This document shows positions 1 through 64,000 of a DNA stretch of 64,000 bases, piece after piece. This stretch comes from an uncultured Desulfobacteraceae bacterium (GTDB lineage Bacteria; Desulfobacterota; Desulfobacteria; Desulfobacterales; Desulfobacteraceae). The stretch spans positions 1-64,000 of the forward strand of contig CAJWHT010000002.1 of assembly GCA_913041495.1 (NCBI GenBank), read 5' to 3'. Position 1 is the stretch's first letter. Each line of letters opens with the position of its first letter. A program made the position numbers and the translations under genes. The notes under the pieces are model-generated. The model saw only the letters and a list, made by a program, of their open reading frames with translations, was not told the DNA's origin and searched no databases.

Positions 1-9
1 AAGGAGAAG

Positions 10-948
10 ATGGCGCGGCAATTCGGCGCCACCAACTTCATCATGCACATCCTTATCATGTGTCTGATCTGGTCTGTGGTGGCTTCCTGCTGGGACCTGA
101 TCATGGGTTTTGCCGGGATCTTCTCCTTCGGGCAGGTGGCCTTTTTCGTCATCGGTTCCTATGCCTCGGCCATTATTTCCGCAAGGTTCGGTATCGCCCC
201 GATCTTCGCCGTCTTCGCTGCCGGCGGAATTTCCGCAGCCCTTGGTGTCCTGGTGGGATTGCCCTGCCTGAAGCTGAAAGGGGCCTACATCGCCCTTGTC
301 ACCTTTGCCGTCCACATGATTTTAGAACCCTTTCTTAAAGGGGATATCGGCCGGGCACTGGGTACCGGCGGCTCCCGCGGGATTCTCACTATCCAGCCCA
401 TGGAGATCCTGGGCTATACCTTTAACTCCGCAGACCCCATACCCTACTTTTACCTGCTCTTTTTTGTGGCGGTGGTCTGTTCGGGCATCATCTTCATGGT
501 GATCCGGTCCCATTGGGGCACGGCCTTTTTGGCGCTCAAAGATGCCGAAGACTTTGCCACCTGCCTGGGGGTGTCGTCATTCAAGTACAAGCTTTTGGTA
601 TTTGCCCTGACGTCCTTTCTCACCGGTATGATCGGCGGATTTTACGCCCATTACGTGGGCATGCTCTCCACCCGGATGCTGGGCATTGACCTTTTTGTCA
701 CCCTGATGGTCATCCTGGTCATCGGCGGGGTGGGCAAGTTTCCCGGTGCCGTTATCGGCGCCTTTATCACCATCGCCATCAACGAGTTACTCTCCCCCTT
801 GGGGCCCTACCGGCCTATCATACTGGGGGCCATGGTCATTATCCTTGTCCTGTTGCTGCCCGACGGCATCATCGGGCTTTACGAGTCCATATTTTCAAAA
901 AAGGAGAAAGAGAACGCGTATAAGGAAAAAGAAAAACAATTGGCGTAA
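10..948 (+). CDS. Branched-chain amino acid ABC transporter permease (LivM-type)
   Basis: 312 aa multi-TM ORF, AAGGAG SD at 1-6, LivM-like GxxxALxLKDxxxxAxCLGV region; followed by a Liv-type binding protein. Confidence 0.88.
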   Translation: MARQFGATNFIMHILIMCLIWSVVASCWDLIMGFAGIFSFGQVAFFVIGSYASAIISARFGIAPIFAVFAAGGISAALGVLVGLPCLKLKGAYIALVTFAVHMILEPFLKGDIGRALGTGGSRGILTIQPMEILGYTFNSADPIPYFYLLFFVAVVCSGIIFMVIRSHWGTAFLALKDAEDFATCLGVSSFKYKLLVFALTSFLTGMIGGFYAHYVGMLSTRMLGIDLFVTLMVILVIGGVGKFPGAVIGAFITIAINELLSPLGPYRPIILGAMVIILVLLLPDGIIGLYESIFSKKEKENAYKEKEKQLA

Positions 949-978
949 CGCGACAAACCCCAAATTTTAGGAGGCAAG

Positions 979-2202
979 ATGAGAAAAGCATTGGTTGTAG
1001 TCTTAAGTTTACTTTGCACCGTATTTTTTGCCGGCAGCAGTTTTGCCGGCGATACCATCAAGGTGGGGGTGCCCCTGGCCATGACCGGGCCCTATACCGA
1101 TACCGGTGACAATTACTGGAAGGGTATCAAGATGGCCATTGACGAGATCAACGAAGGCGGCGGTCTTTTGGGCAAACCGCTTGAACCCGTCCGCTTCGAC
1201 ACCCAGGAGTTTGCCCCGGAACGGGTCATGCAGGGTGCCGATTATCTGTGCGGACAGCTTAAGGTAGACTCCGTACACGCCGGTTGGGCCGGCTGGGGCC
1301 AGGATGTCCGGGCCTACGGCAAATACACCGCACCTTTCTTTGCCGACGACGGGTCCCAGGCCGCAGTTGACGTATTCAACCAGAACCGGGACCAGTACAA
1401 GAACATCTTCCAGCTAACCGACACCGGTATCAACCAGGCCCAGTCCATGTTTAACGTCCTCATGGCGCTGCCATACGAATATCCCAATAAAAAGGCCGTC
1501 ATCATCACGGCTGACGACGCCTGGGGCACCGAAGTGGGGGACACCCTGAAAGACAATTTCAAGAAAAAGGGCTGGAAAGTGGCCATGCATGAACTGGTGC
1601 CCTATGGCACCAACCAGTGGGGCCCCTTGCTGACCAAAATCCGCAAAATCAAACCGGCCATCATCCACGTGGAGATTGTCTCCGCCCAGGAGGTGATCAC
1701 CTTCTTTCGCCAGTTCATGAAGCGGCCCACCAACTCTATCCTCTCCTATGGATACTCCCTGGTTCCCAGGGAAGTGGTCGGCACCATGGGTAAAGAGGCG
1801 GACGGCCTCATCGGTGAAGTGCCTACTGCCATGCCCACCCCTGAAGCCCCCACCCCTGAAGCGCAGGCCTGGCTGGATAAATTCCAGGGGATCTGGGGAC
1901 ATCTTCCCCAGGCCGGCTCCTGGGCCGCCTACAGTGGTGTCAAAGCCTGGGCCGCGGCTGCCGCAGCCGTGGGGGATGTGACAAACCATGATGCCATCTC
2001 CGATTACATTGCCGCCAACGGCTACAAGGGCGAGACCGGCATGTGGAAATGGGATGAGAACCACGTCATGAGAGCCGGCGGCGATGTGCCCATCGGGCAC
2101 TACCAGGTGCAGAACGGCGAGATGATCGCCATTTTTACCGATCCCCCTGCCAAACCCTATAAGAATTATAAGTTCATCGTTCCCAGATGGATTAAGCAGT
2201 AA
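979..2202 (+). CDS. Branched-chain amino acid-type ABC transporter substrate-binding protein
   Basis: Signal peptide, IKVGVPLAMTGPYTDTG... periplasmic binding fold type I motif; AGGAGG SD. Confidence 0.88.
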   Translation: MRKALVVVLSLLCTVFFAGSSFAGDTIKVGVPLAMTGPYTDTGDNYWKGIKMAIDEINEGGGLLGKPLEPVRFDTQEFAPERVMQGADYLCGQLKVDSVHAGWAGWGQDVRAYGKYTAPFFADDGSQAAVDVFNQNRDQYKNIFQLTDTGINQAQSMFNVLMALPYEYPNKKAVIITADDAWGTEVGDTLKDNFKKKGWKVAMHELVPYGTNQWGPLLTKIRKIKPAIIHVEIVSAQEVITFFRQFMKRPTNSILSYGYSLVPREVVGTMGKEADGLIGEVPTAMPTPEAPTPEAQAWLDKFQGIWGHLPQAGSWAAYSGVKAWAAAAAAVGDVTNHDAISDYIAANGYKGETGMWKWDENHVMRAGGDVPIGHYQVQNGEMIAIFTDPPAKPYKNYKFIVPRWIKQ

Positions 2203-2277
2203 GGGAGGCAGGCCAAGGGCGATATCGTCTTTGTAGAAGTAAGCCACAAGAGTCTAACGAAAAAAAGCGTCAAACAA

Positions 2278-2319
2278 ATGGCCGTCCTTCTTTCCGTGCA
2301 GGGTAACAAGGACGGCCAT
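2278..2319. terminator. Inverted repeat ATGGCCGTCCTT...AAGGACGGCCAT, possible terminator
   Basis: 12-bp perfect stem (2278-2289 / 2308-2319) between two genes; poor U tract. Confidence 0.5.
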
Positions 2320-2378
2320 TCTTATTTAAACCGGGCCGGCTGCACCAAAAGCCGGGCCAATTCAAGGAGAGAGTATAG

Positions 2379-4001
2379 ATGAAAATCCGTTTCAACGCAA
2401 TTACGGTCCTTGTGCTGTCTTTTTTCCTTTTTACCGGCTGCGCCGCAAAGCAGTCTGAACTTGGAAGGACAACATCCAAACCCAAAAATGTGATTTTGAT
2501 TATCGGTGACGGCATGGGGCCGGAACAGGTGGGCATGCTGCTTACCTATGCCCGTCAGGCAAAGGAGCCCGTACTGGCAGACCGGCTCACCGGGTTCGAC
2601 AAACTCATGGACCAGGGCGGCAGCATGGGGCTGTCCATGACCTATGCCGACAATGTGCTTGTGGTGGATTCCGCGGCGTCAGGCAGTCAGATGGCCACCG
2701 GCAAATTCGCCGGTTCCGAGATGATCGGCCTGGATCATAACGGAAACCGGGCAGAGACTGTTCTGGAACGGGCCAAAGCCGCCGGAAAATCCACCGGCCT
2801 GATATCCGATACCCGGGTGACCCATGCCACCCCGGCCGCCTTCGCCGCCCACCAGGCCCATCGTAAAATGGAAAATGAAATTGCCGCAGAAATGCTGGCA
2901 CTGGGGCCGGACGTAATGCTGGGCGGCGGTTTGCGTCACTGGATTCCGAAATCTGCCAACGACAAGGCCTCTGCCGTTAGAAAATCACTTCAAGAGATGA
3001 CCGAAGGCGCCGTCCGGATCAAATCCAAGCGTAAGGATGACAGAAACCTGGTTGAGGAAGCAAAGGCCAAAGGATACAGCCTTGCATTTACCAAAGGGCA
3101 GATGGAGGCTGTTTCGGGAAAACTTTTGGGACTCTTTTCATACTCGGCCATGCCCGATGCGATTAGAGTAAGCAACGCCCTTGATGATCCGAAAAGAAAA
3201 ACACCGACCCTCAAGGAAATGTCCGCAAAGGCCATCGACATCCTGTCCCGAAACGACAATGGTTTTTTCCTGATGGTGGAAGCCGGCTTGATTGACTGGG
3301 CCGCCCATTACAACGATGCCGGTCTCATGCTTCACGAAATGATGCGGATCGATGAAACCGTTAACTACGTCCTGGACTGGGCAAAAGACAGGGACGACAC
3401 TCTGGTCATCGTCACCGCCGATCACACCACCGGCGGTTTCGGCTTCAGCTATACCGGAAAGAGCATTCCTAAACCCAGGTCGCTGTCCGGTGAGATGTTT
3501 AAAGACAGAAAACACAAGCCGAACTATAACTTTGGGGATCCTGCGATACTGGACAAGCTCTATGCCCAGCAGTTGAGCTATACTGATATCTTCAAAAAAT
3601 TTGACCGGCTTTCAGACGCTGATAAAACCCCTGCTGCCCTGGCCGATTTGATTAATGAGTACACCTCATTTCCGATTACACAGACCCAGGCCGCACGAAT
3701 TCTTGAGACCGAGGACAATCCGATCTATAAAAAAGGCCACAGTTACTTAGGTTCCAAAACCGTTCCTAAACTGGACAATAAAGATGCCTTTTTTGTTTAC
3801 CAGTTATACGACAACCGCCAAAACCTGCTGGCCCTGGAAGTGGCTTCAGACCAGCATGTGGTCTGGAACACCGGCACCCATACCAGCACACCGGTCCTGG
3901 TATTTTCAAAAGGTCCCGGCGGATCACAGGTGCCGTTTACAGGTATTATGCACCATACGGATCTGGGACAACGTGCCATGGATGCGGTAACTGTGCCCTA
4001 A
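2379..4001 (+). CDS. Alkaline phosphatase family lipoprotein
   Basis: Lipobox LFTGC; NVILIIGDGMG, DSAASGSQMATG, TADHTTGGF and GTHTSTPVLVFSKGP motifs. Confidence 0.9.
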   Translation: MKIRFNAITVLVLSFFLFTGCAAKQSELGRTTSKPKNVILIIGDGMGPEQVGMLLTYARQAKEPVLADRLTGFDKLMDQGGSMGLSMTYADNVLVVDSAASGSQMATGKFAGSEMIGLDHNGNRAETVLERAKAAGKSTGLISDTRVTHATPAAFAAHQAHRKMENEIAAEMLALGPDVMLGGGLRHWIPKSANDKASAVRKSLQEMTEGAVRIKSKRKDDRNLVEEAKAKGYSLAFTKGQMEAVSGKLLGLFSYSAMPDAIRVSNALDDPKRKTPTLKEMSAKAIDILSRNDNGFFLMVEAGLIDWAAHYNDAGLMLHEMMRIDETVNYVLDWAKDRDDTLVIVTADHTTGGFGFSYTGKSIPKPRSLSGEMFKDRKHKPNYNFGDPAILDKLYAQQLSYTDIFKKFDRLSDADKTPAALADLINEYTSFPITQTQAARILETEDNPIYKKGHSYLGSKTVPKLDNKDAFFVYQLYDNRQNLLALEVASDQHVVWNTGTHTSTPVLVFSKGPGGSQVPFTGIMHHTDLGQRAMDAVTVP

Positions 4002-4092
4002 CGGTTTCTCCAGGTAATTGTTCACCCCCAAAGCCGGCCCGGGTTTTGGCGCTGCCCCGGGCCGGCCAACATAGTAAATGAAAGGCAACGAT

Positions 4093-4299
4093 ATGGCACA
4101 GCATGGAGATAAACTGGAGAGAACCTGCCAGCTCTGGGGCTGGGGATTGTTTATCATCTCAGCCCTGTTCTTTTGCTGGGGCAGCCTGAAAGCCGGCGAT
4201 ATGATCGGCTTTCTGGGTGCCTTTTTCTTCCTGGTGGCCTGTATTGTGTTCCTGATTCCCTTTGTGTTCAACAGCCCCGATCATAGCAAACATCAATGA
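4093..4299 (+). CDS. Small two-TM membrane protein, function unknown
   Basis: ORF 4078-4299; start at 4093 (MAQHGDK...) preferred because of upstream GAAAGG. Confidence 0.5.
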   Translation: MAQHGDKLERTCQLWGWGLFIISALFFCWGSLKAGDMIGFLGAFFFLVACIVFLIPFVFNSPDHSKHQ

Positions 4300-4437
4300 A
4301 TGATGCGTTACACCGCCGCCCCTTCTCTGGATGGCTTTTGTAAACCGCGTGAAATTTGACTTCACTTGGTAGATACATTACGATTGCTAGGTTCCATCAT
4401 GATATAGATCCATGACGATAATTCCGGAAGGGATGTA

Positions 4438-6198
4438 ATGGGGTTGCGGCATCTGAAATTGAATTACAGGTTTTTTTGTTTGCTGGCCTTGGCCGTGGTG
4501 CTACTGGTGGCTGATGTGCATGCCGGTGACCGGTTGCTGCGGGTTTCCCGGGAGCGTTCGGAAGATCTTCTGGCCCCATATATGGACGTGCTTGAAGATC
4601 CCGGGGGGCACCTGACCTGGAGAGAGATTCAGGAAACTGTCCAGGCGCAACGTTTCCTTCCCCTGCACGAAGACGGATTGAATTTCGGGCTGTCCGAATC
4701 GGTTTTCTGGCTCCGGTTCCATGTGGGAACCGAATTGGGAAATCGTGGAGCGGTGTCCATTGACCGGATATTCACCCCGGGGGCCGGATTTCCGGGCCGG
4801 CTTCGCTGGACGCTATACGACGGCCCAACCGGCAGTTTGATTGCGGACAACCGGACCGGGCACCATGACAATGAAATGGTGGAAATGGACATTGGGCCCG
4901 GCACCCGTCATTATTATCTAAAGATAGGGTCCGACACCGCCCTGGTGCTCAGACCTAAGCTTAGTACCTGGTATGACTGTCTTGAGCAAAGCCGTCTTGC
5001 AGCCATTGGCTTCGGCCTCTTTTTCGGTATCATCGGTGCGGTGGCCGTATACAACCTCCTGCTCTATTTTTCCTTCAATGACCTGAGCTATCTGTGGTAT
5101 GTGATCCATCTGGTCTGTGTCATCCTTTACTTCATGGGGATCAACGGCCTGACAGGGCAGTATGTTATTAAAGGTAATTCTGACCTGGTGGGGTTGCTGA
5201 ACCGGTCTTTTTTAGGGGGGATGGCAGCTTCCATGGCCCTGTTGACCCGGTCTTTTCTCATGACCCGGATACTGGCCCCCCGGATTGATAGGATGTTTTT
5301 GGCCCTCTGCGGCCTGACCTGCATACTCATTGTCTTAAATACCGTTGTTGCTGCCCGGTTTGTGAATACGTTGCTGAGCCTGCTGGGCATCGTCATCCCC
5401 GTGATGATGGTCCTGGCTTCATGGCGGAGCAAGTCCTTGGGGTTCAAGCCTGCCCGTCTGTACATGGTGGCATGGGGAATTTTCGTGATCGGTGCCATGT
5501 CCTTTGCTTTGACCGCTTCGGGCACCATCTCCTTTTCCCTTCCCGGCTTTTATGCCTTTCAGGGGGGCTGTGCCGTTGCCGCTGTGCTTCTCTCTTTTGC
5601 CCTGGGCAATAGAATCCAGGCCCTGCGCACCGAACAGGCCGCCCTGAAGAAAAAGGAAAAGGATCTGCGGCGGCTGGCCGCCATTGATCCGCTCACCGGT
5701 GCGGCCAACCGGCGGTCGTTTATGACCTGTGGTGCTGAGGCACTGGAAGCTACGCGAAAATCCGGGCAGCCCTTTTCTCTGCTTATGGTGGATGTGGATC
5801 ATTTTAAAGCGGTCAACGATACCTACGGTCATTCCGCCGGGGATCTGGTTTTGAAAAATCTGGTCCGGGTCTGTGCCGGCATCCTGAGAGACACGGATAT
5901 TTTCGGACGGTTGGGCGGGGAAGAATTCGGGGTTATCCTCCCTGATACGGACGGCAAGGCAGCTGCCACCATCGGCAACCGGTTAAGGCAGGCCTTGGCA
6001 GCCACATCGGTAAGCTCCGGAGGGGATACGATCTTTGTTACCATCAGCCTTGGTCTGGCTGTGGACAGCCGGGGGATGGATACCCTGGAGCAAATCATCG
6101 TCCGGGCGGACGCGGCGCTTTACAAGGCGAAAGCCCGGGGCCGGAACTGTCTGGTTCCTTCTGAGATCCATCCGGGTGTCGTGAATGTGTCTAAGTGA
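4438..6198 (+). CDS. 7TM-DISM-type sensor diguanylate cyclase
   Basis: N-terminal extracellular sensor, about 7 TM segments, C-terminal GGDEF with intact GGEEF (GRLGGEEFGVILP). Confidence 0.88.
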   Translation: MGLRHLKLNYRFFCLLALAVVLLVADVHAGDRLLRVSRERSEDLLAPYMDVLEDPGGHLTWREIQETVQAQRFLPLHEDGLNFGLSESVFWLRFHVGTELGNRGAVSIDRIFTPGAGFPGRLRWTLYDGPTGSLIADNRTGHHDNEMVEMDIGPGTRHYYLKIGSDTALVLRPKLSTWYDCLEQSRLAAIGFGLFFGIIGAVAVYNLLLYFSFNDLSYLWYVIHLVCVILYFMGINGLTGQYVIKGNSDLVGLLNRSFLGGMAASMALLTRSFLMTRILAPRIDRMFLALCGLTCILIVLNTVVAARFVNTLLSLLGIVIPVMMVLASWRSKSLGFKPARLYMVAWGIFVIGAMSFALTASGTISFSLPGFYAFQGGCAVAAVLLSFALGNRIQALRTEQAALKKKEKDLRRLAAIDPLTGAANRRSFMTCGAEALEATRKSGQPFSLLMVDVDHFKAVNDTYGHSAGDLVLKNLVRVCAGILRDTDIFGRLGGEEFGVILPDTDGKAAATIGNRLRQALAATSVSSGGDTIFVTISLGLAVDSRGMDTLEQIIVRADAALYKAKARGRNCLVPSEIHPGVVNVSK

Positions 6199-6230
6199 CT
6201 AACAGGGAGATTACCCCCTGATAGTCACTT
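6193..6230. terminator. Hairpin AAGTGACTAaCAGGG...CCCTGaTAGTCACTT overlapping the stop codon of the GGDEF gene
   Basis: 14 paired bases with one mismatch (6193-6207 / 6216-6230), between convergent ORFs. Confidence 0.55.
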
Positions 6231-6276
6231 GTATAACGAAACATGCGTTGTGAGTTTTTGTTGGTCTCCGGTGTTA

Positions 6277-6387
6277 CTACCCCTGCTGTCTTTCCTTTGC
6301 ATCGGTGTCTTTGTGGATAACACTTCCGCTGTAAATGAGGCAGAACAGGGATATTCCCAAAATAATCAATCCAATATCCTGATACAT
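6277..6387 (-). CDS. 36-aa single-TM small protein (MYQDIGLIILGISLFCLIYSGSVIHKDTDAKERQQG)
   Basis: Strong SD on the minus strand (AAAAAGGAGAATACC-ATG); hydrophobic N-terminal helix and charged tail. Confidence 0.5.
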   Translation of the reverse strand: MYQDIGLIILGISLFCLIYSGSVIHKDTDAKERQQG

Positions 6388-6616
6388 GGTATTCTCCTTT
6401 TTATGGGTGTTGCAATCGTACTTCAATGCATCTGCAATTCCTGTTCCATCATTGAGCGGCAGAGCAGGAGAGCCGCTGTATTGGATATGATCGGGATATT
6501 CGGTCAATCCGGTGTGGGATACCTGCCAAACTTCGGGTGGTGAAATATCACTGTTTTTGCGCTATAATACCGGAAGTTAAAAAAAGATAGGCTCAGAAGT
6601 CCTGGGGAAAGCAGGG

Positions 6617-7447
6617 TCAGGCCAGTCCGAACTTCTTTTTTAAGATCCGGTCCAGAATTTTTGTGGGCAGCCATTTTTTCATCATGGGAATCATGGCGCT
6701 CATTTTTCCCAGCCGGACCACGGCATCCGGCTCATCTGAAAGGATGTGGTCCGCAAGGGCGGATGCGAAGACATCCGTCGGTGTGGCATCTTTTTGAGAG
6801 GCATTGGCACGGGCCTCGATAGCCGCCTTCATGGGCAGATACCAGGAGGTATCCTTCAGCACACGGGCAATGGTCTTTCCGGCAGCATTGCCGAAATCGG
6901 ACCGGATGGCTCCGGGCTGCACCGTCATTACATGGATGCCGAAGCCTGTAAGTTCCATGCGCAAGGCATCGGACAGGGCATGCAAGGCGGCTTTTGACGC
7001 GCAGTACGCCCCGGAAAATGGTGTGGGCGTGATGCCGGAGATGGAACCGATATTCACGATCATCCCGCTCCCTTTTTCTTTCATGGTCCGGGCAGCCTGG
7101 GCTGCCAGGGTCATCGGGGCGACCACGTTGGTATCAAGTTGCCTGATCAGTTCATCCCGGGGCAGTTCGATGGCCGGGCCGATCAGGGCATAACCCGCAT
7201 TGTTGATCAGGATGTCGATGCCGCCTTCTTGGGCGATAACTGCATCAATCACCTGTGCCCCCTGATCCGGATCCGTAACGTCGAGGCAATGGGTTGCCAT
7301 GTCCATGCGTTCAAGGTCTTCTATGTCTGCAAGGGTTCTTGCCGTGGCTGCAACCCGGCATCCCCGTTCATGCAGAGCAATGCTTAAGGCCCTGCCGATG
7401 CCTGATGAACATCCTGTGATCAATACCACTTTAGGCTTGGGTACCAT
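6617..7447 (-). CDS. Short-chain dehydrogenase/reductase
   Basis: TGCSSGIGRAL, NNAG and YCASK motifs. Confidence 0.9.
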   Translation of the reverse strand: MVPKPKVVLITGCSSGIGRALSIALHERGCRVAATARTLADIEDLERMDMATHCLDVTDPDQGAQVIDAVIAQEGGIDILINNAGYALIGPAIELPRDELIRQLDTNVVAPMTLAAQAARTMKEKGSGMIVNIGSISGITPTPFSGAYCASKAALHALSDALRMELTGFGIHVMTVQPGAIRSDFGNAAGKTIARVLKDTSWYLPMKAAIEARANASQKDATPTDVFASALADHILSDEPDAVVRLGKMSAMIPMMKKWLPTKILDRILKKKFGLA

Positions 7448-7633
7448 AGATCCCTCCTGACAACACTGTCGTGTTTTAGCCTTCTCTTTGAGCGTTCAAA
7501 GATAATTGATCATCATCACTTTAAAACGGGTATAATCCATCTGGAAAATTACTTCCAGAATTATTCACAGAGCCTGTGGCCTTCTTTTATGATAAAAGAT
7601 AAGAAAAGGGACGGGAGGATTGTTCGGAAAGCC

Positions 7634-8080
7634 ATGTATTTTAAAATAACATATTCAGCCATCTACAACTGGAAAGGTACGGGGACTGAAAGAGAGCAGA
7701 ACGATCCAAGCCTGATGGATTCGTTCTGCCACCTTATTATCGCCCACGAAGCCACCAGCGGAACGGCCTGGGTGCTCCTGATTGACCAGGGGGACGATGC
7801 CGGTGTATCGGCAACCAATTGTGTTGAATATATACTTCCCAGGATCTGTGAGCGATTCACCCTGGAAGTCTCCAATATCCGCGCGTTTGAAGTATGGCCG
7901 CATCATAAGGATGATCCAAGGCTCAAATACACGGAAATCGTCATATCTGATATGGGGTTTAACGATTCGGGGGACTGGGTGCTTCGAAACGCCTGGCGTC
8001 CTGCAGATCGCCAGGATGCTATGATTCTGGATCAGCTCATTGAAACGGTGGGGGAAAAAGTCATCCGGGAGGAGATATAG
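7634..8080 (+). CDS. Hypothetical protein
   Basis: ORF 7589-8080, probable start MYFKITYS at 7634; no recognised family. Confidence 0.45.
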   Translation: MYFKITYSAIYNWKGTGTEREQNDPSLMDSFCHLIIAHEATSGTAWVLLIDQGDDAGVSATNCVEYILPRICERFTLEVSNIRAFEVWPHHKDDPRLKYTEIVISDMGFNDSGDWVLRNAWRPADRQDAMILDQLIETVGEKVIREEI

Positions 8081-8184
8081 GAATTCGCAGGCTTTCTTGA
8101 AAAGCACTTGATCCGCCGGGACCATTGATGCTAACTTTTCGTTGCAGTGCCGACCCCGATTTAATCAGCAAGGACATTCTTCTT

Positions 8185-9225
8185 ATGGCTTTTTTAAACG
8201 ATGTTGCATCCATTTTTTCATCCCCGAAATCTCTCATCACCACCATCGATTCACACACCGAAGGTGAGGCCACGCGTCTGATTGTGGATGGTGTCGGAGC
8301 GGTTCCCGGCGATACCATGTCTGATAAACTGGACTATTTCAAGGCACATTACGATTATGTCCGCTGTCTGACCACCAAGGAACCCCGAGGATCCAGGAGT
8401 ATCCTTGCGGCCATGGTCACCGAGGGGGTGACCCCGGGGGCGGCATTCGGGTTGATCTATATGGATGCCAAGCGGTATCCGTACCTCTGCGGCCATGCCA
8501 CCATCGGGGCGGTGGTCACCCTTGCCAGAACCGGTTTCCTGGAACTTGTTGAAGGGGAAAACCAGGTGCTGGTGGATACCCCTTCCGGCGTTATGGATGC
8601 AAGGGCCCAGGTTGTGAACGGCGAGGTGATCTCTGTGGCCATCAATATGGTGCCCGCCTTTGTCCATGACACGGACCGTGAAATTGAGGTGCCCGGGTAC
8701 GGGCGTATCGTGGTGGATCTGGTTTGCACCGGCGGATACTTTGCCATGGTGGACAGTGATCTTTTGGGGATATCCCCGGTGATGGACAACCGTAAACAAT
8801 TGGTGGACCTGGGGATGAAAATTATCGATGCGGCCAACGAGCAACTGACGGTAGTCCATCCCCTGCGGCCCGAGGTCAATACCATTGATGTCACGGAATT
8901 CCACACCTCAACCCATGACGGAGACGGCCATTGGGGACGAGGGGTGGTGGTCTACGGCGAATCCCATATGGACCGGTCCCCCTGCGGCACGGGAACAGCG
9001 GCCAAGCTGGCCCTTCTTTGCCACCGGGGGAAACTGGGGATGCACCAGGCCTACCGGAACTTAAGCCCCTTAGGTACCGCCTTTGACGCCGACGTGGTGG
9101 ACCAAACCGATATCGGCGGTAAAACAGCATATGTCGCACGGATTAAAGGCCGGGCATGGATCACCGGCCTTCACTATTTTTCCCTGGACCCCACCGATCC
9201 CTTTACGCAAGGATATATCGTATGA
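8185..9225 (+). CDS. Proline racemase / 4-hydroxyproline epimerase family protein
   Basis: DSHTEGEATRLIVDG; both catalytic Cys contexts present (YLCGHATIG and DRSPCGTGTAAK); start 8185 with AAGGA SD. Confidence 0.88.
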   Translation: MAFLNDVASIFSSPKSLITTIDSHTEGEATRLIVDGVGAVPGDTMSDKLDYFKAHYDYVRCLTTKEPRGSRSILAAMVTEGVTPGAAFGLIYMDAKRYPYLCGHATIGAVVTLARTGFLELVEGENQVLVDTPSGVMDARAQVVNGEVISVAINMVPAFVHDTDREIEVPGYGRIVVDLVCTGGYFAMVDSDLLGISPVMDNRKQLVDLGMKIIDAANEQLTVVHPLRPEVNTIDVTEFHTSTHDGDGHWGRGVVVYGESHMDRSPCGTGTAAKLALLCHRGKLGMHQAYRNLSPLGTAFDADVVDQTDIGGKTAYVARIKGRAWITGLHYFSLDPTDPFTQGYIV

Positions 9226-10838
9226 TGTCAGAACCCACACCCAAAATCATTTTGCACAACGGCAGACTTCACACCCTGGATCCTTTGCTGCCGTCGGCAA
9301 CGGCCCTGGCCGTCACAGGCAAACAGATCACGGCGGTGGGCGGCGATGCCGATATCCTTTCCATGGCCGGCCCCAAAACCCGGGTGATCAATCTGGACGG
9401 CCGGCTGGTGTTGCCGGGCCTGTGGGATACCCACTTTCATTTTTTTGAGTGGGCCAAAAACCTGGACAGCCTGGCCCTGGAAAAGGCAGATTCCTTCTCC
9501 CGGATGGAGGAGATGATCCGGGAACGGGCGTCCCGGGTGCCCGAGGGTACCTGGATCCTGGGACAGGGATTCAATGAATCGGAATGGCCGGAAAATCGGA
9601 TGCCGGACCGAAAGGATCTGGACCGTGCCGCCCCGGACCATCCGGTGTGTATCTGGCGGTGCGACTGCCATCTGGCCGTGGCCAATTCCAGGGCCCTTGA
9701 GGCTGCCGGCATCGGCAACGGATTTAAGGCCCCGGAAGGCGGGGTGGTGGTGACGGACGACAGAGGTGAACCCACCGGGGTGCTCAAGGAGCTGGCCATC
9801 AATCTTATATCGGCGCAGGTGCCGGCACTGACCCGGGCACAGCTCATGGACAACCTTGAAAAGGCTTCGGCCCGTGCCCACGCCCTGGGATTGACAGCCA
9901 TCCATGATGTCCGGCTCATGGGCGGTGAGGACGGTGCGGAATCCCTTTCCGTCTGGCAGCAGTTCCACCGGGCCGGCCGGCTGCAACTTCGCTGCCATGT
10001 GTCCCTGCCCGGGGAAACCGTTGAACAGGCCTGCCAGCTCGGACTCACCACCGGTTTCGGGGATGACACCCTGAGAATCGGCTGGGTAAAATTCTTTGCC
10101 GACGGCGGCATGGGTGCCAGGACCGGATGGATGACCGAACCCTATCTGGATGCGGACTTCGGCATGCCGCTGACCCCGGTGGAAGACATCCAGCGGGGGG
10201 TAACCATGGCTGACCGGGCCGGCCTGAGCTGCATGGTTCACGCTATCGGAGACCGGGCCTGCCGGGAAATGATCCAAATGTTCGCCCGTGTGGAGGCCGC
10301 AGGGCAGAGCAACTGCCATCTGCCCCACCGCCTGGAGCATATCCAAATGATCCTTCCCGAGGACCTGGACCGGATGGCCCGGCTGAAAAATCTTGCCGCC
10401 TCCTGCCAGCCCAACAACCTGAGCCTGGATATCTCCATGATCGACCAATGCGCAGGTGAGCGGGGTAAATTTGCCTACAGCCTCAAACCCATAATGGAAA
10501 CAGGGCTGCCCCTGATGCTCAACTCCGATGCCCCGGTGGCCGATCCCAACCCCTTTGCCGGTATCTATTCCGCGGTGAGCCGCAAGCGGATGAACCGGAC
10601 ACCGGCCGGCGGCTGGTACCCCGAACACCGGCTGACGGTGGAAGCCGCGCTTAAGGCCTATACCCTGACCCCGGCCCGGGTGTCGGGCTGCGGGGATATC
10701 CTAGGCTCACTGACCCCGGGCAAATACGCGGACATCGTGGTGGCGGACCGGGATATCTTCAGTGTTGATCCGGATACCCTGGCAGAAACCAAGGTCGATT
10801 TCACCCTGTTCGACGGAAACATCGTCCATGGATCCTGA
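9222..10838 (+). CDS. Amidohydrolase (YtcJ-like)
   Basis: LPGLWDTHFHFFEW, VHAIGDRACREM, HRLEHIQMI and LNSDAPVADPNPFAGIYSAVSR; ATGA overlap with the upstream gene. Confidence 0.88.
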   Translation: MMSEPTPKIILHNGRLHTLDPLLPSATALAVTGKQITAVGGDADILSMAGPKTRVINLDGRLVLPGLWDTHFHFFEWAKNLDSLALEKADSFSRMEEMIRERASRVPEGTWILGQGFNESEWPENRMPDRKDLDRAAPDHPVCIWRCDCHLAVANSRALEAAGIGNGFKAPEGGVVVTDDRGEPTGVLKELAINLISAQVPALTRAQLMDNLEKASARAHALGLTAIHDVRLMGGEDGAESLSVWQQFHRAGRLQLRCHVSLPGETVEQACQLGLTTGFGDDTLRIGWVKFFADGGMGARTGWMTEPYLDADFGMPLTPVEDIQRGVTMADRAGLSCMVHAIGDRACREMIQMFARVEAAGQSNCHLPHRLEHIQMILPEDLDRMARLKNLAASCQPNNLSLDISMIDQCAGERGKFAYSLKPIMETGLPLMLNSDAPVADPNPFAGIYSAVSRKRMNRTPAGGWYPEHRLTVEAALKAYTLTPARVSGCGDILGSLTPGKYADIVVADRDIFSVDPDTLAETKVDFTLFDGNIVHGS

Positions 10839-12225
10839 AACCTGCAAATACCTGGATGCCATCTTCAACCGGTCAGCGGACGGCCTGCTGATCTGCGATA
10901 GCCGGGGGCGGATTCTCCGGATGAACCGGGCGGCGGAACGCCTCAACGGGATCCGGGCGGATGACGTCCTGGGCCGTGATGTGAAAAGCCTGGTGGACGA
11001 AGGACAGATCAACCGGTCCGCCACCCAGGAGGTGCTGGAGACCCGCCGCCAGGTCAGCCTGGTGCAGAGTACCCCGAGATCCGGATACACCCTCCTGGTC
11101 ACGGGCACCCCGGTGTTTGACGAAAATGAAGATATCGCCTATGTGGTGGTCAACGAACGGGATATCTCTTTAATTGAAGACATGCGCCGGGAACTGGCCC
11201 AGGTCCGCCAGGCCTCGGAGAAAATGCGGGAGGAGCTTACCGGTCTCGCCCTGATGGAACTCAAGGAGAACAATATCGTCGCCCAGAGTTCCTCCATGAA
11301 GCTCACCGTGAACCTGGCCCTGAAGCTGGCGCGGATGGATGCCTCCAACATCCTTATTCAGGGAGAGTCCGGTACGGGCAAGGGCCTTTTGGCCAAATTC
11401 ATTCACCAAAACGGGGTTAGGGGAGATAAACCCTTTATCCAGATCAACTGCGCCGCCCTGCCGGAAAACCTGCTGGAGGCCGAGCTGTTCGGCTATGAGA
11501 AAGGGGCCTTTACCGGCGCACGGGAAAGCGGCAAGGCCGGGCTTTTCGAACTGGCGGACGGGGGAACCCTTTTTCTGGATGAAATCGGTGAACTCTCCCC
11601 CGGGGTACAGGCAAAGCTGTTAAAATACCTGGATGACCATGAGATCATGCCGGTGGGCGGCACCATGCCAAAAACCATCGACTGCACGATCCTGGCCGCC
11701 ACCAACCGGAACCTTGAACAGCATACCCGGACCAAGAAGTTCCGCCTGGACCTTTTTCACCGCCTCAACACCTTTACCCTCTCCATCCCCCCCTTGCGGG
11801 ACCGCCCCGAAGACATCCTGGAGCTTGTGGCCATCTGCCTGAAGCAGAACAACAAGCGGTACAAACGGCGGGCCTACATCGGGCACAAGGGATACGACGC
11901 CCTTAAATCCCATGCCTTTCCCGGCAACGTCAGGGAATTGATCAATCTCATCAAGCAGGCCGTGGTCATGTGCGACAGGCGCTTTCTCGACGACTATCTC
12001 ATCCGTTCCCTGCGTCCTCCGGCCCCGGTCCAGGCGGACGCGTCCCGGCCCCATGGGGAAAACACCTCCCTTCCCGATAAGCTTGCCGCCCTGGAACGGG
12101 ACCTTATGGCCGAGGCTGCCGGCCGTTGCCGCACCACACGGGAAGCGGCGGAATTCTTAGGTATCAGCCAGCCCACCGTGGTCAGGAAATTAAAAAAGTA
12201 CGGTCTTGAGTTGATTCAATCCTGA
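10828..12225 (+). CDS. Sigma-54-dependent transcriptional activator (PAS - AAA+ - TyrR/Fis-like HTH)
   Basis: GESGTGKG, GYEKGAFTGA and C-terminal TREAAEFLGISQPTVVRKLKKYGL; start 10828 inside the end of the previous gene. Confidence 0.92.
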   Translation: MDPETCKYLDAIFNRSADGLLICDSRGRILRMNRAAERLNGIRADDVLGRDVKSLVDEGQINRSATQEVLETRRQVSLVQSTPRSGYTLLVTGTPVFDENEDIAYVVVNERDISLIEDMRRELAQVRQASEKMREELTGLALMELKENNIVAQSSSMKLTVNLALKLARMDASNILIQGESGTGKGLLAKFIHQNGVRGDKPFIQINCAALPENLLEAELFGYEKGAFTGARESGKAGLFELADGGTLFLDEIGELSPGVQAKLLKYLDDHEIMPVGGTMPKTIDCTILAATNRNLEQHTRTKKFRLDLFHRLNTFTLSIPPLRDRPEDILELVAICLKQNNKRYKRRAYIGHKGYDALKSHAFPGNVRELINLIKQAVVMCDRRFLDDYLIRSLRPPAPVQADASRPHGENTSLPDKLAALERDLMAEAAGRCRTTREAAEFLGISQPTVVRKLKKYGLELIQS

Positions 12226-12362
12226 ATCTTATCGTCACAACCCCCTGTGCTTGTGCTGTATCGATCGAAATTGGCTTGATTCTATTTTGAATCGAATCAA
12301 TTTGGTTTTTATTTCAGTAGGTTATCTTGTTTTGCGTGATGCATTTATGAATCAAGCTTGAT
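12211..12362. promoter_or_regulatory. Cluster of TTGATTC/GAATCAA dyads, candidate enhancer sites
   Basis: TTGATTCAA 12211-12219; TTGATTC 12276-12282 with GAATCAA 12294-12300; ATCAAGCTTGAT 12351-12362. Confidence 0.4.
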
Positions 12363-12418
12363 GGGCGTATCTGCAAAAGTTTTGTATTATCAGATGGTTA
12401 GTGTTATGGTAGTCTTTC

Positions 12419-12434
12419 CGGCACGCCTCTTGTA
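12419..12434 (+). promoter_or_regulatory. Candidate sigma-54 promoter cGGCACGcctcTTGtA
   Basis: Matches TGGCACGN4TTGCA at 14 of 16 positions counting Ns; about 43 bp upstream of the ATG at 12477; preceded by a sigma54 activator gene. Confidence 0.5.
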
Positions 12435-12476
12435 TCCTAATAGTCAAACCTGTTTTCACCCACAAGGAAAGGACTC

Positions 12477-13343
12477 ATGAAAGAAAAACCGTGGAAACCC
12501 TGGCTGTTGCTGTCACCGTCGCTGACAGCCGTCTTTTTGCTCCTCGTCGTTCCGGTCTGTTTTGTCGTGGTTTACTCATTCTGGCTCAGGGCCCCCAGCG
12601 GCCAGGATATACCGGCATTCCAGATGGGGAATTACGCCAAGTTTTTTGCGGATTTTTTCTATCCTTCCATTTTGCTGGATACCCTGAGGGTGGCCCTGGA
12701 AACCGTGATCCTCTGCCTGATAATGGGGTATGTCCCGGCCTATTTCTTTTACAGGACCGAGTCCCGGCTCAAACCCTACCTCATGCTGCTGGTGATGCTG
12801 CCGTTCTGGATCAGTTTTATCATACGGACCTTAAGCTGGATCAATATCCTGGGGGATTCCGGGCTGATCAACCACCTGCTCATGGAGGCCGGGTTCATCT
12901 CAAGTCCCATCGGCCTGCTGTACAACGAAGGGGCCGTGATCATGGGGCTGTTGCAGTATCTTTTGCCCTTTATGATCCTCAATATCTACGTGAGCCTGGA
13001 CGGAATCGACAAGAGTCTTACCGAGGCGGCCAAAAGCCTGGGATGCACGGAGTGGCAGGCCTTTCGGGAGGTGACGCTTCCCTTGAGTCTTCCCGGGGTG
13101 TCTGCCGGGTGTCTTCTGGTCTTCGTGCTGACCTGCGGTACCTATCTGCCCCCGATGATCCTGGGGGGACCCGGCAATGACATGATCGCCAACCTCATAT
13201 TCAAACGGGTCATCGGTACTCTGGACTGGCCTTTCGGATCGGCCATCTCCACCATCCTGCTGACCCTGCTGGTGATCATTGTCTATACCTACAACCGGTA
13301 CATGGGCATCAACCAGATCTTTAAAACCCTGAGCAAAGGATAG
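12477..13343 (+). CDS. Spermidine/putrescine-type ABC transporter permease (PotB-like)
   Basis: Multi-TM with EAAKSLGCTEWQAFREVTLPLSLPGV EAA loop. Confidence 0.88.
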   Translation: MKEKPWKPWLLLSPSLTAVFLLLVVPVCFVVVYSFWLRAPSGQDIPAFQMGNYAKFFADFFYPSILLDTLRVALETVILCLIMGYVPAYFFYRTESRLKPYLMLLVMLPFWISFIIRTLSWINILGDSGLINHLLMEAGFISSPIGLLYNEGAVIMGLLQYLLPFMILNIYVSLDGIDKSLTEAAKSLGCTEWQAFREVTLPLSLPGVSAGCLLVFVLTCGTYLPPMILGGPGNDMIANLIFKRVIGTLDWPFGSAISTILLTLLVIIVYTYNRYMGINQIFKTLSKG

Positions 13344-13352
13344 GACGGCGGC

Positions 13353-14150
13353 ATGAAACGCTTTATCTCCGGATGGACCCTGATCAAACTCTATACCCTC
13401 TTTGTATATATATGGATGTTCACCCCCATTGTGGCCGTGGTTATCCTGGCCTTCAACCCCCAGCAGTTCGGCTCTTTTCCCATGGAAGGGGTCAGTTTCA
13501 AGTGGTTTGTCAAGCTGTCCCATAATTCCACCATTTTAGACGCCTTCAAAAATTCCATGGTCCTAGGATCGCTGACCGCGGTGTTCTCAACGGCCATCGG
13601 GGTACCGGCAGCCATGGCTTTTATCCGTTACGACTTCAAGGGAAAAGATTTTTTAAATACCCTGCTCATCGCGCCCATCATGATTCCCGAGGTGGTGCTG
13701 GGGGTGGCCCTGCTCCTGTTTATCCGGTGGCTGCAGCAGCCCAAGAGTTTTGCCTTGCTGCTCATCGGCCACGTGGTTCTGACCCTGCCCTACGTCCTGC
13801 TCATCGTCCAGGCAAGGCTTGTGGGGATCAAAAGGGAATATGAGGAGGCGGCCATGTCCCTGGGGGCGAATCCTTTGCAGACTTTCAGGGAGGTCACCTT
13901 TCCCTTGCTGGCCCCGGCCATCTTTGCGGGGATGCTGTTTGCGTTCACCATTTCCTTTGACGATGTCACGGCCACCCTGTTCTGGGCCACGGCCCAGCAC
14001 CAGACCGTACCGGTGAAAATTTTTGGCATGCTCAGAAATTCCATCAGCCCGGAGATCAACGCCCTGGGGGCTGTGATGATCGTATTGACGGTATCTATCC
14101 CGCTGGCTGCGGGGTATTTGTCCCGGCGGTTCGCCAGAGGCAGCGCATAA
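13353..14150 (+). CDS. Spermidine/putrescine-type ABC transporter permease (PotC-like)
   Basis: EEAAMSLGANPLQTFREVTFPLLAPAIFAGMLFAFTISFDD motif. Confidence 0.88.
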   Translation: MKRFISGWTLIKLYTLFVYIWMFTPIVAVVILAFNPQQFGSFPMEGVSFKWFVKLSHNSTILDAFKNSMVLGSLTAVFSTAIGVPAAMAFIRYDFKGKDFLNTLLIAPIMIPEVVLGVALLLFIRWLQQPKSFALLLIGHVVLTLPYVLLIVQARLVGIKREYEEAAMSLGANPLQTFREVTFPLLAPAIFAGMLFAFTISFDDVTATLFWATAQHQTVPVKIFGMLRNSISPEINALGAVMIVLTVSIPLAAGYLSRRFARGSA

Positions 14151-14172
14151 GATCAGGGGCAGCGCATAAGAT
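14139..14172 (+). repeat. Tandem direct repeat GGCAGCGCATAAGAT x2, period 19, spanning the stop codon
   Basis: Identical 15-mers at 14139-14153 and 14158-14172. Confidence 0.8.
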
Positions 14173-14260
14173 ACAGACCGGGCAAGGTATAGAATCAGAG
14201 AAAATAGAAAAGTAAGAGACAAAGCACTTTCGATAGTTAACCCCAAGAAAGGAGAGACCA

Positions 14261-15421
14261 ATGGCAAAAGACGTGGAAAAAAGACTGGATGATGTACAGG
14301 ACGCGTACAGGCAGGGAGATATTTCCCGCAGGGATTTTGTAAAGTTCGCAGGCATGGCTGGTGCGGCCCTGGGAATCATGGGCGGACCCTTCGGCCTGGT
14401 CCGGCAGGCCCTGGCCGGCAGTAAATCCATTACCTGCCACTCCTGGGGTGGTTCCACCTCAGAAGCCCTGCGACAGTTTGCCTTTGATCCCTTTACCAAA
14501 TCCTCAGGCATCAAGGTGGTCGATGCCGCCTTCACCGGCATGGATGCCTTTTTAACCCAGGTCAAAGCCTCCTATCCCCCCGGAGGGGAGTTCAACATCG
14601 CCCATCTGTCTGCGGTATACGACTATGCCAGGTATACGGACCTGGGATTCGGTGTGGAACTGGACGAGTCCAAGATTCCCAACCTGAAAAACGTCATGAC
14701 CAAGATGACCGATACCCTAAAGGGCATCTCCGGCGGAAAACTGTCTGCCGCCCCCTATGATCTGGGACAGACCGGCATTGCTTACAACACGGATAAGATC
14801 TCAAAGGAGAAGGCCGAAAAGCTAGGGGCCTCCCTGCTCTATGACAAGAGCCTCAAGGGAAAACTGGGTTCCTGGAGCGGTGATTTCAGGACCAATATGT
14901 GGTACGCGGCCCTGCACACCGGACAGAATCCCAATAATATCAAGGATGAGGGGGCGGTATGGGATGCCCTTAAAACCCAGCGTAAACTGATCAAAAAATA
15001 CTGGGCATCCGGGTCCGAACTCATGAGCCTGTTGGGCAACGGTGAGATTTACGCCACAGTGGCCTGGTCCGGCCGGGTTGCCGCACTCCAGAAACAGGGA
15101 CACCCCATTGGCTATCTGTCGCCGGACGGCACCTACTCCTGGATGGAATACATGTACGTGCTCAAGGGCACGGATCTTGACGTGGCCCAGAAACTGCTGA
15201 ACTTCATGCTGGAACCCGAAGCGGCCATTGCCGTGGCCAAGGGCCAGAATTATCCGCCCTCACTGGATCCCACCAAGGTACCCATGCCTGAGGAAGTGCA
15301 GAAGCTTCCGGCCTTTGATCCCACAGGCAAACTGGACGGTTACCTGTTTGCGGATCCCGCCTATTGGAACAGCCACCAGCTGGACTGGGCGGAAAAATGG
15401 GATCGGGTCATGGCCGGCTAA
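14261..15421 (+). CDS. Polyamine-type ABC transporter substrate-binding protein with Tat-like signal
   Basis: SRRDFVKFAGMAGAALG signal; PotD-like body. Confidence 0.85.
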   Translation: MAKDVEKRLDDVQDAYRQGDISRRDFVKFAGMAGAALGIMGGPFGLVRQALAGSKSITCHSWGGSTSEALRQFAFDPFTKSSGIKVVDAAFTGMDAFLTQVKASYPPGGEFNIAHLSAVYDYARYTDLGFGVELDESKIPNLKNVMTKMTDTLKGISGGKLSAAPYDLGQTGIAYNTDKISKEKAEKLGASLLYDKSLKGKLGSWSGDFRTNMWYAALHTGQNPNNIKDEGAVWDALKTQRKLIKKYWASGSELMSLLGNGEIYATVAWSGRVAALQKQGHPIGYLSPDGTYSWMEYMYVLKGTDLDVAQKLLNFMLEPEAAIAVAKGQNYPPSLDPTKVPMPEEVQKLPAFDPTGKLDGYLFADPAYWNSHQLDWAEKWDRVMAG

Positions 15422-15444
15422 GACAGTCCTTGTATAGTTAACAG

Positions 15445-15476
15445 GCCGCCGTCCGGATGTTGTTCCGGGCGGCGGC
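15445..15476 (+). promoter_or_regulatory. Strong intercistronic hairpin between binding-protein and ATPase genes
   Basis: GCCGCCGTCCGGA/TCCGGGCGGCGGC, 13 bp with one G-U, 6-nt loop. Confidence 0.6.
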
Positions 15477-15506
15477 AAACCCCACATTACTTGCGGAGAA
15501 TACAGT

Positions 15507-16604
15507 TTGGCACAGGATAAGAATCCGGCATTCGTCCGGTTCAAAAATATTGAAAAGCGGTTCGGGAAGGTAACGGCAGTGGCCCAGATGGACCTTGATA
15601 TCCCCGAAGGGGCGCTTGTGACCCTCCTGGGGCCGTCGGGCTGCGGCAAGACCACCCTGCTTCGGATGCTGGCAGGCCTTGAGACCCCGACATCCGGGGA
15701 TATCTACATCAAGGACAAGCGGATCAACGATACACCGGTACACCGGCGGAATCTTGGCATGATCTTTCAGAATTACGCCCTGTTTCCCCATAAAACCATA
15801 TTTGACAATGTGGCTTTCGGCCTGAAGTATCGGGGATTTTCCAGGGATGAGATGACCACCCGGGTGGAAAAGGCCCTGGAAACCGTCCGGCTGCCCGGGG
15901 TGGCCGACCGGATGCCCTCCCAGCTTTCCGGCGGCCAGCAGCAGCGGATCGCCCTGGCCCGTGCCATTGTCATCGAGCCCGACGTTCTGCTCATGGACGA
16001 ACCCCTGTCCGCCCTGGATGAAAACCTAAGAGAAGACATGCGACGGGAAATTGACAACCTCCAGCAGGTCTTGGGGGTCACCACTATTTTCGTTACCCAT
16101 GACCAGCGGGAGGCCCTGTCCATGTCGGACAAGGTGGTGGTCATGAAAGACGGCATTGTCCAGCAGGAAGGGGACCCGGAAGAGGTGTATAACAATTCTG
16201 CCAATCATTTCGTGGCGGATTTTCTGGGCCATTCCAACTTCATTGACGCCAGGGTGGAGGCGAAAGAAAACGGGTATCTGACCGTCAGCCTGGCCGGCGG
16301 CAGCTCCGTCAGGGTTAATCCTGCAGGCCCATTTGCACCCGGGGACAGGGCAGAGATCGTCATCCGGGCCCAGAAAATGACCCTGGGTTTCCGGGAGGAC
16401 CTGTCCCGTGAACCTGAAATGAACTATTTCACGGGCAAAATCGTTGACCGCAGTTATATGGGCGGAGAAGTCAGCTATTTTGTGGAACTGCCCACCGGCA
16501 AAGTACTCCATGTGATCAATTTTGTTAAACGCTCTCCCTACCGCCGGGGCGATGAAGTGTTCATCCAGGTGGACCCGTATCACTGCAGGCTCCTGGGCGA
16601 CTGA
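15507..16604 (+). CDS. Polyamine-type ABC transporter ATP-binding protein (PotA-like)
   Basis: GPSGCGKTT, LSGGQQQRIALARA and LLMDEPLSALD; TTG start. Confidence 0.92.
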   Translation: MAQDKNPAFVRFKNIEKRFGKVTAVAQMDLDIPEGALVTLLGPSGCGKTTLLRMLAGLETPTSGDIYIKDKRINDTPVHRRNLGMIFQNYALFPHKTIFDNVAFGLKYRGFSRDEMTTRVEKALETVRLPGVADRMPSQLSGGQQQRIALARAIVIEPDVLLMDEPLSALDENLREDMRREIDNLQQVLGVTTIFVTHDQREALSMSDKVVVMKDGIVQQEGDPEEVYNNSANHFVADFLGHSNFIDARVEAKENGYLTVSLAGGSSVRVNPAGPFAPGDRAEIVIRAQKMTLGFREDLSREPEMNYFTGKIVDRSYMGGEVSYFVELPTGKVLHVINFVKRSPYRRGDEVFIQVDPYHCRLLGD

Positions 16605-16623
16605 GCCTGTAACCGAGACGACC

Positions 16624-16950
16624 ATGGATTCCTTCCCTGCCAATCAAGGTCCGGTGGAACAAAGTTTTTCCTGGATCAAACGGGGGTTGGATCCCACCCA
16701 GAGCTATATCATTTTCGAACATGATCTGAAGCACCGGGGCGAATCCATTTTCGATCCCTCACACCGGATCTACGCCTTTTTGAAGGAAAAAAAGATGGGG
16801 TGGCAGCAGGTGGTGGATATGGATCTTGCCACGGAATACCTGGTGGTTCAGGTCCCGGCCGGCAAAGAGGATGCCGTGCTGGGCAAAATACTGGGGTTCG
16901 GGTTTTCCGAACATATTGTTTTTTACATATTCAAGGCAGAAGAGGTGTAA
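16624..16950 (+). CDS. Small hypothetical protein encoded immediately upstream of the KamA-like gene
   Basis: Start MDSFPANQG at 16624; tight spacing with both neighbours. Confidence 0.6.
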   Translation: MDSFPANQGPVEQSFSWIKRGLDPTQSYIIFEHDLKHRGESIFDPSHRIYAFLKEKKMGWQQVVDMDLATEYLVVQVPAGKEDAVLGKILGFGFSEHIVFYIFKAEEV

Positions 16951-16952
16951 TT

Positions 16953-19421
16953 GTGACAGAGTCCAACACAACCATCCGGGCGGATTTCAAGTATTCCGGC
17001 ATACTGGTGGAAATCCCATTGGCACAGCTTGCCGGCGCGGCTGTTGAGTTTTTAACCGTTTACGGGAACGCGCAGTTCTGCGGCAGGGCCTTTACGGATG
17101 TTCTGGGCGGCAGCAGCGAAAGTGGCAATAAAAAATTTGCCGCCCTGCTTTCAGCCGCGGGATTTGACAATGATCCGGCCGGATTTTTCAGGGCTGTCCT
17201 GAATGCCATCGGGGAGGACCGGGGAGAAAATCTTGTCCTCAACGGCGTCCGGCTGCCGTCCAGGTTTCTGGTAGCCCTGCTGGAAGAGGTGCTTCCGGGC
17301 CACGGCTACGTGTCCATAAAGGATACAAAACAGTTGGTGCAGGCCACCAACCTGAATATTCCCGACGGCCAGCAGAATGATCTTCAGGCCGTTATTGAAC
17401 GGTATCCGGTGCGCCTTTCCCGTCACACCATAAGGCAGATGATGGTGTCCAGGGATGTGGCTTACCAATACCTGCCCTTTGTGGAGGAGCTTGGGTCCAT
17501 CGGCCACACCAACACCTGGATCGGCCAGTTCCATGACGGCCTTCTGGAGCAGATGTACCAGAACCGGGTCATCTTTCTTTTGAACATGAGCTGTCCCGTG
17601 TACTGCAGGTTCTGCTTCAGAAAGCACAAGGATGCCCGAAACGAGCCCAACCCCACACCGGAAGACGTGGCCCGTGCGGTTCTCCATGTCAAGAACTCCC
17701 CCCGGGTCAAAGAGGTGGTGATCACAGGCGGCGATCCTTTCATGAACCGGAAGAACATGGCCGCCACCATCGACGGGTTGATGACGGTGGACCATGTCCG
17801 GACCCTGCGCCTGGCCACCCGGTCCGTGGCCTATTACCCGGACCTGTTTCTGGAAAAAGAGGGGGCATACCTCAACTACCTCAAACAAAAGAGTTTTGAA
17901 CTTCAGCAGCACGGTAAGCGCATGGAGCTGGCCACCCATTTTATCCATCCGGACGAGGTGTCGCCGGAAAGCCTTGAGATCATCTCCGATCTGGTGAAAT
18001 CCGGCATCGCCGTATATATCCAGACCCCGTTTCTTGCGGACTGCAACGATACCGGCCCCGAACTGGCCCGGCTATTTAGTCTGTTGCGGGGTGCCGGTGC
18101 CGAACTTCATTATATCTATATCCCCTGCAGCCCCATCCACGGAAACTCAGTGTATTGGAAGCCCTTGTCCGATGGTATTGATACGGCCAACCACCTTCGG
18201 GCCCACCTGTCCGACCGGGTGATCCCCAGGATCTGCACTGCCACCCCAATTGGGAAAATGGACTGGTTCACCAGCGGCTGGGCCGTGGAACGGGTGGCGG
18301 AAAACGAAAATTTCATCTGGATCCGGACCCCTTATACCCCGGATTATTTCAAGGCCTTTGCCCCCCTGGCCAATGAATTGACCAACATCCGGGTCAACGA
18401 TGAGGGCACCATCGATATCCAGTATATGGCCAAGATCGGCAACGAGGACTATCTTATCGGACACCGCCCTGAGAGGCAGAGTGCACGGAATCCTTCGGCT
18501 TCGGATCAGGAGATCAAAAGGCTGCAAACGTCCCTGGCACAAGTACCCCAGACCGGGGCTTCCATTGTAAAAACCGGCCTGGACAATCTGGACCGGCTCC
18601 ATATGACCCGGGTGCGTTTAGGCTTTGATGCCAAAGGCCAGGAACTGGACTATATCCGGGGGGATCACCGGATCACCGATGTGGTGCTGGCAGGGGACGG
18701 GGATGTGAAGGAGAGCCTCCACGACGTCTGCCGTCTGGTGACAGCCCTCAAAGATATTTCACACGTTACGGCCGTACGGATACAGTCTGCGGCGTTCGTA
18801 CAGTCCCCAGCGGATTATTCCCGTGCCGTGATCAATACCCTGGGCGATCTCAACGCCCTGTCGGTTGTCGGCCCCCAGCGGCTGGAGATTGAAACCTGGG
18901 CCCTGCAGGCCGGTGACATCAGCGATGATCACGCCGTACTCACCCGTCGCCTGAATAACCGGGGGATCACCGTGTATGTCAATGTACCGCTCCTGGGAGG
19001 GGTGAATGATTCGGCCGATGCCATCCACGACATGGCCCATGCCTTGCGTACCGCCGGCATGGAATTCCACCACCTCTATGTGGCCGGCACCCCGCTGCAG
19101 TCAGTGTGGAACCATGATTTCCCCGTGGACTCCTGGGATGTTACGGATATTGCCACCAAGGTTCGACGGGAAGGCTCGGGCCGGGAAATTCCCAGGTATA
19201 TCATCGCCACACCGTTGGGCGAGGTGGACTACGGACTGACCAGTACCTTCATCAGGGAGGGGGACCGTTTGAAATTAAGACTGAGTTGCTACGACAAATC
19301 CTATTTTGACAGCATAGATGAAAAGGCAGGACTGGCAGATGAGGTGAGCTTTGATGAGAGCGGCTGTCCTGTGACCGTGGTCCGTGGGTTGATCAAAACC
19401 AATGATTTCCCGGTATCCTGA
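16953..19421 (+). CDS. KamA-like radical SAM protein with tandem (active plus degenerate) halves
   Basis: GTG start 16953; CPVYCRFCFRKH (CxxxCxxC, 17592-17615), EVVITGGDPFMN; C-terminal half aligns to the N-terminal half but lacks the Cys motif. Confidence 0.82.
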   Translation: MTESNTTIRADFKYSGILVEIPLAQLAGAAVEFLTVYGNAQFCGRAFTDVLGGSSESGNKKFAALLSAAGFDNDPAGFFRAVLNAIGEDRGENLVLNGVRLPSRFLVALLEEVLPGHGYVSIKDTKQLVQATNLNIPDGQQNDLQAVIERYPVRLSRHTIRQMMVSRDVAYQYLPFVEELGSIGHTNTWIGQFHDGLLEQMYQNRVIFLLNMSCPVYCRFCFRKHKDARNEPNPTPEDVARAVLHVKNSPRVKEVVITGGDPFMNRKNMAATIDGLMTVDHVRTLRLATRSVAYYPDLFLEKEGAYLNYLKQKSFELQQHGKRMELATHFIHPDEVSPESLEIISDLVKSGIAVYIQTPFLADCNDTGPELARLFSLLRGAGAELHYIYIPCSPIHGNSVYWKPLSDGIDTANHLRAHLSDRVIPRICTATPIGKMDWFTSGWAVERVAENENFIWIRTPYTPDYFKAFAPLANELTNIRVNDEGTIDIQYMAKIGNEDYLIGHRPERQSARNPSASDQEIKRLQTSLAQVPQTGASIVKTGLDNLDRLHMTRVRLGFDAKGQELDYIRGDHRITDVVLAGDGDVKESLHDVCRLVTALKDISHVTAVRIQSAAFVQSPADYSRAVINTLGDLNALSVVGPQRLEIETWALQAGDISDDHAVLTRRLNNRGITVYVNVPLLGGVNDSADAIHDMAHALRTAGMEFHHLYVAGTPLQSVWNHDFPVDSWDVTDIATKVRREGSGREIPRYIIATPLGEVDYGLTSTFIREGDRLKLRLSCYDKSYFDSIDEKAGLADEVSFDESGCPVTVVRGLIKTNDFPVS

Positions 19422-19456
19422 CAGGAATATCGGGTCATCCAAAACGGTGGTTTATT

Positions 19457-19508
19457 CTCAATGGCATGGAACATTCCCTTGCCACGGGTGAACTGCCTTA
19501 TGTGCAGG
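19457..19508 (-). pseudogene. Fragment of formate dehydrogenase alpha-subunit gene
   Basis: 52 bp, 48 identities to 21839-21890 inside fdhA (27-bp perfect run); translates as LHIRQFTRGKGMFHAIE versus LHTMQFTRGKGMFHAIE. Confidence 0.8.
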
Positions 19509-20442
19509 GTTGGGTGGAGCGGTGCGCCATGGGAGACCTGCGGACAAGCATCTGGGCCAGGTGTTGCACCTCCCGGGAAACATCCCGGTCCAGGCGTTTG
19601 CACCAGGCTTTGGGAAAAGCTGGGCCCCCGTATAGGGGGCCGGCAATCATTCCGGCAATGGCCCCGGTCGTATCGGCATCCCCCCCCTGATTGACCACCC
19701 CCACCAGGCAGCTTTCAAAATCATTCGAGTTAAACAGATGGTGAAATACGGTTTTGATGGTGTCTACCACGTAAGCACTGCTGTGGCCGTTGTAAGGCTC
19801 AAAGGAAAACTTAGGGTGACGGCGGATCAGATCCTCCGCGAGTGTTCGCAGCTGGGCTATGGACGCCCCCAGTATCGCCGCCTGAACCATGCTGCCAACG
19901 GCGATGCATGCCGCATCCGATAGGGTATGGTGATGGGTGATGTGTGCCTGTTGCGTTGCATATGCGTTTAAACGGGCCTGGTCCCCCAGCGTATAAATTG
20001 CAACGGGAACGATCCGCATGACGGCGCCGTTACCAGCATCCCATTCATTATAGGGCATCTGCGTTGTTCCTTTGTGGATATACGTGCGCAAACCGCGGGC
20101 GCAGGTGGCGCCGATGTCTTTGGGGCGCTTCTGCATCCATTTGACAAAGTAATCCGCCACCGAGGTCAAATCCCATCCATCCACGTCAATCACCGCCCGG
20201 GCCATATGGATGGACATCTCCGTATCATCGGTCACTTCCCCGGGGGACAGGCGCAGCCATCCGCCACCGATCATCTTTTTGTGAACCCCGTATTTTGACT
20301 TGATTTCATGGGGCGTCATGAATTCTGTCGTTGCCCCCAGGGCATCGCCCAGAGCCACTCCCAGAAAAGCCGCCTGGGCATTGGATTCTATCTGTTCCCA
20401 ACTCAATTGCGGAAGCTGTCCCGACAGCAGCCCAAGATCCAT
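19498..20442 (-). CDS. draG: ADP-ribosyl-[dinitrogen reductase] glycohydrolase (DraG)
   Basis: AAFLGVALGDALGA, TDDTEMSIHMARAV and GGDADTTGAIAGM; partnered with draT. Confidence 0.88.
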   Translation of the reverse strand: MDLGLLSGQLPQLSWEQIESNAQAAFLGVALGDALGATTEFMTPHEIKSKYGVHKKMIGGGWLRLSPGEVTDDTEMSIHMARAVIDVDGWDLTSVADYFVKWMQKRPKDIGATCARGLRTYIHKGTTQMPYNEWDAGNGAVMRIVPVAIYTLGDQARLNAYATQQAHITHHHTLSDAACIAVGSMVQAAILGASIAQLRTLAEDLIRRHPKFSFEPYNGHSSAYVVDTIKTVFHHLFNSNDFESCLVGVVNQGGDADTTGAIAGMIAGPLYGGPAFPKAWCKRLDRDVSREVQHLAQMLVRRSPMAHRSTQPCT

Positions 20443-20451
20443 ACTTGCTCC

Positions 20452-21249
20452 TTAGTAATAGCGCAGTTTGCCCAGGTATTCTCCACCGATCACCAGCACT
20501 TCTTCCTCACCCTGCAGAATACTTGAATGTAAAAAAGATCCGTCAAAAAAAATTTTAGGCACCGGAACATCCACTTCAATAACCTGGGTGCCGAACTCCC
20601 AGGCCCGTTCAAAATCCCGGGTAAATGAGTTGAGATTGTTAAGCCGCAGCACAATCTTGTCCGGTTCTATCCGCTCCAGCACATCATGTCCATCCAGATC
20701 GTAAATGCCCCGGTAAAGGGTGATATGGGTACATTGGGGATCTCTGCGTTTCAATTCATACTGGACAAATTCGTATAAAAGGTCCAATTGGGAAAAAATG
20801 GCGTTGGTCCGGGCCATTGCATTGAGGCGCTGCCCCATATAATCCGCATAGGCCTCATCCCTGCGGCTGGCAATGGGGCCGTTGTGGTAGGTGGGGGGGA
20901 TGCCAAGCCTTTTTTCAACCCATCCTTTCAAAACAGCGCCTTCCGGCGAATCGGAGTTAAAAAGCCATCCCCGAAGGAAACGCAGATAACTGTGTTTAAG
21001 GCTCAATTTCCCGGTGGGGTCATTTTCCCTGCGCCACTGTGTCAGGCAGAAGGCCACCTCCATGTAGTCCTCATAGCAGTTGGCGCGTTCAGCCCAGGTA
21101 TCCAGGTTCGCCAGACGGCGGAAAAAATGCCGGTGGGTCTGTCGGATCCCCTGAATATGCAATGGCTTAGGGGAAGCGTTGAATTCCCGGGAGACAATTT
21201 TCCAGGGCGGCAGGTTGCACCGGTTGGAGAGTGGGGGGTCTTGGTTCAT
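20452..21249 (-). CDS. draT: NAD+-dinitrogen-reductase ADP-D-ribosyltransferase (DraT)
   Basis: RCNLPPWKIVSREFNASPKPLHIQGIRQ...ITLYRGIYDLDGHDVL; directly upstream of draG. Confidence 0.85.
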   Translation of the reverse strand: MNQDPPLSNRCNLPPWKIVSREFNASPKPLHIQGIRQTHRHFFRRLANLDTWAERANCYEDYMEVAFCLTQWRRENDPTGKLSLKHSYLRFLRGWLFNSDSPEGAVLKGWVEKRLGIPPTYHNGPIASRRDEAYADYMGQRLNAMARTNAIFSQLDLLYEFVQYELKRRDPQCTHITLYRGIYDLDGHDVLERIEPDKIVLRLNNLNSFTRDFERAWEFGTQVIEVDVPVPKIFFDGSFLHSSILQGEEEVLVIGGEYLGKLRYY

Positions 21250-21383
21250 TCTGTCTTTATATCAAAATTATACTGCATACCAATATGTCATAGTTGGATC
21301 ATTGCATTCCGTTTCGAATTGCCCAAGCAATCATCATATCCAAGAAATTTATCAAAATAACGGGCGGTTTGTCCATGAACCAA

Positions 21384-21428
21384 TAAAAAAACCGCCCGTT
21401 GTCCTGAAAATTAGGGCAACGGGCGGTT
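21384..21428 (-). terminator. Intrinsic terminator of the formate dehydrogenase gene
   Basis: Minus strand: AACCGCCCGTTG...CAACGGGCGGTT (12-bp perfect stem) followed by a T run. Confidence 0.88.
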
Positions 21429-21451
21429 CCGGGTTGTAACGCTGATAATTA

Positions 21452-24220
21452 TTAGGCCTTGGCCGCCTCAATGTTGATGGCGCAGACTTTGAACTCCGGA
21501 ATTTTGGCCGTGGGGTCAAGTTCTGCGTTGGTCAGCTTGTTGGCTGCGGCGTTGGCAAAGTGGAAGGGAATGAAGATGGTGCCTTCCACGGCTTTGTCGG
21601 ACACCTGCAGCTTGGCCTTTATCCTGCCGCGCCTGGAGCAGACGTTGACCATCTCGCCGTCCCCGATACCAAGGCGGGTGGCGTCGGCATCGGAAATCTC
21701 CACGAAGCATTCCGGGGACAGCATGTTAAGGCCGTCGGTGCGCATGGTCATGGTGCCGGTGTGGTAATGGTAAAGGACCCGGCCTGTGGTCAGGATAAAC
21801 GGGTATCTGTCGTCGGGCAGTTCTGCCGGGGGCACATGCTCAATGGCATGGAACATTCCCTTGCCCCGGGTGAACTGCATGGTGTGCAGGATGGGGGTGC
21901 CGGGGTGTTCCGTGTCCGGGCAGGGCCAGTGGATGCCGACCTCGTCGATACGTTCCCAGGTGATGCCCCGGTATGAGGGGGTCACAGCGCTTATTTCCTT
22001 GAAGAGCTCATGACTGTCCTCATAGGAGAAACCGTATCCCATGCGGTTGGCGATGTCACACAAAATTTCCCAATCCCGTTTCGGGCCTTCGGGGGGCTCG
22101 ACGGCGCGCCGGACTCTTTGGACCCTGCGTTCGGAGTTGGTGAAGGTGCCGTTTTTCTCTGCCCAGCAGTAGGAGGGCAGGACCACATCGGCCATGGCCG
22201 TGGTCTCGGTTTCGAAAATATCCTGAACCACCAGGAATTCCAGGTTGTTCAGGGCCTTCTTGGCATGGTTGAGATCCGGATCGGAAACCATGGGGTTCTC
22301 ACCGATGATGAAAAGGGATTTCATCTCTCCTTCATAGGCCTTGTTGAACATTTCGGTGGCCACAAGTCCCGGGGTGGGGGACATGCCTTTCACCTGCCAC
22401 GCCTTTTCATACCCCTCCCGGGCATCGTCCGATGTCACGGGCTGGTAAGCGGTAAGGACGTTGGGAAGCCCTCCCATGTCACAGGCGCCCTGGACGTTGT
22501 TCTGGCCGCGCAGGGGGTTCACGCCGCCGCCCGGTTTGCCCAGGTGGCCGCAGAGCATGGAAAGGTTGGCCAGGGATTTGACGTTATCCGTGCCGCAGGT
22601 ATGCTGGGTGATGCCCATGCAGTAGCAGATGGTGCCGGCCCCTGCATTGGCAAAGTCACGGGCCACCTGGCGAAGATCGTCCGCCGGGATACCGGTGAGT
22701 TTTTCAACATGTTCGGGGGTATACTTTTCAACGACGGCCTTTGTGGCTTCAAAATTTTCACATCGGTCGTCGATGAACTTCTGGTCCTGAAGGCCTTCTG
22801 AGATGATTACATTCATCAGGCCGTTGATCCAGGCAATGTCTGTCCCGGGCATGGGACGCAGCCATTTTTCTGCATGGTCGGCCAGTTTCACACGTCTTGG
22901 GTCGATCAGGTAAAGCTTTTTACCCTGTAGCACCGCCCGCTTCATAAAGGTGGAGAGGACAGGGTGGTTTTCCGTGGTGTTGGAGCCCGTGACGAGAATG
23001 ACGTCCGACTCTTCGATATCTGCAATGGTGTTCGTCATTGCGCCGCTTCCGAATGCTGCAGCCAGACCGGCTACGGTGGAGCTATGTCACAATCGGGCGC
23101 AATGGTCGATGTTGTTGGTCTTCAACACCCCCCGGGTGAACTTCATGGCCATGTAGTTGTCTTCGTTGGTAACCCGGGCGGAGGTGAGTAAGCCCATGGC
23201 ATCGGCCCCGTGTTCCTTACCGATGGCTTCGAACTTTTCCGCCACAAGATCCAGGGCTTCGTCCCAGGTGGCAGGTACCTGCTTGCCGTCCTTTTTGATC
23301 AAAGGAGTGGTCAGGCGGTTGGGGGAGGCGACAAAGTCAAAGCCGTATCTGCCTTTCACACAGAGGCTGGCGTTGTTGGGGGGCAGATCCTGGTCCGCAC
23401 CGTCGATCTTGACAATCTTGTTGTCCTGGACAAACACGTCCATCTGGCATCCCACGCCGCAGTAAGAGCAGGTGGTCCGGGTCACTTTGGTGGGTTTGAA
23501 CCTGTCGTCCCTAAATTCACGGTCCGGGATGAGCGCCCCTACAGGGCAGACCTGGACACATTCACCGCAGAATACGCAGTCCGAATCTTTCAGGTGGGCG
23601 TCATCTCCGGCAATGATTTTCATTTCTTCGCCGTGGTAGCCGAACTCAATGGCGTTGTTTACCTGGATTTCCCGGCAGGCCTTGATACATTTGCCGCAGA
23701 GGATGCACCGGGAGAAATCTCTGATAATGAAGGGGTTGGCCCGTTCGGTTTCATGCTTGCATGCAGTGACGGGCATGCCTGTGGCCTTGACCTGGTAGCG
23801 GTAGGTGAGATCCTGAAGATCGCAGTCCCCCCATACCGGACAAAGGTCCTGTTTCCCGTCTGCCGCAAGCACGTTGAGCTGGAAGGCGGTCCAGTCTTCC
23901 GTGGGCAGATCGCGGATGGCGCAGTTATGATTTCCCGTGGCGAGCATGGCGGCCAGAATCTCTTTTCGGGCGGCCACAACTTTGGGGGATTCGGATTGAA
24001 TCACCATGCCTGGCTCAGCCTTGGTCACACAGGACTCCACAAGTTCATCCTTGCCGGCGATTTCCACAAGGCAGACGCGGCAGGTGTTGGTGGGTATGGT
24101 GTGTTTGAGATGGCAGAGCGTGGGAATTTCGATGTTGTTCCTGGCGGCCACATCAAGGATGGTCTCCCCAGGTTCAAATGTCAGCTGGTTCTCGTTGAGC
24201 GTTATAATATTGGTATCCAT
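21452..24220 (-). CDS. fdhA: Selenocysteine-containing formate dehydrogenase alpha subunit (2Fe2S/4Fe4S N-terminal modules), Sec at TGA 23087-23089
   Basis: ORFs 23087-24220 and 21452-23038 are in one frame across TGA; read-through gives [27 protein letters not shown], the FDH Sec motif. Confidence 0.93.
23058..23089 (-). promoter_or_regulatory. Bacterial SECIS element
   Basis: UGA then 12 nt then GUAGCC-GGUCU-GGCUGC: 6-bp stem with GGUCU apical loop, as in fdhF-type SECIS. Confidence 0.85.
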
Positions 24221-24349
24221 AGGCTGGTCCCCATAGTTTATTTATAACCGTTCACTAATCGACCCCGTACAATCAACCTGTACCTACAGTATCAGGTGAT
24301 TATTGTCAATGTGAACCGTCACTGAAGGGCAAATAATTTTGCCGAATTG

Positions 24350-24379
24350 GTTGACAATTCAGCATCCTTGAGCATATAC
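24350..24379 (+). promoter_or_regulatory. Candidate sigma70 promoter TTGACA-N18-TATACA
   Basis: About 70 bp upstream of ATG 24447. Confidence 0.5.
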
Positions 24380-24446
24380 AGGAGTGGTTTATTTCGGGCG
24401 AGTGAAGCAAGTAGAACAATATAGACACTATGAAGGACGTGTTATA

Positions 24447-26507
24447 ATGTTGCAATCAATTCTGATGATGGGTGGTTTAGGTGTAGCGATCGGCACAGCC
24501 TTGGTGATCGCATCCAAAGCGTTTTATGTGTATGAAGACCCCACAGTAGTCGCCATTGACGATTGCCTTCCCGGCGCTAACTGCGGCGGCTGCGGTTATC
24601 CCGGGTGTACCCCCAATGCGGAGGCCATCGCCAGAGGAGAACAGGACGTCAATTCCTGTGTGGCCGCAGGAGAGGATGTGGCCCTGGCCATCGCCGAGAT
24701 CATGGGCGTTTCCATGTCTGAAAAAGAACCTGAATTTGCCGGTCCCGGCTGCCATTACGGTAACGCGGATGCGGAACTCAACTATATATATAAAGGTGTC
24801 CGGGACTGCCGTGCCGCATCCATGCTCATGGGCGGGATGAAGGTCTGCAGGATCGGCTGCCTGGGGCTTGGCACCTGTGTGACCGCCTGCAAGTTCGATG
24901 CGTTGTCCATAGGAGAGGACCACCTGCCCAAGGTGGACCAGGAAAAATGCACGGGCTGCGGTGCCTGCGAAGCCATCTGTCCTAAAAATATCATCCGGCT
25001 GACCTCCCCCAGCCGCCGGATCATGAGAGAATACACCAAGGACGAATGCACCACACCCTGCCAGCGGGCCTGCCCCTCCGGCATTGATATCAAGGAATAT
25101 GTCCGCCTGATCCGTGAAGGGGATTATCACGGGTCCCTCCAGGTCATTAAAGAGAGAATGCCATTTCCCACGGTTATATCACGGATCTGCCCCGCGCTTT
25201 GCGAATTTGACTGCCGCCGCCTCATCCAGGACGAGTCTGTGGGGATCAACCACCTCAAACGCTTTGTCTGTGACTATGAGATGAACCAGGACAAGCGGAT
25301 TCAGCCTTACAAGGCCCCTGCCACGGACAAGAAAATCGCCATTATCGGCGGTGGTGTCCAGGGGCTTGCTGCCGGGTATTTTTCAGCCCGCCTGGGCCAT
25401 TCGCCCACCGTATACGAAGCCAGCGGAGAGATGGGGGGAATCCTGCGCAAGGCCATTGCCAGGGAACGGCTCTCCATGGATGTCCTGGACTGGGATATTC
25501 AGGGGATTGAAGATCTTGGCGTTGAAATGAAAACCCATCGCAGGGCCGGTGTGAACTTCACCATTCCAGGACTTCTGAGACGGAATTATGACGCTGTATT
25601 TACCGCCACAGGCGGTTGGGATTCGCGTTTGGCCATCAGTGGTGTGGGCGGGGCTGAAAACACCATTCCCGGCACCTACCTGCTCATCGACCTGCTGCGC
25701 AGCAAAGATGATGCGAACATTACCATCGAACACGGAGATACGGTTGTCATTGCCGGCGGCGGCATCCGGTTGCCCGACGCCGTGGAGATCCTCAAGTCGT
25801 CCGGTACAAAGAAGGTTGTCGTTATCTCCCGGAAACCCCCGGAAGACTCTTCCTTTGACCAGGCCACCATTGACGCCATGGCCAAGGCCGGTGCCACCAT
25901 CCAGTACAACACCGGTATCACCAAGTTGATGGGAGAAGACGATACGTTGACGGCAATTGAGTATGTGGACCTGGATTCCGGCGAACGCCATATCATTGAA
26001 ACCGATACCCTTGTGATCGGTTCCGGGCGTTTCCCGGAGCTTGCCTTTGTGGTCCCCGGTGCCGCAGACGCTGCTGCCGAAGAAGACGGCGAAGAAACTG
26101 CCGTTGTGGATTCTGTTGACAGCACCCTGGCATGGGAAGGGGTGGAACTGCAGAAAAAACCCGATCTCATTAATCCGTTGGGACTCTTATCAAACCAGGA
26201 TGTGATTTCCGAGTACTCTTCAGCCGTTGCCGCTATTAACGGCGGAAGGAGAGCCGCCACCCTGATTCACCATCTCATGTACGGGATCGAACTGCCGGAC
26301 CCGCAACGGATGATTACCCCCAAGTCCGTGGTCCAGAATGTCAATACCCTCACCCAGGTTGTTCCCTCGCCACGGAACATCCTTGAGATTGCCAAATCCA
26401 GAGAGGAGAGAAAGGACCGGTTTTCCACGGGATTTTCTTCTCAGGCTGCCAATGAGGAGTCTCACCGGTGCCTGCGCTGCGGCCTGGTCTGCTATGAAAA
26501 GGCTTAG
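24447..26507 (+). CDS. RnfB-like Fe-S module fused to GltD-like FAD/NAD(P) oxidoreductase
   Basis: N-term TM plus CLPGANCGGCGYPGC; CTGCGACEAICP; CQRACPSGIDIKEYVRLI; IAIIGGGVQGLAAGYF; SD AAGGA before 24447. Confidence 0.85.
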   Translation: MLQSILMMGGLGVAIGTALVIASKAFYVYEDPTVVAIDDCLPGANCGGCGYPGCTPNAEAIARGEQDVNSCVAAGEDVALAIAEIMGVSMSEKEPEFAGPGCHYGNADAELNYIYKGVRDCRAASMLMGGMKVCRIGCLGLGTCVTACKFDALSIGEDHLPKVDQEKCTGCGACEAICPKNIIRLTSPSRRIMREYTKDECTTPCQRACPSGIDIKEYVRLIREGDYHGSLQVIKERMPFPTVISRICPALCEFDCRRLIQDESVGINHLKRFVCDYEMNQDKRIQPYKAPATDKKIAIIGGGVQGLAAGYFSARLGHSPTVYEASGEMGGILRKAIARERLSMDVLDWDIQGIEDLGVEMKTHRRAGVNFTIPGLLRRNYDAVFTATGGWDSRLAISGVGGAENTIPGTYLLIDLLRSKDDANITIEHGDTVVIAGGGIRLPDAVEILKSSGTKKVVVISRKPPEDSSFDQATIDAMAKAGATIQYNTGITKLMGEDDTLTAIEYVDLDSGERHIIETDTLVIGSGRFPELAFVVPGAADAAAEEDGEETAVVDSVDSTLAWEGVELQKKPDLINPLGLLSNQDVISEYSSAVAAINGGRRAATLIHHLMYGIELPDPQRMITPKSVVQNVNTLTQVVPSPRNILEIAKSREERKDRFSTGFSSQAANEESHRCLRCGLVCYEKA

Positions 26508-26561
26508 GGGAGGGGAATAAATCAAAGGCCGGCCTGAGCGGAAACCGGACGGAAAGCCCAT

Positions 26562-28580
26562 ATGAAACCTGAGCATATCCTTGTTGTTGATGATGAGCCT
26601 AAAATTGTGGCAAATATCACCCGCTGTCTTTCGCGGGAAGGGTTTCGGGTTACCGGTGCCGCCAATGGCAGCGAAGCGGTAGCGCTTTTCCGGGAACAGC
26701 AGTTCGACCTGGTGCTGCTGGACATGTCCATGCCGGTGATGGACGGCTATGAGGCCATGGAACACCTCTTTGCCATGGACCCGGACGTGCTGATCATTAT
26801 CATGACCGGATTTGCCTCGGTTGAATCTGCGGTAAAAACCCTGAGACAGGGGGCATGGGATTTCTTAAAAAAGCCCTTTGAGTATGCAGAACTTGTCAAA
26901 ACCGTTCAAAACGGGGTGACCCAGCGAAATCTTCTGGATGAAAAACGGGCCTTTGCCGCCCGTCTCGAAGCGTCCGAGCAGCAGTATCAATACATGGTCA
27001 ACAACTCGCCGGATCTTATCTTTACCCTGGACACCCGGGGCTGCTTTACCTTTGTCAATCATCAGTTTGAAACCGTCCTGGGCTTTCCCCGCAATGTCCT
27101 TTCAGGAATGCCCTTTGTCGATCTTTTGCACGAAGATGACCGCGGCAGGGCCAAGGGCTTGATCCTGGCTGTCACATCCGGGAAACAGGGTGACCGCAGT
27201 TTTGAGACCAATTTTGAGATTAATGTCCGGTTTAAAAAGGCAAGTAACCGCCATGCCGAGTTCGATCCATACGCGGCCTTTGCCTTCATGGAACTCAAGG
27301 CCTCAGCCATTACCCTGCCCGGGGATGATCCTGACACCGCATCCCAGGGGGTATACGGTGTGGCAAGGGATGTGTCTGACCGCCTCATGCTGGAGGACCA
27401 GCTTCGTCAGGCCCAGAAAATGGAGGCCTTAGGTACCCTGGCCGGGGGAATTGCCCATGATTTCAACAACATTCTTATGGGAATCCAAGGGTATGCCTCG
27501 CTGGTCAAAGCAGGCTTTGACAAAGACTCCAAGGCCTACCGCCGTCTGTCCAGTATCGACGAGTATGTGAACAACGGGGCGGAGATGGCCCGGCAACTTC
27601 TGGGATTTGCCCAGAAAAACTGCCACGAAGACTGCAAGCTGAACATGAATTACCTGCTCAAAATGTCCGCGAAGATGTTCGGCCGCACCAAAAAGGATAT
27701 CATCATTGAGCAGCACCTGGACAAAGAACTGTGGCCCACTGTGGTGGATGAGGGCCAGCTAAAACGGGTGCTGATGAATCTTTACGTCAATGCCTGGCAG
27801 GCCATGCCCAACGGCGGCAAGATCACCATATGCTCGGATAACCTGATGGTGGACGCCAAAGAGAAGCATACCCTGGGTCTGGACAACACCGGTGCCTATG
27901 TCAGGATTTCGGTGGCGGATACGGGGGCGGGCATGGACAAGGCCACCATGGCACGGATTTTTGATCCCTTTTTCACCACCAAGGAACGGGGGCAGGGAAC
28001 CGGTCTGGGATTGGCCACGGCCTACGGCATTGTGAAAAGCCATAAGGGGACCTTCCAGGTGGAATCCGGACCTGATAAGGGCAGTGTCTTTATGTTCTAC
28101 CTGCCTGCGGCAGAAGGGTACGGGGAGAATACCTGCGCCTATCCCGGGGATACCCCGGATGAGGTGGCAAGAATCGTTGCCGGCCGGGGACGGATTCTTT
28201 TAGTGGATGATGAACGAGGGGTGATTGAAGTCTGCTCGGAGATGATTGAGGCTTTAGGATACGAGGTGCTGGTCGCCGAAAGTGGCCTTGAGGCCGTGAC
28301 CCTCCTTGAAACGGAAACGGCACCGGTGGACCTGGTGATTCTGGACATGGTGATGCCGGGTATGAACGGCTTTGAAACCTATGAAAAGATCCGGAAGATC
28401 AGTCCGGACAGCCGGGTTTTGGTCTGTTCCGGATATTCAAAGGAAGAAGAGGTGCTCCAGATGATTGAAAGGGGATGTGATGACTATCTTTACAAACCCT
28501 TTGACGTGGCCATGCTTTCGGAAAAACTGCAGGCCGTGTTCCGTCGTTCCGTGATTCATAAGCAGGTATCTAAAACCTGA
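26562..28580 (+). CDS. Hybrid histidine kinase (REC-PAS-HisKA-HATPase-REC)
   Basis: ILVVDDEPKIV; GGIAHDFNNILMGIQGY; GTGLGLATAYGIV; second REC ILLVDDERGVIEV. Confidence 0.9.
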   Translation: MKPEHILVVDDEPKIVANITRCLSREGFRVTGAANGSEAVALFREQQFDLVLLDMSMPVMDGYEAMEHLFAMDPDVLIIIMTGFASVESAVKTLRQGAWDFLKKPFEYAELVKTVQNGVTQRNLLDEKRAFAARLEASEQQYQYMVNNSPDLIFTLDTRGCFTFVNHQFETVLGFPRNVLSGMPFVDLLHEDDRGRAKGLILAVTSGKQGDRSFETNFEINVRFKKASNRHAEFDPYAAFAFMELKASAITLPGDDPDTASQGVYGVARDVSDRLMLEDQLRQAQKMEALGTLAGGIAHDFNNILMGIQGYASLVKAGFDKDSKAYRRLSSIDEYVNNGAEMARQLLGFAQKNCHEDCKLNMNYLLKMSAKMFGRTKKDIIIEQHLDKELWPTVVDEGQLKRVLMNLYVNAWQAMPNGGKITICSDNLMVDAKEKHTLGLDNTGAYVRISVADTGAGMDKATMARIFDPFFTTKERGQGTGLGLATAYGIVKSHKGTFQVESGPDKGSVFMFYLPAAEGYGENTCAYPGDTPDEVARIVAGRGRILLVDDERGVIEVCSEMIEALGYEVLVAESGLEAVTLLETETAPVDLVILDMVMPGMNGFETYEKIRKISPDSRVLVCSGYSKEEEVLQMIERGCDDYLYKPFDVAMLSEKLQAVFRRSVIHKQVSKT

Positions 28581-28628
28581 CAGGCGCTTGGACTAAACAG
28601 GGGCAGGGCAGGGGAATTGAAAAAAAGC

Positions 28629-28664
28629 AAAAGGCCCGGGAACCTAAGGTTCCCGGGCCTTTTT
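28629..28664. terminator. Bidirectional intrinsic terminator between convergent genes
   Basis: AAAAGGCCCGGGAACC-taa-GGTTCCCGGGCCTTTT, 16-bp perfect stem. Confidence 0.93.
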
Positions 28665-28681
28665 ACGTAAAGGCGCGGTGA

Positions 28682-29602
28682 TTAGCCGAATACTTTTTCC
28701 AGATCGGGGATGATCTGTTTTTTACGGCTCATGATGCCGGGCAGCCAGCATTTGCCGTCAGCCGGTTTTTCACCGAACGCTTTTTCAACAACGGATTCGT
28801 CGTCGGAGGCAACCAGAAGCTCGGTACCTTCTTTCATGATGTCGGTGAGCATCAGCAGAACGGTGTGATGACCTTTTTCAGCTTTCAGGTCACGGATATC
28901 TTTTTCCAGGTCAGCCTTGATACCGTCAACGATGGACAGGTCAACCAGTTCCAGCTGGCCGCAGCCAACGCCGTTGCCGCTCATGTCAAAATCTTTGTAA
29001 TCGCGAAGAACCAGTTCACGGACCGGGGTGCCTTCAACGGCAGATTTAACCTTGAACATTTCGATGCCCAGGGCGTCCAGATCAGTTTCGCCGCAGATTT
29101 CAGCCAGCTTGGCGCAGACTTCTTTGTCCTTGTCAGTGCAGGTGGCGGATTTGAAAATTACGGTATCGGACAGGATGGCGCAGAGCATGGCACCGGCGAT
29201 GCCCTTGGGTACTTCTACGTTGAAGTAGTCGTACATGGACGCGATAACGGTACAGGTGCAGCCTACGGGCCAGATCCAGCATTCCAAGGGCTGTGCAGTG
29301 GTTACGTCACCCAGTTTATGATGGTCAACAACACCCAGGATGTTGGCGTCGGCCAGATCGTCGGGGCTCTGGGCCAGGTCGGAGTGATCCACCAGGTAAA
29401 CGTCTTTGCCGGCATAGGAAGTGACGACTTCGGGAGCAGCCAGGCCGAATTTGTCCAGGACAAATTTGGACTCGGGGTTCAGGTCGCCCTGAATTGCCGG
29501 TGCAATGTCTTCACCAAGGGATTTTTTCAGATCTGCCAGCGCAATGGCGGCTACCACGGAATCGGTATCTGGATTCTTGTGACCAAATACGAGAGTTGAC
29601 AT
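28682..29602 (-). CDS. ppaC: Manganese-dependent (family II) inorganic pyrophosphatase
   Basis: MSTLVFGHKNPDTDSVVAAIA, VDHHKLGD and SRKKQIIPDL. Confidence 0.92.
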   Translation of the reverse strand: MSTLVFGHKNPDTDSVVAAIALADLKKSLGEDIAPAIQGDLNPESKFVLDKFGLAAPEVVTSYAGKDVYLVDHSDLAQSPDDLADANILGVVDHHKLGDVTTAQPLECWIWPVGCTCTVIASMYDYFNVEVPKGIAGAMLCAILSDTVIFKSATCTDKDKEVCAKLAEICGETDLDALGIEMFKVKSAVEGTPVRELVLRDYKDFDMSGNGVGCGQLELVDLSIVDGIKADLEKDIRDLKAEKGHHTVLLMLTDIMKEGTELLVASDDESVVEKAFGEKPADGKCWLPGIMSRKKQIIPDLEKVFG

Positions 29603-29644
29603 AAAACCTCCTAAAATAGTTGTCATCTTGTTTATAATATTATC

Positions 29645-29699
29645 GATGATTCCTCTGGGGGAATCATCTGTATAGATGATCACACGACGGTAATCATCT
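29645..29699 (-). promoter_or_regulatory. Tandem hairpins built from GATGATT/AATCATC in the ppaC 5' region
   Basis: GATGATTCC/GGAATCATC (29645-29653/29660-29668) and AGATGAT/ATCATCT (29674-29680/29693-29699). Confidence 0.45.
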
Positions 29700-29905
29700 G
29701 AAATTCACTCTATGAAATTTCAACTGTGTCTTATAAGATTAATTGATTAGAATCTCAAGTAAAATTTATATTATTCTATGAATCGGTTGCAGGGGGGCTC
29801 AGGCGTCGTAAAAAAAAGGTTAGTCCTGATTAATACGGTCGATTTTATGGGCCATGTGGGATATAGCATGGTAAGAATAAACCTTTAGATGGAGATGTTG
29901 CAGGT

Positions 29906-30232
29906 ATGATCGTAAATATTTTGATTCTCAGTGTTGCTGTTTTTTTGGTGGCTCAACTGCTTCCCGGTATCCGGGTGAAAAATTATTTTACCGCCGTGAT
30001 TGTGGCCATTGTCTATTCTTTGATCAATTTTTTCACCGGATGGCTCCTGGTGTTACTCTCCTTGCCGTTGATCATCGTCACCTTCGGGGTGTTCAAGCTT
30101 GTGATCAATGCCTTTATGCTCTGGCTCACGGATAAAATGATGGCTGATTTTAAAATCCAGGATTTTTTGACCACCATTGTGGCTGCAATGCTGATCACTG
30201 TGGTGGACTCTCTGATTAAGTGGGTGCTATAG
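29906..30232 (+). CDS. Phage-holin-family-IV-like (YvlD-type) membrane protein
   Basis: 108 aa, four TM segments, LLPGIRVKNYFTAVIVAIVYSLINF. Confidence 0.75.
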   Translation: MIVNILILSVAVFLVAQLLPGIRVKNYFTAVIVAIVYSLINFFTGWLLVLLSLPLIIVTFGVFKLVINAFMLWLTDKMMADFKIQDFLTTIVAAMLITVVDSLIKWVL

Positions 30233-30325
30233 CATTGGTTTTTCCTTGAATCCGCCGGTAAAAATGTATAATATTGCGCGCACAGTTCACAAAAATCGCC
30301 TACGCCGCATAATTTAACCCAAGAA

Positions 30326-30358
30326 CTCCGAAATCGGATGAGACAAGATTTCCGGGAG
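30326..30358 (+). promoter_or_regulatory. Hairpin pairing the SD (GGGAG) of the CheY-like gene with upstream CTCC
   Basis: CTCCGAAATC / GATTTCCGGGAG: 10 bp with a 2-nt bulge; ATG at 30369. Confidence 0.5.
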
Positions 30359-30368
30359 ACTTTTATTT

Positions 30369-30728
30369 ATGGCAAAACTACTGCTGATTGACGATTCATG
30401 GCTGACCAGACGGGGATTGTCCGGTATGGTATCTGACATGGGGCACACCGTTATAGAGGCTGAAAACGGAAAGGTAGGCCTTGAGATGGTGAAAAATGAA
30501 AATCCGGACTGTATCCTGCTGGATCTGCTGATGCCTGAAATGGACGGGTACGAGGTGTTGACGCGGTTGGCTGCATCAAAAAATCAGATTCCGGTGCTGG
30601 TGTGCACCGCCGATATCCAGAATACGGCCCGACAGAAATGCCTGGCCCTGGGTGCGGCGGGGTTTTTAAACAAACCGCCCAAAGAAGAAGAACTCAAAGG
30701 ATTGATTACAAAAGTCCTCGGAGAATAG
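30369..30728 (+). CDS. CheY-like response regulator
   Basis: KLLLIDDSWLTRRGL, ILLDLLMPEMDG and NKPPKEEEL. Confidence 0.9.
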   Translation: MAKLLLIDDSWLTRRGLSGMVSDMGHTVIEAENGKVGLEMVKNENPDCILLDLLMPEMDGYEVLTRLAASKNQIPVLVCTADIQNTARQKCLALGAAGFLNKPPKEEELKGLITKVLGE

Positions 30729-30733
30729 CCGTG

Positions 30734-31345
30734 ATGATGACCATCCATTCAAAACCTGTTTCAGACCGGCAGATTGAAGCCTTACGGGAATTGATCAACA
30801 TTGGTGTCGGCAAGGGCGCCGCCATTTTAAATACCATGCTGTCCTCCCATATCGTTCTTCAGGTCCCCCAGCTTACGCTCATGGATATGGAGGACCTTGC
30901 GGCTGAGATTGCCGCGTTGGGTTCGGAAAAGCTCTCCATGGTGGCCCTGAAGTTTGACGGCGAATTTTCCGGTAGTGCGGAACTCATGTTTCCCTCGGAA
31001 ACAGCGATGACCCTGGTGGATACCCTGGTGGGGGAGGCCCCGCTGGATATGGATGTTGACTCCATTCGTTCGGGTACCCTTTGTGAAATCGGCAATGTGG
31101 TGCTCAACGGTGTCATGGGATCCATCTCCAACATCTTTTCCTCCCATTTTAACTATTCGGTACCAGAATACATTGAAGATTTGTCCGAAAATATTTTTCT
31201 GGACAGAGGGGTGGCTCCCCAAACGACGATTCTGCTGGCCAAAACCCGGTTTTTGATCGAAACGCTGGATGTGGACGGAGATATCATCCTTTTTTTTGAG
31301 TCCGGTGCACTTGACCGGTTGATGGAAATGACAGAGGCAATCTAA
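30734..31345 (+). CDS. CheC-like chemotaxis phosphatase family protein
   Basis: ELINIGVGKGAAILNTML and EIGNVVLNGVMGSI. Confidence 0.8.
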   Translation: MMTIHSKPVSDRQIEALRELINIGVGKGAAILNTMLSSHIVLQVPQLTLMDMEDLAAEIAALGSEKLSMVALKFDGEFSGSAELMFPSETAMTLVDTLVGEAPLDMDVDSIRSGTLCEIGNVVLNGVMGSISNIFSSHFNYSVPEYIEDLSENIFLDRGVAPQTTILLAKTRFLIETLDVDGDIILFFESGALDRLMEMTEAI

Positions 31346-31346
31346 G

Positions 31347-33041
31347 ATGGATTTTTCCGTGGTTGAAGATGATTTTCGCCTGCTGGACAATCTGCCGGTG
31401 GGCATCTGTGTCATCAATGCGGCATATGAAATTGTTGTCTGGAATAATTGTCTTAAGACCTGGACGAAGAAAACGATCCGTGAGGTGGGCGGTAAAACAC
31501 TTGGCCAGGTGTATCCGCACTTCCTGGAAGAACGGTATACGGCCAGGATCGATCCGATTCTGGAAGGCGGCCCCCCCGCCATATTCTCTTCCCAGCTTCA
31601 CGGCCGCCTGTTTCCTTGTGCCCTTCCCAACGGAAAATCCAGAATTCTGCAGACCACGGTTACCCATGTGCCCAAAAAGGATGGCGACGGATTTTACGCC
31701 CTTTTTGCCGTGACGGATCTAACGGAAGTGTCTTACAGAATCATGGATTACAGAAAGGTCCAGCAAAAGGCGCTCACTGAACTGGAACAGCGAAAAGCCG
31801 TCGAAGATGAACTGAGAAAAGCCAACGAGAAAATTCTGGCACAACACAAGGCAGTGATTGAGGAAGAACGGCTCAAGGTGCTGCTGCAGATGGCAGGGGC
31901 CACCGCCCATGAGCTGAATCAGCCCCTGATGATTCTTCTGGGCAATATTGAGCTTCTGGAAATGGATCTGGCCGATCCTGAGAAAATGCTGGGACGGATC
32001 AAAAAGATCTCCGAAGCCGGTTCCCGGATCTCAGATATCATCAAAAAGATCCAGAAGGTCAAGCACGTGGTAAAAAAAGACTATACAGGGGGGGAGGATA
32101 TCATTGATATCCACCAGCAGGAACGCATTCTTTTTGTGGAAGACGACCTCGAATGCTACCGGATGGTGCGCCGCATGCTCACCTTCGGCAGTCAGCGGGA
32201 AATCCACCATGCCGATACCATAAAAGCTGCAAAAGTCATGGTGAAGCGTCTTAGTGTTGATCTGATCCTTCTGGACTATATTCTGCCGGACGGTGATGCC
32301 TTTGATCTGCTGGAATTTATGAAAGAGGAGCATCTGGATATCCCTGTGGTGGTATTGACCGGCCACGGCAGTGAGATCACGGCCTCCCAGCTTTTCAGGA
32401 AAGGGGTCAGCGACTATTTATCAAAGGCCCGCCTGGACAGGGAAAGCCTTCTGGAGTCCGTGGAGTTCAGCCTGGAACGCCACAATTTAAACCGGGACAA
32501 GGAAAAGGCCATGCTGGTCATGGGAGACCTTTCCACCAAGGATAAGCTCACCGGCCTGTATAACAGGCGGTATTTTGACGAGGCCTTTGACCGGGAAACC
32601 TCCGGGACCGACCGGTATAATACGGACCTGGCACTGTGCCTGATTGATCTGGATTATTTTAAGGACATCAACGATACCTACGGTCACGGCGTGGGAGACC
32701 AGGTCCTGAAAACAGCGGCGGGAATCATCCTGGCAGCGGTCCGCAAATACGACATCGCCTGCAGATACGGGGGGGAAGAGTTTGCCCTGATTCTGCCGAA
32801 CACCGACCAGGACGGTGCCTTAACCATATGCAACCGCATCCGTGAGAACCTGAAAGACCATCTGTTTGAGGCCGGTGCCGACAACTTCCGGGTGACGCTG
32901 AGTGCCGGTATCGCCATGATGTCTCAGAATGCCTCTGCTGAGCAGAGTGCGCCATCAACCATGATACATCAGGCGGATATCGCCCTTTACAAGGCCAAAG
33001 GGCAGGGTCGTGACAGGGTTATCCTGGCCGAAATCAACTGA
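31347..33041 (+). CDS. PAS-HisKA(like)-REC-GGDEF diguanylate cyclase
   Basis: GATAHELNQPLMILLGN box without a HATPase; ILFVEDDLE REC; CRYGGEEFALILP. Confidence 0.85.
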   Translation: MDFSVVEDDFRLLDNLPVGICVINAAYEIVVWNNCLKTWTKKTIREVGGKTLGQVYPHFLEERYTARIDPILEGGPPAIFSSQLHGRLFPCALPNGKSRILQTTVTHVPKKDGDGFYALFAVTDLTEVSYRIMDYRKVQQKALTELEQRKAVEDELRKANEKILAQHKAVIEEERLKVLLQMAGATAHELNQPLMILLGNIELLEMDLADPEKMLGRIKKISEAGSRISDIIKKIQKVKHVVKKDYTGGEDIIDIHQQERILFVEDDLECYRMVRRMLTFGSQREIHHADTIKAAKVMVKRLSVDLILLDYILPDGDAFDLLEFMKEEHLDIPVVVLTGHGSEITASQLFRKGVSDYLSKARLDRESLLESVEFSLERHNLNRDKEKAMLVMGDLSTKDKLTGLYNRRYFDEAFDRETSGTDRYNTDLALCLIDLDYFKDINDTYGHGVGDQVLKTAAGIILAAVRKYDIACRYGGEEFALILPNTDQDGALTICNRIRENLKDHLFEAGADNFRVTLSAGIAMMSQNASAEQSAPSTMIHQADIALYKAKGQGRDRVILAEIN

Positions 33042-35160
33042 GTTTGGCCTGCCCTGTCTGTTTACCCGGTACTTTTCCCGATGGGGAATAAACCTGTCCG
33101 TGGGCTGCACCCACCAGGGCCTGAACATCCAGGATCAGGCAGACCCGGCCGTCAGCCATGATCGTTGCCCCTGAGACTCCGGGAACCTCGCCCAGCATCC
33201 CCGAAAGATTCTTGCGTACGATGCTCTGTTTGGCAACGACTTCATCCACCAGGATACCGGCCTGACGGCCGCCGTCCTCCACCACAACGACAATGGGATC
33301 GCAAGGGGGGCCATCGGTTGTTGCCAGGTTCATAAACGCCTGAAGGTTCACCAGAGGAACGATGGCTTCTTGGAATTTGATGTAGGGATGGCCCCCCATG
33401 GCCGTACCGCGGATGTCCGGGGTCAGCCTGAGGGCGGTAATGATGGAAAGGGTGGGGATCACGTAGCGGTTTGACGCACTTGTGATAATCATACCGTCCA
33501 TAATGGCCAGGGTCAGGGGCAGGGTGATGGCCACCCGGGTGCCTTTTCCCTGTTCCGATGACAGGACGATCCTGCCGTTGAACTCGGAGATCGTGGTTTT
33601 CACCACATCCATGCCTACGCCGCGGCCTGAGATGTCCGTGACCTTTGTGGCGGTGCTGAGGCCCGGGTGAAAGATCAGATGGAGCACGGCGGTTTCATCC
33701 ATCTGTTCCGGATCATCCTGCGCCGCATTATCGACGATGCCTGCGGCCGTTGCCTTTTTCAGCAACCGTGCCCTGTCGATCCCCCTGCCGTCATCGGTCA
33801 CCTCTATGACAAGGCTGGCGCCTTCGTGGTATCCCTTGAGTGTAACGGTGGCCGTTTCGGGTTTTCCCTGCCGCAAGCGGTGGGCGAGGTCATTTTCAAT
33901 GCCGTGGTCAATACTGTTGCGGATGATGTGAATCAGGGGGTCGGCCAGGCCGTCCACCAGGGTTTTGTCAAGTTCCGTCAACTCACCTTCAACGATAAAA
34001 CGCAATTTTTTATTTTGTTTTAAGGCCAGGTCCCTGGCCACCCGCCGCATGCGGTTGAACAATGGCTTTAAAGGGACCATTCTCAGGGAAAGACCGATTT
34101 TTTGCAGGGTTTTTGTGCTCTCTTCCAGCGCCTTGAAGGCCTGGGCCGCCTCCCGGGTCCGTGCCCGGCCCCCTGTCGCCCCCGTGTGCTGGGCGCTGAC
34201 CATGGCCTGGGCAATGGCCAGTTCTCCGATAATATCTATCAGATAATCCAGCCGGTCCGGATCGATCTGGACCGGACGTTTGGTGCGGCCGTTGGAAGAA
34301 GGGACACTGCCGTTCTCATCGGGATTCGTTTTCGGTTGACTGTCTTTTGGTAATTCCAAAGTGTCAGTGGAGGCATCAATACGGTTCTGCCACTGCTCAA
34401 GGGCGGAGATAAGCGTGTCCGCTTTTTCGGGTGACGCCGCCTCTCCTCTATAGAAAGCAAAGGTGGCAAAGAGCCAGTCTTTCACCCGGAGAAACACCTG
34501 GGCCGCTTCCGGTGTCAGGGAAGAGAGCAGCAGGTCTTCAGTATGGTGGCAGACCTGTTCCACCCTGTTGAGTCCTAAAAAGCCGGCTTCTCCTTTCATG
34601 GTGTGGATCAGGCGTTTTATTTCCCGGGGCGGTTTGTCCAAGTCACCGTTTTCAAGTTCAAGGATCAAGGATTCGATCTCTTCGAGAACCTGTACCTTGG
34701 ACACCAGAAAGAGTTCAAAGTCTTCCATGCTCAAATGGGGCGGCAGGTGGCCCGGGTGGCGGACGCTATCTTGGCTATCGCTGCTATTGCAGATTTCGCT
34801 GGTGCTGATGCCGGAATATTTTTCCAGGGTTGCGTCGTCATCAATGTCTTTGTCTGAGACGCCTTCATCCGGGTCTGCCAGAAAATTCAGGGTAGCCATC
34901 TGCCGGTTGAGTGCGGTCATTGCCTGATCCGTATTCATTTCTTTTTTACGGATCTTCTGGATCAGTTTCGCCGTGCCGGAGGCTTCCCTGGCGATGGCCG
35001 GCAAATGCTGATCTTTGGCAATCCCGTTGATGGATTTCAACAGGCTAAGACTTTTTCTGAACGCCTCAGGGTCTGAGGGATCCGCCATGACGATTTCCAG
35101 GGACAGAGCCTCAAGAAGGTCGATGATGTCGGCATATGTCGCATTTGATTCAGGGGGCAT
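33034..35160 (-). CDS. CheA-like chemotaxis histidine kinase
   Basis: Hpt RLIHTMKGEAGFLG; P4 NSIDHGIENDLAHRLRQGKP; GRGVGMDVVKTTI; CheW-like C-terminus. Confidence 0.9.
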   Translation of the reverse strand: MPPESNATYADIIDLLEALSLEIVMADPSDPEAFRKSLSLLKSINGIAKDQHLPAIAREASGTAKLIQKIRKKEMNTDQAMTALNRQMATLNFLADPDEGVSDKDIDDDATLEKYSGISTSEICNSSDSQDSVRHPGHLPPHLSMEDFELFLVSKVQVLEEIESLILELENGDLDKPPREIKRLIHTMKGEAGFLGLNRVEQVCHHTEDLLLSSLTPEAAQVFLRVKDWLFATFAFYRGEAASPEKADTLISALEQWQNRIDASTDTLELPKDSQPKTNPDENGSVPSSNGRTKRPVQIDPDRLDYLIDIIGELAIAQAMVSAQHTGATGGRARTREAAQAFKALEESTKTLQKIGLSLRMVPLKPLFNRMRRVARDLALKQNKKLRFIVEGELTELDKTLVDGLADPLIHIIRNSIDHGIENDLAHRLRQGKPETATVTLKGYHEGASLVIEVTDDGRGIDRARLLKKATAAGIVDNAAQDDPEQMDETAVLHLIFHPGLSTATKVTDISGRGVGMDVVKTTISEFNGRIVLSSEQGKGTRVAITLPLTLAIMDGMIITSASNRYVIPTLSIITALRLTPDIRGTAMGGHPYIKFQEAIVPLVNLQAFMNLATTDGPPCDPIVVVVEDGGRQAGILVDEVVAKQSIVRKNLSGMLGEVPGVSGATIMADGRVCLILDVQALVGAAHGQVYSPSGKVPGKQTGQAKLS

Positions 35161-35266
35161 ATTGGGTTTGGTTTTCCAGCGATTCTTTTTTTGTCAGGGT
35201 AAATACGGTGGCACCGGATCTTCATTACCATAAAAGAAGTTCCTGGGAAACCTTTTAATCCGGCTT

Positions 35267-37027
35267 CTATCGGTCTTGTTCCGGCAGATCGCGCCGGCAG
35301 ATACGGCAGTCGGTGCAGGATTTCATAGGGCAGGATGCCGAGGGCTTTTCCCTGCGTGCCCGTTCAAGTTCCCTGCGCAAAAAGCCGTCACTGACCCGGT
35401 GGGCCAGGATATCCCAGGGCAGGGCAGGGGGGGGATCTCCCTGAATGGTTTTTTCGGTGTGGATAACGGTTTCGCAATAGGCTTTTTGGGTTTTCATGGC
35501 CCGGGTCCATCCGAGATCAAGGGCGGTTTCGATCAGATCCGCCGCTTTCCTGTCGCCCAAGGAGAGCAGGGCATGGATTCTTGCCTGGCGCAGCGATTCT
35601 AAATTCAAGGATACGTTCGGGGTCTTTTTTAATCCCTGGCGGATGATATCCAGACGGGCTTTGAGCTCTTTTTCCGCCATCATGGCAGTCCATTGAAAGG
35701 GAGTGGCAGGTTTGGGAATGAAGGGGTTGATGCTCAGGGTGATGGTGCCGATTTTTTTTCTTTCCCTGGAGGCCTCAAGAAAAACCGACTTGATGTCCAG
35801 GGTGAGATCGACGATGGCCCGGACATCTTCCCGGGTCTCGAAGGGCAGGCCGATCATGAAATAGAGTTTCAGGTTCATGATCCCTTTATCCACAAGGGAT
35901 TTGGCTGCATTTAGGATTTGCTCCCGGGTCAGTTTTTTGCTGATGACCCGCCGCATTCGCGGGGAACCGGCCTCAGGGGCGATGGTTGCGGTCTTTACAC
36001 CGGCGTCGGACAGAATGGAGATGATATGGTCATCCAGTTTGTCCGCCCGCAGGGATGAAAAAGAAAGGGTCAGACCCTTGTCTTTTCCGTATTGGCAGAT
36101 CTGCCCGATATCCGGATGATCCAGAACCGCAGAGCTGACGATACCGGCCCTGTCCGTTTTTTGGGCGGCTTCGTCAAGGGCGGCTTTCAGGGTGTCCAGG
36201 GGATAGACCCGCGGCGGCCGGTATATAAACCCTGCCGTACAGAAGCGGCAGCCGTGGGGACAGCCTTTGAGGGTTTCTATGAGAAATACGTCTTTAAATG
36301 CGGTGTCCGATGTCATCACGGCCGTTGTGGTGCTGATACCGGTCAGGTCCTCCAGGTACTGGACCTGGATGCGGTTTTTTAAGGGCGGTGCGCCGGTTGA
36401 TTCAGGCGTATCACCGTAACAGATGGGCAGGTGTTGGGCAGGCACATAGGCACCGGGAAGCTTGGATTCGACGGTGTCCAGAAAATCCTTACGGGTGTCT
36501 GTTGATCTAAAATGGTCAAAAAAGCCGGAGAGCAGGCACTCGGCCTCTCCCAACAGGAAAAGATCCACAAAGGGGGCTATGGGTTCGGGGTTAAGAAAAC
36601 AGGCGACTCCCCCCGCGGCCACCAGTGGGTGGTGGATGTGGTTTCGATCACTTGATCGATCTGCTGACCGCAGAGGGATGCCTGTTGCCCGCAAAAGCTG
36701 AGCAAGGTGTAAAAAGTCGTTCTCAAAAGATATGGAGAACAGGATCATGTCAAATTGATCCAGGGGTAAACCGGTTTCAAGGCTTTTGATCTGTGGATTT
36801 TTTTCCCGGGTGTGGGGGAAAAAGACCCGTTCACAGGCAACCTCCGGTATCTGGTTTGCCAGCCGGTAAACGGTCTGGAAGCCCAGGGAGGACATGCCGG
36901 CCTTGTAAGTGTTGGGATAGACCAATGCGACTTTGATCAACCCATAGCCCCGTTTGACAATGGCCCCCTGTTCCTGAACCTTCAGGTGGTCAGGGCGGAC
37001 CCGGGACGGTTTACGCCTCTTTTTCAT
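35267..37027 (-). CDS. Radical SAM protein (B12-binding-like N-terminus)
   Basis: VALVYPNTYKAGMSSLGFQTVY; ETLKGCPHGCRFCTAGFIYRP. Confidence 0.85.
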   Translation of the reverse strand: MKKRRKPSRVRPDHLKVQEQGAIVKRGYGLIKVALVYPNTYKAGMSSLGFQTVYRLANQIPEVACERVFFPHTREKNPQIKSLETGLPLDQFDMILFSISFENDFLHLAQLLRATGIPLRSADRSSDRNHIHHPLVAAGGVACFLNPEPIAPFVDLFLLGEAECLLSGFFDHFRSTDTRKDFLDTVESKLPGAYVPAQHLPICYGDTPESTGAPPLKNRIQVQYLEDLTGISTTTAVMTSDTAFKDVFLIETLKGCPHGCRFCTAGFIYRPPRVYPLDTLKAALDEAAQKTDRAGIVSSAVLDHPDIGQICQYGKDKGLTLSFSSLRADKLDDHIISILSDAGVKTATIAPEAGSPRMRRVISKKLTREQILNAAKSLVDKGIMNLKLYFMIGLPFETREDVRAIVDLTLDIKSVFLEASRERKKIGTITLSINPFIPKPATPFQWTAMMAEKELKARLDIIRQGLKKTPNVSLNLESLRQARIHALLSLGDRKAADLIETALDLGWTRAMKTQKAYCETVIHTEKTIQGDPPPALPWDILAHRVSDGFLRRELERARREKPSASCPMKSCTDCRICRRDLPEQDR

Positions 37028-37036
37028 GTATACGGT

Positions 37037-38362
37037 TTAGTCTGCTTTACGTCTGAGGAACGTGGGCACCTCCAGGTCATCGTGGTCAAAGCTCATGCCG
37101 TAATCCTGGGACAGGCTTTCATCCCCCACGGCCTTTTTGGACGTCACCCGGACCACCGGGGCGTCAAATTCGTTCCAGTTTGCCAGATCTTCTTCCGTGG
37201 CATCCCTGACCACGCCACGGGCGATGGTTTCCCGTTGTGCGTGGGTCTCTGAACGGGTTTCCCGGGCAGGTGATGCGTAGGACTGCACCGCTGCGGCTGC
37301 GGCCGCATTTGAATTGGCCGCATAGGCCGGACGGCTGGCAGGTGCGGACTGGGGCTGGCCGGGGGAGAACCTGTGCATGTTTTCGGCAAGGGCCGGTTCT
37401 TCCTGGCCGATACCGGTGGCGATTACGGTGATTCGGATTTCATCTCCCAGATCCTCGTCAAAGGTCTGGCCCCAGATGATTTCGGCATCATCGCCCACTT
37501 CCTGGTAGATCCGGTCGGAGGCGTCTGTCATTTCATCCAGGGTCAGGTCGGAACTGGAGGTGATGTTCATGAGAACACCTTTTGCCCCTGAAATGGAGAT
37601 GTCTTCCAGCAGCGGATGGGAAATGGCCTTTTCCGCGGCTTCGATGGCCCGGTTCTCACCGGAGGCGATGCCGATACCCATCAGGGCCTTGCCGGATTTC
37701 TGCATGGTGGCCTTTACGTCCGCAAAGTCCAGGTTGACGTGGCCGGGCATCATGATCAGGTCGGTGATGCCTTTGACGGAGTGGTGAAGAATTTCGTCCG
37801 CCTTGATGTACATATCCTTGAGACGGGCGCCCTTGGGAGCGATGCCCCGGAGCCTGTCATTGGGGATGGTGATGACGGTATCGGTGATGCCGTGGAGTTT
37901 ATCCAGGCCCTCAATGGCCATTCTTTCCCTTTTTTTGCCTTCAAACTGAAAGGGTTTTGAGGCCACGGCCACGGTGAGGATACCCAAGTCTTTACAGATT
38001 TCAGCGATGATGGGGGCCGCACCTGTGCCCGTGCCGCCGCCGAATCCTGCGGTGATGAATACCATGTGGCTGTCTTCTAAGGCGTCACGGATCTCGTCCA
38101 TGCTTTCCAGGGCAGCTTCACGGCCCTTGTTGGGATCGGCGCCTGCGCCCAGGCCTTCGGTGATCTGGGTGCCCAGCTGGATCTTCAGTTCTGCCTTGGA
38201 CTGTTCCAGTGCCTGGGCATCGGTGTTGGCCGCGATGAATTTCACACCCTGGAGTTTTGCGTCAATCATGTTGTTGACCGCGTTACCGCCGGCTCCGCCG
38301 ACACCGATTACCTTGATTTTAGCCGTGTTGTCGTTCTCGACATAAGAAAAAGTCATTTCCAC
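37037..38362 (-). CDS. ftsZ: Cell division protein FtsZ
   Basis: GVGGAGGNAVNNM, GGGTGTGAAP and C-terminal DLEVPTFLRRKAD. Confidence 0.97.
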   Translation of the reverse strand: MEMTFSYVENDNTAKIKVIGVGGAGGNAVNNMIDAKLQGVKFIAANTDAQALEQSKAELKIQLGTQITEGLGAGADPNKGREAALESMDEIRDALEDSHMVFITAGFGGGTGTGAAPIIAEICKDLGILTVAVASKPFQFEGKKRERMAIEGLDKLHGITDTVITIPNDRLRGIAPKGARLKDMYIKADEILHHSVKGITDLIMMPGHVNLDFADVKATMQKSGKALMGIGIASGENRAIEAAEKAISHPLLEDISISGAKGVLMNITSSSDLTLDEMTDASDRIYQEVGDDAEIIWGQTFDEDLGDEIRITVIATGIGQEEPALAENMHRFSPGQPQSAPASRPAYAANSNAAAAAAVQSYASPARETRSETHAQRETIARGVVRDATEEDLANWNEFDAPVVRVTSKKAVGDESLSQDYGMSFDHDDLEVPTFLRRKAD

Positions 38363-38376
38363 CTCCCAAGTGGTTG

Positions 38377-39606
38377 TTAAATAATGTCTTTAAACCATTG
38401 TTTCATTCTGTTTAAAACGTTAGTAAACCCAGCCCCCCCATCACTGTGTCGCACGTCGATCTTGGTGTCGGCATTGGAGCCGAAAATCACAAGACCCACA
38501 GCCGTGGCGTAAGCCGGGTTTTTTACGATATCCTTGAGCCCGCCGATGCGATTGGGCTCGCCTACCCTGACCGGGACGCCGAAGACGGATTCGGCAAGTT
38601 CCGCGATGCCGTCCAGGACCACACTGCCGCCGGTGAGCACAAACCCGGCAGGGAAGGAATTTTCAAGTCCGTTGGAAAAAAGTTCCTGCTTGAGCAGGGA
38701 GAACACCTCTTCCACCCGCGGCTCCAGGATCTCTGCCAGGATGCCCTTGGAGAGCCGCTTGGGTTCCCTGCCGCCCACGGCCGGCACCTCAATGGATTCG
38801 CCGGATCTCACATGCTGGGGCACACAGGTACCGTGTTCAATTTTGATCTTTTCGGCCTCGGGCAGGGGGGTCCGAAGGCCGATGGAAATATCGTTGGTCA
38901 GGTTATGCCCGCCCACGGTGAGTTCATAGATGAACTTCACGTTATTGTCCTTGAACAGGGCCAGGTCCGTGGTGCCGCCGCCCATGTCCGCCAGGGCGCA
39001 ACCCAGTTCCTTTTCTTCGTCCGTCAGAACCGCCTGGCCGGATGCCAGGGATTCCAGGACAATGTCGCAGACCTCTAATCCCGCCTTGTTGCAGCACTTG
39101 ACAATGTTCCGTGCCGAAGAGACGGCGCCTGTGACAATATGGATCTTTGCCTCCAGCCGGATGGCGGTCATGCCCACCGGATTTTGGATGGACTCCATGT
39201 CATCTACGATAAACTCCTGTGGGATAACGTGGAGGATTTCCCGGTCCGTGGGGATGGCCACCGCCTTGGCCGCATCAATCACCCGTTCCACGTCCGCTTC
39301 GGTGATTTCCCGGCCTTTGATGGCGATAATGCCGTGGCTGTTGAATCCCTTGATATGGTTGCCTGCAATGCCCACATAAACAGAGGAAATATCACAGCCG
39401 GCCATGAGCTCGGCCTCTTCCACCGCCTTTTTGATTGAATCCACCGTGGATTCAATATTGACGACCGACCCTTTGCGCAGGCCCGTGGAGGGATGGGAGC
39501 CGACACCGATGATGTTGACCTCCTCATCCAGCATCTCGCCCACCACCGCGCATATCTTGGTGGTGCCGATATCCAGACCTACCAGTATTTTTTCATTTCC
39601 CTGCAA
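38377..39606 (-). CDS. ftsA: Cell division protein FtsA
   Basis: ILVGLDIGTTKICAVVGE; position in dcw cluster. Confidence 0.96.
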   Translation of the reverse strand: MQGNEKILVGLDIGTTKICAVVGEMLDEEVNIIGVGSHPSTGLRKGSVVNIESTVDSIKKAVEEAELMAGCDISSVYVGIAGNHIKGFNSHGIIAIKGREITEADVERVIDAAKAVAIPTDREILHVIPQEFIVDDMESIQNPVGMTAIRLEAKIHIVTGAVSSARNIVKCCNKAGLEVCDIVLESLASGQAVLTDEEKELGCALADMGGGTTDLALFKDNNVKFIYELTVGGHNLTNDISIGLRTPLPEAEKIKIEHGTCVPQHVRSGESIEVPAVGGREPKRLSKGILAEILEPRVEEVFSLLKQELFSNGLENSFPAGFVLTGGSVVLDGIAELAESVFGVPVRVGEPNRIGGLKDIVKNPAYATAVGLVIFGSNADTKIDVRHSDGGAGFTNVLNRMKQWFKDII

Positions 39607-39607
39607 G

Positions 39608-40516
39608 TTAAACCCCCTTTTCTATAGTGTTGTGCAGAGCGTCCTCCGTCTTGATAAAAATTTTTTCAATGTTGAACAGGTCCATGGCCAGAATAACTTT
39701 TGAGGGAAAATGGGTTGCCATGTACCTGGAGATTTTTTGGGCCCGGGCCAGCTTTTCCTCGAACCGCCCGAAGCCAAGTTTTATGGGGATCAGGCTCGAG
39801 GATGCCCCTTCAAGATTAAAGCTGTCCGGCTGTGTCCGGTTGTACGCGTCATGGGACTGGATGGTGACCCCGAAGTTTTCATCCCCGTGGATGTGTTTGA
39901 CCTCTCCTAACCCACGGACCTTGAGCAGATCCATGATGGCGTTGAACAATTCCCCCTCGAACAGGTAGGTGTTGTTGGACAGGCTCAGGTCCACCCCTGA
40001 AATCACGGGCAGGGCGTAGAGTTTGTCCTTTTCCGGCTCGTATTCCTTGAAGGGTACGCCCTGGGTGTTGATGATGATGTCCGCCAGGTTTTCTATGGTC
40101 ACGATGGCCAGGGGTTCCTGTTCTTCTATTCTTATATCCAGGCCGGTGAACAGGTCCCGGCGCACCGTGGCCCTGGCCACCCAGGGGTGGGATACAAGCT
40201 GCCGTTCCACCGCTGCCAGATGGATTTCAAACAGGTTGGCGGGCTGGTCCAGACCGGCCCGGGTGATCAGTTCGTCCCGGGTCACCCGGTTGAGGCCTTC
40301 GATATGGATATTCTGGATGGTAAAGAAGGGGCTCTGGACCACGGCGTCATGGGCCCAGATCGCTGCCAGGCTCATGGCGGCTACGACGAACACCGGGACA
40401 ATGATCCGGAAAAAGGAGAGTCCTTTGCGGCTGCCGGACGCTTTTTGTTTTCCGTCAGCTGCGGTTTTCGCGGACTCCGGCTTATACCGATTCTGTTTTA
40501 CACGTTTAGTCACCAA
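39608..40516 (-). CDS. ftsQ: Cell division protein FtsQ (POTRA)
   Basis: Single TM plus FTIQNIHIEGLNRVTRDEL; between murB and ftsA. Confidence 0.88.
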   Translation of the reverse strand: MVTKRVKQNRYKPESAKTAADGKQKASGSRKGLSFFRIIVPVFVVAAMSLAAIWAHDAVVQSPFFTIQNIHIEGLNRVTRDELITRAGLDQPANLFEIHLAAVERQLVSHPWVARATVRRDLFTGLDIRIEEQEPLAIVTIENLADIIINTQGVPFKEYEPEKDKLYALPVISGVDLSLSNNTYLFEGELFNAIMDLLKVRGLGEVKHIHGDENFGVTIQSHDAYNRTQPDSFNLEGASSSLIPIKLGFGRFEEKLARAQKISRYMATHFPSKVILAMDLFNIEKIFIKTEDALHNTIEKGV

Positions 40517-41420
40517 TGGTCTTCACCTCTGCTTCAAGTTTGATATTGAATTTCTCAAACACACGTTCCTGTACGTTTGCTGCCAGGGTGGTGATATCGC
40601 TGCAATCCGCATTATCGTGGTTGATGATAAAATTGGCGTGCAGGTCAGATACCATGGCTCCCCCGTATGTGGTCCCCTTTAATCCGGCCTGTTCGATGAG
40701 TAGGCCTGCCGGTTTGTCCGGGGACGGATTTTTGAAAAAGCAGCCGCCGCTGGCTTTGGACACCGGCTGGCTGGTATTTTTTGCCTTCAGGTTGGTTTCG
40801 AATGCTGCCTTCACCCGGTCTGCGGCCGCCGGAGTCAATTGCAATGTGGCACTGAGAATGATGCGCCCGCCCAGGTCCAGAGATCTATAGGAGAAGTTGA
40901 GATCCCCCGCATTCAGTGTGTTTATCTCCAGAGTGTCGGGATTGAGAATGTCAACCGAACCGACAATCGCCGCCATGTCACTGCCGTGGGAGCCTGCGTT
41001 CATCATGATGGCCCCACCCAGTGTACCCGGGATGCCGGCTGCCCATTCAAGCCCGGCATATCCTTTTTCTGCGGACATCCGGCACAGCTTGCCCAGTTTT
41101 TCACCGGCCATGGCCGTAAGACGGATCTGGTCTTTTTTTGCCGCAAACTCCGGGGTGGTTTTAAGCCCTGTCAGCACAATGACAAGCCCCCGTATCCCTG
41201 AGTCCGTCACCAGGGTGTTGGTGCCGCCGCCCAGAACCGTTACCGGTACCCGGGCTGTCCGGGCGGTTTTCAAAAGAGCGACCAGCGTATCCACGCGTTC
41301 CGGTATCGCCAGGACATCTGCGGGGCCGCCCACCCTGAAACTGGTATACCGGCTTAAGGAAACATTGAACGATACGTCAAATCCCTTGAACGTATTGGTA
41401 TGTCCGGCGTTTTCGGTCAT
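40506..41420 (-). CDS. murB: UDP-N-acetylenolpyruvoylglucosamine reductase
   Basis: SRYTSFRVGGPADVL; GWAAGIPGT-like GLEWAAGIPGTLGGAIMMNAG. Confidence 0.95.
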   Translation of the reverse strand: MTENAGHTNTFKGFDVSFNVSLSRYTSFRVGGPADVLAIPERVDTLVALLKTARTARVPVTVLGGGTNTLVTDSGIRGLVIVLTGLKTTPEFAAKKDQIRLTAMAGEKLGKLCRMSAEKGYAGLEWAAGIPGTLGGAIMMNAGSHGSDMAAIVGSVDILNPDTLEINTLNAGDLNFSYRSLDLGGRIILSATLQLTPAAADRVKAAFETNLKAKNTSQPVSKASGGCFFKNPSPDKPAGLLIEQAGLKGTTYGGAMVSDLHANFIINHDNADCSDITTLAANVQERVFEKFNIKLEAEVKTIGD

Positions 41421-41425
41421 CGTTC

Positions 41426-42793
41426 CTATAAAATCTCCACCAGTTTTTCACCCAGGGTATAGACATCCCCTGCCCCGAGGGTCAGGACCATGTCGCCTTC
41501 CTTGGCCTTATGGGTGATCATGGACAGGGCCTGGGTAAAATCCGGGGCAAAGTCCACCTCTTTATGGCCGTGGGACCGGATACCTTCCACCAGGCTTTGG
41601 GCATCCACCCCCGGAATCGGTTCCTCTGATGCCGCATAAATAGGCAGCACCATGAGGATGTCCGACTGGTAAAAGGACCGGGTGAACTCCTGGAATAAGC
41701 CTTGGGTCCGTGTATACCTGTGGGGCTGGAACACGACGATCAGACGCTTGTCCGGGTAGCTTTCCCGCACTGCCGTCAGGGTGGCCAGGATTTCGGTCGG
41801 ATGATGGCCGTAGTCATCCATTACCGTGATACCTTTCTTTTCTCCCTTGATTTCCAGGCGGCGTTTCACCCCTTTAATTTTTTCAAGGGCTTCCTTGATG
41901 GTGTCAAAGGGGATGTTCAGTTCAATGCCCACCGCAATGCCTGCCATGGCGTTGAGGATGTTGTGCTGGCCGCCGATATTCAGCAGGATCTCTCCTAAGT
42001 CTTCATCGTTTTTCGCAACGGAGAAACGGCTTTTTCCGTTTTCAAACCGGACGTGCCTGGCCTGGAGGTCGGACTGGGCGGACATGCCGTAGGTGGTATG
42101 GCGTACATTTATCTTTGGCATAATATCCTGGATGTGTTCGTTGTCCAGACAGAGAACCGCCAGGCCGTAAAAGGGAATGGAATTGATGAACCGGACGAAC
42201 TTATCCTTGATGTCATCGATATCCTTATAATAATCCAGGTGCTCCAGATCGATGTTGGTCACGGCGGCAATGGCCGGCGCGTACTTCAGAAAGGAGCCGT
42301 CACTCTCATCGGCTTCCGCCACGATAAATTCCCCGCTGCCGTGCAGCGCGTTGGTGTCCAGGCCCTGGAGGAGGCCGCCGATGATCACCGTGGGGTCCAG
42401 CCCCGCCGTATTCAGGATCTGTGAGATCATGGAGGTGGTGGAGGTCTTTCCGTGGGCGCCGGAAACGGCGATGGAGTATTTGATCCGCATCAGTTCCGCC
42501 AGCATTTCAGCCCTTGGGATGATGGGCAGTCCCAGTTCTTTTGCCCGCACAACTTCAGGGTTTTCCGCTGCAATGGCGGATGAGGTGACCACCACGTTGA
42601 CGTCCCGGATGTTTTCCTTGGCATGGCCCTGGAAAACCTTTGCGCCTTTTCCTTGGAGGCGTTCGGTGATATGGGAGAGTTTGAGATCAGAGCCTGAGAC
42701 CGTATACCCCAGGTTCAGCAGCAGTTCCGCAATCCCGCTCATGCCGATGCCGCCGATGCCGACAAAGTGAATATGATAGTTGGGCTGGTACAC
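41426..42793 (-). CDS. murC: UDP-N-acetylmuramate-L-alanine ligase
   Basis: IHFVGIGGIGMSGIAELL and SGAHGKTSTTSM. Confidence 0.96.
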   Translation of the reverse strand: MYQPNYHIHFVGIGGIGMSGIAELLLNLGYTVSGSDLKLSHITERLQGKGAKVFQGHAKENIRDVNVVVTSSAIAAENPEVVRAKELGLPIIPRAEMLAELMRIKYSIAVSGAHGKTSTTSMISQILNTAGLDPTVIIGGLLQGLDTNALHGSGEFIVAEADESDGSFLKYAPAIAAVTNIDLEHLDYYKDIDDIKDKFVRFINSIPFYGLAVLCLDNEHIQDIMPKINVRHTTYGMSAQSDLQARHVRFENGKSRFSVAKNDEDLGEILLNIGGQHNILNAMAGIAVGIELNIPFDTIKEALEKIKGVKRRLEIKGEKKGITVMDDYGHHPTEILATLTAVRESYPDKRLIVVFQPHRYTRTQGLFQEFTRSFYQSDILMVLPIYAASEEPIPGVDAQSLVEGIRSHGHKEVDFAPDFTQALSMITHKAKEGDMVLTLGAGDVYTLGEKLVEIL

Positions 42794-43924
42794 TTAATTT
42801 CCTCCTTTAAGGGCATCGTGTTCGCGTTCGAGTATATGTGAGGCCACGGCGTTTGCACCGTGTGGCATGGCCGTTTTCTTCATGGCTGCGGCCATGGCCT
42901 GCCTTTTTTCAGGGTTGTTTTTAAGATCGGTGATCAACTCGCATAAAAGGTCTCCGGTCAGTTCTTTATCCGCCACCATCAGGGCAGCTCCTCTGTCCGT
43001 CAGGTTTTTTGCGTTGGCTGTCTGGTGATCGTCCGCCGCATAGGGAAAGGGGATCAGGATAGCCGGCTTCCCTTTGATGGCAAGTTCGGTGAGGGTGCCG
43101 GCTCCTGCCCGGGCCACCACCAGATCCGCCCTATCCTGGATGGCGGGCATGTCATGGAAGAAGGCCCCGGCGGTGACGGGCAGGTTCTTATTCTTGTAAA
43201 ATTTGGTCATCTCATCTTCACTGTGTTTGCCGGTCTGGTGGATGAAACGGATTCCCTCTATGTGTTCCAGTTTTTCCACTGCGTCGGTGAAGGCTTTGTT
43301 GATGGACGCCGCACCCTGGCTGCCGCCGGTAACCAAAACCAGGAAATCATCCGGATTTACATTCGCAAGTGTTGCGGAAGGCGCCTTTTCATTTGAGATT
43401 TCCGGCTGTCTGGTGGGATTTCCCACCCAGAACGTCTTGTGGTTTAAAGGCAGCCCCCTGGTGTGTTCAAAGGTCAGGAAAACGGTGTCTGCGATCCGTG
43501 CCAGCATCCGGTTTGTCATGCCGGGGATGGCGTTCTGCTCCTGAATGGCGGTCCTGCGTCCAAGTATCCTTCCGGCCAGCACCAGGGCAAAGGAGGAAAA
43601 TCCGCCCACGCCAAGGATAAAGTCTGCCCTGAACCGAACCAGGATATACAGGGCCTGCAGGAGGCTTACGCCTACAAGGGCTGCGGACCAGGCTTTGTTT
43701 AACATGCTGCCGCCCTTGATGGGGCGGGATATGATGGTTCTGTGGTCGAATCCATACCTTCTAAGCGTATTGACTTCAAAGGGGGCATCGGTTCCAACAA
43801 AGAGGATACGGGTGCCCGGTTCCAGTTTTTCCAGGGCCTGGGCCACGGCGATCCCCGGGAAGAGATGGCCGCCGGTTTTTCCACCGGCGATGATGACGTG
43901 TTTGCCTGTCCGGTTATCTGTCAT
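42794..43924 (-). CDS. murG: Undecaprenyldiphospho-muramoylpentapeptide beta-N-acetylglucosaminyltransferase
   Basis: GGKTGGHLFPGIAVAQAL; GGSQGAASIN. Confidence 0.95.
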   Translation of the reverse strand: MTDNRTGKHVIIAGGKTGGHLFPGIAVAQALEKLEPGTRILFVGTDAPFEVNTLRRYGFDHRTIISRPIKGGSMLNKAWSAALVGVSLLQALYILVRFRADFILGVGGFSSFALVLAGRILGRRTAIQEQNAIPGMTNRMLARIADTVFLTFEHTRGLPLNHKTFWVGNPTRQPEISNEKAPSATLANVNPDDFLVLVTGGSQGAASINKAFTDAVEKLEHIEGIRFIHQTGKHSEDEMTKFYKNKNLPVTAGAFFHDMPAIQDRADLVVARAGAGTLTELAIKGKPAILIPFPYAADDHQTANAKNLTDRGAALMVADKELTGDLLCELITDLKNNPEKRQAMAAAMKKTAMPHGANAVASHILEREHDALKGGN

Positions 43925-45080
43925 GTTTCACCGAAGCCCCTATGTTCATGAGTATTCCCATGGCCGCCATGTTGATGACCAGTGATGTGCCGCCGTAGCT
44001 GATGAAAGGCAGTGTCAGCCCCTTTGTTGGCAGGACCCCCAACGCCACACCCGTGTTGATGATCACTTGCACCCCGATGTAGAGGGTGAGTCCCGCCGCG
44101 GTGATGGCGCCGAACATGGTATCCGCCCGTTTGGCGATCTGGGTGCCGGAAATCAAAATAATGCTGTACAGTCCCAGGATGGCCGCCACCCCGATCAGTC
44201 CCAGTTCTTCCCCGATAATGGAGAATATGAAGTCGGTATGGGGTTCGGGCAGGTAGTGCATCTTCTGCATGCCAAGCCCGATGCCTTTGCCGGTCAGCCC
44301 GCCTGAACCGAATGCTTTCAGGGAGTTCGTGATCTGGTATCCCGTGTTGTAGGGATCTTCCCAGGGGTTCAGAAAGGTCATGATCCTGAGCATCCGGTAT
44401 TCCACCTTGAAGATCAGGAAGTAGACGATGGGGATGATCAGGGGCAGGGGGCTGAGCAGGTGCAGGAACCTGACCCCGGCAACGAACATCATGCCCCAGC
44501 AGATCAGTCCCATGACAACGATGGTCCCGAAGTCCGGCTGCTTGATGATGAGCCCTGCAAACACCCCGAAAACGATGATGTGGGGTAAAAATCCCACGGT
44601 GAATTTTCCGATCATCTCCTGTTTTTTGGACAGGGAGTATGCCATGAACAGGATCAGGGCCAGTTTTGCAAATTCCGCGGGCTGAAAGGTGATCCCGCCT
44701 AAAGAGATCCAGCGGTAGGCACCGCCGGCCTTTACATTCAGGGCCGGTACAAGGACTGCTATCAGCAGGCCGACTGCGGCCAGCAGGATGATGTAGGCCA
44801 GACTCTTGTAAAGCTTGTAAGGAAAGGAGGCGGCCACGAACATGATACACAGTGCAATGCCAAGGAAAATGGACTGCCGCTTCATATAGTAGAAAAGGGT
44901 GTTGTGGTCTTCCATGCTGATGGCGGAGGAGGCTGAGTAAACCATGACAATGCCGATGCCGGCCAGGAGCAATACGGGAAACAAAATGGACTTTATGCTG
45001 AAAAAAGGATGCAGGCGCTTGGGCGGTACCGCTTTTGTTTTTTGCGCGCGGGCTTGGGCCCCAGTTGTCTTAGCTGACAT
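43914..45080 (-). CDS. ftsW: Lipid II polymerase/flippase-family protein FtsW
   Basis: SEDS family, multi-TM, PTKGLTLPFISYGGTSLV. Confidence 0.95.
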   Translation of the reverse strand: MSAKTTGAQARAQKTKAVPPKRLHPFFSIKSILFPVLLLAGIGIVMVYSASSAISMEDHNTLFYYMKRQSIFLGIALCIMFVAASFPYKLYKSLAYIILLAAVGLLIAVLVPALNVKAGGAYRWISLGGITFQPAEFAKLALILFMAYSLSKKQEMIGKFTVGFLPHIIVFGVFAGLIIKQPDFGTIVVMGLICWGMMFVAGVRFLHLLSPLPLIIPIVYFLIFKVEYRMLRIMTFLNPWEDPYNTGYQITNSLKAFGSGGLTGKGIGLGMQKMHYLPEPHTDFIFSIIGEELGLIGVAAILGLYSIILISGTQIAKRADTMFGAITAAGLTLYIGVQVIINTGVALGVLPTKGLTLPFISYGGTSLVINMAAMGILMNIGASVKHDR

Positions 45081-46455
45081 GGGCTGCCTCCTTTCCCTTA
45101 CCTAAATTGTTGACGAGGGTTGTAAAATCATCCCCCCGGGCCTCATAGTTGGCGTACATGTCAAAGCTGGCACAGGCCGGGCTCAGCAGGACGATGTCCC
45201 CCGGGGAGCCTGCATCCTGGGCCCGGGTTATGGCTTGGGCCATGGTGCTGCAGGGGATCACGTGGCAGACCGTTTCAAAGGTTTTTATAATGTTGTCGCT
45301 GGCCTCGCCGATGGCCAGGATGAGTTTCACCCGGGGTTTAACCGCATCGATGAGCTGGGTGAAATCGGTATGTTTTTCCCTGCCCCCGAGAATCAGGATG
45401 GTCTCCGCTTCAAAGGCGGCCAGTGCCCGGACCACCGCGTCCGTGTTCGTAGCCTTGGAGTCGTTGTAGTAGCGGACACCGTCGATCTCTCGGACAAAGG
45501 CGGTGCGGTGGGGCAGGGCGGTGAAACTTGCCAGGGCGTCTTTGATACCTGCCATGGTGCCGCCGGCGGCCAGGACGGCCAGGGCTGCCGCTGCAATGTT
45601 TTCCCGGTTATGATCTCCGGGCAGGCCTTTGAGGGCGGCGGTGGGAATGGTATCTTGCGTACCTTCGGTGCGGATGCGGATGTTCTGGCCGTCGATCCAG
45701 GCACCGGTGGTCAATTCTGCACCGGATGCAAACTCCAGCACCGCAGATGCCAGTTTGTCCTTACCGATAGAGGTGCCCGGCAGATTCCGATTAAGTACGG
45801 CCGTATCGTTTCCGGCCTGACGGGCAAAGAGGCTCCATTTGGAGGCAATGTATGCCCTGTAGTCCGGGTAGCGGTCCAGGTGGTCTTCGGAGATGTTCAG
45901 CAGCACCCCCACATCCGGCTTGAACTCTTCTGCCAGATCCAGCTGGAAGCTTGAAATTTCCGCCACCACAAGATCTTTTCTTTGATCGGCCATCAGGTAT
46001 TCCACCAGCGGGGTGCCGATGTTTCCGCAGACAAAGCAGGAGAGCCCGGAGGCCTGGGCCATCTCTGCGGCCAACGTCGTTGTGGTGGTTTTGCCGTTGG
46101 TACCGGTGATGGCCAGCACTTTTGTGGTGTTGTGCGCCGCAAAGATATCCAGTTCTCCCTGTATCTTCACACCTTTTTCAACAGCCTTTTTAATGTATGG
46201 CATGGTCAGGGGGATACCGGGGCTGGGAATGATGCGCGCGGCCCGGTCAAAAACATCCTGGTCGTGGCTGCCGATCCGGACGGTGACACCCAGCGCCTCA
46301 AGAGCCGCGGCTTCATCTGTCCGGTTGGGATCGATATCCGTGGCAACCACCCGGCGGCCAATGGAACGCAGGAACCGGGCCATGGAGACCCCGGACCGTC
46401 CGAGTCCGACCACCAGATCGTATGTCATTTCTTCCTGATTCATTACCTTGGCCAT
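45070..46455 (-). CDS. murD: UDP-N-acetylmuramoylalanine-D-glutamate ligase
   Basis: ITGTNGKTTTTTLAAEM; YNDSKATNTDA. Confidence 0.95.
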   Translation of the reverse strand: MAKVMNQEEMTYDLVVGLGRSGVSMARFLRSIGRRVVATDIDPNRTDEAAALEALGVTVRIGSHDQDVFDRAARIIPSPGIPLTMPYIKKAVEKGVKIQGELDIFAAHNTTKVLAITGTNGKTTTTTLAAEMAQASGLSCFVCGNIGTPLVEYLMADQRKDLVVAEISSFQLDLAEEFKPDVGVLLNISEDHLDRYPDYRAYIASKWSLFARQAGNDTAVLNRNLPGTSIGKDKLASAVLEFASGAELTTGAWIDGQNIRIRTEGTQDTIPTAALKGLPGDHNRENIAAAALAVLAAGGTMAGIKDALASFTALPHRTAFVREIDGVRYYNDSKATNTDAVVRALAAFEAETILILGGREKHTDFTQLIDAVKPRVKLILAIGEASDNIIKTFETVCHVIPCSTMAQAITRAQDAGSPGDIVLLSPACASFDMYANYEARGDDFTTLVNNLGKGKEAAHVS

Positions 46456-46468
46456 TCGTTTATAACCA

Positions 46469-47548
46469 TTACCTGATCTTGAGTGTACTCAATGAAATCA
46501 GCGCCAGGATGATGGAGATGATCCAGAACCTGACAATGACTTTTGATTCGTGCCAGCCCTTCAGCTCGAAATGATGGTGAAGGGGGGCCATTCTAAATAC
46601 CCGTTTGCCCTTGGTCATTTTAAAGTAAGATACCTGTATGATGACGGAGAGGGCTTCCATGACAAAAAGGCCGCCCACGATGAGCAGCATAATTTCCTGT
46701 TTGGTGGCAACGGCGACGGTGCCAAGAATCGCCCCTAAGGGAATGGAGCCTGCATCCCCCATAAATACCTGTGCCGGGTGGGCGTTAAACCAGAGGAATC
46801 CCAAGCCCGCTCCTGCAAGAATCCCGCAGACCACTGATATTTCCCCTGCCGCCGGGATGTGACGGAAATGCAGGTACTCTGCAAACAGGGTGTGGCCCGT
46901 CACATAGGCAAAGAGCATGTAGGTGACCGAAGCGATGATATAGGGTCCGATGGCCAGGCCATCCAGGCCGTCGGTAAGGTTGACGGCATTGGAGGTCCCC
47001 ACGATCACCAGGCAGGCAAAGGGGATATAAAGGATGCCAAGGTCCGGTGAGACGCCTTTGAAAAAAGGAATGGTAAGGGTGGTGTCAAAGTCCGGGCTCA
47101 TATAGATCAGATAAGCGATGATAAGGCCGAACAATACCTGGATGGCAAATTTCCCCTTTGCCGTAAATCCCATATTCCTCTTTTTTACCTGCATGATATA
47201 GTCGTCAAAAAAACCGATAAACCCGAACAAGAGAACTGTGAGCAGCAGGATGGTCACATAGTGGTTGGTCAGGTTTCCCCACAGCAGGGTGGCCGTAAAG
47301 ATTGAAAAGAGAATCAGAATTCCCCCCATGGTGGGAGTGCCCTGCTTGCCCATATGAGACTGCGGCCCGTCGGTCTGGATGATCTGGCCGATCTGCATGA
47401 GCTGCAGCCGGCGGATGACGTAAGGCCCCATGAAAAAGCAAATCAGAAACGCCGTGAGCCCGCCGTAAATGGTCCGGAAGGTAATATACCGGAAAATATT
47501 CAGGGCGTTGAAGTGTTCATGCAGGGGGTATAGGAACTCGTAAAACAT
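46469..47548 (-). CDS. mraY: Phospho-N-acetylmuramoyl-pentapeptide transferase
   Basis: GTPTMGGILIL, NLTDGLDGLAIGP and APLHHHFELKGW. Confidence 0.96.
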   Translation of the reverse strand: MFYEFLYPLHEHFNALNIFRYITFRTIYGGLTAFLICFFMGPYVIRRLQLMQIGQIIQTDGPQSHMGKQGTPTMGGILILFSIFTATLLWGNLTNHYVTILLLTVLLFGFIGFFDDYIMQVKKRNMGFTAKGKFAIQVLFGLIIAYLIYMSPDFDTTLTIPFFKGVSPDLGILYIPFACLVIVGTSNAVNLTDGLDGLAIGPYIIASVTYMLFAYVTGHTLFAEYLHFRHIPAAGEISVVCGILAGAGLGFLWFNAHPAQVFMGDAGSIPLGAILGTVAVATKQEIMLLIVGGLFVMEALSVIIQVSYFKMTKGKRVFRMAPLHHHFELKGWHESKVIVRFWIISIILALISLSTLKIR

Positions 47549-47551
47549 GAA

Positions 47552-50500
47552 TTAGACCTTTCCGTCTCTTTTTGTCTTTTTCGTTTCTGATTTTTTTTCA
47601 TTTAGTTTTTCTTCGATAAGGGGAATCAGGGTTTCCATGGCCATACCCCTTGAGCCCTTGAGCAGCAGCCATTGCTGGGAGGCAAGCCGGTCTGCCAGAT
47701 CTGCTGCAATCTCTTCTTTGGTGCCGTGAAGTATCCGGTCTTCGGGATAGCCTGCCTCAACCGCCCCGGTTTTCAGGTGGGCGGTCTGGGTACCGAAGAG
47801 GTAGAGTTTTGCCGGCCGGGTTTCTGCCGCAAGCCGCCCCATGTCCCGGTGGAGCTGATCGGAATCCGGCCCCAGTTCCAGCATGTCGCCTAAAGCGGCG
47901 AGGCCGTTGTCGATGCCTGCCATGCGGCTCAGGGTTTTAAGGGCCTGGCCCATGGATGCCGGGTTGGCGTTGTAGGTGTCATCAATGAGATGGGTGCCGT
48001 CGGAAAGTTTCCCTAAGTTCATGCGGCCCTTCACCGGGGTAAACCGGGAAAGCCCTGTTCGGATATCTTCGTAGCCGATGCCTGCGGCCCTTGCTGCGGC
48101 TGCGGCTGCCGCCGCGTTGTTGGCCATGAAAAGGGCCGGGGTGTTGATGGTAACCGTTTCACCCCTGTCCCCTTCCCTAATAGAGAAGGTCAGTCCCCTG
48201 CCGGAGGTGGTGATGTCTTCAATACGGATGTCCGCATCTGCATTGCTGCCGAAGGTGCGGAGGTTCGTGATGGCAGGGTTGGACCGGGCAAGTTCTTCCA
48301 TGATGGTCCGGCGCGGATCATCGGCAAAGATCAGGGCGGTACCGCCTTCTTTTACCCCTTCAAAGATTTCCGATTTGGCCCGGGCCACGTTATCGGCGGT
48401 TTTAAGGCCTTCCAGATGTGCCCCTGAGGTGTTGGTGACCAGGGCAATATCCGGACGGGCAATGGCCGTCAGCCGTGAGAGTTCACCAAAGTGGTTCATG
48501 CCCATCTCAATGACGGCCCATTGATGGACCGGGGCCAGTTTCAACAGGGTCTGCGGCATGCCGATCTCATTGTTGAAGTTGCCTTGGGTGGCCAGGGTAT
48601 CGAATCGCGTGGTAAATATTTCCCGGGCCATCTTCCGGGTGGTGGTTTTCCCATTTGAACCGGTAATGGCCACCAGGCGGACACCTGTGCGGTCTTTATG
48701 GAATGCGGCCAGCTTTCCCAGGGCCGCCAGGGTATCGTTGGTTTCAAAAATCAGAATCTTGTTCTTGATGATCCTGTTTTTGGTCAGTCCGTCCAGGGTT
48801 CCCAGGAAACCGGTTTTAACCACAAAGGCCCGGATGCCCTTGTCTATCAGATTCGGCACAAAGTCATGGCCGTTGAAATTTTCCCCTTCAAGGGCCAGGA
48901 AAACCATGTCCGGTTCGATGGTTCTGGAGTCGGTGCCGATGGTGGTGAACCGGAGTTTTTCATCTTCTGCCGGTACTTTGGAAGTCGTGTCCAGTGCCTG
49001 GGCAAGATCCGTCACAGACCAGTCCGTGGGGGTGAGCAGGCGGTTGCAGGCCTGCTCCAGGTGTTCCATGTCATCGAAGTGGATGGTGCCGTTGTTGGTG
49101 ATCTGGTAGGTCTCATGGCCCTTGCCGGCGGCCACGATGATATCCTGGGGGCCGGAGATCCGGACCGCCAGGTCCAGAGCCTTTGCCCGGTCCACCTCGC
49201 GGATGTATCCGGTTTGACCTGCTTTAATTGTCTCCGGGTCCAGTTCGGCAATTGCGTCTTCACGGATGCCTGTGATGATGTCATCCACAATGGCATCCGG
49301 ATCTTCGGTTCTGGGGTTATCCGAGGTGACAATGGCAATGTCTGAATAGTGGCAGGCAAACTTGCCCATGGGGGCGCGTTTGGTCTTGTCCTGGTCGCCG
49401 CCGCAGCCAAACACGGTGATGAGCCTTGCCGGTGCCCTGCCGGACAGGGTCCGGAGGATGGATGCCAGTGCGTCCGGCGTATGGGCATAATCAACAAATA
49501 TGTGGCGGTTCAGGGGGGTGTCCAGTTTTTCCAGACGTCCGGGTACCCGGGTGAGCCTGTCGATGCCCCGGACAATCTCGTCCGGTGCCAACCCCAGGGC
49601 AAACGCTGCACCTGCGGCACAGAGGATGTTTTCCAGGTTAAACCGGCCGGTAAGGGCAGAGTTCAACTGCAGGCGTGCGCCTTTAAAATCCAGGGTGCCG
49701 CAAAGACCTGTGATGTCATCTTTTATCCCGGTGGCCGTGATATCTGTTTTTTCTGTGTGGCTGACCCTTATCACAGGTGTTTCAAGGGTGTCTGCCAGCC
49801 GTTTCCCGTATCCGTCATCCACATTGATGACGGAAGGGGTCTTCGGTCCGAGATAGTCGGTGAACAGCCGCTGCTTGCTGCCGAAGTATTCCTCCATGGT
49901 GTTGTGGTAATCCAGGTGGTCCTGGGAGAGGTTGGTGAACACTGCGGCATCAAATTCGCAGCCGTCCACCCGGAACTGGTCCAGGCTGTGGGAGGAGACT
50001 TCCATGAGCACATGGGAAACTCCCGCAGCTTTCATTTCAGACAATGTGCGCTGCAGGGAAACGGCATCCGGTGTGGTGATGGGGTTATCCAGGGTTTTGC
50101 CGGGATACCGGATGTTGACGGTGCCGATGACCCCGACCGCCTGTCCTGCGGCTTTAAAAATACTTTCCAGTATCCATGTGATGGTTGTTTTTCCGTTGGT
50201 GCCGGTGATGCCCACCAGGGTCAATTCTTTGGACGGATGGCCGTAGAAGGTGGATGCGATGGCTGCCGTGGCCTTGCGGCTGTCCGTTACCAGGATGATT
50301 CTTTTTGCATCTTCTGCAGCGAGATCGCAAGGTATATGCTCTGCGATGACCGCTGCAGCACCTTTTTCAAGGCTTTGCCGGATGTAGGAATGGCCGTCGG
50401 CCGCATGGCCTGTCACGGCGATGAAAAGGGAACCTGAAGCAACTTGCCGGGAATCACAGGTGACCGAGGTAATTTCGGCGGTTTTTAACCTTTCCGGAAT

Positions 50501-50554
50501 ACCGGAACCGTTCTTTGCCATGGGGACATCGTTGATCAGATCTGCAACTATCAT
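47552..50554 (-). CDS. MurE-MurF fusion (two Mur ligases in one 1000-aa ORF)
   Basis: MurE half: GITGTNGKTT and TSDNPRTEDP (meso-DAP motif DNPR); MurF half: TTIGTDSRTIEPDMVF, ITGSNGKTTT and DDTYNANPASM. Confidence 0.93.
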   Translation of the reverse strand: MIVADLINDVPMAKNGSGIPERLKTAEITSVTCDSRQVASGSLFIAVTGHAADGHSYIRQSLEKGAAAVIAEHIPCDLAAEDAKRIILVTDSRKATAAIASTFYGHPSKELTLVGITGTNGKTTITWILESIFKAAGQAVGVIGTVNIRYPGKTLDNPITTPDAVSLQRTLSEMKAAGVSHVLMEVSSHSLDQFRVDGCEFDAAVFTNLSQDHLDYHNTMEEYFGSKQRLFTDYLGPKTPSVINVDDGYGKRLADTLETPVIRVSHTEKTDITATGIKDDITGLCGTLDFKGARLQLNSALTGRFNLENILCAAGAAFALGLAPDEIVRGIDRLTRVPGRLEKLDTPLNRHIFVDYAHTPDALASILRTLSGRAPARLITVFGCGGDQDKTKRAPMGKFACHYSDIAIVTSDNPRTEDPDAIVDDIITGIREDAIAELDPETIKAGQTGYIREVDRAKALDLAVRISGPQDIIVAAGKGHETYQITNNGTIHFDDMEHLEQACNRLLTPTDWSVTDLAQALDTTSKVPAEDEKLRFTTIGTDSRTIEPDMVFLALEGENFNGHDFVPNLIDKGIRAFVVKTGFLGTLDGLTKNRIIKNKILIFETNDTLAALGKLAAFHKDRTGVRLVAITGSNGKTTTRKMAREIFTTRFDTLATQGNFNNEIGMPQTLLKLAPVHQWAVIEMGMNHFGELSRLTAIARPDIALVTNTSGAHLEGLKTADNVARAKSEIFEGVKEGGTALIFADDPRRTIMEELARSNPAITNLRTFGSNADADIRIEDITTSGRGLTFSIREGDRGETVTINTPALFMANNAAAAAAAARAAGIGYEDIRTGLSRFTPVKGRMNLGKLSDGTHLIDDTYNANPASMGQALKTLSRMAGIDNGLAALGDMLELGPDSDQLHRDMGRLAAETRPAKLYLFGTQTAHLKTGAVEAGYPEDRILHGTKEEIAADLADRLASQQWLLLKGSRGMAMETLIPLIEEKLNEKKSETKKTKRDGKV

Positions 50555-52284
50555 TGATTGTCCTCCTTTGTCAGGGCCGCAATCATGGCATTGGTTTTTT
50601 CCGGCGGAATACTCAGGTAGTTAAATGATTTGCTCATAATGGTCTTGAATGCCGGGGCGGCCACAACGCCGCCGTAATGGTTGGGCCTGGGTTCGTCCAC
50701 CACCACCAGGATGGCAAGCTTCGGATCTTTCAGGGGGGCGAATCCGCCGAAGGCGGCAATGTATTTTCCCCTGGCATACCCTTTTTTCCCGGCTTCGGTT
50801 TTCTGGGCCGTACTGGTTTTGCCGCATACCGTATAGCCGTCCATGGCGGCCTGGGTCCCGGTGCCTTCCTCCTGGACCACCTGGTGCATCATGTCCTTCA
50901 CCAGTGTGGCGGTTTTCGGGGAAACCACCTGGCGGACGATCACCGGATCAAACCGTTCAAGCTCCCTGCCGGTGTTGGACAGGATTTTTTTGATCAGCAT
51001 GGGCTGCATCAGGCGGCCGTCATTGGCAATGGCGGAAATGGCGGATATGAGCTGCACCCCTGTGGTGGAAATCCCCTGGCCGAATGAGATGGCTCCGGTA
51101 TCAATCTTGGACCACTTCCTGGAAGGCAGCAGGGTGCCGCTGCTCTCCCCTGGGCTGCCCACCCGGGTTTTCTGTCCGAAACCGAATGCGGCCAGATACT
51201 GATGCAGGGCTTTTTTCCCAATGGTTTCCGTAATTTTGGCAGCACCGATATTGGAGGAAAACTGGACGATTTTCGACAGGGTCAGCCAGCCCTCCGGATG
51301 GGTGTCGTGGATGGTATATCCGCCGATCCGGTACTTCCCGTTTTCACAGAAGAAAATGGATTTGGGGGCTATCCCGGTTTCGATGGCTGCGGCCACGGTG
51401 AATATTTTCATGATGGAACCGGGTTCAAATGCATCTGTCACCGCCCGGTTCCGGAACTTGTCCCGGCTGAACCCCCCATAATTGTTGGGGTTGAATTCCG
51501 GATAGTGGGCCACGGCCAAAAGCTCTCCTGTGGAAGGCCGCATCACCAGGGCCATCCCTGATTTTGCCTTGTGGGCCTTTACGGTGTCCGCCAGGGTCCG
51601 CTCCGAAAGAAACTGGATTTTTTTATCAATGGTCAGCACCAGGGTGTTGCCCCGCAGCTCTTCGCGTTTATCCTTATCGATGTCAAGTATTCTGCCGTTG
51701 CCGTCCCGGGTGACTTCCATCTGCACCCGGCTGCCTTCGAGCACGGCATTGTATTTGTATTCCAGCCCTTCCAATCCCCGGTCTTCATTGCCGGTGAAGC
51801 CGATGACCTGGGCGGCCAGACCCCGGTTGGGATAGAACCGCTTGGAGTCGTCTTTGAGATATATGCCCTTGAGATTCAGCGCTCTGACGGCGCTGGCCTG
51901 GTCCGGGGAAACCCGCTGGGCCAGCATCACGTATCTGCTGTCCTTGGAGAGTTTTTTTGTCAGTTCGTTTTTCGGGACATTGAGGATCTTTGACAGTTTT
52001 TCGGCCGTCACCGACGCCTTGGGCACCTGCTTGGGGTCTGCCGTGATGTTGGGGGCGTCAATGCTGGTGCCCAGTTTGTTTAAGTTCCGGTCCAGGATCT
52101 GGCCCCGGTCCCCCTGGATGGTCAGGCGTTTGGCATAGGCCTGTTGGGCCTTTTGGCTCAGGTCATCGGCCTCGAAGATCTGAACCTCAAAAGATTTGGC
52201 TACCAAAAGTCCCACACAAAGAATGAGGAAGACCTGAACAACCGCCACCCGCCGTCCCAACCGTTTTCTGATATCGGTGTCCAT
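50551..52284 (-). CDS. ftsI: Penicillin-binding protein, FtsI-type transpeptidase
   Basis: FEPGSIMKIFTVAAA, SSNIGAAK and CGKTSTAQK. Confidence 0.93.
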   Translation of the reverse strand: MDTDIRKRLGRRVAVVQVFLILCVGLLVAKSFEVQIFEADDLSQKAQQAYAKRLTIQGDRGQILDRNLNKLGTSIDAPNITADPKQVPKASVTAEKLSKILNVPKNELTKKLSKDSRYVMLAQRVSPDQASAVRALNLKGIYLKDDSKRFYPNRGLAAQVIGFTGNEDRGLEGLEYKYNAVLEGSRVQMEVTRDGNGRILDIDKDKREELRGNTLVLTIDKKIQFLSERTLADTVKAHKAKSGMALVMRPSTGELLAVAHYPEFNPNNYGGFSRDKFRNRAVTDAFEPGSIMKIFTVAAAIETGIAPKSIFFCENGKYRIGGYTIHDTHPEGWLTLSKIVQFSSNIGAAKITETIGKKALHQYLAAFGFGQKTRVGSPGESSGTLLPSRKWSKIDTGAISFGQGISTTGVQLISAISAIANDGRLMQPMLIKKILSNTGRELERFDPVIVRQVVSPKTATLVKDMMHQVVQEEGTGTQAAMDGYTVCGKTSTAQKTEAGKKGYARGKYIAAFGGFAPLKDPKLAILVVVDEPRPNHYGGVVAAPAFKTIMSKSFNYLSIPPEKTNAMIAALTKEDNQ

Positions 52285-52589
52285 CAGTTGGGCTCCCCTG
52301 GCAGGTAAATGGTGCGGGTAAAGGTCTCCGAGGTCAGTCCCAGGCGGGATCTGGCAATCCGGGTGATCCGGGCGTCTGATTTGAGGCGGTCACGCTCAAG
52401 GTGCAGGGCTTTGCGGTAGGAGATCATCTTCTGGATGCCGGCCTGGGCATTGGAGATCCGCAGCATGGTCTGGGTGGATTCCGTCCGCACCCAGGTGTGG
52501 ACCAGCAGTTCACAAACCAGCACAAGGATGAGCGCCAGCCATCTTAAGCCTTTTCTGCGCTGTACGGGAATGTGAGTGCGTTCTTTCAT
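52284..52589 (-). CDS. ftsL: FtsL-like cell division protein
   Basis: Short single-TM protein between rsmH and ftsI. Confidence 0.75.
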   Translation of the reverse strand: MKERTHIPVQRRKGLRWLALILVLVCELLVHTWVRTESTQTMLRISNAQAGIQKMISYRKALHLERDRLKSDARITRIARSRLGLTSETFTRTIYLPGEPN

Positions 52590-52648
52590 TTATAGTTCCA
52601 TCATCTTTTCGGTTCGGTCTTGCAGCAACGCGGTCTTCCGCGTGTGGT

Positions 52649-53587
52649 CTATACGCGCTGGGCAACCCGGAGTTTGGCGCTTCTGGCCATGGGGTTGGCT
52701 TTGACTTCCTCAGGCCCGGCAACAACTGGCTTCCGGGTGATGACCTTCATTGTCGTTACAAATCCGCACAGGCATTGGGGCAATGCCTTGGGGCAGGTGC
52801 ACCCGTTTTCAAAGCTGCGCAGGCTTTGTTTGACAATCCGGTCTTCCAGAGAATGAAAAGAGATGATGGAGATACGTCCGCCGGGCTTCAGCATATCCGG
52901 TATCCGGGACATAAAGGTCTCCAGACGTTCCAGTTCCTGGTTCACGGCAATACGCAAGGCCTGAAACACCCGGGTGGCCGGGTGGATCTTCTGGGCGGCA
53001 CGGGATTTCCCGGGAATCGCCCCTGCCACCAGGTCTGCCAGCTCACCGCTGGTTGTCACCGGGGCATCAGCCCTTGCTTTGACTATCCGTGCGGCCACCC
53101 TGCGGGAGAACCGCTCTTCTCCGTATTTAAAGAAGATGTCAGCCAATTGTTTTTCCGTGTAGGTATTCACCATCTCTTCCGCTGTTAAGGTATTGCGGAT
53201 GTCCATCCGCATATCAAGGGGTTCATTTTTCTGGAAACTAAAACCCCGTTTGCTCTGTGTCAGCTGGTTGAGTGAAAAGCCCAGGTCAAGGAGTATACTG
53301 TCCACCCCGGTGATGCCGCTGTCGGCAAGGATGCGGGGCAGGTCGCTGAAGTTGTTGTGATACAGCCGGACATTATCCTGATAGGAATGGAGTACTTTTT
53401 TTGCGTTGGCTATGGCATCGTTGTCCTGATCAATGCCGATGAGGATGCCGCCGGGCAAAATGGCCCTGACGGTTGAAAGGGCATGGCCGGCACCGCCAAG
53501 GGTGCAGTCCACACATAGATCCCCGGGGCTTAAATTCTGGTAGTCATGCACCTCCTTTGGCATGACTGAAATATGTTCAAAAGCCAT
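52649..53587 (-). CDS. rsmH: 16S rRNA (cytosine(1402)-N(4))-methyltransferase
   Basis: HISVMPKEV, VDCTLGGAGHA and ISFHSLEDRIVK. Confidence 0.96.
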   Translation of the reverse strand: MAFEHISVMPKEVHDYQNLSPGDLCVDCTLGGAGHALSTVRAILPGGILIGIDQDNDAIANAKKVLHSYQDNVRLYHNNFSDLPRILADSGITGVDSILLDLGFSLNQLTQSKRGFSFQKNEPLDMRMDIRNTLTAEEMVNTYTEKQLADIFFKYGEERFSRRVAARIVKARADAPVTTSGELADLVAGAIPGKSRAAQKIHPATRVFQALRIAVNQELERLETFMSRIPDMLKPGGRISIISFHSLEDRIVKQSLRSFENGCTCPKALPQCLCGFVTTMKVITRKPVVAGPEEVKANPMARSAKLRVAQRV

Positions 53588-53589
53588 AT

Positions 53590-54030
53590 TTACAACCCTA
53601 GGGAAGCAATTTCCTCTCTTACTTCCTCTTTTTCAAGTTCCTGCTCCATCTTGAGGTTTTCCTGATCCCATTTTTCTCTGGACCATATTTCAAACCGGTC
53701 CAGCACACCCACAAGAACGATGTCCTTTTCTATCCCTGCGTATTCCCTCAGGCTCTGGGGGATGAGAATCCTGTCCTGCTTGTCGCATTTAAGCGGACTG
53801 GCATTCCCCAGAAAGAACCGTTTGAACCGTTCCATGGCAGCACTTTTTGCTGCCCGGATTCTCTGTTCAAGGCTCTTCCACTCGCTGAAGGTGTAGGCAT
53901 AAATACAGCCGTCCTTGATTGAGACCACGACCCCGTATTCATCATCGGCCTTCAGGACGTTCCGGAACCGTGCCGGAATGATTATCCTGCCCTTTGGGTC
54001 GATTGTATGAAAGGAGCTTGATCGAAACAC
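53590..54030 (-). CDS. mraZ: Transcriptional regulator MraZ
   Basis: HTIDPKGRIIIPARFR and second DKQDRILIPQSLREYAGI motif. Confidence 0.95.
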   Translation of the reverse strand: MFRSSSFHTIDPKGRIIIPARFRNVLKADDEYGVVVSIKDGCIYAYTFSEWKSLEQRIRAAKSAAMERFKRFFLGNASPLKCDKQDRILIPQSLREYAGIEKDIVLVGVLDRFEIWSREKWDQENLKMEQELEKEEVREEIASLGL

Positions 54031-54055
54031 TTATCCTCAGCCTCAGTAAAAATTT

Positions 54056-54075
54056 ACCTCCACTTTCCACCACCT
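54056..54075 (-). promoter_or_regulatory. Candidate MraZ boxes upstream of mraZ
   Basis: Minus strand AAGGTGGTGGAAAGTGGAGG: GTGG repeats at 10-nt spacing. Confidence 0.45.
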
Positions 54076-54387
54076 TACGACACACTTTTACGAAATTCTG
54101 CGCGTAAGTCAAGGATTAAATTAATATTTTCAAAAAAGTAATCTGTGAAACTATTGTCAATAAAGGATGTTTGGATTTTATGCGTAAAATGGACCAAAGT
54201 GGAGAAACAGGTGGGGGAAAGTGGTGTGTATGTGGCGGTTTTGAATCCGGCTTAATGAAATCAATGGGTTATCATGTGGATGCCGCAGCCGGCGTGTAAA
54301 AGTGGTGGGGTGGTGGATGATCGTGGAGGTGCTGGGGAGGACCGTGGGTGGAACGTTATTTAAGAGGGGAAATGCCGGTGATTAAAG

Positions 54388-54461
54388 CGGCCTGCAACGC
54401 CCCTTGGAACGGGGTGGCAATGCCGGAAACGGCAGGAAACCTTCAGGGGGGGGGCAGGCCG
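54388..54461. ncRNA. Three-stem structured element, identity unknown
   Basis: Outer stem CGGCCTGC/GCAGGCCG (8 bp) enclosing CGCCCC/GGGGTG hairpin and TGCCG-GAAA-CGGCA hairpin. Confidence 0.4.
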
Positions 54462-54465
54462 GGGG

Positions 54466-55008
54466 CTAATCAAGAAATCTATCTATGGTATCTTTGAGTT
54501 CTGCCAGCCGGAAGGGTTTGGCAATGATGCCTTTGAGTCCGTAGGCCTTGTAATCGGCCATTACCGGGTCATTGGAGTATCCGGAAGAGACCAGGATGCG
54601 GGCATCCGGATCCAGGGACAGGATTTCGGTGGCCGCCTCTTTGCCCCCTTTTCCGCCGGGGATGGTGAGGTCCATAATCACCAGGTGATAGGTGTCTCCA
54701 TCTTCCATGGCCCTTTGGTATTCTGTCACTGCCTCTTCTCCGTCGGCAGTAAGGGCTACGGTATGGCCGAATTTCTCAAGCATTTTTTTGCTGATGCTGC
54801 GGATGTGTTCTTCATCGTCCATTACCAGAATATTTGCGCCGCCTTCTCTGTTTGTCTGCTGTGTGTTCATGATTCCCTCCTTGGACATTTCCGGCGGTTC
54901 CGCCGGCAGATAATAAACCCTTATAATTGTACCTGAACCCCGTTGTGATGCAACACAAATATGTCCCCGGTGCCGTTTGACAATGGAATTGCAGATGGAA
55001 AGGCCCAT
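54466..55008 (-). pseudogene. 5'-truncated hybrid histidine kinase: remnant of HATPase C-terminus plus intact REC domain
   Basis: MGLSICNSIVKRHRGHICVASQRGSGTIIRVYYLPAEP (end of HATPase) then ILVMDDEEHI REC; no kinase N-terminus upstream. Confidence 0.75.
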
Positions 55009-55013
55009 TCTGT

Positions 55014-56084
55014 TCAGGGGTCACGTCTCATATTTTGGTTGGCAAGAATTTTATCGATCATGTCATCGGTCAGGTCGAGATTAAAAAAACGATGATAAAA
55101 ATTACGAATTTCAGCCTTCAGATCAATATGCTCGAAACGCTGCGGATATACTTTTTGGGCAGTCCAGAGGATTGCCAGCGGGGTTTCAAGACCGCCGGGA
55201 TGTCCCCATCTGGAAATCCCGACGGGAATGGGAAATACTTTTTTTTGGTTAACGGCCTTGATGGGGGCCCATTTTTGATCGGTGAGGATTTCATGGTCCA
55301 CCCCGTCTTCGTTGACGATTATCACATCCGGGTTCCACAGGATGATCTGTTCAATATCGGCAAAATACTTCCCCCCCCGGGCCTGCAGCCTTGATTCCAC
55401 TGAAACATTTATCACTCCGGCAGCTTTGGTCCAGTCGGCCTCAAGCGTTCCCGGAGCGTCGGTACGCGTCGGTTCGTTGGAAGAGTGATAGATCCTTATC
55501 CGCTCTTTTTGTCCGATATGATCCGTCACCTGTTTGACCCGGGATATGACGTTTCGATAGTATTGTGTATACGCTTTGGCTTTATTCGTTTTACCGACAG
55601 CCTTTCCGATTTGTTCGATAATGGTCATTTGCTGGGCCATACTCCGGTAGCCGGCAATAAAATAGGGCAGGTTGAACTGTTCCAGTTTCTTGATTTCAGA
55701 CGCAATGGTGGCTGTATCGGGTTTTAAAAAGACGATATCCGGCCGTGTTTTTAACAAGGCCTCAATATGGATCACTCCCCCTCGGGCCGGCACCGGTGTG
55801 TTTCTGATTTCCGGTTGGATCCGGTTTAAGAGTACATCTTTTTTCAATCCGTTTACAATGGCCACCATATCCCCGCCTCGGCCGAGCATGGTCACAACAT
55901 GACCTGTGAACGCATACAGGCAGGCAATTCGCTCCGGAGCGTTTTCAAGGAGAACCCGTCTGCCGGCAGAGTCGGTCACATGGAACGGTTCGCAGTATGC
56001 TTTGGGTATAAAAAATAAGGCAGTGAATAGAAGACGAATTGCAACGCTTTTAGCATACCTTTTAAAATGTACATATTGCATCAT
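55014..56084 (-). CDS. Iron/cobalamin-type ABC transporter substrate-binding protein
   Basis: Signal peptide, VTDSAGRRVLLENAPERIACLY, class III binding protein. Confidence 0.87.
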   Translation of the reverse strand: MMQYVHFKRYAKSVAIRLLFTALFFIPKAYCEPFHVTDSAGRRVLLENAPERIACLYAFTGHVVTMLGRGGDMVAIVNGLKKDVLLNRIQPEIRNTPVPARGGVIHIEALLKTRPDIVFLKPDTATIASEIKKLEQFNLPYFIAGYRSMAQQMTIIEQIGKAVGKTNKAKAYTQYYRNVISRVKQVTDHIGQKERIRIYHSSNEPTRTDAPGTLEADWTKAAGVINVSVESRLQARGGKYFADIEQIILWNPDVIIVNEDGVDHEILTDQKWAPIKAVNQKKVFPIPVGISRWGHPGGLETPLAILWTAQKVYPQRFEHIDLKAEIRNFYHRFFNLDLTDDMIDKILANQNMRRDP

Positions 56085-56909
56085 CTATGCTTCCTTTGTG
56101 GTTGAGATCGGAAATATCTGTTTTATTTTTCCGGTTTTTTGTGTGTTGTACTCCATGATGCACGTGTCAACGCCGTAGTATCTTCTCAGGTTTTCCCAGG
56201 TAAGGGCATCAGACGGTGAGCCTTCCATATGAAGTTGCTCGCGATGAAGAAACCCAACTTCGATATCCAGACCCTGATTTTCAAGGAAAAAGGCGTGATT
56301 GGGAAAATGGGTGGCCATGATCAGGGTTTTGCCTTGGTTCCTTATTAATCGGACAATGGTTTCAAGAACGGTGATTTCATGCTTGAAGTCCAAGTGGGCT
56401 GTGGGTTCGTCCATTACAATAATGGGTGTATCCTGCACCAGTGCCCGAATGATCATCACCAACTGGGTTTCACCACCGCTTAACCGGGTGTAGTCCCTAT
56501 GGGCCAGGTGGGACAGATTGAACTGTGCCAGGGTGGCGTCAACAATCCGAAGGTCTTTGGGGCCTGGTGATCCAAATGTATGGGTATAGGCTGACCTTCC
56601 CATTAGAAGTACATCCCTGACTGAAAAAGAAAAGTGTTTTGCGTGGTTCTGCGGTACAAAAGCCAGAACTCTTGCGATCTGTCCCGGGGACAGATGCCTG
56701 ATATCTTTTCCATTTATATAAATACTGCCGTGGGTCAACCTGTGGATGCCCAGCAGGGCGTCCATGAGTGTGGTTTTACCGCTTCCGTTGGGCCCCAGAA
56801 TGCAAAGGGTGCTTCCCGGATGGACCTCCAGCGTGATATTTTTAAATATAGACGTATCCCCATAGGAGAAACCGGCGTTATTTAGAGTCAGCGATGTCAT
56901 AGTTACCAT
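56085..56909 (-). CDS. FecE/BtuD-type ABC transporter ATP-binding protein
   Basis: GPNGSGKTTLMDALLG; LSGGETQLVMIIRAL; IIVMDEPTAHLD. Confidence 0.93.
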   Translation of the reverse strand: MVTMTSLTLNNAGFSYGDTSIFKNITLEVHPGSTLCILGPNGSGKTTLMDALLGIHRLTHGSIYINGKDIRHLSPGQIARVLAFVPQNHAKHFSFSVRDVLLMGRSAYTHTFGSPGPKDLRIVDATLAQFNLSHLAHRDYTRLSGGETQLVMIIRALVQDTPIIVMDEPTAHLDFKHEITVLETIVRLIRNQGKTLIMATHFPNHAFFLENQGLDIEVGFLHREQLHMEGSPSDALTWENLRRYYGVDTCIMEYNTQKTGKIKQIFPISTTKEA

Positions 56910-57901
56910 TGGCGGCCTTTGGTTTTTTTCAGCAGGTAGATGAAAAAAGGTCCGCCCAAAATGGAGGTTAAAATTCCCAGAGGCATTTCACTGCTGGTCA
57001 AAAGCCGGCTGATGTCATCAACGATGATCAGAAAGCAAGCGCCAATGCTGATGCAGGCGGGTATCAGCCTGCGATTATCATTCCCGGTGAGCATGCGACC
57101 CATATGGGGTACCACAAGTCCAATCCATCCGATGACTCCGCTGACACAGACCGCTCCGGCTGTTGCCAAAGTGGCGCAGATGATCACAAAAAGCCGGTAG
57201 GCTTTAACGTTCAATCCCAGGGATTGGGCCTCCCGGTCTCCCATGGCAAGGACGTTGAGTTTCCATTTGACGGCAATAAGGCCGATAGTTCCGGCTATCA
57301 TGGGAATTCCTGCCACCAGGATATGGGTATAATCAGCGCGTGACAGGCTTCCCATAAGCCAGAAAACGATGGCCGGCAACTCGTCCATCGGATCTGCCAC
57401 GTATTTTAAAAAAGAAATTAAGGCTGAGAAAACAGAGCCCACAATAACACCGCCAAGAACAAGGGTGATGGATTGATTGGCAGAGGTAAACCGGCCGATG
57501 ATAAAACACAGCAGTACTGCAATCAGGCCGAATCCGAAAGAAAAAGGGTACACCCAGAAAAAATGATCAAACAGGATCAGGGCCAGCGCCGCACCGAATC
57601 CTGCTCCGGAACTGACACCCAGCATGCCCGAACTCACTAATGGATTTCTGAACATCCCCTGAAAGGCTGCGCCACTGACAGATAAGCTGGCGCCCACCAT
57701 TGCGCCCAAAATAATACGCGGCAGCCGGATATGAACAACGATGCCCAGATGCGTCGGATCTACGTTGTGGTTTAAAACAAGGCCAAAAAGAACGTTAAAG
57801 ACGTTTTCGATCGTTAGTGGATATCGTCCAAAAAAGATTGATATGCCTGCCAGGAGTGCCGGGATGGTTACAAGAATAATGTAAAATCGGGTCAGGCGCA
57901 T
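56903..57901 (-). CDS. FecCD/BtuC-type ABC transporter permease
   Basis: RLPRIILGAMVGASLSVSGAAFQGMFRNPL; GWIGLVVPHMGRML. Confidence 0.93.
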   Translation of the reverse strand: MRLTRFYIILVTIPALLAGISIFFGRYPLTIENVFNVLFGLVLNHNVDPTHLGIVVHIRLPRIILGAMVGASLSVSGAAFQGMFRNPLVSSGMLGVSSGAGFGAALALILFDHFFWVYPFSFGFGLIAVLLCFIIGRFTSANQSITLVLGGVIVGSVFSALISFLKYVADPMDELPAIVFWLMGSLSRADYTHILVAGIPMIAGTIGLIAVKWKLNVLAMGDREAQSLGLNVKAYRLFVIICATLATAGAVCVSGVIGWIGLVVPHMGRMLTGNDNRRLIPACISIGACFLIIVDDISRLLTSSEMPLGILTSILGGPFFIYLLKKTKGRQW

Positions 57902-58003
57902 ATAAAAACCGGTTTAACTGAAAATTGATAATAGCCGTGGTGTGGCTGGAAGGTGAAAAAGTTTTTAAAATCAATTTGGGCGCAGCGTTTTTGGTTGCCA
58001 GGG

Positions 58004-58753
58004 TTAATACTGTTTTGCTTCCTGTTTGGTCAGTGTCCTGAAAACCGGCTCCCCATTGATTCGGTTTTCGTTTTCCATCAGCACAATTACCTGTTTGCCG
58101 TTGACCCGCACGGTTTTGGTTTTTTCCGATCCGATACTAACATGGGTCTGACCGTTTACCGGTCGGTGGTCTGGGGTTACCAGATCTTCGATAAAATCGT
58201 ACCCCATAAGCGTGTCAAGCGTGACGGTTTCGCCGGGAAGCCCTAAATGATACCATCCCCGATATCGCCCATCATTGCCGGACAGCCGCAGGCCTGCGCC
58301 TGCCAAGGCACCGACAACTCCCTGGCCGGTTCCGCCGTGTTCGGATAGATGAATATTCAGTTGTTGCGCCAGATCATAGGCAGAGCGCTTGGACAGTACC
58401 TCCCTTTTAGCAGACCTGCCATAGGCAATAAGCGAATTTTCATCCAGATTGCCATCCAGGGGGACGACACACAGGCCGGGATCAGATCCTTTTTGAGATC
58501 GTTCTTCCAGAAAGGCGGCCATGAAATCAATGAGATCACCGATATTATCTTGGGCGCAGACCAGCTCAAAACACATGGCAGAGTTATGGGAGGTATACGG
58601 CACATCTTCGTGGACAAATAATTGATGCCTGCTGATGGGGGAAATGATTCCCTGGCTATTTTGTGTGATCAGCTCTCCCAGTTCCTGGGCAAGCCATCCG
58701 GTGCCTTTGGTTCCGGGCATGTCCGTATCATCGATACATACCAGATGATTCAT
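58004..58753 (-). CDS. TiaS-like DDTD-motif protein in the metal-uptake operon
   Basis: Start MNHLVCIDDTDMPGTKGTG at 58753; resembles the N-terminal motif of archaeal tRNA(Ile2) agmatinylcytidine synthase. Confidence 0.55.
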   Translation of the reverse strand: MNHLVCIDDTDMPGTKGTGWLAQELGELITQNSQGIISPISRHQLFVHEDVPYTSHNSAMCFELVCAQDNIGDLIDFMAAFLEERSQKGSDPGLCVVPLDGNLDENSLIAYGRSAKREVLSKRSAYDLAQQLNIHLSEHGGTGQGVVGALAGAGLRLSGNDGRYRGWYHLGLPGETVTLDTLMGYDFIEDLVTPDHRPVNGQTHVSIGSEKTKTVRVNGKQVIVLMENENRINGEPVFRTLTKQEAKQY

Positions 58754-58895
58754 TGCATTGACCCTTTTGGGCTGTGGCGGGCCCGTTCGGTTGGCCCCGC
58801 CGTGATTTTTATATGAAAGAACCAAACAACCAGTTGGAATCTTTAATGGTTTGTTGTGGGCACACCGAATAACATTCATGGGCGGCCCATGGCCG

Positions 58896-60869
58896 TTATT
58901 GGAACCTGACCGTCAGGCCTGCAAAGGCAGATCTGCCTGGCTGGGGATATCCGTAGGATTCTTCATAGTCTTCATCAAAGAGGTTGTCCGCTCCGATAAA
59001 CAGAGACAGGTTCTCTTTGTACACGTTTTGCTCAATCTTGAGATTCACGATCTGGTATTCCGAAATTTCACCCTGATCATAGGTGGAATTGTAAAGGTAT
59101 TGTTTGCTGATATACATGTAATCGGCACTGATGGTCATGCCGAAACCAAATCGGTAGGACGCGTCCAGGACAAATTTATGTTCCGGCCGGTACTGCAGTT
59201 CGTCTTTCAAGGTGCCGTCTGATTTATCCTTGGCATCGAGCCAGGTATAGCTCGCTCCGATCCGGCCTTTGCCCAAAATTGATTTGTCGATGCGAATTTC
59301 CACGCCTTTGAACTCATACTCATCGTTGTTGGCAAACAGGTTGGTGTTATCGTCTTTTTCGATGTAATTTTGAACGTCACTGAAAAATACCAACAGATCG
59401 ATCTCCATATCCCAGGGCAGCCTCTGGTTGATCCCGGCTTCATAGTTGTCGGCTTTTTCAGGTTTCAAAGTAGAGACACCGCTGTTTGAATCGTAAAGCT
59501 GGCGGATGGACGGGAACCTGATTTTTCTGGCATAAGAGGCACGAAGCGTTGTGCTGTCGGTGGCATCATAGCTTGTTCCGACCATGTAGGATATATCATC
59601 GTCATCACTGCCGACTTCTTTTTCATACCAGTGGCTGCTGAACCCTGCCACCAGATCAAGTTTGTTCACCGGGCTGATCCGGTATTCTATGGCTGTCGAG
59701 TATAATTGGGTTTCATATTCATTGTAATAATTAACTGCCGGATTATTATTTCTTTCAACTATGTCCAGGTCCGTGGTGTATTTATCTTCCTGGGCGGATG
59801 CGGATACCGCAAGGCTGCCTGCCGTATCGAAATCGAAATTGGTTTGCAGCGTACCCCCTTGGATATCGGTCTTGGTTTTATCCAGGTAAGAATTTTTTCT
59901 AACCATGGAATCGTAGTCTTCGTCATCATAACGGGCGTCGTCCTGTTCCTGGGTGTTGACAAAAATCCACCCCCTGAAGCTTAAAAGGCCTGCAGGATCA
60001 TAATCAACTGAAAGCTGGCTGGAAAAAGTTTCGTAATCATCAACCCGGTCATATTTGGGATTTTTTCCGAAGGGGTCTGAATTGTCTTTGGTGCTGCCGG
60101 GAGTCCCGAATTCACCGCTGCCATGCCCCATGGTCAATCCCAGTTCAAGTTGTTTATTGACTTCGAATCCCATATTGCCGAAAAAATTGACTTTTTTATC
60201 GTCGCTGTTGTCTCTGAGGCCGCCGTCTTCATAGGTATTGGAATCATAGCTGTCAGACAACAGATAGCCTTTCTGGTGATTCTGACTGGCACCGGCGAAA
60301 AAATTGATCCGGTCTTTTCCACCGGAAAGATTTGCACGACTGTAGTGGTTGCCCCGTTCATCCATTTGAGCGGTGGCGTCGCCGTGAAGCCCGGATGTTC
60401 CCTGTTTGGTAACAATGTTGATTACACCGGCAAGGCCGCCCTGGCCGTAGAGCACAGAATGGGTGCCGTATGAAACCTTGATTTTTGAAATATTTTCCAC
60501 AGGGATCAAATGGGGGTCAAACTGCTGGTCCCAGGTTGAGTTGAGCGGTATCCCGTTGAGCAGGATAATGGTATGCCGGCTTCTCAGGCCGCGGACATTT
60601 ACCCGCGGGGTCCCCTTGCTGCCTTTGGAAATATCCAGGCCGGGAAGCAGTTCAAGTGCCTGGTCAAGAGACTGGATATTTTTCTGTGCGATATCATCTG
60701 CATTGATCTCATAGGTGGTATTGACTTTTTCTCCGGTTGCATTGCCAAGGACGACAACTTCACCCAGTGAATACACCTTTGTTGGAGCGGGCTTTTCTGC
60801 AAAGACTGCATTCAGGTTGAAGAAAATCAGAGCAAATATTGCCAACGTACAGATTTTTACAGGTTTCAT
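58896..60869 (-). CDS. TonB-dependent receptor
   Basis: Signal peptide MKPVKICTLAIFALIFFNLNAVFA; plug RVNVRGLRSRHTIILLNGIPLN; C-terminal aromatic (GLTVRFQ). Confidence 0.92.
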   Translation of the reverse strand: MKPVKICTLAIFALIFFNLNAVFAEKPAPTKVYSLGEVVVLGNATGEKVNTTYEINADDIAQKNIQSLDQALELLPGLDISKGSKGTPRVNVRGLRSRHTIILLNGIPLNSTWDQQFDPHLIPVENISKIKVSYGTHSVLYGQGGLAGVINIVTKQGTSGLHGDATAQMDERGNHYSRANLSGGKDRINFFAGASQNHQKGYLLSDSYDSNTYEDGGLRDNSDDKKVNFFGNMGFEVNKQLELGLTMGHGSGEFGTPGSTKDNSDPFGKNPKYDRVDDYETFSSQLSVDYDPAGLLSFRGWIFVNTQEQDDARYDDEDYDSMVRKNSYLDKTKTDIQGGTLQTNFDFDTAGSLAVSASAQEDKYTTDLDIVERNNNPAVNYYNEYETQLYSTAIEYRISPVNKLDLVAGFSSHWYEKEVGSDDDDISYMVGTSYDATDSTTLRASYARKIRFPSIRQLYDSNSGVSTLKPEKADNYEAGINQRLPWDMEIDLLVFFSDVQNYIEKDDNTNLFANNDEYEFKGVEIRIDKSILGKGRIGASYTWLDAKDKSDGTLKDELQYRPEHKFVLDASYRFGFGMTISADYMYISKQYLYNSTYDQGEISEYQIVNLKIEQNVYKENLSLFIGADNLFDEDYEESYGYPQPGRSAFAGLTVRFQ

Positions 60870-61002
60870 GTCTGTGTGATCCGCCTTTGTTTTATAATAG
60901 TAGTAAGGTGATTGCATGGTTTTCAATCATCTTTGGTTTCTTTTGTCAATTATTAATATTTTATTGGATTATAAAGACAATAAATTACTATAAATAACAA
61001 CC

Positions 61003-61081
61003 TTGCGTAGGTGCGACTGAAATAATGCAGGTCAGAAGATGCCTTCTTGTCGCAGACGGATGGCATTGGGAGGGGACGCAA
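61003..61081 (-). ncRNA. Nested inverted repeats upstream of the TonB receptor, possible structured leader
   Basis: TTGCGT/ACGCAA (61003-61008/61076-61081); TGCGAC/GTCGCA (61012-61017/61049-61054); AGAAG-atgc-CTTCT (61034-61047). Confidence 0.4.
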
Positions 61082-61331
61082 CGCTGTAAAGATGCCTGCT
61101 GTTTATGTCTGAAATTATTTTTTTTACATACGTTTAGGGCGTATAGTGCCAAAGTCTGGTAAGCTGATATATGGGTTTTGGTAAATAATCGTAATTTAGG
61201 GTTGTTTTTGAGGTCTGAAATCGTACCATCATTGACAATGTCGCTCAAAAGATTAATAAATTCCAAAAATCGGTATCATGTAACTGAATTGCCACTGAGG
61301 AGAAAGTAAGATAGAGACGGCCATAAATACC

Positions 61332-62852
61332 TTGGGAAAGCTAAATCTTTTCATTGCCATTATTCTTGGTTTATTTTCCACCCTGCTTGTCCAGCCGGTC
61401 TTTTCGAACCAGCGGATCGAAAAGGATACGGATCACGATGGAAAAACTGATCGTGTAATGATTTACAGTGATAAGGGGACGATCCAGACGGTTGAAATAG
61501 ACACGGATCAGGACGGATGGCCCGAGCGGATTCAAGAATACGATCATGGGCTTATTAATGTGATAAAGCGGGATATGGATGACGATGGTTTCCGGGAGAC
61601 GCGTGATTTTTTTGTGTCGGGAAAAAGAACAACGCAGCACCGTCTCGATGCAAGGGGCAATCTTGCCCAGATAACATGTTTTGACGCCCATGAAAAGGTG
61701 CTTGAGATCCGGAAGGATACAAATCATGATGCCCGTTTTGACACCTTTTACTATTTTGAAAACGGCGTCTTGAAACGTGTCACAAAAGATACCGATGGCA
61801 ATGGCATTGTAAACATTCGAACCTTCTACCAGAATCAAAGGCCTGCCAGGCAGCAGGAAGATGGCGATGAAGACGGAGTCGTTGATCGTCTATTGATCTT
61901 TGACTCAAAGGGGCAGGTTGAAAAGATATCCAAAGACGCCTTTGAAAAGGATAAGTATCGGATAACGCAGTTTTTCGAAAATGGCGGTTTAAAAGAACAG
62001 CAAAAGGACCGTAATGCGGATTCAAATATAGATGCGGTTATCCGTTATGTGAATGACCTTCCTGTTGAACAGAAAAAAGACGACAATTTTGATGGCCGAA
62101 TCGATGTGATTCATCAATTTGAAAAAGGGGTGTTGTCATACAGAAAAATGGACAGAGACGCCGATGGTCAATGGGATTATTTTGCACGCTTTGATCAGAA
62201 AGGCCGCTGTATCGAGGTCCGGGAGGATAACACACACAACGGTCAAGTGGACCTGGTCCGGAACTTCAAAGGGCCGGATCTGGTAAGCGTAGAACAGGAT
62301 TCGGATTCAGACGGTTTTTTTGAGACGGTCAGCCTGTTTGAGAATCAAAAGCCTGTCAAAAAAATGGTGGATAAAAACAAAGACGGCCAACCCGATACGA
62401 TTATTTTATTTAACAGCCGGGGGAAAAAAGAGAAATTGATCCTAGACGCCAACCTGGATGGCAAAACCGATGTCTGGCAGTTCTATTGTGATGATCTGCT
62501 GACAGAACGTCACCAGGACGAAGACCATGACGGATTCGTCGATATTGCCGAGTATTATTCAGACGACGGGCAGCTAGAAAAAATCGAAGAGAAGATCAGC
62601 GGAAATAATTATCTGACCTGGTTTTATGCAAAAAAGGAAATTCTGGCTCGTGGTGAGCAGGACAAAGATCAGGATGGCAGGACTGATATCTGGTATCTGT
62701 ACGAAAAGGGAAGGCTCACCGAGGTACATGAAGATACCAATGCAGATGGAAAACCTGATCTATGGGAAAGCTACGATAAAACCCGGGCGATGGTGAAAAG
62801 ACAAAGGGATCTGGATTATGACGGGATCCCCGATTTTACGGATGGGCCATAA
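61332..62852 (+). CDS. Secreted Asp-rich repeat protein (about 20 repeats of DxDxDGxxD...)
   Basis: TTG start 61332 (or ATA 61311); signal peptide; repeat unit about 24 aa with EF-hand-like acidic loop. Confidence 0.85.
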   Translation: MGKLNLFIAIILGLFSTLLVQPVFSNQRIEKDTDHDGKTDRVMIYSDKGTIQTVEIDTDQDGWPERIQEYDHGLINVIKRDMDDDGFRETRDFFVSGKRTTQHRLDARGNLAQITCFDAHEKVLEIRKDTNHDARFDTFYYFENGVLKRVTKDTDGNGIVNIRTFYQNQRPARQQEDGDEDGVVDRLLIFDSKGQVEKISKDAFEKDKYRITQFFENGGLKEQQKDRNADSNIDAVIRYVNDLPVEQKKDDNFDGRIDVIHQFEKGVLSYRKMDRDADGQWDYFARFDQKGRCIEVREDNTHNGQVDLVRNFKGPDLVSVEQDSDSDGFFETVSLFENQKPVKKMVDKNKDGQPDTIILFNSRGKKEKLILDANLDGKTDVWQFYCDDLLTERHQDEDHDGFVDIAEYYSDDGQLEKIEEKISGNNYLTWFYAKKEILARGEQDKDQDGRTDIWYLYEKGRLTEVHEDTNADGKPDLWESYDKTRAMVKRQRDLDYDGIPDFTDGP

Positions 62853-62898
62853 AAATACGGACAGGATGGTTAAACGTTCTGTGATTTAGGAGATCGTT

Positions 62899-63510
62899 AT
62901 GATTGCGTTTTTATCAAAAGGGGGCGTATTGGTTGTTCCGATACTGTTCTGCTCTGTTCTCATGCTTGCTATATTCTGTGAACGGATTGTCCGGTATGCC
63001 GTTAACCGCAGCCGGAGCAAGGATATCGAACAGAAGGTATCGGATCTTGTTGAAGCTGGGGACATTGATCAGGCGCTGAAGGTCTGCAAAAACAGCCGTT
63101 CTTCCATGGGAGGGGTACTTGAAAAGGCGATTCGTGCCAGAGATATGGAAAAAGAGATGCTGGAATCCGTCATTGTGAATGCCACTGAAAATGAAGTCAG
63201 GGATCTGTCATCCTATCTGCAGGTGCTGGCCACCATAGGGAATATCACACCGCTTTTAGGGCTTTTAGGGACAATCATCGGAATGATCAAAGCCTTTATG
63301 GTGATCCAGCAGATGGGGGGCAAGGTCAACGCGGCCGTCTTGGCCGGTGGAATATGGGAAGCCATGCTGACAACGGCATTCGGTCTGGCTGTTGCCCTGC
63401 CAACCATGGTGGTGCATTCTTATCTGTTGTCCCAGGTTGATAAATTTGAAGCCCGTCTTCAGAACGGTTCCATCAGATTCATGAAGGCAATTGCCAGAAA
63501 GGCCGTATAA
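62899..63510 (+). CDS. MotA/TolQ/ExbB proton channel family protein
   Basis: LATIGNITPLLGLLGTIIGMIKAF and GIWEAMLTTAFGLAVALPTMVVH. Confidence 0.92.
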   Translation: MIAFLSKGGVLVVPILFCSVLMLAIFCERIVRYAVNRSRSKDIEQKVSDLVEAGDIDQALKVCKNSRSSMGGVLEKAIRARDMEKEMLESVIVNATENEVRDLSSYLQVLATIGNITPLLGLLGTIIGMIKAFMVIQQMGGKVNAAVLAGGIWEAMLTTAFGLAVALPTMVVHSYLLSQVDKFEARLQNGSIRFMKAIARKAV

Positions 63511-63511
63511 A

Positions 63512-63919
63512 ATGCTGGTGTTCCGCAGGACAAAAAAGCGATACCAGATCCAGGCACCGCTGACATCTTTGATCGATATTGTATTCCTGCTGCTGATTTA
63601 TTTTCTTTTGACCACCAATTTCATTGTTGAAGAGGGCATCAACGTCAAACTTCCCGATGCAAAAGCTTCTGCCCCCCAAGTGGAACGGGATATCATCATA
63701 TATGTAGACAAGGCCGGCCGCACTTTTGTGGGGGATGAGCCGATTCCCGTAAACCAGCTTTACAGCCGGATCAAGGAGATGATAAACGGCTCAACTGACC
63801 GGCTGGTGGTGGTCAAAGCGGACAAGACAGTGGTGCTGAACAACGTCGTCAAGGTGATGGACACTGCCAAGGCGGCTGGCGCTTCCCGACTCTGCCTGGC
63901 CACGGAAAAAGGGCTGTAA
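63512..63919 (+). CDS. ExbD/TolR biopolymer transport protein
   Basis: APLTSLIDIVFLLLIYFLLTT; VKADKTV. Confidence 0.92.
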   Translation: MLVFRRTKKRYQIQAPLTSLIDIVFLLLIYFLLTTNFIVEEGINVKLPDAKASAPQVERDIIIYVDKAGRTFVGDEPIPVNQLYSRIKEMINGSTDRLVVVKADKTVVLNNVVKVMDTAKAAGASRLCLATEKGL

Positions 63920-63922
63920 TCT

Positions 63923-64000
63923 ATGATGCGTGAGCCGTCAGAACCCAATTGGCTACTCCGCATTTTGATCTGTGTATCTTTGTTGGTTCACATCGTTGTT
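63923..64000 (+). CDS. Probable TonB-family protein, 5' end only
   Basis: MMREPSEPNWLLRILICVSLLVHIVV... N-terminal TM, follows exbD; runs off the window. Confidence 0.55.
   Translation, partial: MMREPSEPNWLLRILICVSLLVHIVV

What the first reader, a model, noticed from the sequence alone, without database searches (positions are those of the whole stretch)
16953..19421. KamA-like radical SAM protein with an active N-half and a degenerate C-terminal pseudo-half
Seen: the first half carries CPVYCRFC (17592-17615) and ATPIGKMDW (K codon 18255-18257). The second half repeats the same landmarks in order: KEVVITGGDPFMNR / TDVVLAGDGDVKES; HVRTLRLATRSVAYYP / HVTAVRIQSAAFVQSP; SGIAVYIQTPFLADCNDTGPELARLFSLLRGAGAELHYIYIPCSPIHGNSVY / RGITVYVNVPLLGGVNDSADAIHDMAHALRTAGMEFHHLYVAGTPLQSVW; RVIPRICTATPIGKMDW / REIPRYIIATPLGEVDYG. 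It has no CxxxCxxC, and Glu (19221-19223) sits at the position of that Lys. Established: lysine 2,3-aminomutases use the Cys triad for 4Fe-4S/SAM and a conserved Lys near this region for PLP. Inference: an ancient internal duplication gave a pseudo-heterodimer in one chain, with the C-half structural or regulatory.
Basis: partly seen in the sequence, partly recalled or inferred. Interest (0 to 1): 0.8.

Follow-up and report, generated by a model that had tools for sequence, protein, structure and literature searches.

The report
Radical enzyme with disabled twin domain
This gene of a marine sulfate-reducing bacterium encodes a radical SAM (KamA-type) enzyme that carries, in the same chain, a second copy of itself that has lost its catalytic metal site and cofactor lysine but has been kept under selection in dozens of genera, so it is a new, testable case of an enzyme that keeps a dead twin.

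Summary
ORF 16953-19421 (822 aa, GTG start) holds two KamA-like cores. Residues 119-500 keep CPVYCRFC, GGD, HFxHPxE and K435. Residues 509-822 match the same KamA models on their own (E 4.5e-13), fold as a LAM-like barrel (Foldseek top hit 2a5h, E 1.3e-12) and align to the first half (BLASTP E 5e-20; hhalign 99.7%). The Cys loop is missing outright in the C-half, and E (rarely D) replaces the PLP lysine in all 51 full-length relatives checked. The double protein occurs in 85 of 390 genomes of its order, in two paralogous lines. On a tree the two halves group together apart from 39 single-domain KamA proteins (100/99), so an internal duplication predating the two lines is the best reading. The C-half is under purifying selection (dN/dS about 0.12-0.23). 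The usual context is a sigma-54-promoted import operon: proline-racemase-like gene, amidohydrolase, PotABCD-type transporter, small unknown protein, this gene, M23-fold protein (missing here). I read it as a PLP/radical-SAM aminomutase-like enzyme acting on an imported amino acid, probably not lysine, with a cluster-less pseudo-KamA partner fused on. Substrate, N-C contact and any C-half ligand remain unshown.

The parts
16953..19421 (+). Double KamA-like protein, 822 aa, GTG start
16953..17306 (+). N-terminal extension, residues 1-118, no family match, fast evolving
17307..18452 (+). N-half, residues 119-500, KamA-like radical SAM core
   Evidence: TIGR00238 E 6.9e-31, TIGR03822 E 8.2e-30; 2a5h E 7.8e-20
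17592..17615 (+). CPVYCRFC (C214, C218, C221), 4Fe-4S/SAM motif
   Evidence: one CxxxCxxC in each of 51 full-length relatives
17727..17735 (+). GGD (259-261), SAM-binding motif of the N-half
   Evidence: invariant in 25 relatives; GGE in most of the second paralogous line
18255..18257 (+). K435, predicted PLP Schiff-base lysine (ATPIGK)
   Evidence: 25 of 25 relatives; same register as the GK of single-domain KamA proteins
18477..19421 (+). C-half, residues 509-822, cluster-less pseudo-KamA barrel
18594..18638 (+). Residues 548-562, stretch where the Cys loop of the N-half is missing
19161..19199 (+). VRREGSGREIPRY (737-749), most conserved C-half motif
19221..19223 (+). E757 at the position of K435; E or D in all relatives
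16624..16950 (+). Small protein of unknown family (108 aa) ending 2 bases before the KamA start; relatives of it found in 19 of the loci compared
15507..16604 (+). PotA-like ABC ATPase
14261..15421 (+). PotD-like Tat-exported solute-binding protein
13353..14150 (+). PotC-like permease
12477..13343 (+). PotB-like permease
12419..12434 (+). Sigma-54 promoter-like site CGGCACGCCTCTTGTA; weak alone, but similar sites lie upstream of potB in most relatives that carry the sigma-54 regulator
10762..12225 (+). PAS / sigma-54 activator
9156..10838 (+). Amidohydro_3 hydrolase
8125..9225 (+). Proline racemase / hydroxyproline epimerase superfamily, both catalytic Cys motifs (CGH, SPCGTGT) present

Best explanation
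A KamA-family (radical SAM + PLP) aminomutase-like enzyme whose gene duplicated internally. The N-half would bind the 4Fe-4S cluster, SAM and PLP, and shift an amino group on an amino acid taken up by the neighbouring PotABCD-type importer; the substrate is probably not free lysine. The C-half lost the cluster loop, the SAM motif and the PLP lysine, and now serves as a fused pseudo-partner that stands where a second subunit would sit and shapes or regulates the N-half, possibly by binding a ligand of its own. Shown: two halves, fold, universal losses, conservation, operon; well supported: duplication. Inferred: catalysis, substrate class, pairing of the halves, role of the C-half.
For: N-half keeps CxxxCxxC, GGD, HFxHPxE, the Arg at LAM R134 and the PLP Lys, all invariant. 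Both halves match LAM by sequence and the model's top fold match is LAM. N+C form one group against 39 single-domain KamA proteins, 100/99. The C-half lacks a Cys triad and has E/D for K in 51 of 51 relatives, yet is under purifying selection (dN/dS 0.12-0.23 in seven pairs; N-half 0.05-0.12). 85 of 390 order genomes hold it, with no standalone half found. Conserved import/catabolic operon, sigma-54 promoter.
Against: No structure with cofactors and no biochemistry. The protein falls below the curated cut-offs of every KamA model. The first strand and Cys loop of the N-half are the least confident part of the model. The interface between the halves was not examined. The substrate is not identified. 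Invariant polar residues of the C-half could mean a job of its own.
Confidence: 0.55

Rival explanations
1. The C-half is a re-purposed TIM barrel with a new active site or a dedicated ligand pocket (acid/base residues in place of Fe-S and PLP), so the protein is bifunctional rather than enzyme plus dead partner.
For: Polar residues H550, R553, R609, E645, Y675, N677, N685, H706, H707, Q716, R738, S742, R744, T753, D759 are invariant in both paralogous lines; several lie on or at the ends of predicted barrel strands; E/D at 757 is universal.
Against: Many of these are shared with the N-half and so may be scaffold; the C-half evolves about twice as fast as the N-half; no known catalytic signature was found.
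Confidence: 0.25
2. The C-half is only a structural filler that replaces a subunit contact and stabilises the N-half.
For: Loss of every cofactor motif; retained scaffold residues; no standalone half seen.
Against: Strong conservation of the VRREGSGREIPRY and FHH motifs across lines about 45% identical is more than a filler needs.
Confidence: 0.15
3. The halves are two KamA genes of different subfamilies fused together, not an internal duplication.
For: The C-half branch is long, and rows with long branches can join falsely.
Against: N and C group apart from all sampled single-domain KamA proteins at 100/99 and share residues such as R422/R744 and the TxxG(K/E) context.
Confidence: 0.1

Closest known systems
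Lysine 2,3-aminomutase (AblA/KamA, PDB 2a5h)
   Same: Barrel fold, CxxxCxxC, Arg at R134, Asp at D293, PLP Lys; both halves hit it
   Different: 822 aa with a second cluster-less core; Asp330 is Ala; scores far below the family cut-off (136 of 525 bits)
Single-domain KamA proteins with a short GK context such as SHASGKIEI (L033/L106) and ATNIGK (L126-L129)
   Same: Lys sits in the same short GK context as ATPIGK
   Different: One domain, no fused pseudo-half, separate clades on the tree
FbiC (CofG-CofH fusion), from own knowledge
   Same: Two radical SAM-type barrels in one chain
   Different: There both domains keep a Cys motif and are active; here the second has none
Pseudoenzyme partners such as LCB1 of serine palmitoyltransferase or Dph2 of the Dph1-Dph2 pair, from own knowledge
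   Same: Paralogous partner without full catalytic equipment that is nevertheless needed
   Different: Separate chains and other folds or cofactors; here the partner is fused

Membership tests
KamA-family radical SAM protein (TIGR00238) | CxxxCxxC cluster motif | tested here: met
   N-half, one motif in 51 of 51 relatives; absent from the C-half
KamA-family radical SAM protein (TIGR00238) | PLP lysine after the last barrel strand | tested here: met
   K435 by alignment, invariant; PLP binding itself not tested; E757 in the C-half
KamA-family radical SAM protein (TIGR00238) | Curated score of 199.2 bits | tested here: not met
   149.2 bits for the whole protein, 107.4 for the N-half
Lysine 2,3-aminomutase (TIGR03820) | Asp293 and Asp330 for the side-chain amine | tested here: not met
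   D366 present, but A430 at Asp330, invariant; residue roles from own knowledge of the LAM structure
Lysine 2,3-aminomutase (TIGR03820) | Curated score of 525.4 bits | tested here: not met
   136.4 bits
Radical SAM aminomutase (function) | Reductive SAM cleavage and PLP-dependent amino shift | not testable with these tools
   needs anaerobic purification and assay
Tandem radical SAM enzymes (FbiC type) | Cluster motif in both domains | tested here: not met
   C-half has none in 51 relatives
Pseudoenzyme domain | Homologous fold, catalytic residues lost, kept by selection | tested here: met

The most novel reading that the evidence does not exclude
The C-half is a KamA barrel converted, after losing its Fe-S, SAM and PLP sites, into a new ligand-sensing or catalytic domain that works in cis with the radical enzyme, in an undescribed import-and-degradation pathway of marine sulfate reducers.
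Probability: 0.25. Interest if true: 0.75.

Novelty: new variant of a known kind. Interest (0 to 1): 0.56.

Why it matters
I found no description of a radical SAM enzyme fused to a cluster-less copy of itself in the literature that I could search. The architecture is widespread in sediment sulfate reducers, tied to a defined operon, and its halves can be cut, mutated and assayed separately. It would show whether a radical SAM barrel can become a useful pseudoenzyme, and it points to an uncharacterised amino acid degradation pathway in marine sediments.

Tried and rejected
A split-gene version (L138, G484) turned out to be a run of N inside the gene. A 3142-aa 'fusion' (L103) is also a run of N. 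The 1223-aa ORF in L107 carries an ordinary single KamA core at its C-terminal end behind a long Pro/Gly-rich stretch that looks like out-of-frame reading. A 730-800 aa KamA family in the same bacteria has one core with CGGLCSSC and no second half. No plasmid record covers 80% of the query. Paper searches gave no description of this protein or operon. A link to hydroxylysine breakdown, suggested by the M23 domain shared with kinase-M23-phospholyase fusions, could not be supported. The sigma-54 pattern is no more frequent in the window than chance; only its position and recurrence in relatives support it.

Full report
What is there. The ORF at 16953-19421 encodes 822 aa. The mechanical ORF starts at 16800, but relatives begin at the GTG at 16953, and AGAAGAGG lies a few bases upstream, overlapping the end of a small gene that stops at 16950.

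Two halves. Residues 1-500 hit KamA-family models (TIGR00238 E 6.9e-31; TIGR03822 E 8.2e-30) and residues 501-822 hit the same models on their own (TIGR03822 E 4.5e-13). PDB sequence searches find lysine 2,3-aminomutase 2a5h with each half, and a C-half profile finds it at E 1.1e-13. The halves align with each other at 25% identity, E 5e-20, and 99.7% probability by profile comparison. AlphaFold2 on 25 relatives gave pLDDT 78.8 and pTM 0.82 for the whole protein, with the C-half mostly above 90; the C-half alone gave pLDDT 88.6. Foldseek puts 2a5h first for both (E 8.6e-11; E 1.3e-12, TM 0.61 by query length).

What was kept and lost. In the N-half C214, C218, C221, R223, GGD 259-261, H329, N365, D366 and K435 are invariant in 25 relatives. 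R223 aligns with LAM R134, D366 with D293 and A430 with D330; the roles of these LAM residues are from my own knowledge, because the structure paper is not held. K435 sits in a TPIGK context two residues shorter than LAM PGGGGK, but in the same register as the SHASGK and ATNIGK contexts of single-domain KamA proteins. In the C-half the loop is gone: predicted strand 553-557 is followed directly by helix 562-570, where the N-half has about 24 residues between strand and helix. MAFFT and hhalign instead place this segment opposite RKHKDARN, so the exact break is unresolved; under either alignment no Cys triad remains. GGD is variable, HFxHP is gone, and E or D stands for the lysine. Each of 51 distinct full-length relatives has one CxxxCxxC, and the C-half position is E in 48 and D in 3, by reading the printed motifs (the C-half pattern of that script did not match, so the motifs were read by eye).

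Conservation and origin. The double protein was found in 29 loci of the species-level collection, all from records titled as Desulfobacteraceae-type genera, Desulfopila, Desulfuromusa or unclassified Delta/Proteobacteria, in 52 of 86 genomes of the family and 85 of 390 of the order, 40 of 150 genera. A thin phylum-wide draw outside the family gave only single-domain KamA matches. Two paralogous lines exist; the window's genome carries both (C2 and C52, 46% identical). A tree of 69 rows separates N-halves, C-halves and 39 single-domain proteins, with N+C against the rest at 100/99; both lines share the split, so the duplication is older than they are. The C-half branch is long, so this is support and not proof. 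Pairwise dN/dS is 0.12-0.23 for the C-half and 0.05-0.12 for the N-half in seven pairs with usable dS: weaker constraint on the C-half, but clearly not decay. Twenty-eight C-half residues are invariant in both lines, many of them polar.

Context. Among the loci compared, a PotA-type ATPase accompanies the gene in 26, the solute-binding protein in 23, an M23-fold protein in 22, the small protein in 19, a sigma-54 activator in 16 and an amidohydrolase in 15, with many loci cut by contig ends. In L023, L024 and L029 the KamA and M23 genes lie divergent from an IclR-type regulator and the transporter genes, so the link survives a change of regulator. A -24/-12-like site recurs upstream of potB in most loci with the sigma-54 activator and is less clear in the IclR-type loci. 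The window lacks the M23 gene; the best match in its genome is the central domain of a 1003-aa kinase-M23-aminotransferase fusion. The second paralog has variable surroundings.

Mechanism. The most likely reading is a PLP and radical SAM aminomutase-type reaction in the N-half on an imported amino acid, with the C-half as a fused, cluster-less partner. LAM itself is an oligomer (own knowledge), so a pseudo-subunit in cis is plausible, but no interface was measured. The invariant polar set of the C-half leaves room for a ligand pocket or a new activity (25%).

Verdict. The finding is real, conserved and, as far as I could search, undescribed. It is a new variant of a known kind: KamA fold and chemistry are known, the fused pseudo-KamA half is new to me.

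Noticed in passing
19454-19514: A 61-base stretch between the KamA stop and the next gene is 88.5% identical to 21836-21896 inside the fdhA-like gene; it lies where most relatives have the M23 gene and may mark a local rearrangement that removed it.
   Followed up: partly
19498-21249: ADP-ribosylglycohydrolase and DRAT (dinitrogenase reductase ADP-ribosyltransferase) pair, as used to switch nitrogenase, next to formate-dehydrogenase-like genes.
   Followed up: no
47552-50554: A 1000-aa ORF carries two Mur ligase middle and C-terminal domains (fusion of two Mur ligases, MurE-MurF-like) within a cell-wall gene cluster.
   Followed up: no
L152:2514-5525: In the window's genome a kinase-M23-aminotransferase fusion (PRK06148) lies beside a BCCT-type transporter-like gene and an aldehyde-dehydrogenase-like gene; its M23 domain is the closest genomic match to the operon's M23 protein.
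   Followed up: partly
L018:9086-11017: Downstream of the double KamA operon, a single-domain KamA-like gene sits next to a histidine-racemase/DapF-like gene and two ABC transporters.
   Followed up: no
L141:7010-9196, L142:7569-9809: A separate KamA-related family of about 730-800 aa with CGGLCSSC and a long N-terminal region, next to a glutamine-synthetase-like gene, of unknown function.
   Followed up: partly
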